NCBI RefSeq assembly: GCF_015207665.1 | Contig: NZ_JADEWL010000061.1 | Span: 1-39,129 of the forward strand | Length of the DNA: 39,129 bases | From: Plectonema cf. radiosum LEGE 06105 | GTDB taxonomy: Bacteria > Cyanobacteriota > Cyanobacteriia > Cyanobacteriales > Nostocaceae | Reading direction: 5' to 3' | Part shown: piece after piece, positions 1-39,129 of the stretch | Position numbering within the stretch: the first letter of the stretch is position 1 | How the letters are laid out: every line of letters begins with the position of its first letter | Notes under the pieces: model-generated | Seen by the model: the letters and a program-made list of their open reading frames with translations, nothing else | Told to the model about the DNA's origin: nothing | Database searches by the model: none | Program-made: the position numbers and the translations under genes

Positions 1-57
1 CCCCCCAACCCCGCTCCCTGCTCCCCCTAACCCTATTGCAAAAAGGAGACAATCATT

Positions 58-2424
58 ATGACAATAACTCCAGAGCGAGAGCAAAAAGTAAAAATAGTAG
101 TCGATAAAGATCCGGTGCCTACTTCTTTTGAGAAGTGGTCGAAACCAGGACACTTTGATCGCTCCCTTGCTAGAGGTCCGAAAACCACAACTTGGATTTG
201 GAATCTGCACGCTCTTGCTCATGATTTCGATACTCATACCAGTGACTTAGAAGATGTATCTCGTAAAATCTTCGCCGCTCATTTTGGACATTTAGCAGTG
301 ATTTTTATCTGGTTGAGCGGGATGTATTTTCATGGGGCAAATTTTTCCAATTTTGAATCTTGGATGACAAATCCCACTGGTATTAAACCAAGCGCTCAAA
401 TAGTCTGGCCTATATTTGGTCAAGAAATTTTGAATGCCGATATGGGTGATGGCTTCCACGGGATTCAAATCACCTCTGGACTTTTCCAACTGTGGCGGGG
501 TGCTGGATTTACAAATGCGTTCCAATTATACTGCACAGCCATTGGAGCCTTGGTAATGGCAGCATTGATGCTATTTGCTGGTTGGTTCCACTATCACAAA
601 CGCGCTCCCAAACTAGAATGGTTTCAGAATGTTGAGTCGATGTTAAATCATCACTTAGCTGGACTTTTAGGCTTGGGTTCCTTGGGCTGGTGCGGACACC
701 TAATTCATGTTTCTTTACCTACTAACAAGCTGCTGGATGCTGGGGTAGCTCTTAAGGATATTCCTCTACCTCATGAATTCATCTTGAACCCTAGCTTGAT
801 GGGAAGATTATATCCCGGCGTTGATTGGGGTTTTATGAGTGGAGTGGTACCATTCTTTACTTTGAATTGGGATAGATACAAAGAATTTCTGACATTTAAC
901 GGTGGTCTTAATCCTACTACTGGCGGTTTGTGGTTAACAGATATAGCACACCATCACTTAGCTATAGCTGTAATGTTCATTGTTGCCGGTCATATGTACC
1001 GGACTAATTGGGGTATTGGTCATAATATCAAGCTCATGCTCGATGACCTGAGAAATCCGAATATGCTGCCATTTTTGAGCTTTATTGGTCCTAGAGGTCA
1101 TAAAGGTCTTTACGAAGTCCTGACAACTTCCTGGCACGCTCAGTTATCAGTCAATCTGGCAATGTTGGGTTCTCTAAGTATCATAATTGCCCATCATATG
1201 TATGCGATGCCACCCTATCCATATTTGGCGACAGACTATGCCACGGTTTTATCTCTGTTCACCCATCATATATGGATTGGAGGCTTTTTAATAGTCGGTG
1301 CCGCCGCTCATGCAGCAATTTATATGGTGCGAGACTATGACCCGGAAATAAATTATAACAATGTCCTAGACCGCGTAATTCGACACCGAGACGCAATTAT
1401 CTCTCACCTAGCTTGGGTGTGTCAGTTCCTCGGGTTCCATAGCTTTGCGATATATTGTCACAACGATACTATGCGGGCTTTTGGTCGTCCCCAAGATATG
1501 TTCTCGGATACGGGAATTCAATTGCAGCCTGTTTTTGCTCAGTGGATACAACATATTCACACAATGGCAATCGGAAATCTGGGATTACAAGCGGCTACAC
1601 CTTTGGGGAATATGTTTGGGGGCTTGCACAATTTACAAACCTCTGGATTGGGAGTGACGGCTCCAGGTTTGCACGAGCCTGTAAGTTATGCCTTTGGCGG
1701 TGGTATTCTTGCCGTAGGTGGTAAAGTGGCAATGATGCCTATACCTTTGGGAACAGCGGATTTCTTAATTCACCACATCCACGCTTTTACAATTCACGTC
1801 ACAGTGCTAGTTCTGCTCAAAGGTGTACTATTTGCCCGCAGTTCGCGCTTAATTCCAGATAAAGCAAACCTTGGTTTCCGCTTTCCTTGCGATGGTCCAG
1901 GTCGCGGCGGTACTTGTCAGGTATCTGCTTGGGATCATGTATTCTTGGGACTGTTCTGGATGTATAATTCTCTGTCGATGGTAATTTTCCACTTCTTTTG
2001 GAAGATGCAATCGGATGTGTGGGGGACGGTTGATGGTAATGGGGTAGTCACTCACATTACTGGTGGAAACTTTGCGATGTCATCGATTACGAATAACGGT
2101 TGGTTGCGGGACTTTCTTTGGGCGCAATCTTCCCAAGTAATCAATTCATACAATACAGCACTTTCTGCATACGGGTTAATGTTCTTGGCTGGACACTTTG
2201 TTTTTGGCTTTAGCTTGATGTTCCTGTTTAGCGGTCGTGGTTACTGGCAAGAACTGATTGAATCGATTGTTTGGGCGCACAACAAGTTGAAAATTACTAC
2301 TGCGATTCAGCCCCGTGCTTTAAGTATCGTTCAAGGTCGGGCTGTGGGAGCCGCTCACTACCTATTGGGAGGAATTGTTACCACTTGGGCATTCTTCCTA
2401 GCACGAATGAGCGCACTTGGTTGA
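58..2424 (+). CDS. psaA: Photosystem I core protein PsaA, divergent copy
   Basis: PsaA is one half of the PSI heterodimer; it binds P700, most antenna chlorophylls and shares the Fx 4Fe-4S cluster in the thylakoid membrane. The sequence is PsaA-like from end to end: N-terminal [10 protein letters not shown] and [24 protein letters not shown], many His-rich membrane helices, and the Fx motif [12 protein letters not shown] at residues 609-620 (ligands C611, C620). It has 788 residues, against about 750 for usual cyanobacterial PsaA. The excess lies in two loops, around residues 324-347 and 505-538. A clear Shine-Dalgarno (AAGGAG) lies about 10 nt before the ATG. It is followed by psaB, psaL and psaI. 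Probably a second, specialised psaA; which light regime it serves cannot be read here. Identity is certain, the paralog status inferred. Confidence 0.97.
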
Positions 2425-2459
2425 AGAAATTTACTCCTATCCCGCTAAAAAATTCCTGA

Positions 2460-2500
2460 TTATATAACCGCAGAGGCGCAGAGAACGCAGAGGAAAGAGT
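2460..2500. repeat. Dispersed 'CGCAGAGGCGCAGAG' repeat in the psaA-psaB spacer
   Basis: The 156-bp psaA-psaB spacer carries a copy of a repeat (ACCGCAGAGGCGCAGAG, then AACGCAGAGGAAAGAG) that recurs in variant form near 27768-27800. In both places a stretch containing GAGCGGGA follows. It is a dispersed cyanobacterial repeat, not a gene. Confidence 0.7.
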
Positions 2501-2580
2501 TTAAAAGATATAACAATCAGGAGCGGGAAGGGAGTAAATAAAACTAATGATTTTTTCTTACTCAAAAACAATAAAAGTTT

Positions 2581-4803
2581 ATGGCAACTAAATTTCCCAA
2601 ATTTAGCCAAGACTTGGCACAAGACCCGACGACTCGTCGCATTTGGTATGCGATCGCAACTGCTCACGATTTTGAAAGTCACGACGGAATGACCGAGGAA
2701 AATCTTTATCAAAGGATTTTTGCTTCTCACTTCGGTCATTTGGCGATTATCTTTTTGTGGACATCGGGTATTTTGTTCCACGTTGCTTGGCAAGGTAACT
2801 TTGAAGTTTGGATTAAAGATCCACTCCACGTACATCCCATTGCCCATGCAATTTGGGATGCTCAATTTGGACCCCCAGCAATTGAGGCTTTTACTCAAGC
2901 TGGAGCGCATAATCCCGTTGATATTTGCTACTCTGGTGTTTACCACTGGTGGTATACCATCGGTATGCGGACAAATAATGAACTTTACGGTGGTTCATTG
3001 TTTCTCTTACTGCTTGCGGCTGTATTCTTATTCGCAGGATGGCTGCACCTCAGACCTAGATTCCGTCCCGGACTTGCTTGGTTTAAAAATAATGAATCTC
3101 GTCTAAATCATCACCTCGCAGGTTTATTCGGTATTAGCTCTTTGGCTTGGGCGGGACATTTGGTTCACGTTGCAATCCCAGAATCTCGCGGTATTCATGT
3201 TGGTTGGAATAATTTCCTGGCTGTGGCTCCCCACCCCAAAGGATTGTTACCTTTTTTCACGGGAAACTGGGGTATTTACGCACAAAACCCGGATACGGCA
3301 AATCATCTATTTAGTACGAACGAAGGTGCAGGAACGGCAATTCTCACTTTTTTAGGTGGTTTTCACCCGCAAACAGAATCGCTGTGGTTAACAGATATGG
3401 CTCATCACCACTTAGCGATCGCAGTAATTTTGATTGTTGCGGGTCATATGTACCGTACCAACTGGGGTATCGGTCACAGCATGAAGGAAATGCTCAATGC
3501 CAAAAACTTCTTTGGGCAAAAGGTGCAAGGACAGTTCAATTTACCTCACCAAGGACTGTATGACACAATCAACAACTCATTACATTTCCAATTGTCTTTA
3601 GCGCTAGCTGCTTTGGGCGTAGCAAGTTCTTTGGTGGCACAGCATATGTACTCGATGCCACCCTACGCTTTCATCGCTCGCGACTTCACCACCATGTCAG
3701 CGCTCTATACTCACCATCAATACATAGCTGGATTTTTGATGGTAGGGGCATTTTCCCACGCTGCTATCTTCTGGATTAAAGACTATGATCCAGAATTGAA
3801 TAAGGATAATGTTTTAGACAGGGTTTTGAAGCACAAAGAAGCGATTATTGCTCACCTGAGTTGGGTGTCTCTATTCTTAGGCTTTCATACTTTAGGATTG
3901 TACGTTCACAATGACGTAGAGGTTGCTTTTGGTGCAGCGGATAAACAAGTTCTGATTGAGCCAGTATTTGCTCAGTTTATCCAGTCGGCTCACGGTAAAG
4001 CACTCTACGGATTTAATACTTTGTTGTCGAATCCAGATAGTATTGCTTCTACAGCATGGCCTAATCACGCTAATGTTTGGTTATCAGGCTGGCTAGATGC
4101 CATCAATAGTAGTACTAACTCGTTATTCCTCACAATTGGTCCTGGTGACTTTCTGGTTCACCATGCAATTGCTCTCGGTTTGCACGTCACCGCCTTGGTT
4201 TTAATTAAGGGTGCCTTGGATGCCCGTGGTTCTAAACTAATGCCGGATAAAAAAGATTTTGGTTACTCATTCCCCTGTGATGGTCCCGGTCGTGGTGGGA
4301 CTTGTGACATCTCCGCTTGGGATGCTTCTTACCTAGGTATATTCTGGATGCTCAATACTCTCGGTTGGATAACATTCTACTGGCACTGGAAGCATTTAGC
4401 TATTTGGCAAGGGAATGTCGCCCAGTTCAATGAAAATTCTACTTATTTAATGGGCTGGTTCCGAGATTACTTGTGGAACTATTCAGCATCCCTGATTAAC
4501 GGTTACAATCCCTACGGTACCAACAACCTTGCTGTTTGGACTTGGATGTTCCTCTTAGGACATTTAGCTTGGGCTGTGAGTTTCATGTTCTTAATCACTT
4601 GGCGGGGTTATTGGCAAGAGTTGATTGAAACTCTCGCTTGGGCTCACGAACAAACACCATTATCTTTTGGTTATTGGAGAGATAAGCCTGTTGCTTTGTC
4701 TATTGTTCAGGCTCGTTTGGTTGGCTTAACCCACTTCACAGTTGGTTATATTGCTACCTATGGGGCATTTCTAATTGCTTCAACGGCGAGTCGATTAGGT
4801 TAA
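2581..4803 (+). CDS. psaB: Photosystem I core protein PsaB, divergent copy
   Basis: PsaB pairs with PsaA to form the PSI reaction centre and supplies the other two cysteines for Fx. The N-terminus [20 protein letters not shown] and the Fx motif [12 protein letters not shown] (residues 564-575, C566 and C575) are diagnostic, and 740 residues is normal. Compared from memory with housekeeping PsaB it shows scattered substitutions, for example [10 protein letters not shown] where TSGNLFHVAW is usual, as expected of an alternative copy. The start is fixed by the family N-terminus; no good Shine-Dalgarno precedes it (AATAAAAGTTT), so translation may lean on the upstream psaA message. A strong hairpin begins five bases after the stop codon. 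Confidence 0.97.
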
Positions 4804-4807
4804 ATCA

Positions 4808-4843
4808 GTTAACAGTTATCAGCTAACCGTGATAACTGTTAAC
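4808..4843 (+). terminator. Perfect 14-bp hairpin just after psaB
   Basis: GTTAACAGTTATCA at 4808-4821 and its exact complement at 4830-4843 enclose an 8-nt loop. No U-tract follows, so it may stabilise or process the psaA-psaB mRNA end rather than act as a classic intrinsic terminator. The arm resembles the ATCAGTT heptamer arrays elsewhere in the window, so it may simply be two arrays in opposite orientation. Confidence 0.6.
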
Positions 4844-4932
4844 AATTAACAATCATTAAATGATTGTTGAAAAAGAAAGTTGTTAATATCATTATTTTTG
4901 CTGCAATTGTGACAACTTTCTGGAAATTTACA

Positions 4933-5022
4933 TAGGACTTAGGCAACAACTAAAAATAAGCCTTTACGATTACTTTGCTTCCCTCGTAATGACATAAAAT
5001 CCTAGTCTGTGTGTAAGTCCTA
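4933..5022. repeat. 90-bp MITE-like element with TAGGACTTA inverted ends
   Basis: TAGGACTTA at 4933-4941 and TAAGTCCTA at 5014-5022 are perfect 9-bp inverted ends of a non-coding 90-bp segment between psaB and psaL. Single copies of the same end lie at 6092-6100, 29713-29721 and 30127-30135. No transposase is near. I read it as a small non-autonomous element or its remnant. Confidence 0.5.
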
Positions 5023-5279
5023 AAATAGTTAGATTATTTGAGTCGCAATATTATTAAAACGCAAAAAAATATTTTTAAGCTTTACAAAATTTGTCATTCG
5101 ACCTCCTCTGACCTTTGAGCCAAAGCCTAACGGTTAGAGGATTTTCTTATTATTAATTAATTTCATAAATATTGATTTTTATAACAATTAAATATCAAAT
5201 ATTGTATTTAGAGACTATTTCTTTTTAAAATAAAAGATAAGAGATTTTTAACAAGTACAAAAACAATCAGCAGGTAAAT

Positions 5280-5792
5280 ATGGCTAATACCGAAACAGAT
5301 TTGATAAAACCATATCAAGACAACCCCTTTCTTGCTAATTTATCCACACCAATCAACGATTCTCCCTTAGCAAAAGCCTTTATTAATAATTTGCCTGCCT
5401 ATCGTAAAGGTTTAACTCCTTTTATGCGAGGGCTAGAAATTGGTATGGCTCATGGTTATTTTTTAGTGGGACCGGAGGTTGTAATTGGGCCACTCCGAGA
5501 AACTGCCCATGGAGCTAATTTAAGTGGATTAATTACGGCTATTTTTATCACTGCATTAGCGTGTTTGGGCATTTCTATTTTTGCTTTGACTACTTTTCAA
5601 GGAAATCCCCGTGGAGCTTATAACTCTTATTGTAAAGACCCTCTGAGACCATTAAAAACTCGTGAAGAATGGAACCAACTTAATGGCGGAGTATTTCTAG
5701 GTTCAATGGGGGGTGCTGTATTTGCATACTTGTTACTAGAAAATTTTGATGCTTTAGATGCCATTCTTCGCGGTGCAGTTAATATTAGCTGA
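5280..5792 (+). CDS. psaL: Photosystem I subunit XI PsaL
   Basis: PsaL sits at the contact face between PSI monomers and governs trimer or tetramer assembly. Family features visible are SPLAKAFINNLPAYRKGLTPF and RGLEIGMAHGYFLVGP in the N-terminal half, then two hydrophobic segments (about 80-105 and 138-155). The length of 170 residues is in the family range. The start follows a weak site (CAGCAGGTAAAT). psaI follows 71 bp downstream. In published comparisons (Chroococcidiopsis TS-821 work) psaL-psaI pairs go with trimeric PSI and psaF-psaJ-psaL with tetrameric PSI. The pairing here therefore hints at a trimeric alternative PSI; that is inference. Confidence 0.93.
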   Translation: MANTETDLIKPYQDNPFLANLSTPINDSPLAKAFINNLPAYRKGLTPFMRGLEIGMAHGYFLVGPEVVIGPLRETAHGANLSGLITAIFITALACLGISIFALTTFQGNPRGAYNSYCKDPLRPLKTREEWNQLNGGVFLGSMGGAVFAYLLLENFDALDAILRGAVNIS

Positions 5793-5863
5793 TGGCTAAA
5801 AACTAAAAATAAGAACGAAATTTTCAATACCTATTTACTTCTATCTCAACAGGAGAATAAATC

Positions 5864-6064
5864 ATGGTGGATATGACGCAACTTACAGGAGAATACGCAG
5901 CTTCCTGGTTACCTTGGATAATGATTCCGTTAGTTTTTTATATTTTACCTTTCCCCGTTTTCGCTATTCTTTTTCTTTGGATTGAAAAAGAAGATATTGA
6001 AGAAGAAAGAACGGATGTTCCCGGTAATAAATTAATGGGTAATGTCATAAATATGGACTCATAA
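5864..6064 (+). CDS. psaI: Photosystem I subunit VIII PsaI with extended C-terminus
   Basis: PsaI is a one-helix PSI subunit next to PsaL. The core SWLPWIMIPLVFYILPFPVF and LFLWIEKED match the family (usual form SFLPWIFIPLV...LLFLYIE). At 66 residues it is longer than the usual 38-46, owing to about 12 extra residues before the helix and a charged tail of about 22 residues after it. AGGAG lies 8 nt before the ATG. It closes the psaA-psaB-psaL-psaI set; no psaF or psaJ follows. Because the protein is so short, family assignment rests on the helix motif plus the psaL context. Confidence 0.85.
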   Translation: MVDMTQLTGEYAASWLPWIMIPLVFYILPFPVFAILFLWIEKEDIEEERTDVPGNKLMGNVINMDS

Positions 6065-6847
6065 TTTTCGTTTTTAATTGTGCTAGTTGTATAAGTCCTA
6101 ACTTTGGTGTTGTGTTCTCGAAGGGAATTTTTCAATCCATTTACCGAAATAACGCGAAAAACCCGGTTTCCATACAAAATGGTTGTTTTTACTTCGATTG
6201 CATTGCTGGGTAAGGGTAGGGAGGAGGGAGCTTTGACTAGTAACCTTTTTTGTAGACAAGCAATGTCAATTCGGGACAATTGTCTATATTTTTTTGATGT
6301 ATTTTATGCTTCGTTTTTTGCTAAAATCTTAGAAAAGCTTTCTTGATTGATATGCAAAAACCGTAGCTACATCAAGATGTTTAACAATCACGCGGATGGC
6401 TTAACCGTGTAAGCTTGTTGAGGGTTAACCGCTCCCATGCCCCCGTTGAAACAAGAAATAAAAGTCTAGACTTGTCTAGTTTTTATATAGCAGAGTGCAT
6501 ATTCAATGTCGTTGCGACTCGGAAATGTTCCAACTGCACGCTTATATTCTCCCAAAGCCATTTTTATCTCCATTTAACCCCTATCAAACTCGAATTTAAA
6601 TCGACCTTGAGTTTGGACTATGCATCTATCTTTAGGAGGAATTTTTTGATGAAGTATTGCAGGTAGGGGACAATTACCCATTACCAATCACCAATTACCA
6701 ATTCTTAACTGTTAACGGAAAACGCCCCTACGGTTGTTCGGTTCTACTACTTTCCTTCTTAAGACATATCTCGGTACACTCTTAAGAAATAGTGAATCAC
6801 CAGTTTCTGAAGCTGTTAGTCGCTTTGAAATTAAGGGGTGAACTCCA
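6065..6847. other. 783-bp non-coding stretch after psaI
   Basis: No convincing gene. It contains a TAGGACTTA-type end (6092-6100), a half copy of the AACCCGGTTT repeat near 6160, a 12-bp palindrome AAGTCTAGACTT (6462-6473), and a degenerate 'ATTACCAATCACC' run (about 6675-6707) typical of cyanobacterial spacers. Two short ORFs (6104-6346 and 6415-6666) lack ribosome sites and recognisable content. A small RNA in 6360-6480 cannot be excluded. Confidence 0.4.
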
Positions 6848-8353
6848 GTGTATAAATATAAATGGATATTGCCGAGTTTAAAAGAAGTTTTAAGTCCAAG
6901 TCAAGCGACTAAAGCTGAATGTTCTTTACAGAAAGCACAACTGCAATGGCGTACTGCTTTAGCTGCTACTGAAGAGTTGCTGCTAAAATATTTGCCTGAA
7001 GTTGCATCGGATACAATTCAAGGATTGGTTTTAACTGCACCCGCTCCCGTGTTGTGCGAATCATTACTTAGGGGATGTTTACGGGCGGTAACTTTTACAG
7101 CAAAGCCATTTAATCCTCTGGCTTTGATGCCTTTTCATATGTCTTGCGATCGCAAAACAGCAAAAGAAAACACTTTTGATGAATTGGTGTTGCCTATACT
7201 GGAGGTAGATCCGCTATCAAAAGAACAGTTTTGTCTAGTTTTTACAGAAAAATTTTCATTAGTAATCGTTTTAACGGAAGAAAATAACAATAAAGGCAGC
7301 TTTTTATTTTCCTTTGATCCAGAAGTTGTTGAGCAAGCATGGCAAGCTCTTGCGGCTAGGGTAATGTTAAGTAATCCCGATTTATTCCTAGAATTGGATC
7401 GGTTGGTAGGAAAATATTATCCGAGTACACCTGACTATCGGATTGTGATGCAATTTAGTCAATTGTTGCTCGCAGAATATCCAGAATTAGAAGATAAAGG
7501 AACGAAGTTTCATTCTCAAGCAACGGGAGAGTCTAGAAATAAAGTTGAAGAAGTTAATTATCATAACTACCCCACTTCCACATCGACCAAACAATCATCT
7601 CGTTCGGATATAGAATTATTACAAGCTTTTGCTCATGAAGTACGTACTCCTTTAACAACGATTCGTACTACAACTCGTTTGCTGTTAAAACAAAAAGATT
7701 TGCCAGCTAAAGTTTTGAAGCGTTTACAATCCATCGATCGCGAATGTACAGAACAAATTGACCGCATGGAATTGCTGTTTAGAGCGGCGGAATTAGAAAC
7801 ATCTTCTACAGTAAATTCCCCAGGTTCCCCATTAACGGCAATGTGTTTAGAGCAAATGTTACAGCAAAGTATTCCTCGCTGGCAACAAGCTGCAAATCGG
7901 CGAAATTTAACTTTGGATGTTGTTTTACCGCAACAATTACCTACCGTGGTGACTAATCCCAATATGCTCGATCGAGTTTTGACTGGTTTAATGGAAAACT
8001 TGACTCGTAACTTACCTGCGGGTAGTCATATTCAGGTACAAGTAATTCAAGCAGGCGACCAATTGAAGGTACAATTACTACCTAACACGACTCTTGATAC
8101 ATCATCTGCGACACAACCCATTCGTAAAGCCATCGGTCAATTACTTACATTTCAGCCAGAAACGGGTACAATTAGCCTGAATTTAGCTGCAACTAAACAT
8201 TTATTCCAGGCTATTGGTGGTAAATTAATTGTACGGGAACGACCCCAACAAGGAGAAGTATTAACGATTTATTTGCCTTTGGAAGGAGTAAATAATTCTA
8301 GTTCTTGCTTGGGTAAACTTGGACAATATGGTTTTAAAGTTAATACTGGGTAA
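6848..8353 (+). CDS. Soluble histidine kinase with intact His box but degenerate ATPase domain
   Basis: 501 residues with no membrane segment, so cytoplasmic. Residues 126-172 (FCLVFTEKFSLVIVLTE ... FSFDPEVVEQAW) resemble the end of the DICT sensor region found in the convergent neighbour. The dimerisation/phosphoacceptor box is intact: FAHEVRTPLTTIRT, phospho-His263. The C-terminal domain keeps the ATPase outline (LPTVVTNPNMLDRVL, N383 at the N-box position), but the DxGxG motif is replaced by PNTTLDTS and the GxGLGL motif by GTISLNL, so ATP binding is doubtful. The start is GTG at 6848, with AGGGGTGAACTCCA upstream. The next gene lies tail-to-tail and has the opposite defect. Alternative: a pseudokinase scaffold. 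No response regulator is adjacent. Confidence 0.85.
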   Translation: MYKYKWILPSLKEVLSPSQATKAECSLQKAQLQWRTALAATEELLLKYLPEVASDTIQGLVLTAPAPVLCESLLRGCLRAVTFTAKPFNPLALMPFHMSCDRKTAKENTFDELVLPILEVDPLSKEQFCLVFTEKFSLVIVLTEENNNKGSFLFSFDPEVVEQAWQALAARVMLSNPDLFLELDRLVGKYYPSTPDYRIVMQFSQLLLAEYPELEDKGTKFHSQATGESRNKVEEVNYHNYPTSTSTKQSSRSDIELLQAFAHEVRTPLTTIRTTTRLLLKQKDLPAKVLKRLQSIDRECTEQIDRMELLFRAAELETSSTVNSPGSPLTAMCLEQMLQQSIPRWQQAANRRNLTLDVVLPQQLPTVVTNPNMLDRVLTGLMENLTRNLPAGSHIQVQVIQAGDQLKVQLLPNTTLDTSSATQPIRKAIGQLLTFQPETGTISLNLAATKHLFQAIGGKLIVRERPQQGEVLTIYLPLEGVNNSSSCLGKLGQYGFKVNTG

Positions 8354-8381
8354 ATCAGTTATCAGTTATCAGTTATCAGTT
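8354..8381. repeat. Heptamer array ATCAGTT x4
   Basis: Four perfect head-to-tail copies begin on the base after the TAA stop of the upstream kinase gene. STRR type. Confidence 0.95.
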
Positions 8382-8435
8382 CCGACGGTGTATGATTTGA
8401 GATCAGATAGGACGCATATCAATAGATTTTTGTCC

Positions 8436-8468
8436 ACTGTCAACTGTCAACTGTCAACTGTCAACTGT
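8436..8468. repeat. Heptamer array ACTGTCA x4.7
   Basis: Tandem copies of ACTGTCA at the 3' end of the minus-strand kinase gene. The array runs into the coding frame: the TGA stop of that gene (8461-8463) is made by the array. Confidence 0.95.
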
Positions 8469-9894
8469 TTATACTTGCTAAAAGTACTTTAAAACTAGAA
8501 CCTTCACCGGGAATTGAAGAGACGGAAATACTTCCACCGCATTTTTGGAGTAATTTTTCTACAATAGTTAAACCCAAGCCAGCGCTTCCGGTTTCTTCAT
8601 TAGCGACGGGACGCACTTTGTAAAAGCGGTTAAATATTTGGGAAATTTCATTTTCTGGAATACCTACACCAGTATCGCTAAATTCTAACTGGACGTAACC
8701 TTTTTGTGTGCGAGTTCTCACCCAAACTTGACCACCATTAGGTGTAAATTTAATGCAGTTAGAAAGAAGATTAATGACAATTTGTCTTAATCCACCACTG
8801 ACACACCAAACATTCGGTAAATCATTGGGTACTGTATACGCCAGCATGATACCTCTTTCTTGTGCTAAAGGTTGATATGTGCTGACCACACCTGGAACCA
8901 CCTCAGACAGGCATACAGGTTCTAAAGAAGCAGTTCCTAAATGACGCTCCAACTCGACTAAATCCATTGCACCAGTCATCAAATGATTTTGGCGATCGCA
9001 CTCTCGTTTGATCATATCCAAATAACGTTGTCGTTGGGGTGCTTTGATGCTGGGGGAATTCAGTAATGAAAGGGCTGTCTTGATATGAGTTAAAGGTGCA
9101 AGTAATTCTTGAAATACGTTCCTTAAGTATTCATCTTTAGCTTGCAATTCACTACGAAGTGTTTGATTTTGCTGTTTGGAGTTTCTGAAGCGACTTTTAA
9201 ATTTTCTAGAACTTATTTCCTCTTGTCGTTGAATTTGTGCAATCAATAATTGATTTGTTAATGCTGTTTGGGGTGTTTCAGGATAAATAAACTCGTTAGT
9301 TGCTAAATTAAACTCTTCTGAATGACTTATATTTTTTATTCCATCTACTACTCGTTGAATTATTTCACCATCAAAACAATGAACAGCTGGGAGGGACGGA
9401 ATTTTATGATGATTTTTTTGATTCAAAATCCGCTTTTTCAGTTTTTTTTGGCGACGATGAGCCAAAATCAAGCTGCAAAACTCTGGAGATAAAACAATTA
9501 AAAAGTACTCTCGTCTGATTTCGCGATTATCTGTAAAAATTTGGACTAAATTATGGGATAAGTCGATTCGAGAAGCAGCAGACGACCAATGATAAGATTG
9601 TGAATCGAAATTATTGGTATCTGTTTTAATTTCTTCAACCCCAGCTAATTGACAATTATAAATAGTAGCATCACTTAAATGCTGTTGATAACGTTTTAAT
9701 TCCGAATCCAAAATATTCATCAATGGAAATTTTACCACAATAGTCGCCGATATTTTTTGTTCAATCAGCAAATCAAATTGTGACCTGACCATTGATAGCA
9801 GAGTACCACAACTAAGAGTTAAATGCTTTGGAGGTGTTTGTACTTGCATCGCTAACTCATACAGAGATAAATTATCAGGTGGAGATAAATTCAT
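8461..9894 (-). CDS. DICT-domain histidine kinase lacking the phosphoacceptor His
   Basis: 477 residues from the chosen ATG, soluble. The N-terminal region (LSLYELAMQVQTPPKHL, then REYFLIVLSPEFCSLILAH and CFDGEIIQRVV near 128-183) is a DICT-type sensor. Residues 220-256 look coiled-coil. The dimerisation box reads NVFQELLAPLTHIKTAL, with Gln262 (codon CAA at 9109-9111) where the phospho-His belongs. The ATPase domain is complete: N-box NLLSNCIKFTP (N379), DTGVGIPENE (D407), FNRFYKV, GSAGLGLTIV. It should bind ATP but cannot autophosphorylate at the normal site. ATG at 9894 is preferred because DICT kinases begin close to the SLYEL motif; a longer frame from 9942 adds a hydrophobic MIYCCILLGFSFFYFL. 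A separate His270 lies eight residues downstream of Gln262. Confidence 0.85.
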   Translation of the reverse strand: MNLSPPDNLSLYELAMQVQTPPKHLTLSCGTLLSMVRSQFDLLIEQKISATIVVKFPLMNILDSELKRYQQHLSDATIYNCQLAGVEEIKTDTNNFDSQSYHWSSAASRIDLSHNLVQIFTDNREIRREYFLIVLSPEFCSLILAHRRQKKLKKRILNQKNHHKIPSLPAVHCFDGEIIQRVVDGIKNISHSEEFNLATNEFIYPETPQTALTNQLLIAQIQRQEEISSRKFKSRFRNSKQQNQTLRSELQAKDEYLRNVFQELLAPLTHIKTALSLLNSPSIKAPQRQRYLDMIKRECDRQNHLMTGAMDLVELERHLGTASLEPVCLSEVVPGVVSTYQPLAQERGIMLAYTVPNDLPNVWCVSGGLRQIVINLLSNCIKFTPNGGQVWVRTRTQKGYVQLEFSDTGVGIPENEISQIFNRFYKVRPVANEETGSAGLGLTIVEKLLQKCGGSISVSSIPGEGSSFKVLLASINS

Positions 9895-10003
9895 AAGAAA
9901 ATAAAAGAAGGAAAACCCAAGAAGTATACAGCAATAAATCATACTTTCTTAGATTCTCCCTCCTAAGTGTAATTTTTTTACAAAAACATAAGAATTTGGG
10001 AAT

Positions 10004-10094
10004 AGGGTTAGGGGTTAGGAGTTAGGAGTTAGGGGTTAGGGGTTAGGGGTTAGGAGTTAACTATATTACCTTTAACCTTTAACCTTTAACCTTT
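10004..10094. repeat. Back-to-back heptamer arrays GGGGTTA/GGAGTTA x8 and TTTAACC x3.4
   Basis: 10004-10059 holds eight copies of GGRGTTA. After an 11-bp gap, TTTAACC repeats occupy 10071-10094. The second array is also the 3' end of murE: its TAA stop and last residues are array-encoded. Confidence 0.95.
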
Positions 10095-11601
10095 CTGCTA
10101 AAGCTTCCCGTGCGTGTTCTCTGTCGTCGAAGTGGATTTTTTCCGTTCCAAGAATTTGGTAATCTTCGTGTCCTTTCCCAGCTAATAAAACTCCGTCTCC
10201 AGGTTGTGCTTCGATAATTGCAGTGCGGATAGCAGTAGCGCGATCGCAAATTACCATCGGTTTAACTGTGTCGGGAATTCCGTTTAAGACATCTTGTAAA
10301 ATACTTTCTGGGTCTTCAGTACGGGGATTGTCGGAAGTTACTACGGCTAAATCGGCTAAATGGGCGGCGATTTTACCCATTTTGGGACGTTTTGTTTTGT
10401 CTCTATCTCCACCACAGCCGAATACACAAATCATTTTACCCGGAATAAATGGACGTGATGCTTTTAACAAATTCTCTAAACTATCGGGAGTATGAGCATA
10501 ATCTACAATCACGCTGATATCTTGATTTGAGCTAATTTGTACTCTTTCCATGCGTCCGGGAACTCCCTCAAATTCGGGTATCGCGGCAGCTATTAATTGT
10601 AAATCTAAATCGAAGTGTAAAACGGCTCCTACCGCTGCTAGTAAATTTTCTAAGTTAAATTGTCCTACAAGAGGTGAACTAAAAGCTATATGCCCTTTTG
10701 GAGTATGTAGAGTACCGTTAACTCCATTGGGTTCGTAACTTAAGTCACTCATATATAAATCAGCGGTGGAATCGTTGACGCTGTAACTCCACACCTTGTT
10801 TTGATTTAAAGATTCTATTAATCGCTTACCGTAAGGGTCATCAGCATTAATAATTGCCCTTCCCGTGAGATAATCGGAACCGAATAGTAAACTTTTGGCA
10901 GCAAAATAATCTTCCATATCCTTGTGGTAATCAAGGTGGTCTTGAGTCAAATTAGTAAATACTCCAACTTCAAACTTGCAACCCAAAACCCTTCCTTGAT
11001 CCAAAGCATGGGAACTAACTTCCATTGTCCCGAATTCATTACCAGCATCGAGAGCAGCTTTCAATTGTTTTTGCAACTCTACCGCAAACGGTGTAGTATA
11101 AGCAGCAGTTTGGACAAAACCTTTCCAGCGAGTGTAAAGAGTCCCCATCAAGGCAGCAGATAAATCGGCTTTGTTGAGAAAATATTCAATCAAATGGCTG
11201 GTTGTAGTTTTACCATTTGTCCCCGTTACACCAATTAACTTGAGCTTTTGTCCGGGATAATCAAAGAAAGCCGCAGCTAATTGAGCGCAAGCTTTAACCA
11301 TATCCGCAGCCACAATCACACAAGGAGAATTTCCACCAACTCCCTGTTGATAAGGAGGAGCTAGAGGAGGAAATTTTTCCGCAGCTTGAGGAGAAATAAT
11401 TACAGCAATAGCACCAGCTTTTATCGCACTTTCCCAAAATTCTCCGCCATCAACTCGCGTACCCGGCATTCCAATAAACACATCTCCTACATTAGTGGCA
11501 TGGGAATTCGTCGTTAAACCTGTTACCTCAGCATCCATGGCTGGATGTTCGGGTAATTGAGAAATAGCATCAATAGCACCTAATAACTCTTGCAGTTTCA
11601 T
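10072..11601 (-). CDS. murE: UDP-MurNAc-L-Ala-D-Glu:meso-DAP ligase MurE
   Basis: Adds meso-diaminopimelate to UDP-MurNAc-L-Ala-D-Glu in cytoplasmic peptidoglycan synthesis. Motifs: GVTGTNGKTTTSH (residues 124-136, ATP P-loop), VDYAHTPDSL (367-376), GCGGDRDKTKRPKM (395-408), DNPRTEDP (424-431, the signature of DAP specificity) and GKGHEDYQ (475-482). 509 residues, slightly over usual. Residues 77-91 (FPPLAPPYQQGVGGN) look like an in-frame dispersed-repeat insertion in the N-terminal domain. The last residues (LKVKG) are encoded by a TTTAACC array. The glutaredoxin-like gene lies 201 bp upstream on the same strand. dapF, whose product makes the substrate, is at 37814. Confidence 0.96.
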   Translation of the reverse strand: MKLQELLGAIDAISQLPEHPAMDAEVTGLTTNSHATNVGDVFIGMPGTRVDGGEFWESAIKAGAIAVIISPQAAEKFPPLAPPYQQGVGGNSPCVIVAADMVKACAQLAAAFFDYPGQKLKLIGVTGTNGKTTTSHLIEYFLNKADLSAALMGTLYTRWKGFVQTAAYTTPFAVELQKQLKAALDAGNEFGTMEVSSHALDQGRVLGCKFEVGVFTNLTQDHLDYHKDMEDYFAAKSLLFGSDYLTGRAIINADDPYGKRLIESLNQNKVWSYSVNDSTADLYMSDLSYEPNGVNGTLHTPKGHIAFSSPLVGQFNLENLLAAVGAVLHFDLDLQLIAAAIPEFEGVPGRMERVQISSNQDISVIVDYAHTPDSLENLLKASRPFIPGKMICVFGCGGDRDKTKRPKMGKIAAHLADLAVVTSDNPRTEDPESILQDVLNGIPDTVKPMVICDRATAIRTAIIEAQPGDGVLLAGKGHEDYQILGTEKIHFDDREHAREALAERLKVKG

Positions 11602-11621
11602 CTTATTAACCTCGTCAATTT

Positions 11622-11708
11622 AATTTTGGATTTGGGATTTTGGATTTTGGATTATCTAAAAAGATTAAAGATGGTTGATTGGGGATTTTGAATTGTCATC
11701 ATCCCCAA
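11622..11708. repeat. TTTTGGATT tandem copies and an 8-bp inverted repeat
   Basis: Between the glutaredoxin-like gene and murE, short degenerate copies of TTTTGGATT/TTTGGGATT run from about 11622. They are followed by TTGGGGAT (11679-11686) paired with ATCCCCAA (11701-11708). No gene is seen. Confidence 0.45.
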
Positions 11709-11802
11709 CCAAGAGGCTTTTTTAATCTAAAATTTCCCATCCAAATCAGTCACACACATTGCTTGGGGTTATTTTGCAACATTTTTCATCATATACAAAT
11801 AG

Positions 11803-12072
11803 TTAAATATACGAACGGAGAATTTTTTCTAACTGAGTAACGGAAGTACGAGGAGAAGAGCGGGGAATTGTTTGTAAATTATCATCTTTTACTACATATA
11901 ACACGGGTACTTCATACTGATAAGCAGCAAACCAATCTTCACGAGTGGTGATATCTCGAACCTCCAACTGTAAATAGGCAAAATCATCAGTTTGCATTAT
12001 GGTTTGCAACTTTTCCTGTAAACCCTCGCATAAATGACATCCCGGTTTGCTGTATAAGATTAGTTGCATCAT
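11803..12072 (-). CDS. Glutaredoxin-like (thioredoxin-fold) protein
   Basis: 89 residues with the fold pattern LILYSKPGCHLCEGL: a CxxC site (C12-H-L-C15) after the first strand, and a cis-proline-like EVPVLYVV near residues 54-61. This is the DUF836/glutaredoxin-like family, a small cytoplasmic dithiol protein; the natural substrate is unknown. The gene begins MMQ, and either Met may be used. It lies upstream of murE in the same direction, but the 201-bp repeat-bearing spacer argues against tight coupling. Confidence 0.85.
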   Translation of the reverse strand: MMQLILYSKPGCHLCEGLQEKLQTIMQTDDFAYLQLEVRDITTREDWFAAYQYEVPVLYVVKDDNLQTIPRSSPRTSVTQLEKILRSYI

Positions 12073-12195
12073 AATATTACGACAAAGGAAACAATCTCAA
12101 ATCTCATCACTCCTAACTCTACCTCTTGTTGAGTGTTAGCTGATATTTGGGAATTATCAATACTAAAAACTGTAATTGTAGATGATTTTTCTAGC

Positions 12196-14334
12196 ATGAC
12201 TAAAAATTCTATCACCATCGATAAAAATATTTATGAATCGCTCAAGCGAGAAAATAAGTATTTAAAGGATAAATTACAACACACCGAACAAATATTACAA
12301 CTTGCAATCGATAATGTCCCACATTCCGTGTTCTGGAAAGATAGAAATTCAGTTTATCTTGGTTGTAACCGCAATTTTGCTGAAGATGCTGGTATTAACA
12401 AACCGGAGGATATAGTAGGTAAAAGCGATTATGATTTACCTTGGACACAAGAAGAAGCAGATTACTATCGGGAATGGGATCGGCAAGTGATGGATAATGG
12501 TATTCCCCAAGCAAATATTATTGAAACTCAAGTACAAGCAGATGGAAACCTATTTTGGGTAGATACAAGTAAAATTCCTTTACGGGATAATGAAGGTAAT
12601 GTGGTGGGTATTCTCGGTATTTACGAAAATATTACCGAACGAAAACAAGTAGAAGAAAGTCTCAAAATATTAGAAAGAGAACAATTTATCCGCAGTATTT
12701 ACGATGGCATAGAACACAATATATTTGTCATCGACATTAATCCAGATGGTGAATTAATTTGTGTAGGTATTAACTCTTTTGGACTGCGGATGATCGGTTT
12801 ATCAAATGCTGAAGTTGTTGATAAAAGTTTAGAAGAATTATTTGGTATTGAAGCAGCAGCGGAAATACATTTAAAATGTCAACAATGCATAGAAAGCAGT
12901 GCTGCTATTACTTATGAAGAATCTCTTATATTACAAGGTAAAGAAATTTGGTTGTTAACAACTTTGAATCCGATCAAAGATAATCAAGGTAAAATTTATC
13001 GTTTAATTGGAACGACATTTAATATTACTGAACGCAAGCAAGCAGAAGAAAAACTCAAAGCTAGTCAGCATTTTATCCAGCGTGTTGCTGACTCTTCTCC
13101 AAATATACTTTATATCTATGATATTGAAGAACAAAGAAATATTTACGCAAATCAAGAAGTTGCGTTAATTCTTGGTTATTCTACCCAACAAATTCAAAAT
13201 TGGGCAAATGAAATATTGTTTAAAATAATTCATCCAGAAGACTTGGAAAAAATCATGTCTCAGCAACGGTTAGTTATTGCTGCTGCTGATGGTGATATCT
13301 TAGAACTTGAATATCGTATCAAAGATTCTCATGGTGATTACCATTGGCTTTTCGATAGACAAACGGTTTTTTCTCGTAAAATAGATGGTAGTGTTAAACA
13401 ATTTTTGGGTGTTGCAACCGATATAACTAACCGTAAATTAGCAGAAATGGAAGCACAACAAAAAGCTATTGAGTTAGAAAAGACTTTACAAAAATTACAA
13501 CAAACTCAAGCTCAATTGATTCAAACTGAAAAAATGTCTAGTTTAGGTCAAATGGTAGCAGGTATTGCTCACGAAATTAACAATCCTGTAAACTTTATTC
13601 ATGCTAATCTTCCTTTTGTTGACGAATATTCCCAAGATTTATTAAAAATTTTAAACATTTATCAAAAACATTACCAAAATCCAGTAAAAGAAGTTCAAGA
13701 AGAAATTCAAAATATAGAACTTGATTTTATTAAAGAAGATTTGACAAAAATTATTAAATCAATGGAAGAAGGTACACGACGCATTCGTGCAATTGTTTTA
13801 TCATTACGTAATTTTTCACGTCTAGATGAAGCTGAATTCAAAAAAGTAGATATTCATCAAGGGATGGAATCGACGTTAATGATTTTACAAAATCGCTTGA
13901 AAGCTAAACCAGATTTTCCCGGTGTTGAAGTGATTAAACAATACGGGAATCTTCCTTTAATTGAATGTTACCCTTCTCAATTAAATCAGGTATTTCTGAA
14001 TATTTTAGCTAATGCAATTGATGCTTTAGAAGAGGAATTTATTCATCATCATAATTTAATTCCTAAAATTAGTATTTATACTCAAAAAATCAATGGAAAT
14101 ACAGTTCAAATACGTATTTCTGATAACGGTTCCGGTATTCCTCCAAATATCATCTCAAAACTTTTTGACCCATTTTTCACCACTAAAGAAGTAGGAAAAG
14201 GTACGGGATTAGGTTTATCAGTTAGTTATCAAATTATTGTAGATAAACACGCTGGAAATTTATCTTGTAATTCTATACTTGGTCAAGGTACAGATTTTAT
14301 CATTGAGATTCCTGTTTTTCAGGTTAAAGGTTAA
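12196..14334 (+). CDS. Triple-PAS cytoplasmic sensor histidine kinase
   Basis: 712 residues from ATG 12196; a GTG at 12133 would add 21 residues of no clear function. Order: short coiled coil (10-35), PAS with PAC (about 36-150, ending ENITERKQ), PAS (about 165-282, ending NITERKQ), PAS_3-type fold (about 295-413, ending ATDITNRK), coiled coil (415-445), His[18 protein letters not shown] (phospho-His459), and a complete ATPase domain ([36 protein letters not shown]). No membrane helix, so it senses an internal cue; PAS domains often bind haem, flavin or small ligands, but nothing here picks one. The final VKG and the stop come from a GGTTAAA array. No response regulator is nearby. Confidence 0.9.
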
Positions 14335-14356
14335 AGGTTAAAGGTTAAAGGTTAAG
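14322..14356. repeat. Heptamer array GGTTAAA x5
   Basis: Four perfect copies plus GGTTAAG. The array overlaps the last three codons and the stop (14332-14334) of the PAS kinase gene. Confidence 0.95.
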
Positions 14357-14574
14357 ATTTCTCTAGCGAGCTTTCCGGTATGTCCTTGCGGACACGCTGA
14401 GCCGCACGCTTTCGCGTGAACGCTAACGCACTAACTCCTAACTCCTAACTCCCGTAGAGACGTAGCATTGCTACGTCTCTACAATTCCTAACTCCTAATC
14501 TAAAATTAAAAACCCCTCTCAATCACGAGCGGGGTAATGTGAACTTATATTACACAATAAAAGCCGTTTTTGAT
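14357..14574. other. Repeat-rich spacer with a perfect 29-bp palindrome
   Basis: Contains a GC-rich dispersed repeat (about 14374-14430, with TGTCCTTGCGGACA and CGCTTTCGCG), AACTCCT heptamers, and a palindrome with 14-bp arms (GTAGAGACGTAGCA, 14454-14467; complement 14469-14482). A short ACCCC...GGGGT stem lies near 14511-14535, which could end transcription of the kinase gene or of the miniprotein gene on the other strand. Confidence 0.6.
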
Positions 14575-14679
14575 CTAAAACATATTCATGATGGTGATGA
14601 CGCTAGCGCCGGTAAGCATCACCAAAAACCCCATGAGTAAGGATTCTTTTAAAACATTTGGAGTTTTTGATTCATTCAT
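14575..14679 (-). CDS. 34-aa single-helix membrane miniprotein, unrecognised
   Basis: Read from the complementary strand: ATG at 14679-14677, TAG at 14577-14575. The product begins MNESKTPNVLKESLLMG and ends SVITIMNMF, with one hydrophobic helix (about residues 13-34). An AGGA lies about 13 nt before the ATG. Size and layout match the many single-helix proteins of cyanobacterial photosynthetic and NDH complexes, but I do not recognise it as PsbM, PsbX, PsbY, Psb30, PetG, PetM or PsaX. It is divergent from cysH across about 240 bp of AT-rich DNA. A real gene is likely from the Shine-Dalgarno and clean helix; the function is unknown. Confidence 0.5.
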   Translation of the reverse strand: MNESKTPNVLKESLLMGFLVMLTGASVITIMNMF

Positions 14680-14920
14680 TTTTTTTACAATCCTTTGATT
14701 ATTATTTTCTTAGATTATCAACAACCGTATAATTATCTACAAATTAGCTATAAAAATTTATTAAAACTTAAAATTGCTTAAATTTACTTAGTAATTACTA
14801 GTGTATTTACCCTTGACTGCTTGTGTAAATCAAAATACTTAACTCCGACCGAATGGAAGCACCTTTATGCGGTAAAATTACTTTATTCCTGCTATGTAAG
14901 CATTTGAGCGATTAATTGTT

Positions 14921-15643
14921 ATGACCATTTCCCCAGTATCTACTAATAAGAGCAATTTAAACCTCGAAGAGTTGAACCAAAAATACGAAACTGCTCATCC
15001 AAGAGAAATTTTGGCATGGTCTGTGGAGAATGTTTCAGAAGGATTGGTACAAACCAGCGCTTTCAATGTTGATGATATTGTAATTACTGACATTCTCTAT
15101 CGGGAACTCAAACAGCAAACACCAGTAATTTTTCTCGATACGCTATTCCACTTCCGCGAAACTTTAGAATTAGTGGAAAAAGTTAAGCAGTTGTACAATG
15201 TAAATTTAAAAGTTTACAAAAATCGGGATGTTGATAGTCGCGAAGCTTTTACTGCTAAATATGGTGAAGCACTTTGGGAGCAAGACATTACAAAATTTCA
15301 CGACGTTACTAAAATTGAACCTCTGCAACGAGGTTTAGATGAACTTGATACCGTTGCTTGGATAACCGGACGCAGACGTGATCAAGCGGTAACTCGCGCA
15401 AGTATGCCGATATTTGAATTGGATAAAAAAGGTCGTTTAAAAATTAATCCTTTAGCTACTTGGACTCGTAAAGAAACTTGGGATTATGTGGGCGAACACA
15501 AAGTAATTTATAATCCTTTACATGACCAAGGTTATCCCAGCGTTGGGGATGAACCCATTACTACCAAAGTGGCAGAAGGTGAAAGCGAACGTGATGGACG
15601 TTGGCGTGGTACTGGAAAAACCGAGTGTGGTATACATATTTAA
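14921..15643 (+). CDS. cysH: Phosphoadenylyl-sulfate (PAPS) reductase CysH
   Basis: Reduces PAPS to sulfite with thioredoxin in assimilatory sulfate reduction, in the cytoplasm. Family features: VIFLDTLFHFRETLEL (about 83-98), KIEPLQRGL, WITGRRRDQAVTRA (substrate-binding arginines) and the C-terminal catalytic ECGIH (C236). The paired-cysteine motifs of APS reductases are absent, so this is the PAPS-specific type without an iron-sulfur cluster. 240 residues, normal. The ATG follows ATTAATTGTT with no strong Shine-Dalgarno. A GTA-N8-TAC sequence at 14825-14838 matches the NtcA consensus but can occur by chance. A GACAGTT array starts 9 bp after the stop. Confidence 0.95.
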   Translation: MTISPVSTNKSNLNLEELNQKYETAHPREILAWSVENVSEGLVQTSAFNVDDIVITDILYRELKQQTPVIFLDTLFHFRETLELVEKVKQLYNVNLKVYKNRDVDSREAFTAKYGEALWEQDITKFHDVTKIEPLQRGLDELDTVAWITGRRRDQAVTRASMPIFELDKKGRLKINPLATWTRKETWDYVGEHKVIYNPLHDQGYPSVGDEPITTKVAEGESERDGRWRGTGKTECGIHI

Positions 15644-15652
15644 GGGTTAGTG

Positions 15653-15680
15653 GACAGTTGACAGTTGACAGTTGACAGTT
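15653..15680. repeat. Heptamer array GACAGTT x4
   Basis: Four perfect copies just downstream of cysH. This is the complement-type unit of the GTCAACT array found 140 bp later, so the spacer before the SbcD-like gene is bounded by the same repeat in opposite orientations. Confidence 0.95.
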
Positions 15681-15823
15681 GAGATCAAATTCATCTGTCG
15701 ATTTGCCAAAAAAACTTAGTACACTTCTAACTCTTTTCTTTGTCTTCCTCGTCTCCTGTTAAGAGTTCCCTTCCTAAACTAAGTATGTTCGTTCGCTGTT
15801 AACCATCAACTAACAACCATCAT

Positions 15824-15858
15824 GTCCACTGTCCACTGTCAACTGTCAACTGTCAACT
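15824..15858. repeat. Heptamer array GTCCACT x2 + GTCAACT x3 abutting a start codon
   Basis: Five units end on base 15858; the ATG of the SbcD-like gene is 15859-15861. The array fills the place where a Shine-Dalgarno site would be. Confidence 0.95.
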
Positions 15859-17151
15859 ATGATTAAAATCCTTCACCTTTCCGATATTCACATGGGAAGC
15901 GGCTTTACCCACGGACGTGTTAATCCAGAAACTGGTTTAAATACACGTTTAGAAGATTTTGTCAAAACTTTATCTATATGCATTGACCGCGCTATCTCAG
16001 AGCAAGTCGATTTGGTGTTGTTTGGTGGTGATGCTTTTCCCGACGCAACGCCGCCACCTTATGTACAGCAAGCTTTTGCGGGTCAGTTTCGTCGCTTGGT
16101 TGATGCTCAAATTCCGACAGTTCTACTTGTAGGGAATCATGACCAACATTCTCAGGGACAAGGTGGAGCGAGTCTATGTATTTACCGCACTTTGGGTGTA
16201 CCTGGTGTTGTTGTTGGAGATACTTTAGATACGCACAATATTCAAACTCGTAGCGGTGCGATACAGGTCATTACTTTACCTTGGTTGACTCGTTCTGCTT
16301 TAATGACACGTCAGGAAACTCAGGGTTTATCTATTGGAGAAATCAATCAACTGTTAACGGAACGTTTACAAGTTGTATTAGAAGGGGAAATCCGTCGTCT
16401 CGATCCAGATGTACCAATTGTACTTTTAGCTCATTTAATGGCAGATAATGCTAATTTGGGTGCAGAACGTTTTTTAGCTGTAGGTAAAGGCTTTACTCTT
16501 CCTTTATCTTTGCTGACACGTCCATGTTTCGATTATGTCGCTTTAGGACACGTACATCGTCACCAAAATTTGAATAAATCCAATAAACCTCCGGTGATAT
16601 ATCCCGGAAGTATTGAACGAGTTGATTTTAGTGAAGAAAAGGAAGATAAAGGCTATGTAATGGTAGAAGTTGAATCGGGTAGCGCAAAATGGGAATTTTG
16701 TCCTTTATCAGTCCGTGCTTTCCGTACCATCGAAGTAGATGTATCCAAAACCGAAGATCCATTAACGGCAATCTCGAAAGCTGTAGCCAAAAATAATATC
16801 GAAGATGCGGTTGTTAGGTTGGTTTACAAACTGCGTTCGGAACAGTTGGATTTAATTGATAATACTTCTCTACAAGAAATACTAAATCCAGCCCATACTT
16901 ACACGATTCATCCAGAATTAGTTAGTCAATTAGCTCGCCCTCGTCTTCCAGAATTGAGTGCGAGTAGCAGCATTGACCCAATGGATGCATTAAAAACTTA
17001 TTTAAACAACCGTGAAGACCTCCAAGATATTGCTAATCTCATGTTAGAAGCAGCACATAATTTATTAAGTCCCCAGGAAGAAGAATTGTTTGATTCAGCA
17101 GACAATGAAGTTTCTATAATTAATGAAAATACACAGTTACGTTTATTGTAA
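15859..17151 (+). CDS. SbcD/Mre11-like metallophosphoesterase (exonuclease subunit D)
   Basis: Calcineurin-type nuclease of the SbcD/Mre11 group, which trims DNA ends with the ATPase SbcC. Metal motifs in order: LSDIHMG (residues 6-12), GGDAFPD (about 55), VGNHDQH (about 93), LLAHLM (about 193) and ALGHVHRH (about 227). 430 residues, normal. The start is supported by the family N-terminus MIKILHLSDIH even though a heptamer array replaces any ribosome site. No sbcC lies downstream, so the partner must be encoded elsewhere. Confident as a DNA-type phosphoesterase; the exact substrate is inferred. Confidence 0.9.
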   Translation: MIKILHLSDIHMGSGFTHGRVNPETGLNTRLEDFVKTLSICIDRAISEQVDLVLFGGDAFPDATPPPYVQQAFAGQFRRLVDAQIPTVLLVGNHDQHSQGQGGASLCIYRTLGVPGVVVGDTLDTHNIQTRSGAIQVITLPWLTRSALMTRQETQGLSIGEINQLLTERLQVVLEGEIRRLDPDVPIVLLAHLMADNANLGAERFLAVGKGFTLPLSLLTRPCFDYVALGHVHRHQNLNKSNKPPVIYPGSIERVDFSEEKEDKGYVMVEVESGSAKWEFCPLSVRAFRTIEVDVSKTEDPLTAISKAVAKNNIEDAVVRLVYKLRSEQLDLIDNTSLQEILNPAHTYTIHPELVSQLARPRLPELSASSSIDPMDALKTYLNNREDLQDIANLMLEAAHNLLSPQEEELFDSADNEVSIINENTQLRLL

Positions 17152-17532
17152 ATATTGTTGACTGGTAATTGTTGACTGTTCCCGAACCAACTCTATTACA
17201 AGTGTTGAACCGGACATGATATGATATGTATTTTTTTGCAAGTAAACTTTTCATGTTAAATATCAAAAGATTTACCAAAAATTCGTATAAATACAGCATT
17301 TTTTAATTTATATTTTTACTGTATAAACTGATTGTGTGATATTACTAAGCTAGGAATAAATAAAATTAATTCCTACCTCCCACATTCCCTTAATTCAGCT
17401 AGATTTCAGTCATAATAAGTGACTCACTTTTTCCGAGTCACTGTTATTTAAATACAATGATGTACCCGAATCAATGATTAATGGTGGTGCGTCATTAATT
17501 CATTGATGAACTGTTAATAGAATTAAGCAAAA
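17152..17532. other. 381-bp spacer with two hairpins
   Basis: AGTGACTC (17418-17425) pairs with GAGTCACT (17435-17442), followed by a T/A-rich stretch: a possible terminator. A second, imperfect stem with 13-14-nt arms (17471-17483 with 17493-17506, one bulge) lies 27 bp before the next start codon, in its leader. No gene is seen. Confidence 0.55.
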
Positions 17533-18063
17533 ATGAATAATATTTTTAGCAATGTTAATTTTGATATCTGCTTTTTAAAAACCTATCTTGCTATTTTAAA
17601 AAATAGAGAAGTTGTCAACTATCGAGAGCAAACAAGAAAAGTTATTGAAAAAGCAACAGAAGAACTAGCCTTTGATTTTCAAAATACCGATTTAGATATT
17701 AATGATATATTTACTTATTTAACAAACCATTTACAACAAAATCCGGAAATATTTGGGAATGCATTTGCTTTTTCACCTGAAATACATTGCTCCTGTCCTT
17801 TCGTCTTTAGAGTTAAAAATGGATTTGAAAGTAGAGATATCGCAAAGGAATTTGGTTACAGTAAAACTGTTTGGTATGAGGTTCCAGTAAAGCAAAGGAA
17901 AGCTGTCTGGAGCGTTCCTTATTTTGATATTGGCAAAGCTGGTGAGGATATTCTTTTAACAACTTATTCTATTCCAGTATTTAATAAACATTCTATGTTA
18001 ATTGGCGTAATTATCAGCGACCTTTTACTGGCAAAATTAGAAGATATTCAAAAAATAGAATAG
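17533..18063 (+). CDS. Stand-alone Cache-like sensory domain protein
   Basis: 176 residues. The part after residue 105 carries Cache (dCache) hallmarks: FGYSKTVWYEVPVKQRKAVWSVPYFD, then LLTTYSIPVFN and LIGVIISDLLLAKLE. Such domains bind small ligands outside the cell and are normally framed by two membrane helices and joined to a kinase, cyclase or phosphatase. Here there is neither a helix nor an output domain. It is either a decayed fragment of a larger receptor or a soluble ligand-binding protein. No Shine-Dalgarno is clear (AATTAAGCAAAAATG). It is AT-rich, and a degenerate CAGTTAACAG repeat follows the stop. Confidence 0.7.
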   Translation: MNNIFSNVNFDICFLKTYLAILKNREVVNYREQTRKVIEKATEELAFDFQNTDLDINDIFTYLTNHLQQNPEIFGNAFAFSPEIHCSCPFVFRVKNGFESRDIAKEFGYSKTVWYEVPVKQRKAVWSVPYFDIGKAGEDILLTTYSIPVFNKHSMLIGVIISDLLLAKLEDIQKIE

Positions 18064-18337
18064 TAATCAGTTAACAGTTATCAGTAAACAGTAAACAGTC
18101 ATTAGACTATTGTTCACTGATAACTGAATGGCACAGATACTCGAATAATAATATCAAGTTCAGATGATTAGTTATTATTCGCTGTTGACTGGTTTAAATT
18201 ACAAGGAAGTGGTGTTAGAAGTCGGGTTTTTAGGATACATATCTGTAGTAACAGATAATTTTGATAAAAACCCGACTTCTGTGTAGAAAATTCAAACCCC
18301 TACTGAAAATTCATCTGTCTTATAGGATGATTGAGAA
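18064..18337. other. Repeat spacer with a 64-bp inverted-repeat element
   Basis: Degenerate ATCAGTT/AACAGTA heptamers (18064-18127) are followed by an element at 18217-18280: 16-bp perfect inverted arms (AGAAGTCGGGTTTTTA and complement) around 32 nt that contain a small internal stem. A second copy lies at 37656-37715. Confidence 0.75.
18217..18280. repeat. Inverted-repeat element with AAGTCGGGTTTTTA ends, copy 1
   Basis: Arms 18217-18232 and 18265-18280, perfect over 16 bp. Either a MITE-like element or a mobile terminator, since T-rich tracts occur in both orientations. Confidence 0.75.
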
Positions 18338-20281
18338 TCATTTACCGTACTCAAAACTTCCAATATCAACAGCCTTATCTATTTTTCGCTGTTTTCCATC
18401 CTTATCAGTAGTTAAATAATTGGGAATTACATTCGTACCAGTATCAACTGCTGGAGAATCAGAAGTTAGATGGTAATCGTTAGTCTTTGAATCTACAAAG
18501 CCTATTGATTTAACCTGAAGATTGTTTGTTTCTTTCAAGTTGTTGACTCCATTACCTTGTACAAAAAGTTCGTCAAGACTATCTGTAAACAAATTGTTGT
18601 CCAAAATTACATCATCTGCATCTTCAATGAAACCATTGCGGTAGCTGGGATTTGCAAAAATATTGTTGCGTAATACCACATTAGAGATTTTATCACCTTT
18701 AAAGAAGTCACTACCATCAATTACAAATGATTGAACATTTCCCGACAAAGTATTGTTAGTAATTTCCACATTCTTGACGTTGCTACCCACCATTATTCCT
18801 GCACCACTATTTATACCCTGTTTACCATTACCGTAAACCACATTGTTAAAGACGCGAATATCTCTAACATCACCGATTCGGGGTTCTTCATCATTAATTA
18901 CAATTCCTTCTGCAACATTGTCGTAAACAACATTGTTGTAAACATCGATATTGAAAGTGTTAGCACGATTACCATCAATATAGATAGCAGGTCCCCCATT
19001 ATAGCCTCCAGGTGTACCAGAAACTTTTGCAACATCCGTCACAGTATTATTGTGGATGGAACCATTCCGAGAACCTGTTTTAGCATCGATACCCTCACGT
19101 TTTCCTTCTTTGACTATATTGTTCGCAACTTCAAAACCATCTACACCCCAAATACTCAAAGCTTCTTGAGTCCCTCTAGTATCTCCTCTACCTGTCCATC
19201 TCCAATTAGCTCGTTCAATTGTGTTATCTACTACTTTGATGTCTTTACTCGTAACTTCAGCTTCTCCACCTTTGTAGTAACTATCAGGTAAAACAATAAT
19301 ACCTGAAGCACCAGTCTCAAATGTATGATTGTTCTGCACAATCATATTATTCGCATCTCTTAGGGAAATTCCTGCCCAGGATGTATTCTCAATTCGGAAC
19401 CCATCGATAATCCAATAACCTTCACCAGCAGACTGAATTACACCCTCTCTAAAATCCCCTTTGATCGGATCTGGATCTTTTAAGGTTACTTTACCATTTG
19501 CTTTTAAGGTAATGTGACCAAGTTCTTGATTACCTGATTTATCCAGGGTAATTAACTCTGTATACACACCGGGTTGTACTAAAACTGTATCCCCAGCTTT
19601 CACCGCAGAGTCTTTACTTACAGCATAATCGATGGTTTTCCAAGGCTTTTCTTTTGTACCTGGATTCTCGTCGCTACCATTCGGTGAAATGTAGTATTCA
19701 GACTTCTCACTAGGAGAATCTATTTTCTCATCCATGGGAACGAATTCAATGTAATCAAAGCGAGCAAATTCACCTACATTCATTTGTGCTTCAATCTCAA
19801 AAGTATCACCAGGTTGCAGTTTAATTTCCGAATGAGTCAACCGAGAAGTTAAAGTTTCTGCAACAGCAGCATTTCCTGGTAAGTCTTTATCGAATAAAAA
19901 GCTTTGAGTCTCACCTGCAACTGTCACTTTAGCTGAGGAAACTCCATCATTTTCATCGTAAAAACCGACATTTACCTGATAACTTCCAGCTTTACCGTTG
20001 AAAACACCTGTTGCTGTTCCGGTATCGCTACCGACAAGAGAGATATGTTTCCCTCCTGAAGATGCATTATTTGACTCAATTAAATAACTGCTTAGATTCA
20101 ATTCTTCGGCTTCGTAACGTAAAATGTCCTCTTCTAGGGTAGGTAGCATTGAAGAATTAGAGGCATTTTGTGAATCTCCAGAAATCAAATTTGTTCCTTC
20201 TAATGCAGAATTAGGAACTAATTGTTGAGAGTTTGCAATCAAAGATGATTCACTGTTAAGCGGTGTGTCGAAATCATTCAT
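18338..20281 (-). CDS. Right-handed beta-helix protein with N-terminal carbohydrate-binding-like domain
   Basis: 647 residues. Residues about 45-190 (RYEAEELNLSSY ... ARFDYIEFVP) resemble a CBM6/CBM35-like jelly roll. From about 200, YYISPNGSDENPGTKEKPWKTI opens a parallel beta-helix with many N-N-x-V/I turns (VYNNVVYDN, VFNNVVYGN, ITNNTLSGN) and a closing SPAVDTGTN ... DIGSFEYGK. Such proteins are typically secreted polysaccharide lyases, epimerases or adhesins; no catalytic set is assigned. There is no N-terminal signal peptide and no PEP-CTERM, so export, if any, would need another route. ATG 20281 is chosen because CAGGAG lies about 13 nt upstream; a longer frame to 20323 has no such site. 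Confidence 0.85.
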   Translation of the reverse strand: MNDFDTPLNSESSLIANSQQLVPNSALEGTNLISGDSQNASNSSMLPTLEEDILRYEAEELNLSSYLIESNNASSGGKHISLVGSDTGTATGVFNGKAGSYQVNVGFYDENDGVSSAKVTVAGETQSFLFDKDLPGNAAVAETLTSRLTHSEIKLQPGDTFEIEAQMNVGEFARFDYIEFVPMDEKIDSPSEKSEYYISPNGSDENPGTKEKPWKTIDYAVSKDSAVKAGDTVLVQPGVYTELITLDKSGNQELGHITLKANGKVTLKDPDPIKGDFREGVIQSAGEGYWIIDGFRIENTSWAGISLRDANNMIVQNNHTFETGASGIIVLPDSYYKGGEAEVTSKDIKVVDNTIERANWRWTGRGDTRGTQEALSIWGVDGFEVANNIVKEGKREGIDAKTGSRNGSIHNNTVTDVAKVSGTPGGYNGGPAIYIDGNRANTFNIDVYNNVVYDNVAEGIVINDEEPRIGDVRDIRVFNNVVYGNGKQGINSGAGIMVGSNVKNVEITNNTLSGNVQSFVIDGSDFFKGDKISNVVLRNNIFANPSYRNGFIEDADDVILDNNLFTDSLDELFVQGNGVNNLKETNNLQVKSIGFVDSKTNDYHLTSDSPAVDTGTNVIPNYLTTDKDGKQRKIDKAVDIGSFEYGK

Positions 20282-20842
20282 GAGTAATTTTTTCTCCTGA
20301 AAATGAGTTCGGCAAACGCACACTGATTTTTTGTTCGGACACTTTTATTTTTAACAATAAAAATCCGCTTTACAAGTTATCTTAAATACCTCTTTCTATA
20401 GAAAATATGTATAAATACTCAGAAATAAATACTTATATAAACACATCTAATCGATTGGTTTTTATGGAAATTTGTGACTGAAAAAACAAGCAGTATAAAT
20501 ACTTAGATAAAATGAGCTTGATGATTTTTTTCATGTTGTATTTATGCAAAAAATATTTTTATTATTTGTGTAAATTCCCATACTTTAAGGGATTAGAGAA
20601 TTTAAAAATTTGTAATAATTGATTTACACTTCCCGAATAGCAAAGTCTTAATTTATCTCACAAAAATATTATAAAAATTAACAATATGCAAAATTAGTAA
20701 TCAAAAAAAAGCTGTAGAAAGTCTAGGATAATGTATTTCTGTAGGTAATATTTTTTTGACTTTAGTATTTCTGATAATAAAAATACCTATTGCAGTTACC
20801 AAATTAATAATCTGAATAGTCTAATTTCTTGGAAGGTATAAT
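20282..20842. other. 561-bp AT-rich divergent intergenic region
   Basis: Separates the beta-helix gene (minus) from the DUF2007 gene (plus). Very AT-rich, with repeated ATAAATACTTA-like words (near 20411, 20428 and 20496) that might be regulator sites. No ORF or RNA gene was recognised. Confidence 0.4.
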
Positions 20843-21331
20843 ATGAATTACGATGAACTTGTAACAATCGCAACTTTTACAAACTCTATTGAAGCATCCC
20901 TGGCCCAACAGCAATTAAAAGCCGCAAGAATCAGTTGTATACTTGCCGATGAAGCGACAACTAATTTTGCATGGCATTTAAGCGTTGCTGTGGGCTGGAT
21001 TAAGTTAAAAGTGCATCGTGCAGATATAAATAATGCAATTGATATTCTTACAGCTACTAATATTCCATTCCAAGCTTTTGATGATGATACTGCTGATGAT
21101 GAATTTGAAAAAATCTCACCCGCAGATCAAACCCTCGAAACAGCTTTCCGCTCTGCTGTCATTGGTTTAATCTTTTTCCCCTTACAGCTTTATTCCCTGT
21201 GGTTGTTGGGTGTATTACTCTTCTCTGGGTGGGGTATTAGTCGCGATCGCTATTTGAAAGCAACAATCACCATCATCTTAGATATACTGATAATTTTCAT
21301 TTTTTGGCAATTTATCGCTTTTTTATTATAA
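20843..21331 (+). CDS. DUF2007-type domain protein with two C-terminal membrane helices
   Basis: 162 residues. The N-terminal region (LVTIATFTNSIEASLAQQQLKAARI ... WIKLKVHRADINNAIDIL) fits DUF2007, a putative signal-transducing domain. After an acidic linker (DDDTADDEFEK), two hydrophobic segments follow at about 124-140 and 145-162, so the domain is probably held on the cytoplasmic face of a membrane. GGAAGG lies 7 nt before the ATG. Function is not established. Confidence 0.8.
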   Translation: MNYDELVTIATFTNSIEASLAQQQLKAARISCILADEATTNFAWHLSVAVGWIKLKVHRADINNAIDILTATNIPFQAFDDDTADDEFEKISPADQTLETAFRSAVIGLIFFPLQLYSLWLLGVLLFSGWGISRDRYLKATITIILDILIIFIFWQFIAFLL

Positions 21332-21567
21332 AGTTTTGTTACATTTTACAGAATTTTCCCGATTTGCTTGCGAAACATCTACAGAGCTTTCTGAAAAATA
21401 CATCAAGGAGTGAGTTATGTAAAATTTGTTGGCATTGGAATTGTAGACTTTTAAATGCAAAGGGATACAGAGTTTTGATATTTCTGGTGTTACATCCAGA
21501 GAAATTATATTTAGAGACGATTTGAGTAATTTAGTCATCAAAATTTTTGAAATATTAGTAACTCATT

Positions 21568-22257
21568 ATGAACCAGAATATATCGGAAAAATTGCCGCTG
21601 AAAATTTTGTTGATTGACAATCATGAATTGTGTTTGCATGGAACGTTTAATGTACTAACCTCTACATATGCAGATGCAGAAATTATTACAGCTAAAACAG
21701 CGGAAAATGCTTTCAAACAAATCTCGACATTCAATCCTGATTTAGTAATTATGGATATTAATATATCTGAACAGTGTGACAAAAAAGCAACTGTTGAGAC
21801 GGGAATGCAGATGCTCAAGAATATAATGCAAAACTATCCTCAAGTAAATATTGTCATACAAAGCGCTTACATTAAAGCTTTAGTCAGGATGAGATATGAG
21901 ATTAGTTCTCACTCTGGAGGTTTTACAGTAGTTGATAAAAGTCTCTGTGTAGAAGAGATGTTAAATAGAATCAAATGGGCTTTACAGGGAATAACTCATA
22001 TTAAAGACATTCCTCAGATGAATTTTGGATTGGAAGAAAAACCAGAGTGGTTAAAACTGCTGACTTTAGCTTATCAGGAAGGGTTACAGGATAAAGCAAT
22101 CGCTCAACATATTAGTGTATCCGAGCGGATGGTACGTCACTATTGGTTTAATCTCCAAGAAGCTTTAGGTATTGATAGTGAAGAATTGAAAAATCAAGGA
22201 AAAAATCTCCGCATGATTACTAGAATTCGTGCCAGGGAAGTCGGTTTAATTGATTGA
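21568..22257 (+). CDS. Orphan REC-HTH response regulator
   Basis: 229 residues. Receiver domain 11-142: D17 in the acidic pocket (LLIDNHE), phospho-Asp63 in LVIMDINIS, Ser99 and Lys124 (VVDKS) complete the usual set, so phosphorylation is likely. Residues 160-205 (AYQEGLQDKAIAQHISVSERMVRHYW) form a NarL/LuxR-type helix-turn-helix, with a further C-terminal extension. The loop after D63 is longer than usual (ISEQCDKKATVETG). No kinase is adjacent; the region upstream (21332-21567) shows no gene. Confidence 0.88.
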   Translation: MNQNISEKLPLKILLIDNHELCLHGTFNVLTSTYADAEIITAKTAENAFKQISTFNPDLVIMDINISEQCDKKATVETGMQMLKNIMQNYPQVNIVIQSAYIKALVRMRYEISSHSGGFTVVDKSLCVEEMLNRIKWALQGITHIKDIPQMNFGLEEKPEWLKLLTLAYQEGLQDKAIAQHISVSERMVRHYWFNLQEALGIDSEELKNQGKNLRMITRIRAREVGLID

Positions 22258-22552
22258 AATATACTATACCTAAGCTGCTTGACTAATTTGTAGATAAATG
22301 GTATATGGAATGGGCATTAGCCACAGGGCATTAGCATGGGGCATTAGGGATTAGATTATTATATAAAAATAACGGTGTTGCTCAAAAGATGTATGAAAAT
22401 GATTTTGCGTGATTTTGAAAACCTTGGGAGAGGTGATATATCTTGGGAGACGTGATATATCACGTCTCTACATTTTAAATTCATACTTAAATTCAGCAAC
22501 GCCAAAATAATAATGCTTAACCTTTAACCTTTGACCTTTGACCCTTAATAGC
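22258..22552. other. Repeat spacer: GGCATTAG words, 22-bp palindrome, TAACCTT array
   Basis: GGCATTAG words lie at about 22313-22350. A perfect 22-bp palindrome (22447-22468, GAGACGTGATA then its complement) is a variant of the GAGACG family. Heptamers TAACCTT/TGACCTT (22518-22546) run almost to the next start codon. Confidence 0.75.
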
Positions 22553-23269
22553 ATGGATCTTAAATCATTAGAATCTAGATTAAACGCCAGTGTTGACCGT
22601 ATCGGAATATGGTGGTTAATTGGAGCAGCTGTAGCGACGATCGCACTATGGCAAATACCATACGGTGATTATATTTTATACCCATTTTCTATTCTGGCTA
22701 CTTGGTTTCACGAAATGGGTCACGGTTTAGCAGCCATACTATTAGGGGGAAACTTTCGGCAACTACAAATTTTTCCTGATGGTTCTGGTGTTGCACAATA
22801 CAGCGGTAGATTTGGTCCGATTGGTATCGCTTTCGTAGCTGCTGCTGGACCGATGGGACCACCGATTGCAGGTGCGATGTTAATTTTGGCATCACGCAGT
22901 TTCAAGATAGCAAGCTTAAGTTTAAAAATACTAGGCGGATTTTTACTATTTTCAGTATTAATTTGGGTACGTTCCTTGTTCGGAATAGTCGCAATTTTAT
23001 TATTAGGTCTAATTATCCTGGGTATCGGTTTGAAAGCGAACCGTTCGTTTCAAGGATTTAGCATTCAATTTCTTGGTGTCCAAGCTTGTATAAGTACTTA
23101 TCATCAACTTGATTATTTATTTACCCGTACCGCAGGACCTTTAGGACTTTCCGATACAGGACAAATACAAAGACAATTGTTTTTACCTTACTGGTTTTGG
23201 GGTGGACTAATGGCGATCGCATCTCTTGTCATTCTCGTACAAAGTTTAAGAATTGCCTATAAACAGTGA
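22553..23269 (+). CDS. M50-like membrane metalloprotease
   Basis: 238 residues with about six hydrophobic segments. WFHEMGHGLAA (H53, E54, H57) in a membrane helix is the zinc site of site-2-type proteases; a glycine/proline-rich AAAGPMGPPIAGA follows near 103. It belongs to a cyanobacterial M50-like family of unknown substrate. ATG 22553 is preferred over an upstream TTG (22538) that lies in a heptamer array. The TGA stop (23267-23269) is formed by the CAGTGAACAGTTGAC run, another case of a repeat supplying a stop. A third zinc ligand is not obvious, so activity is uncertain. Confidence 0.83.
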   Translation: MDLKSLESRLNASVDRIGIWWLIGAAVATIALWQIPYGDYILYPFSILATWFHEMGHGLAAILLGGNFRQLQIFPDGSGVAQYSGRFGPIGIAFVAAAGPMGPPIAGAMLILASRSFKIASLSLKILGGFLLFSVLIWVRSLFGIVAILLLGLIILGIGLKANRSFQGFSIQFLGVQACISTYHQLDYLFTRTAGPLGLSDTGQIQRQLFLPYWFWGGLMAIASLVILVQSLRIAYKQ

Positions 23270-23285
23270 ACAGTTGACAGTTGAC

Positions 23286-23386
23286 AATGAACTCCGGTGG
23301 TACTAACTCCCGTACAGACGTAGCAATACGCCCCGTCTCTACAATTCCTAACTCCGGTGGTACTAACTCCGGTGGTACGAATTGAT
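23286..23386. repeat. ACTCCGGTGGTAC x3 and degenerate GAGACG palindrome
   Basis: Three copies of AACTCCGGTGGTAC within 100 bp (near 23290, 23350 and 23365). A diverged GTACAGACGTAGCAATACG...CGTCTCTAC palindrome lies between the first two. It fills the tail-to-tail spacer between the M50-like and GIY-YIG genes. Confidence 0.7.
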
Positions 23387-23953
23387 TTACCCAAACGGTT
23401 GTCCCCAAAGTTTCCAATTTTCTTTGTTAAAAGGGGATTTCCATTTTTGAATCAAGGCTAATTCTAACTTTTGTCGCGCCCTGGTAGCTGAGGGTGTATC
23501 CCACCAAAAAGCGATGTTAACTGCTGTTTTCAAACCGTATTGATAATTTAAATCCTGATATTTTTCAATATACCGCTTACAATCATGTATTCCCTTCCAG
23601 CGATGATTCGATTTACAGGTTTCACCGACATACAGCAGTAAATTAGCAGCCATATCAATGACAAAATAAAGACAAGCTTGACCGGGACTGTCTGCTGGTA
23701 ATCTATAAAATGACAACGAACACGGTTTTAGTTCAAACGGATCTATTATATCCGGGTCAACCTGTGTTGATGACATTTCAAATAAAGCGACTTGCACTAT
23801 AGGTTCACTTGTTCTCACTTGTTGTTGATGGACGGATATTTGCTTTTTCCATTTTTTTAAAGCTTTCACATCCATCAATAACACGGGAGTTCTGTTAATT
23901 ATCGCTCCCTCAATTTCCGACAGTGAGAACAAATCAAGTTGATTTGTTTTCAT
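23387..23953 (-). CDS. GIY-YIG-like nuclease family protein
   Basis: 188 residues. Residues about 93-122 (CLYFVIDMAANLLLYVGETCKSNHRW) carry a relaxed GIY-YIG pattern (LYF ... LYVGET). The later KLELALIQKWKSPFNKENW supplies the Glu and Asn typical of the fold. The first 90 residues have no known domain. GIY-YIG proteins cut DNA in repair, restriction or mobile elements; this version is related to conserved cyanobacterial proteins of unknown role. A 21-bp palindrome (23928-23948) lies inside codons 2-9, possibly an operator or an mRNA hairpin at the start. Confidence 0.75.
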   Translation of the reverse strand: MKTNQLDLFSLSEIEGAIINRTPVLLMDVKALKKWKKQISVHQQQVRTSEPIVQVALFEMSSTQVDPDIIDPFELKPCSLSFYRLPADSPGQACLYFVIDMAANLLLYVGETCKSNHRWKGIHDCKRYIEKYQDLNYQYGLKTAVNIAFWWDTPSATRARQKLELALIQKWKSPFNKENWKLWGQPFG

Positions 23954-24336
23954 TTACATTCCCACAGAATATAGCTAAGAAATGTTATCACTATTTTGTG
24001 ATTTATCAAACACCTCAAAAAGTTAAAAATATAACCATTCTATTGCCGCCGTATAATTATCCATCCCTCATTATCTCTTCCCTCAGCGCTCTCTGTCTTG
24101 AAAAGTTGCGACCCTTGGGGGTACCCCAAGACCGCACTTTGTGTCGCTGTCGCGACACGCTGCGCGAACGCTGCGCCTCTGCGGTTGTTTTTCTATCAGT
24201 AATTTATACCAAAAACTCATTAATTAATTGTATAAAATTATTATTGAATTTAACTATGAATATAAAGATAAAGACGTTGCAGTGCAACGTCTCTACATTA
24301 TTTATCTGTACCACCCATTATATAATTACAACAAAA
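23954..24336. other. 383-bp repeat-containing spacer
   Basis: Contains a GC-rich dispersed repeat at about 24110-24185 (CTTGGGGGTACCCCAAG palindrome; GTCGCTGTCGCGACACGCTGCGCG) and a 21-bp perfect palindrome at 24272-24292 (AGACGTTGCA-G-TGCAACGTCT). An ORF over this region (23923-24447) has repeat-like content and no ribosome site. Confidence 0.65.
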
Positions 24337-25500
24337 TCATTCAGTTTTAATCGGAATATAAGTTGCGTTATTCCACTCTACATTTTCGCTAATACTGTTA
24401 TTTTCATCGACAATAACACCCAACCAATAATTGCGATTTCTTCGTAACGAACTAGGAATAGTGACCGTGTGTCTAGCAGTGTTAACATTACCTCGACCAA
24501 GGTCAAGAGTTGTTCCACCAATGCGCTGATCAGTAGTAGAAATCGTATCGTTGGTTGATATGTAAAAGCCTACACGGACGTTCGATTGAGTTGAAGCACC
24601 GTTGTTTTCGTAGGAAAATTCGGTTCTTACTTGCTGTCCAGGATTAACACGGTAGCGAGTTTCGCCACGATTATCAGGACTATCATTAAAGTTAGATAAG
24701 ACTGCATTCGCACTGTTGAATAACTGCGTTTTGGTATGGTCGCTGTATTCTCCAGAAGCACTATTGTATTTCCAATGCACTACTCCTAAATCCTGTCTAG
24801 CTGGGGAGCGAGTACCGTAGAGAGCAACTGCACCATCAGCAGCATCTTCACCTAGATAAGCTCTAGCTTGAGAACCGTTAACGTGAATATGCTCGAAGTC
24901 TCTACCCATAACGTTATATTCAGAGTTGACGTGATTGAGCTTCAAACCATGTCCGAGTTCGTGAATAGCTGTAGTTTGGAAAGGACGCAGAGCAAGAGGA
25001 TCTCGACGTTCTCTGACTGCGTATCCAATCAAATTGCTTTTCAATTCTGATGCATCCCATCTCCAAGGGGAACCGTAATCAAAAACAACATCGAGTTCTT
25101 TGAGTTTGACGTGCTTTCCGAATAACCAGTAACAAGTTCTCCGGACATAAGCTACTGCTGGAGCGCCTTTTAATATACGGTTATTAGTGGAACCCCATAC
25201 TTCACTTTGACGGTTAAATCTTCGAGAAGATCTATCTGTGGTCAATTCATAATTGAAATTACTGGGGTTCTGGTTGAGTCTCGCGATCGCAGTTTTCAGA
25301 GCATTTTCCCAAATAGTTCCCGCAGGAAAGCTTTTAGAGTTAGCACGCAGGGTTTTGCTGTTAGAATCCCATTTGAGTTTTTTACCTAGACAACTGCTGG
25401 TAGAATATGCCTGAGCTTCTCCGGGAATGGTAAGATTAAGACTAACTGCGGTCAATATAATCGGCAAGGCGCTTTTTAAAGCACGAGAAAAAATACCCAT
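24337..25500 (-). CDS. Secreted matrixin-like zinc metalloprotease with C-terminal CARDB-like domain
   Basis: 387 residues from ATG 25500, chosen for GAGGAAG 9 nt upstream. A signal peptide (about 1-31, cleavage near AQA) means export. The catalytic part is about 55-230: zinc motif HELGHGLKLNH (180-190; H180, E181, H184, H190) and a Met-turn NVMG (M198) mark a matrixin/metzincin. The metzincin Gly before the third His is Lys187 here, which is unusual. Residues about 262-380 (VRVGFYISTND, YWLGVIVDENNSISENVEWNN) fit a CARDB-type Ig-like domain for binding or presentation. It lies 49 bp behind a second secreted-protein gene, so the two are probably one operon. The substrate is unknown. Confidence 0.88.
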   Translation of the reverse strand: MGIFSRALKSALPIILTAVSLNLTIPGEAQAYSTSSCLGKKLKWDSNSKTLRANSKSFPAGTIWENALKTAIARLNQNPSNFNYELTTDRSSRRFNRQSEVWGSTNNRILKGAPAVAYVRRTCYWLFGKHVKLKELDVVFDYGSPWRWDASELKSNLIGYAVRERRDPLALRPFQTTAIHELGHGLKLNHVNSEYNVMGRDFEHIHVNGSQARAYLGEDAADGAVALYGTRSPARQDLGVVHWKYNSASGEYSDHTKTQLFNSANAVLSNFNDSPDNRGETRYRVNPGQQVRTEFSYENNGASTQSNVRVGFYISTNDTISTTDQRIGGTTLDLGRGNVNTARHTVTIPSSLRRNRNYWLGVIVDENNSISENVEWNNATYIPIKTE

Positions 25501-25549
25501 ATTACACTTCCTCAAAATTTATCAAAATTAATACAAAACTAATACAAAA

Positions 25550-26671
25550 TTATTGGTCGATTTGTCTGATGGTTGGTGAAGGTATTTTAAGTCCGGGGTT
25601 CTTGATTATTCCCGGTTTGATAGTTGGATTAATAGTCGGTTGAGTAACGGGAGATTCCTTGAGAACCGGATTAAAATCTTGTTTTTCTAGCAATAATCTT
25701 TCGCGTTTGTCCTGATCGGTTTCTTCGAGTTTTGGTGTTTCTCGTACAAGAGCTTCACTCGGCTTTGTAGGAACTAGAACATTAGCATTAAAAGGCTCTT
25801 TGGGATTGACGCTGATAACTTTACGTCCGGTACCTTTAATACTGCTTGCTTGTTTTTGCAGAACTTCGATAAATTTATCTAATGGAATCGCACCTTCTGT
25901 AGAAAGTCGAGGTTGTGATGATGGAGTTGATTCGGAACCACTATCTTGGTCTTTAGTAGCTTGTGCTAGCTCTGTTGTAAAATCTATTGTTTTTGGTGCT
26001 TCCTTCTGGTATCTTTCCCTTAAAATATCGATATTTCCTTGCGGTGCAACTTTGCTCAAAATTTCTTTAATATCTTCACGTTTGAGCAAGTCATCAAAAG
26101 ATGGTGCGGGATAAGAAACCTGCAATAATGCTGGTTGTGGTAATCCTTTAGCTTCCACTACACCTTTGACGATTCCCACTACCGGGACTCCGTGGGAGTC
26201 GTAAACGCGATTTTCATAGATTTGAAATCTACCGTTACCGCAATGAACTAATGGACAATCATCTTCGCCATTATTTTGGATGAAAAGTATATCCTGTTGA
26301 CCAACTTGAAAAGCAGGTACTCCCGTCACCTCTAGGAAATCACCTTGTCCATCTGGACCACCAATAAATCGTAATGTTACCTCTTCCTCTGTCTTTTCAC
26401 CAGCGATTACCTGACGAATTTTGTAGGTAACAAATGCGTAAGGAAGACTTTCGGCAAATTCTCCTTTTTCTGATGACATTTGATATTCAACATTGCTGAC
26501 AACGCCGTAAACCACAGCGTCACTATTAGCCAACTTACTTGTTAAATTGCTAACTTCACTAGCATTCGTGGGAATATGGGACTCAGCAGGTTTATCGTTA
26601 AAAATATATACTAAACCCGCTGTTGCACAGCTTATCATTAGTAATGACGAAACAATCCACTTCATTTTCAT
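25550..26671 (-). CDS. Secreted partner of the metalloprotease, TIMP/NTR-like N-terminal domain suspected
   Basis: 373 residues; AAGGAG lies 7 nt before the ATG. The N-terminal hydrophobic stretch (about 4-24) is a signal peptide or anchor. Residues about 40-150 (NSDAVVYGVVSNVEY, FVTYKIRQVIAGEK, VTLRFIGG, FQVGQQDILFIQ, CPLVHCGNGRFQIY) form a beta-rich domain that recalls the OB-fold of netrin/TIMP proteins. The rest is low-complexity and Pro/Lys-rich, with tandem INPTIKPGI-like words near the end. The protease gene follows 49 bp downstream. From context, a chaperone, propeptide or inhibitor of the protease is plausible. The family name is not known to me; the TIMP likeness is by eye only. Confidence 0.7.
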   Translation of the reverse strand: MKMKWIVSSLLMISCATAGLVYIFNDKPAESHIPTNASEVSNLTSKLANSDAVVYGVVSNVEYQMSSEKGEFAESLPYAFVTYKIRQVIAGEKTEEEVTLRFIGGPDGQGDFLEVTGVPAFQVGQQDILFIQNNGEDDCPLVHCGNGRFQIYENRVYDSHGVPVVGIVKGVVEAKGLPQPALLQVSYPAPSFDDLLKREDIKEILSKVAPQGNIDILRERYQKEAPKTIDFTTELAQATKDQDSGSESTPSSQPRLSTEGAIPLDKFIEVLQKQASSIKGTGRKVISVNPKEPFNANVLVPTKPSEALVRETPKLEETDQDKRERLLLEKQDFNPVLKESPVTQPTINPTIKPGIIKNPGLKIPSPTIRQIDQ

Positions 26672-26855
26672 GTGGAACTCCTTAAAATAGTTGTCAATTA
26701 TCAGTAATCAAAAATAAATTTGATACAAACACTTGTTAAAGTGCAGTTGATTGCGAATTGTGCTTTATTCAACCCGTTAATAATTTATACGTCCGTCACT
26801 TCTGAAATATTCAGTCATTTGCACACTTCGTGATAAAACTTCATATTTAAATAAA

Positions 26856-27611
26856 TCAGCGAATATCCTGATAAAACTGCTTAAGATAGTTAGTATTAAC
26901 ACCTATTCCCCAAAGGAAGCCAATGTATAGATAAATTGCATTTGCTTTTAATGCACCCCAACGTGCAACCCGACGGTCTGAACTTTGCACCACACGGTTG
27001 ACTAAACATATTTTTCCCTTGCGTGCAAGTTTTCGACACAAATCTCCATCTTCCATAATCGGTAACGCTTGATCAAAACCACCGCATTCCCAAAAGTCAT
27101 GGCGACGACAAAACATTACCTGATCGCCGAATAATAAACGTAAACCTTTGATAAATAAATGAGGTTTAAATAGTAAAGGCGCGTAATAAGTTTTCAGATA
27201 ATTATGCAGCGAAGTACCCCAACGAGTAGTTTGAGAACCAGTCATCAAAGAAATAAAACCACCACAAACAATTGTTGGATCGATTAAAGTTGTCTTAATT
27301 AAAGTAATTACATCATCGGGTACGCGAGTATCAGCATGAAGAAAACATAAAATATCCCCAGTTGCAGCTTTCGCACCATAGTTCATTTGTACCGCACGAC
27401 CGCGATTTGGAGATTTCAACACTTGGGTTTTTACTGTCGGTACAAAAGTTTCAAAAACAGTTTTTGCGATGATCAAAGTTTCATCTTCGCTACCACCGTC
27501 AACTACAATAATTTCCTTGGGTAGTGGTGAGAGTAAAGCGAGATGACGCAAAGTATTATTTAGACAGCTTTCTTCATTGAGGGTAGGAATTATAATTGAA
27601 ACTGGGGACAT
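26856..27611 (-). CDS. Family 2 glycosyltransferase, TIGR04283 (arsenosugar-type)
   Basis: 251 residues with a GT-A fold: VSIIIPTLNEE (4-14), IIVVDGGSEDET (34-45), PNRGRAVQMNYGA (68-80), the DxD-type site FLHADTRVP (about 90-98), LFGDQVMFCRR and PIMEDGDLCRKL. The GRAVQMNYGA and LHADTR blocks are typical of TIGR04283, annotated as arsenosugar biosynthesis glycosyltransferase. A C-terminal hydrophobic stretch (YLYIGFLWGIG) suggests membrane contact. A rhodanese gene lies upstream on the same strand, but 264 bp of repeats separate them. The arsenosugar role is annotation-level; no arsM or radical-SAM partner is in view. Confidence 0.85.
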   Translation of the reverse strand: MSPVSIIIPTLNEESCLNNTLRHLALLSPLPKEIIVVDGGSEDETLIIAKTVFETFVPTVKTQVLKSPNRGRAVQMNYGAKAATGDILCFLHADTRVPDDVITLIKTTLIDPTIVCGGFISLMTGSQTTRWGTSLHNYLKTYYAPLLFKPHLFIKGLRLLFGDQVMFCRRHDFWECGGFDQALPIMEDGDLCRKLARKGKICLVNRVVQSSDRRVARWGALKANAIYLYIGFLWGIGVNTNYLKQFYQDIR

Positions 27612-27875
27612 TGTTAGATTAATTATTTTGACAGATGTTCGTAGTGCGGGAATCTTGCCCGCGTACCACCCACCCGCGTCAGTGAGTGAGCGAGACGCTC
27701 ATACTACTCCCTTCCCGTTAAAAGATTACCGTTCGCGCAGCGTCTCCCTCCAGGGAGAAAAAAAAAACCGCAGAGACGCTCTTAGCGCAGAGGAAAGAGG
27801 TAAAGAGAAATAGGTAATTTTCGAGCGGGATAGGAGTACCACCCACCAGCGTAAGCGAGACGCTCACACTACCTT
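27612..27875. repeat. Cluster of dispersed repeats
   Basis: Includes GCGGGAATCTTGCCCGC, two ACCACCCACC...GCGAGACGCTCA units (about 27665-27705 and 27838-27870), and the CGCAGAGACGCTCTTAGCGCAGAG repeat shared with the psaA-psaB spacer. No gene. Confidence 0.7.
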
Positions 27876-28322
27876 CTAAGCATGATATTTAGATTTGAGT
27901 AGTTTTCCCCAAATTGAATTATAAGGATGGACAACTTCTACCGAATGCTGATTTTGAAATACAGGATTTCCTTGATTTACCCATTGGAAAATACCACCGC
28001 TCAAATTAAAAACATTTTCATATCCTGCGGAGGACAGATGCTGAGCAACCTTGGCGCTACGGTAGCCTATTGAACAGTAAACTACGATTGGTTTATCTAA
28101 AGGTACTTCCGAAAGTATTATTTTATCTAAATCTAAATTATCAGCTGCAATCAATTGTGCCGATTCAAGATGGCTGACTGCGTATTCTTCTGGTGAACGA
28201 GCATCAATAATTAATGGGGTTGGTGAAGTTTGACCCTTAGAGTATTGCAAAAATTCCGAAATAGTGATTAGTCTAACATCCGAGAAATTCAGCTTTAGCA
28301 GCAGTTGGAGTAAATAGAACAT
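27876..28322 (-). CDS. Rhodanese-like sulfurtransferase
   Basis: 148 residues with one rhodanese domain: LIIDARSPEEYAVSHLESA (37-55), VVYCSIGYRSAKVAQHL (80-96) with catalytic C83 in a six-residue loop CSIGYR, then VFNLSGGIFQW. GGAGG lies 8 nt before the ATG. The loop length suits sulfur transfer, and it is probably cytoplasmic despite a hydrophobic start (MFYLLQLLLKL). The same-strand glycosyltransferase downstream may or may not be functionally linked. Confidence 0.9.
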   Translation of the reverse strand: MFYLLQLLLKLNFSDVRLITISEFLQYSKGQTSPTPLIIDARSPEEYAVSHLESAQLIAADNLDLDKIILSEVPLDKPIVVYCSIGYRSAKVAQHLSSAGYENVFNLSGGIFQWVNQGNPVFQNQHSVEVVHPYNSIWGKLLKSKYHA

Positions 28323-28893
28323 TCAAGTACCTCCGGGACTTTATAACCTTCTTTATCGTCTCATTGATTTGAGGGATTAAAATATGGTCGCAGAAACAAA
28401 TCTTGTTTAAGTACTATTACTGTTATTTTTTCAAAACAACATTATTTTTTTACAATGCCTTTATCAATAAAAATCAAATTTAGCGCATAATCATACTTAA
28501 TTACACGAATGTAATTGTAAATAGGTTCATTTACCGTAATAACGACGAAAGTAGGTAATAAATATATGATATTTTCTCTCGGAGAAAGTAATTTTCGGTG
28601 TTCTTACTTTGAAATTGCTTTAGCTGGGTAATTTTATCATCTACCCATTTATATAGGGCAAATTATTTACTTTAAATTACGTAGTTGAATCTATAAAGTG
28701 AATGGATTGTTAGTACGTAAGCTCTGTTATGGGAGAAAATTATTACGTGTTTAGCAATTATTAAATTGGTGCTTTACAACAAAGTTAATCTTTTCGGCAG
28801 TCATGACTAAATTATTAGTAAATATGGTAGTTACAGACTCTGAAAGGTTAATTTTAAAATGATGATTTCTAACCATTTGAAGGAACTATAGAT
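28323..28893. other. 571-bp leader region of the first PEP-CTERM gene
   Basis: AT-rich, divergent between rhodanese and PEP-CTERM genes. A small stem TTTCTC-TCG-GAGAAA (28573-28587) is present. No ORF, tRNA or known riboswitch was recognised; the length leaves room for distal regulatory sites or a small RNA. Confidence 0.4.
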
Positions 28894-29538
28894 ATGTCTG
28901 TTTCATCCATCTTAAAAAGAATATCCATCGCTACTGCTAGTGCTGCAACAATAGCTTTAACAACAACTTCAGCAGCTTTAGCCGCATCAATTACATTTGA
29001 TTTTAGCGATTCACCCTCACAACAAGCTCCATCATTTACCCTGAATAAAGAAGATTTAGAGGTCACTGCAACTGGAATAACTCGTGATGGTGAAATTCGC
29101 AATGTTTTTCAAGGTGAAAACGGCTTCGGAGTTACTAGTGGAGAAGGAGAACGTAATGAAATCGATGGTAACGCTTTAGGTAAAAAAGAAACACTTAATT
29201 TAGGCTTCAATAAATTAGTAAGTTTAATTTCTGCTACCTTTACTAAAGTTGATACCAACGACGACTTTAAATTATTTGTCGATGGAAACGAGTTAGTTGC
29301 CGCTGCAATTCCTGGTGGTAACGCAATTGATACAGGTATCGGAAGTTTCGACTTTACTTCATTCAATGCAAAAGGTACAGTATTAGGTTTCACTGTTGGT
29401 GAAGATACAGGAAACGAATACTTTTTAAAATCTATAGAAGTTAAAGAAGTTCCCGAACCTACGACTATCTTAGGTTCGTTATTAGTGAGTGGATTGGGTG
29501 CGATGTTTTACAAAAAGCGTAAACATCAATATTTGTAA
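28894..29538 (+). CDS. PEP-CTERM sorting-domain surface protein
   Basis: 214 residues. Signal peptide about 1-30 (ATIALTTTSAALAA). The mature part (FDFSDSPSQQ, LNLGFNKLVSLISATFTK) is a beta-sandwich-like domain of a type common in PEP-CTERM proteins. The C-terminus is a full sorting signal: VPEPTTILGSLLVSGLGAMF then KKRK (residues about 186-209). Processing and anchoring should depend on an exosortase, one of which is encoded 2.3 kb downstream. AAGGAAC lies 10 nt before the ATG. A terminator hairpin follows at 29663. Molecular role unknown. Confidence 0.9.
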   Translation: MSVSSILKRISIATASAATIALTTTSAALAASITFDFSDSPSQQAPSFTLNKEDLEVTATGITRDGEIRNVFQGENGFGVTSGEGERNEIDGNALGKKETLNLGFNKLVSLISATFTKVDTNDDFKLFVDGNELVAAAIPGGNAIDTGIGSFDFTSFNAKGTVLGFTVGEDTGNEYFLKSIEVKEVPEPTTILGSLLVSGLGAMFYKKRKHQYL

Positions 29539-30342
29539 GGTAACGCAGTATTATCAACGGCAAACATACAGCATTATATTATAAAGCAATGCGTGGGATG
29601 GGCATCCCTGCCCGTCCGAATATGCCTCATAAAGATGAAATATGCTGTATCTGTTTATCTTGAACTCGGTTTCTTTATGAAGCCGGGTTTTTCTTTTCAG
29701 TAGAGATTAAATTAGGACTTAGCAACGCCAGCATATTTTTGACTGTAGGAAACTTCCTGTGTAATTGCCGTTGTGTGACGCTACGAGAGAATTTGAACCT
29801 AGCAATAAGACTTCTAGCGCCTATTTTTAGTAATTAAAATAAAATCCCATATCTACTGAATATAAATTATACAATGCAATTTATCGAAAAATCATTTATA
29901 TATTTTGGTATTAATCTGATTGTTACTTCTGAAAAAGGAATTAACTAGTTTTTTTACAATTATTTTCAGTGTTTTCACTTAATTTTTATCTATTCTAAGC
30001 CGTCTTTGCGTAAACTTTATAGTTAGACGGTCATTTTTAGTGCAAAATGATACCTGAGTCGCGGCAACGACTCAGGCGATTGATCTGTCCCATTAATTTT
30101 AAAGAATTGTATCCGAGTTCTATTTATAGGACTTATGTTATTAGACAGGGAATTATATTCCCCGACGGACTAATGGGACAAAACTCTATGAAGTTAATCT
30201 GCTGCTAGATTCATTGAATAAATAAGTAATATCTGACACTATATCTTTTCAGGGTATTATCTCATGTTACCAAGTGTCAGAGCGAGTTGATGTGACTATT
30301 GAAGTAATTTACGTCAGTATTTACCTAAAAGGAAAGAATTCA
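29539..30342. other. Long structured spacer between the PEP-CTERM genes
   Basis: About 800 bp. It holds an intrinsic terminator (29663-29697), two TAGGACTTA ends (29713 and 30127), a CCGTCT...AGACGG stem (30000-30030), a strong 9-bp stem CCTGAGTCG/CGACTCAGG (30053-30076) and a longer-range pair TGTCCCATTA (30086-30095)/TAATGGGACA (30171-30180). The last three could form a structured leader or a small RNA ahead of the next gene. Confidence 0.5.
29663..29697 (+). terminator. Intrinsic terminator after the first PEP-CTERM gene
   Basis: AACTCGGTTTC (29663-29673) pairs with GAAGCCGGGTT (29679-29689), two positions as G-U, loop of 5, then TTTTTCTTTT. Best-formed terminator in the window. Confidence 0.75.
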
Positions 30343-31614
30343 ATGTCCATTTCAATTATCTTGAAAAAGTTGTCGATCCTTGTCATTGGTACGGCATTTA
30401 TAGCTATCGGAACAGCCAATAATGCTCAAGCTACTAGCATTATTCTTGATGGATTTGGTGGAGATGCCGGTTTTGGTGATTTAGCCCTGCCTAGGAACGA
30501 TGATGGTTCGACAAACCAGTTAAATTTACCCTTCGGGATTAATTTTTTTGGGAATGATTTCGATCGCTTTTTCATCAACAATAATGGGAATTTGACCTTC
30601 TCCGGACCATTATCTGGCTTTACACCTCAAGCTTTCCCTATTTCCAATCTGCCAATGATTGCGCCTTTTTGGGCAGATGTTGATACTCGCTGTGCATTTT
30701 GTGGTGAGGTTTATGTTGCTTCTCCCAACTCAGATACCGTTGTTGTCACTTGGAATAATGTCGGTTATTACAATCAAAACAGTGACAAGACAAATACTTT
30801 CCAAACAGTACTCCGCAACCGACAAGACACAGGTAATGGAAACTTCGATATTGAATACCGTTACGATCAATTAGAGTGGACAACTGGAGATGCTAGTGGT
30901 GGTAGCAACGGATTTGGAGGAACACCAGCACAAGCAGGTTTTGATGCAGGCGACTTGACTAACTTCTTTACTCTTCCAGGTTCTCGTACAAATGAAGTAT
31001 TAAATTTACAAAATACTAGCAACCTTCCCGAACCTGTTCCTGGAGTTTGGTCTTTCGCGGTTCGCAACGGTCAATTACCAGGTTCGAGTCCAGAAAATCC
31101 CTTACTACCAGTAATTACTGAAGAAGGTTTTAACTTTGATTTCAATATTATAAACCCGACTGTACCAATCTTCATTGACCCTGTAATTGCTGTTGGTTAC
31201 AGCTACATTGTTGATAACGGTCCGAACATTGCTTCTGTGCTTCTGCCGACTGGTATTGGAGATGACTTGTATGACCTGTTTTTATTTGATGCTGCACTCA
31301 ATGATTATATAGATTCCGGTTTCGATATTACAGGTGGAAATACTTACGATTTCGCTAGTAGCGGTGTAGATAGATTCAGAATTTTAGGTATTGAAACCAG
31401 CGCAGGACTAGATCCTAATAATCCCACTGCTTTTGTCACAGGATTGACATTTGTTAATTCTGGTAATGTACAAATGCGTCAAATCCCGATTGTTCAAAAT
31501 TCTGAAGAAATCCCCGAACCGATGACTATCTTAGGAACCCTGACAGCAGGTGCATTCGGAACTCAATTCATGCGGAAGCGTAAGCAAATGCAGGCTGCGA
31601 AATCTGAAGCTTAA
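30343..31614 (+). CDS. Nidogen-like PEP-CTERM surface protein
   Basis: 423 residues from ATG 30343, picked for AAAAGGAAAG about 9 nt upstream and because it places the signal peptide (about 1-30, ending NNAQA) at the front; a longer frame from 30274 would bury it. Residues about 48-235 (FFGNDFDRFFINNNGNLTF, PMIAPFWADVDTR, VVVTWNNVGYY, VLRNRQDTGNGNFDIEY) match the NIDO (nidogen) extracellular domain. A second beta-rich region follows. The end carries IPEPMTILGTLTAGAF plus RKRK, a PEP-CTERM signal. Probably an outer surface or matrix adhesion protein sorted by the adjacent exosortase. Confidence 0.9.
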   Translation: MSISIILKKLSILVIGTAFIAIGTANNAQATSIILDGFGGDAGFGDLALPRNDDGSTNQLNLPFGINFFGNDFDRFFINNNGNLTFSGPLSGFTPQAFPISNLPMIAPFWADVDTRCAFCGEVYVASPNSDTVVVTWNNVGYYNQNSDKTNTFQTVLRNRQDTGNGNFDIEYRYDQLEWTTGDASGGSNGFGGTPAQAGFDAGDLTNFFTLPGSRTNEVLNLQNTSNLPEPVPGVWSFAVRNGQLPGSSPENPLLPVITEEGFNFDFNIINPTVPIFIDPVIAVGYSYIVDNGPNIASVLLPTGIGDDLYDLFLFDAALNDYIDSGFDITGGNTYDFASSGVDRFRILGIETSAGLDPNNPTAFVTGLTFVNSGNVQMRQIPIVQNSEEIPEPMTILGTLTAGAFGTQFMRKRKQMQAAKSEA

Positions 31615-31849
31615 GTCAATCTGGTTAGAATAAAATTTTTTTCTGACACAACTTGACTTTACTCTTACACAGAGGATAAACACGTGGGATAGAATCGTCA
31701 GATTCTTTACTTACTAATGAATTGATTTGTAGAGACAAAGTATATTGCTACGTCTCTACATTTCACGAATGTGTAATCTATAAGCACATTTAAATATTTT
31801 TTCTGATTAAAACTGCGTCGAAAAACAGATACAGATAACGCAACTTGCA
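31615..31849. other. 235-bp spacer with GAGAC palindrome variant
   Basis: TGTAGAGAC (31729-31737) and GTCTCTACA (31752-31760) are perfect outer arms of the GAGACG palindrome family with a diverged centre. No gene or clear promoter is visible. Confidence 0.55.
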
Positions 31850-32701
31850 ATGAATATAACTGATATAGCCTCTCCCAAAATACTTAAAGATACTCGTTAT
31901 TGGCTGCTAGGAATTGCTGCGGGTTTAGAAGCAATTTGTTTAACTCTCATCTGGAAGGCTGATGATACTGGACATTTAGGAATGAGTCTACTGTTTTTAT
32001 TTGCTGTGGGAACATTAACTTGGGAAAAACGCCATACTTTGAAGTTTGAAAGTGAAGTTGTATCTAGTATTGTAGGTATAGGCTTGATTAGTTGGGTTTT
32101 GTGGGAAAGTGCGAACCTAGCTGATGGTAATATAATGCGTCTTTTATCTTTTACTTCAGCTTTGGGGGTTGCTTTACTCGCTTCTGGTTTTAAGGGATTA
32201 AAGCAATATTGGCAGGAACTTACTATCTTATTTTTCTTAAGTGTACCCAGCGTAATTGCTAGCTTATTATTAGATATTGCTCCTTTAACCGCTAAGTTTT
32301 CAGCTTTCCTTTTGCACTATTGCGGCTTTGATGTAACTACTCAAGGAGTTTTCATTAATTTACCCGATGGTGGGGTAGAGGTAACAACTGAATGCTCTGG
32401 TTTAGACACTATCATTTATATTTTCAGTGTTTCCGTACTTGCTTTAGTAATGTTTCCCATACATCGCAGCAAAAGATTTTTCGTCCCGATTGTGGCAATA
32501 ATAATTGGATTTGTAATCAACGCAATTAGGGTAGTAATGCTGACAATATTCGCTGCATCAAATAAAGCCGCTTTTCATAACTGGCATGGAGGACAAGCTT
32601 CGTATTTATACGGAATGATAGGTATTTTAATTTTTGGATGTTTCTATTGGTTACTCTTACACCAGGAAGAAAAAAGTCAAATTACTCGGAGTTCTGATTG
32701 A
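31850..32701 (+). CDS. Cyanoexosortase (exosortase A-like transpeptidase)
   Basis: 283 residues with about eight membrane helices. The catalytic trio of exosortases is visible: C182 in TTECSGLDTIIY, R227 in NAIRVVML and H246 in FHNWHGG. It cleaves PEP-CTERM signals at the periplasmic face and passes the protein on to an anchor. A terminal region rich in charge (HQEEKSQITRSSD) is cytoplasmic. Its stop overlaps the next start (TGATG), so the two are translationally coupled. Two PEP-CTERM substrates lie just upstream. Subtype (A, B or C) is not certain; A-like is a guess from length and partners. Confidence 0.92.
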   Translation: MNITDIASPKILKDTRYWLLGIAAGLEAICLTLIWKADDTGHLGMSLLFLFAVGTLTWEKRHTLKFESEVVSSIVGIGLISWVLWESANLADGNIMRLLSFTSALGVALLASGFKGLKQYWQELTILFFLSVPSVIASLLLDIAPLTAKFSAFLLHYCGFDVTTQGVFINLPDGGVEVTTECSGLDTIIYIFSVSVLALVMFPIHRSKRFFVPIVAIIIGFVINAIRVVMLTIFAASNKAAFHNWHGGQASYLYGMIGILIFGCFYWLLLHQEEKSQITRSSD

Positions 32702-32871
32702 TGAATAATTGGAACCAAGTTCGTATTCCTTTATTGGCATTAATTTTTACTGCTGTTGTGTTGGTTTTAGTAAGAGTAATTCTGGTAACTACATTTCCCA
32801 ATAAACCAAAAAATAATTCTGACTTACCTGATTTACCTTTACAAATAGCAGCATTTATAGAAGAAAATTAA
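32701..32871 (+). CDS. 56-aa exosortase-associated membrane protein (short)
   Basis: ATG at 32701 shares its A with the TGA stop of the exosortase gene. The product begins MNNWNQVRIPLLALIFTAVV, has one membrane helix (about 8-30), then a polar tail (NKPKNNSDLPDLPLQI) ending AAFIEEN. Position and N-terminus fit the exosortase-system-associated proteins that follow cyanoexosortase genes, but those I recall are around 200 residues. So this is a truncated or minimal version. No frame continues the sequence past the stop. Confidence 0.65.
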   Translation: MNNWNQVRIPLLALIFTAVVLVLVRVILVTTFPNKPKNNSDLPDLPLQIAAFIEEN

Positions 32872-33039
32872 TTTCTCTCTATGTAATGTTTTCGTCATAT
32901 CTTGCATAAATATCGAATTAAATCTAAAACTATCTGTGAATAATAACTAGAACCGTTTTTGCTAGTTGATTTTCTTCATGTATTAAATTGCCTGCATCTA
33001 AATTAGACATAAACCCATTAATAGAAATTACATTAAACC

Positions 33040-33810
33040 ATGTCTCAAATTGACAGCGAACGCTCAAACAAATCATTATTAGGTCAAATCGGAAATTTGA
33101 ATCAAACTACCAACGACCTTTCTAGATTCGTCTTTGGAATGGTAGATTCTTTACCCATTGTACGCTGGGTAGGTTATGGACTTTTAATACTCGCTTTGTT
33201 TGATGTAATTGAAATGTTTGTCCCAGCCAATTTCATGAATCCTAACTGGGAATTTCAAACTTTTGGTGCATTAGTGGAAAGAGTTGCAGTTCCTTTAATT
33301 GGCTTTGCATTCGTATTTTTAGCAGGACTAAACGAACGAGAAAAAAAAGAAACAATTATTCTCAAAATTCTATCTTGGTTGACTTTATTGTTGGGGATTA
33401 TATATTTTATAACTGTACCTCTAGGAATTATCAATACAGTCAGAATTCATAAACAGAATAATCAGCAAATTACAGTTAGATTAAATCAACAAAAATCTGT
33501 AATTGAACAAGTTAAAAAAGGTTTGGATGGTCCCGTAACTGAAGCTCAAATGCAACAGTTTTTAGCTCGTTTGAACGGGGGACGCGCTCCAGAAATTAAA
33601 AGTCCGGAAGAATTACAACAAGCAAAGCAGCAGGTTTCTACATTTATTAATCAAGGTGAAAATCAACTCGATAATCAAGTAAAAGTTGCACGTTCAAGTC
33701 AACGACTTAACTTACTCAAAAAATCTGTAAAGTGGAATTTAGGAGCGCTGGTTGCTGGTGCTTTATTTATCACAATTTTCCGCAGTACCGCTTGGGCTAG
33801 ACGCGGTTAA
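33040..33810 (+). CDS. HpsJ-like membrane protein
   Basis: 256 residues. Helices at about 44-62, 84-100, 110-130 and 233-250, with a long coiled-coil stretch (140-232) between the third and fourth, probably periplasmic or cytoplasmic as one block. MVDSLPIVRWVGYGLLILALFD and the WEFQTFGALVERVAVPLIGF block are typical of HpsJ-family proteins, first named from the hormogonium polysaccharide locus of Nostoc and also found beside cyanoexosortases. Role inferred: assembly or export of surface polysaccharide/protein with the exosortase. The ATG lacks a strong ribosome site. Confidence 0.8.
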   Translation: MSQIDSERSNKSLLGQIGNLNQTTNDLSRFVFGMVDSLPIVRWVGYGLLILALFDVIEMFVPANFMNPNWEFQTFGALVERVAVPLIGFAFVFLAGLNEREKKETIILKILSWLTLLLGIIYFITVPLGIINTVRIHKQNNQQITVRLNQQKSVIEQVKKGLDGPVTEAQMQQFLARLNGGRAPEIKSPEELQQAKQQVSTFINQGENQLDNQVKVARSSQRLNLLKKSVKWNLGALVAGALFITIFRSTAWARRG

Positions 33811-33841
33811 GAGGACAAGGGGATGGGGGGATAAGGGGGAT

Positions 33842-33925
33842 AATTCTTAACTCCTAACTCCTCACTCCTAACTCCTAACTCCTAACTCCTAACTCCTCAC
33901 CTTTAACCTCTAACCTTTGACCTTT
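33842..33925. repeat. Heptamer array AACTCCT x8 followed by AACCTTT units
   Basis: About eight units of AACTCCT/CACTCCT, then CTTTAAC/CTCTAAC/CTTTGAC units. Two heptamer families adjoin, as at 10004-10094. Confidence 0.9.
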
Positions 33926-34019
33926 GTCGTATCTTCCACACTCGCACGATTTGACACAAAGTATTTAAAATAATATGAAGTAAGATTAAGACGTTTTTCA
34001 TAAATAAGAGTTATAAGCA

Positions 34020-34673
34020 ATGGGATTATTCGGACTTGGCAAAAAATTGACTATACCTACTCCCCAAGAGGCTTTGCCGGGAAGAGCAGAGTCAATGTTG
34101 GTACCTGAGAAACATTACGTCAATGGAAATCGTCTCAAAGCTCCTTTTCCCGAAGGTATGGAGAAAGCTATATTTGGGATGGGATGTTTTTGGGGTGCGG
34201 AACGTAAATTTTGGCAGTTGGACGGAGTTTATACAACTGCTGTAGGTTATGCTGCTGGTTCAACCCCGAACCCTACATATAAAGAAGTGTGTAGTGGAAT
34301 GACTGGTCACAATGAAGTTGTGTTAGTTGTATATGATCCCAAAAAAGTAAGTTACGAACAACTGTTAAAAACTTTTTGGGAAAGCCACAATCCTACTCAA
34401 GGAATGCGTCAAGGAAATGATATTGGGACTCAATATCGTTCCGGAATTTACACTTATTCTGAACAACAGAAGAAGTTAGCACAAGCATCAAAAGATTCTT
34501 ATCAACAAGCTTTGAAGTCTGCTGGTTATGGGGATATTACCACAGAAATTCTTGATGCTTCCGAATTTTACTATGCTGAAGATTATCATCAGCAGTATCT
34601 CGCTAAAAATCCCAACGGTTATTGCGGATTAGGTGGAACTAATGTTGCTTGTCCCGTTGGTGTTGTTAATTAA
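34020..34673 (+). CDS. msrA: Peptide methionine-(S)-S-oxide reductase MsrA
   Basis: Repairs oxidised methionine (S-epimer) using thioredoxin, relevant to photosynthetic oxidative stress. 217 residues: catalytic GCFWGAE with C56, then [48 protein letters not shown] and a C-terminal tail with Cys (GYCGLGG, VACPVG) to resolve the sulfenic acid. An N-terminal extension of about 45 residues before the core ([13 protein letters not shown]) matches cyanobacterial and plant MsrA forms. The ATG follows ATAAGAGTTATAAGCA. Gene-end repeats begin shortly after the stop. Confidence 0.96.
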
Positions 34674-34686
34674 TTTGTTAGTTGTT

Positions 34687-34815
34687 GGTTGATGGTTGAT
34701 GGTTGATGGTTGTTAAGACTACTAACCACCAACCACTATCCATCACTAACCACCAACCACTATCCACTATCCACTATCCACTATCCACTAACCACCAACC
34801 ACTATCCACTATCCA
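34687..34815. repeat. Heptamer arrays GGTTGAT x4 and ACTATCC/ACCAACC units
   Basis: GGTTGAT units (34687-34714) face ACTATCC/ACCACCA units (about 34720-34815), so the two halves can pair. The last units overlap the 3' end of rfbB and supply its TAG stop (34809-34811). Confidence 0.93.
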
Positions 34816-35870
34816 TACACTTTACAATAATAATCCTGATATTCTTGAGATAATAAAGGTTTCCACCATTCACCATGGTTAAGGTACCACTGTACGGTTA
34901 GAAGCAAACCTTCTTCAATGGTTACTGAAGGTGTCCAACCTAAATCAGTTTTAATTTTAGTTGCATCAATTGCATATCTGCGGTCATGTCCCGCTCTATC
35001 TTTGACAAAGGTAATTAATTTTTCTGAGGGTTTTAGTGGTAATTCGGGAGCTAATTTATCCATTAATCCGCATAACATATGAACGAGGTTAATATTTTCA
35101 ACTTCGTTATTACCACCGATATTATAAGTTTCTCCTGGTAATCCATGATTAATCACTACATCTAAAGCAATACAATGGTCTCCAACATAAAGCCAATCTC
35201 GCACATTTTTACCGTCACCGTAAACTGGTAATGATTTACCTAATAAAGCGTTAATACACATTAAGGGAATTAATTTTTCTGGAAACTGATAGGGACCATA
35301 ATTATTAGAACAATTAGTAATAATTGTGGGTAATTTATAGGTATGATAGTAAGCTCTAACCAAGTGGTCGCTACCAGCTTTGGATGCTGAATAAGGGCTG
35401 TTCGGAGCATAAGCTGTAGTTTCCGTAAAAGCTGGGTCTTTTGGACTTAAGCTACCGTAAACTTCGTCGGTAGAAACGTGTAAAAAACGATAATTTTCGG
35501 GTTGATTTTTAGCTAACCAATATTGACGAAAAGTTTCTAAAAGTGTGTAGGTTCCCACAATGTTGGTTTGGACAAAAGCACCAGGTCCTAAAATTGACCT
35601 ATCAACATGAGATTCAGCAGCAAAATGAGCGATAGTATCTATTTTTTCTACTTCTAAAAGTTCTTTAATTAAGGAAGCATCACAAATATCTCCCTTGACA
35701 AATCGAAAGTTATCTTTTACTTCTAAATAACTATTATTAGCGCGATTTCCCGCATAGGTAAGGGCATCCAATACGATTATTCTATCCGAAGGATATTTTT
35801 CACACCAATGATGCACGAAGTTGGAACCAATAAACCCCGCACCACCTGTTACCAATAATCTACGACTCAT
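34809..35870 (-). CDS. rfbB: dTDP-glucose 4,6-dehydratase RfbB
   Basis: Converts dTDP-glucose to dTDP-4-keto-6-deoxyglucose, en route to dTDP-rhamnose and other surface sugars. 353 residues of extended SDR type: VTGGAGFIGSNF (NAD+ site, 7-18), HVSTDEVYG (131-139), YSASKAGSDHL (Y160, K164), NNYGPYQFPEKLIP and RDWLYVGDH. It has no rfbA/C/D neighbours here; the next gene upstream is a glycosyltransferase on the same strand. The stop codon is made by a GGATAGT heptamer. Confidence 0.95.
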   Translation of the reverse strand: MSRRLLVTGGAGFIGSNFVHHWCEKYPSDRIIVLDALTYAGNRANNSYLEVKDNFRFVKGDICDASLIKELLEVEKIDTIAHFAAESHVDRSILGPGAFVQTNIVGTYTLLETFRQYWLAKNQPENYRFLHVSTDEVYGSLSPKDPAFTETTAYAPNSPYSASKAGSDHLVRAYYHTYKLPTIITNCSNNYGPYQFPEKLIPLMCINALLGKSLPVYGDGKNVRDWLYVGDHCIALDVVINHGLPGETYNIGGNNEVENINLVHMLCGLMDKLAPELPLKPSEKLITFVKDRAGHDRRYAIDATKIKTDLGWTPSVTIEEGLLLTVQWYLNHGEWWKPLLSQEYQDYYCKVYG

Positions 35871-35945
35871 TATATTTACTCCTCTAAAGATGTATGAATT
35901 AGTTGATTTTTATACTATTATTTCACAGAGTTATCGGTAGATATC

Positions 35946-36050
35946 TAAATTTAAGGAGACGTTGCATTGCAACCGATAATCATTTCATTCTTACTGGAAA
36001 AACTCGTACATCTTGAAATTTAGGGAGACGTTGCATTGCAACGTCTCTAC
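35946..36050. repeat. Two direct copies of the GAGACGTTGCA palindrome
   Basis: AAATTTAAGGAGACGTTGCATTGCAAC (35947-35973, given here by its ends AAATTTAAGG and TTGCAAC) is repeated near 36016-36042. The second copy is a complete palindrome, GAGACGTTGCA-T-TGCAACGTCTC (36025-36047). The first has lost its right arm beyond TGCAAC. Confidence 0.85.
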
Positions 36051-36085
36051 ATAATTTATATATTGGGGATTAAGATGAAAGGGTG

Positions 36086-37078
36086 TTATTGCAATTTCTT
36101 TTTTACCTTATTAATTATTCTTTGTGTAGATAATTTTGCCATCCGTATTTTTGTTAATGGTTTAATATTTGAAGGCTGATTTTGTTTATGGTCAAAGAAA
36201 TCATTTAATTCAGCTAAAATAATCTGAAAACGGGGAATAATATGTTCGCGACGATATTCTTGGAAGAAACTTTCAGGTAAAGTTAAAGCCGACCAGTTTT
36301 GCAGCAATTTAATAATACGTTGCATATCATATTCTTTAGAATAGACGGCAATTTTACTACAATTAAATCCGGGGTCTAAATAATCAGATAGTCCACCATT
36401 CATGCTGGAAAAAACATGACAACCACAAGCTAAAGCTTCCATCGGTTGTAAGCCAAATCCTTCTGTTACTCGTTGTTGCGCCCAGTATTCAGCGGAATCA
36501 TAAATATAAATCTTGGTTCGATTAAATAATGCTTGAATATCATCTATATAATAATCAACAAACTCTAATTTACACTTTTGCCGCAATGCTGGAACTAAAT
36601 CTTTGATTAAATATTCCGAAGATTTACGCGCTAAAACTAAAACATCAATATCTCGTTCAATATTTCGATTATTGAACTCATCGCTAATTTGATTTGGTAA
36701 ATAATAAATTAAAGAATGGGGTGATAATTGCCCCCAATAACCTAAAGTATTTCGACTAACGGTAATAATTGGAATATTTGCCGGAAGTTTAAAACCATAA
36801 CCAGCACTATGAGCATGGTAAACAACATTATAAGACTTGAGACGGGAAGCAAGTTTTGCGACATCAAATCCCCAGCTAATTATAAATATGACATCGTTTA
36901 AATTTTGCTGCTGAAGTACATCATCTAAGAACAGTTTGTCTTTTTCTCTTTGACGGTAAGTCACCACATCAGCATCGCATATTTGTTTCGCAAGGTTTAG
37001 AGTTTTTAATTCTGCCCATAAACCACCACAAGCAAATTTACCATCTGTCCCAGGAAGTAAAAAATAAAGTTTTCGCAT
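36086..37078 (-). CDS. Glycosyltransferase of the GT-B type
   Basis: 330 residues. The C-terminal half has the family signature RVTEGFGLQPMEALACGCHVFSS, with the Glu/Gly-rich nucleotide-sugar site (about 206-226) and NGGLSDYLDPG after it. The N-terminal half is Rossmann-like (MRKLYFLLPG, VYHAHSAGYGF) but divergent. The tail is very basic (KIRMAKLSTQRIINKVKKKLQ), perhaps membrane-associating. Upstream of rfbB on the same strand but 215 bp away. Likely adds a sugar in surface polysaccharide synthesis; donor and acceptor unknown. Confidence 0.8.
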   Translation of the reverse strand: MRKLYFLLPGTDGKFACGGLWAELKTLNLAKQICDADVVTYRQREKDKLFLDDVLQQQNLNDVIFIISWGFDVAKLASRLKSYNVVYHAHSAGYGFKLPANIPIITVSRNTLGYWGQLSPHSLIYYLPNQISDEFNNRNIERDIDVLVLARKSSEYLIKDLVPALRQKCKLEFVDYYIDDIQALFNRTKIYIYDSAEYWAQQRVTEGFGLQPMEALACGCHVFSSMNGGLSDYLDPGFNCSKIAVYSKEYDMQRIIKLLQNWSALTLPESFFQEYRREHIIPRFQIILAELNDFFDHKQNQPSNIKPLTKIRMAKLSTQRIINKVKKKLQ

Positions 37079-37204
37079 AATCTAATTTTAGATTGTACAG
37101 TTAATAAAAGCCTTGTACTCTATAAAAAATTTTCAAGAATTTTGCAAGATATTTAAGATACAGTTGGGTAAATAATCAGTTAAGAATTAGTAGTTAAAAA
37201 TTCT

Positions 37205-37239
37205 TCAACCTTCAACCTTTAACCTTTGACCTTTAACCT
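37205..37239. repeat. Heptamer array TCAACCT/TTAACCT/TTGACCT x5
   Basis: Five units, wholly within the 3' coding end of the DUF2809 gene on the minus strand. Confidence 0.95.
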
Positions 37240-37621
37240 TGAGAAAGCGTACCCATAACCATCCCAGAAAACTACCAACGAAGTAAACGGGAAAATCTGT
37301 CCAAACAAAGGTGTTTCCTAGAACCAGTCTACCGGGTAAAGTGGAACGAGCGGCTTGTAAAAATGGTGGTTTCCATAGCTGCAAAAATTCGAGAGCGCAA
37401 GTTGCCAGACAAACTGCAATCGCAATCCGCAACAGCGAAACTTTTGGAAAAATAAAAGCAAATAATAATATCCAAAATATCTCGTAGGCAACGGCTCCTA
37501 AAGCATCATGTAGCCACGCTGGATTTAATCCTTGAGAAAATCTAACTATATAACCCAAAGGAATGATAATTATCATATTTGCTAGCAGCGCTAAGCGATA
37601 TTTAAACACAGGTGAACTCAA
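37205..37621 (-). CDS. DUF2809-type small membrane protein
   Basis: 138 residues with four hydrophobic segments (about 8-28, 42-60, 63-82 and 108-124). LEFLQLWKPPFLQAARSTLPGRLVLGNTFVWTDF fits the DUF2809 pattern (E/LxQL ... R ... GxxFxWxD). Function unknown. The last 11 residues (KVKGQRLKVEG) and the TGA stop are entirely encoded by a heptamer array (37205-37239), so the tail is acquired. The real end of the ancestral protein is probably near FLGWLWVRFL. Confidence 0.78.
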   Translation of the reverse strand: MSSPVFKYRLALLANMIIIIPLGYIVRFSQGLNPAWLHDALGAVAYEIFWILLFAFIFPKVSLLRIAIAVCLATCALEFLQLWKPPFLQAARSTLPGRLVLGNTFVWTDFPVYFVGSFLGWLWVRFLKVKGQRLKVEG

Positions 37622-37655
37622 GTTATAGTCTCCGTTATCATTCGTAGGGGTGAAA

Positions 37656-37715
37656 AGTCGGGTTTTTACAATGATTGTCTTATCTTACACAGACTTAATC
37701 TAAAAACCCGACTTC
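37656..37715. repeat. Inverted-repeat element with AAGTCGGGTTTTTA ends, copy 2
   Basis: 14-bp perfect arms at 37656-37669 and 37702-37715 around 32 nt, the same arms and the same spacer length as the element at 18217-18280 but with different interior sequence. Confidence 0.75.
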
Positions 37716-37754
37716 TAAGAGGATGTGTTGAAAGTCTAATTTAATACTTTACCT

Positions 37755-37802
37755 GGCGACTATAAGTCGCGGCTACACTAACCAAACCCGCCTGCGCGGG
37801 TT
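37755..37802 (-). repeat. Multi-hairpin dispersed module, copy A
   Basis: GCGACT-ATA-AGTCGC (37756-37770), then GGCTACAC, then AACCCGC-CTGC-GCGGGTT (37785-37802). Read on the minus strand it has the same order of parts as the module at 39025-39105. Confidence 0.75.
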
Positions 37803-37813
37803 CTAAAATAAAC

Positions 37814-38653
37814 TTAAAATTTCCCAGTAAAGACCTTTTTGGCTGGCCCCGTCATATAAATTCGCTGGTCAATTTCCGACCATTCGATTAATAATGGACC
37901 TCCGGGAAGTTCTACGGTAGCTGTTCGCTCGCACTTTCCTGTTAATACTCCAGCAACTAAGGATGCACAAGCACCCGTACCGCAAGCTAAAGTAATACCC
38001 GCACCGCGTTCCCATACTCGCATTTTTACGTAGTTGTAATTGACAACTTGAATAAATTCAGTGTTAATTCTTTCGGGAAAAGCTGGGTGATGTTCAAATT
38101 GCGGACCGATTTTTTCTAACTCAATTGCTGTAACGTCTTCTACAAAGGTAATGCAGTGAGGATTACCCATATTTACACAGGTGACATCCCAAGATTTACC
38201 CGCAACTTCTAGAGTTTGGTTAATTACCTTTTCATTTTCAGCAGCGAGAGTAGTCGGAATTTCACCCGCAATCAATCTAGGAATTCCCATATCCACCTTA
38301 ACTTGACCATCGGAGATTATTTGAGGTGTAATTGTACCACCGAGAGTATGGATACGGTATGTATCCCTTTTCAAAGCATCTCCTTCTAATTCAGCCAGAA
38401 AAGCAGCCATACAGCGAATACCATTACCACACATTTCTGGTTCCGAACCATCCGAGTTAAAAATCCGCATCGTATAGTCAGTGTCATGTTCACCAGGTAA
38501 GGTAAAAATAACACCATCAGCACCGATACCAAAATGGCGATCGCACAGCTGAATTGCTTGGGCTGGAGTCACGACAGGTTCAGAACTTGAGCGATTATCA
38601 ATCAAAATAAAATCGTTACCTAAACCCTGATACTTAGTAAATTCAATTGCCAT
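37814..38653 (-). CDS. dapF: Diaminopimelate epimerase DapF
   Basis: Interconverts LL- and meso-diaminopimelate, giving lysine precursor and the MurE substrate. 279 residues; both catalytic cysteines are present: C75 in [11 protein letters not shown] and C224 in [27 protein letters not shown] at the start, [10 protein letters not shown] and RVWERGAG also fit. Divergent from hfq across about 115 bp, an arrangement I recall as common in cyanobacteria. A HIP1 site lies in the gene (38537-38544). Confidence 0.97.
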
Positions 38654-38672
38654 TTGTCTAATAGATGAATTA

Positions 38673-38757
38673 TTACAGTTATTAGTTGTTAGTGGTTAGT
38701 TGTGAAGTATTTTAAACCACCAACCACTATCAACTATCCATTAACCACTATCTACCA
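38673..38757. repeat. Degenerate GTTAGTT/ACCAACC arrays in the dapF-hfq promoter region
   Basis: TTAGTTGTTAGTGGTTAGTT (38679-38700) faces ACCACCAACCACTATCAACT (38716-38735), so the region can fold back. It occupies most of the space where both divergent promoters must lie. Confidence 0.7.
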
Positions 38758-38769
38758 TTGATATACAAA

Positions 38770-38979
38770 ATGTTGACAGAATTCGATACCTCACTACCCA
38801 GCATCAAACAAGTTCAAAAGTTAATCAAAGAAAACACATCGGTTGAATTAAAGCTAATAACTGGGGATATTATCGCAGGAACAGTTTTATGGCAAGACTC
38901 ACAATGTTTCTGTGTCATGGAAAAAGATAATCAAAAAATCACAGTCTGGAAGCAAGCAATCGCTTATTTGAGACAGTGA
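38770..38979 (+). CDS. hfq: Cyanobacterial Hfq-like RNA-associated protein
   Basis: 69 residues from ATG 38770; the upstream TTG at 38758 is less likely because the family begins MLTEFDTSLPS. Sm-type fold: TSLPSIKQVQKLIKENTSVELKLITGD (Sm1) and VWKQAIAYLRQ (Sm2), the latter replacing the enterobacterial KHA signature. Cyanobacterial Hfq lacks the usual RNA-binding residues; in Synechocystis it is needed for motility through pilus ATPase contact rather than general small-RNA pairing. No Shine-Dalgarno is visible. Adjacent and divergent to dapF. Confidence 0.92.
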   Translation: MLTEFDTSLPSIKQVQKLIKENTSVELKLITGDIIAGTVLWQDSQCFCVMEKDNQKITVWKQAIAYLRQ

Positions 38980-39024
38980 TGTTTGAAAATTTATCTGGCG
39001 CTTTATTACCGCAGCTAAACAAAC

Positions 39025-39105
39025 AAAACCCGTCTGCACGGGTTTAAAATAGGTTAAGTCCACGCAGGTGGACTTTGCTTGTGTAGTAGCGGTTTTAACC
39101 GCCGA
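39025..39105 (+). repeat. Multi-hairpin dispersed module, copy B
   Basis: Three adjoining stems: AAACCCGT-CTGC-ACGGGTTT (39026-39045), AGTCCAC-GCAG-GTGGACT (39057-39074) and GCGGTT-TT-AACCGC (39089-39102). Together with copy A it brackets dapF-hfq in opposite orientations. Confidence 0.75.
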
Positions 39106-39129
39106 TTACTTAACCCATCTCCCCACCTC

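Follow-up and report, generated by a model that had tools for sequence, protein, structure and literature searches.

The window analysed here, a 39,129-nt stretch of cyanobacterial DNA taken from contig NZ_JADEWL010000061.1 of Plectonema cf. radiosum LEGE 06105, carries two convergent genes, both with intact frames, for proteins related to sensor histidine kinases and referred to here as KinA and KinB. From translations read by eye, the genes upstream of the pair are presumably psaA, psaB and psaL, and the gene after it presumably murE. The features of the pair are the following:

6848–8353, plus strand: KinA, 501 aa from a GTG start, assigned by open reading frame and Pfam; an N-terminal segment that is at most partially DICT-like, a complete HisKA/DHp domain (His263, Glu264, Thr267) and a degenerate HATPase domain without G1 and G2
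7175–7495, plus strand: KinA residues 110–216, matched in a profile alignment to the second half of the KinB DICT domain plus the stretch that follows
7634–7636, plus strand: CAT codon of the KinA phospho-acceptor His263
8354–8460, no strand: intergenic region between the convergent genes, 107 bp, with two arrays of 7-bp tandem repeats
8461–9942, minus strand: KinB, 493 aa from the ATG at 9942, with a probable start at 9894; a DICT sensor, a long helix, a HisKA/DHp domain with Gln for His and an intact HATPase_c domain
9109–9111, minus strand: CAA codon of the Gln that stands for the acceptor His in KinB, residue 278 counted from 9942 and 262 counted from 9894

The start of KinB is likely the ATG at 9894, because the Met encoded there is kept in at least 90% of 32 aligned rows. 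Arrays of 7-bp tandem repeats flank KinB on both sides, at 8354–8381 and 8431–8468 and at 10005–10059 and 10068–10094, and the second of them runs into the end of KinB. Farther along, about 12 kb from the kinase pair, lies an orphan regulator, a 229-aa protein (21568–22257) whose sole Pfam domain is a receiver domain. The window also encodes a nidogen-like (NIDO) protein (30274–31614) followed by an exosortase (31850–32701), perhaps an exosortase with its substrate.

KinA keeps its phospho-acceptor box and has lost its ATP site. The H box reads AHEVRTPLT (residues 262–270), the Pfam HisKA match scores 33.1 bits, above the cut-off of 26.9, and the HATPase_c match scores 18.1 bits, below the cut-off of 26.4; neither DxGxG nor GxGLGL is found in the KinA sequence of the window. 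Orthologues, one per genome, were aligned in 107 rows, two of them fragments without the H box; the 105 rows with a letter there all carry His263, Glu264 and Thr267. G1 and G2 motifs are missing from their places in all 107 rows. Asn itself stands at the N-box position in 75 of 107, and the G2 region forms a conserved, non-catalytic stretch reading ETGxxSLNL, which indicates that the HATPase domain of KinA is more than the product of mere erosion. The preliminary description of this DNA had reported an intact His263 box alongside the loss of DxGxG and GxGLGL, and both points are borne out in the window and throughout the alignment. A few strings that resemble an ATP motif were rejected as such: the DxGxG in the KinA of genome G005 (1/107 rows) lies in a variable insert that reads otherwise in close relatives, and the DxGxG strings in 3 of the 80 KinA rows from a second set of named loci, partly from the same genomes, are all upstream of the His box. 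One KinA of this second set reads HKVRTPL.

KinB displays the complementary defect. It matches the Pfam domains DICT (99.8 bits) and HATPase_c (91.9 bits), and its HisKA score of 27.2 bits lies barely above the cut-off of 26.9. In the window, the box reads FQELLAPLT. Across an alignment covering 177 of the 181 KinB genomes (G125, G160, G179 and G273 were left out), the His position holds Gln in 161 rows, His in 8, Leu in 3, Arg in 3 and Glu in 2; with 169 of 177 orthologues non-His, a strain-specific mutation is ruled out. The residue that follows is Glu in 172 of 177 rows. At the ATP site, Asn395, Asp423 and Gly425 are each present in all 177 rows, as is Phe440. Complete ATP motifs combined with Gln262 (CAA) for His had been described before and are confirmed here; the refuting case named in the preliminary description, orthologues that keep the His, does not apply, since only 8 of 177 do. 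Where a HisKA kinase normally has its phosphatase Thr or Asn, four positions past the His, the alignment has Thr in 139 rows, Ala in 15, Ile in 8, Ser in 6, Asn in 5 and others in 4, so that the phosphatase-type residue is kept in 144 and lost in 33; the window has Ala282. The eight His-bearing rows span five genera (three in g9, two in g5, and one each in g7, g23 and g90), and a FastTree tree suggests about four changes between His and non-His in the history of KinB. The H box seemed wholly lost in one genus, with apparent N or S boxes; this was an artefact of the search pattern, and the true boxes read QELRTPLT. Four genomes (G112, G254, G261 and G306) have short KinB orthologues of 254–280 aa (L371, L372, L373 and L374, respectively) with HisKA, HATPase_c and Gln in the His position, in which no Pfam DICT match was found. 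Set beside a complete HisKA-type sensor kinase, KinA has the acceptor His and, of the N/G1/G2 ATP motifs, lacks G1 and G2, and KinB has the ATP motifs and lacks the acceptor His (169/177, window included).

A DICT-like segment had been described as common to both proteins, and this holds in part. Profile–profile comparison of KinA with the KinB DICT region gives an alignment of 98 columns (probability 94.5, E 7.5e-8); the Pfam DICT domain that marks a DICT sensor kinase is found only in KinB, so KinA carries at most part of the domain. Single-chain AlphaFold2 models have a mean pLDDT of 77.1 for KinA, with most of residues 425–442 below 50, and of 77.4 for KinB. The PDB matches of both models are histidine kinase cores; for KinA, the third and fourth Foldseek matches are DivL (4q20_B) and RetS (7n0e_B), respectively. 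In a tree of 53 kinase cores, KinA and KinB (12 rows each) each form a single clade; the tree leaves unsettled whether they are sister paralogues.

The distribution of the two genes was determined in 99 genomes from the family to which the window belongs and 242 from its class, together 330 different genomes. KinA, sought with a single sequence at E 1e-30 or better, is present in 98 of the 99 family genomes and 230 of the 242 class genomes, or 317 of 330 overall. KinB was sought in the family by single sequence alone, at E 1e-45 or better, and in the class with profile A2, where 137 genomes had a match at E 1e-50 and 27 showing only weaker matches were subtracted. It is present in 76 family and 110 class genomes, 181 different genomes in all; in the class profile search the accepted KinB proteins score at least 255.7 bits, against at most 205.5 for the other matches listed. 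Combining the tables of the two samples by hand gives 180 of the 330 genomes with both genes, 137 with KinA only, one with KinB only (G024) and 12 with neither; the total of 181 KinB genomes was confirmed by a recount. KinB is therefore accompanied by KinA in 180 of 181 cases (Fisher p 0.0008, kinship ignored). KinA is a near-universal core protein, and KinB is its frequent but dispensable companion. Ten of 12 genomes without KinA were searched again with a KinA profile, which found a KinA-like protein in G172 (1.9e-41) and weak matches in G114, G133, G161 and G200 (4.8e-15 or worse); the remaining five had no match at 1e-12. The G172 protein (L360, 901–2187, plus strand) is a divergent KinA-like protein with AHEV at the box and with G1 and G2 absent by pattern. 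The other five members of its family (f27) that were searched with the KinA profile gave a weak match or none.

The genes lie less than 5 kb apart on one contig in 41 of the 76 family genomes and 17 of the 110 class genomes with KinB. This amounts to 55 of the 181 different KinB genomes, with 52 convergent and three tandem arrangements (G212, G277 and G297). The arrangement was read from loci carrying both genes in 49 of these, all convergent, and from table coordinates in six, namely the three tandem cases and the convergent G001, G006 and G263. The figure of 55 is a lower bound, since many drafts have the genes on different contigs and KinA is unplaced in G101, G112, G126 and G143. Close pairs of the class sample fall in nine families; in eight further class genomes the distance is 5–30 kb, and in several finished genomes the genes are far apart. 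Chance values calculated for the linkage take no account of kinship, and two of them assumed ten families instead of the correct nine; they are given no weight here. In the second set of 80 loci, KinB adjoins KinA in 31, always convergently, and the KinB boxes of these have Gln in 27, His in one and Glu in one, with two unread by pattern. The preliminary description had considered that the genes might occur independently in most genomes. The counts point both ways: KinB goes with KinA in 180 of 181 genomes, but KinA lacks KinB in 137 of 317, and proximity within 5 kb is seen in only 55 of 181.

Genomes without KinB show what becomes of KinA alone. All 21 aligned rows from such genomes keep the H-box His, Glu, Thr and Pro intact, which argues that His263 has a use independent of KinB, and for KinA the earlier claim that neither protein could signal by itself goes too far. 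In three KinB-less genomes of 1.7–2.3 Mb (G099, G196 and G153), KinA reads HEVRTPL and has no ATP motifs by pattern; the HisKA cut-off is exceeded by four proteins in G196 and five in G099, KinA among them in each. The other HisKA proteins of these three genomes and of G129 have His in every readable box. Two weak HisKA matches of G153, below the Pfam cut-off, show no box or motif, and searching G099, G196 and G124 separately for HATPase_c brought up two further kinases, each of which has a His box. Among the readable boxes of the four small KinB-less genomes examined, a substitute His-less partner kinase was not found. Proteins that had appeared box-less were rejected as candidates: HEIGQPL is intact in the long kinases from G124 and G196, and the G129 proteins without a visible box in fact read HELRTPL, HDLQEPL and HELRSPL. 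The former (L398 and L399) are membrane kinases in which HEIGQPL is unusual, and the one in G196 was missed by the Pfam HisKA search. Two further HisKA proteins, both of G129 (L278 and a 432-aa frame of L273), have a His box, but a pattern search shows neither G1 nor G2 in them, and other His-only HisKA proteins besides KinA may thus exist. This persistence of KinA where KinB is missing, as it is in 137 genomes, speaks most strongly against a strictly two-part device.

Purifying selection acts on both degenerate halves. When the window is compared with two congeners, the DHp and CA domains have omega values of 0.04–0.11 in KinA and 0.04–0.13 in KinB, and the N-terminal parts are looser (0.21–0.41). 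These low values imply that the CA domain of KinA without ATP motifs and the DHp domain of KinB without His are both kept, and they rule out a pseudogene reading of either gene. Covariation was computed from 84 KinA/KinB genome pairs after KinA rows with at least 65% gaps had been dropped. The top 50 pairs include 10 of the DHp–DHp type against 0.8 expected and 10 between the KinA CA and KinB DHp domains against 1.8 expected, with the leading pairs tracking a single deep division among the genomes sampled. After matching for entropy, z 2.5 is exceeded by 3.5% of DHp–DHp pairs, against 1.5% overall. We do not take these figures as evidence for the pairing.

A kinase is split when its acceptor His and its ATP site lie on separate proteins, and this is how they are distributed between KinA and KinB. 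The complementary, conserved motif losses, the nesting of KinB in KinA genomes and the proximity of the genes in nine families suggest trans-phosphorylation as the simplest function. A split pair appears to be the best reading where both proteins are present, and we judge the chances evenly balanced that the two form a natural split HisKA kinase in which KinB phosphorylates KinA in trans. KinA and KinB would pair through their homologous DHp helices into a heterodimer, in which the ATP-binding domain of KinB would phosphorylate His263 of KinA. KinA, with a complete His-Glu-x-x-Thr, would pass the phosphate to a response regulator and may also dephosphorylate that regulator. The two-input AND gate suggested in the preliminary description would be a conjecture built on this scheme. 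In the 137 KinB-less genomes, KinA would either be charged by another, complete kinase or act without phosphate. The mechanism would fail if the kinase worked in cis instead of in trans. A wider proposal, which we put forward tentatively as a possibility, is that KinA is a near-universal cyanobacterial kinase without an ATP site of its own that is always charged in trans, by KinB where present and by a core kinase elsewhere. If true, KinA would be a conserved node joining signals from another sensor, retained even in genomes where no more than four or five proteins pass the HisKA cut-off.

Other readings of the same evidence have to be weighed. KinA might serve generally as a phospho-acceptor, or as a regulatory pseudokinase, in partnership with complete kinases, presumably of the NblS, SasA or Hik2 type, much as RetS partners GacS, with KinB a separate regulator and the gene neighbourhood historical. 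Such a role would fit the occurrence of KinA in 317 of 330 genomes, the box kept in 21 of 21 KinB-less rows, the membership of KinA among the four and five HisKA proteins of G196 and G099, and the placing of DivL and RetS third and fourth among the matches of its model. It leaves unexplained, however, why KinB is nested in KinA genomes (180/181) and why its His is lost (169/177) with the ATP site unchanged, and we consider it unlikely, though deserving of some weight. KinB could also be a dedicated phosphatase or inhibitor of a response regulator or of KinA, the loss of His removing the kinase function and leaving that of a phosphatase. The phosphatase action of HisKA kinases can outlast loss of the His, and 144 of 177 KinB proteins keep the Thr or Asn four residues past it. 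Because this residue is lost in the other 33, including Ala282 of the window, while Asn395, Asp423 and Gly425 are never lost, a dedicated phosphatase is quite improbable.

Very improbable, in our estimate, is that KinB phosphorylates a His protein other than KinA, be it a further kinase or an HPt protein: proximity within 5 kb in only 17 of 110 KinB genomes of the class sample leaves room for such an acceptor, but KinB occurs without KinA in just one genome of 181, and the two are neighbours in nine families. Lastly, the motif losses would resemble the decay of two paralogues without joint function if a single genome were read alone. The low omega of the degenerate domains, their class-wide conservation and the intact frames of the window already disfavour decay, which we regard as scarcely tenable.

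Should the split pair be real, a HisKA pair arising by complementary inactivation and conserved throughout the cyanobacteria would demonstrate that two-input heterodimers can evolve from ordinary sensor kinases. KinA would be a core signalling protein of very small cyanobacterial genomes that is unable to phosphorylate itself, so the question of who charges KinA provides a direct test.

Among the titles listed in a literature search there was no paper on a HisKA pair like KinA/KinB, although work under model-strain locus names could be missed by such a search, and the pair is not described in the available portions of PMC9953108, PMC3264485 and PMC10294614. The natural split kinases that it did find are of the CheA type. 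In CheA3/CheA4 of Rhodobacter sphaeroides, the ATP site and the acceptor His lie on two proteins, neither of which autophosphorylates alone, according to the accessible part of PMC3591291, and KinA/KinB likewise carry the acceptor His and the ATP site on separate proteins. The same paper gives 3.66% as the share of HisKA proteins in SMART without a HATPase domain (PMC3591291). CheA3/CheA4 are CheA-type proteins from which whole domains are missing, P1 in CheA4 and P3 and P4 in CheA3. KinA and KinB are, in contrast, HisKA proteins of full length whose motifs have been inactivated and whose degenerate domains are conserved, and Pfam, at E values up to 1, finds no CheA domain, HPt (P1) included, in either. 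A cyanobacterial split histidine kinase, Hik36/Hik43 of Synechocystis, is a split PilL/CheA as far as the accessible sections of PMC7656254 describe it; there a cheA homologue of the tax3/pilG system is divided into two genes, whereas KinA and KinB are HisKA/DICT proteins.

The proteobacterial pairs RetS–GacS and DivL–CckA resemble KinA/KinB in having non-canonical kinase partners. RetS and DivL each regulate a complete kinase, GacS and CckA, respectively, and abstracts term DivL a pseudo-histidine kinase. Unlike in these pairs, the defects of KinA and KinB are complementary. Engineered mutants of EnvZ, NtrB and CheA come close in this respect, since a His-less subunit phosphorylates a subunit without an ATP site in a mixed dimer; those complementing mutants were made in the laboratory, whereas the KinA/KinB pattern is natural and conserved.
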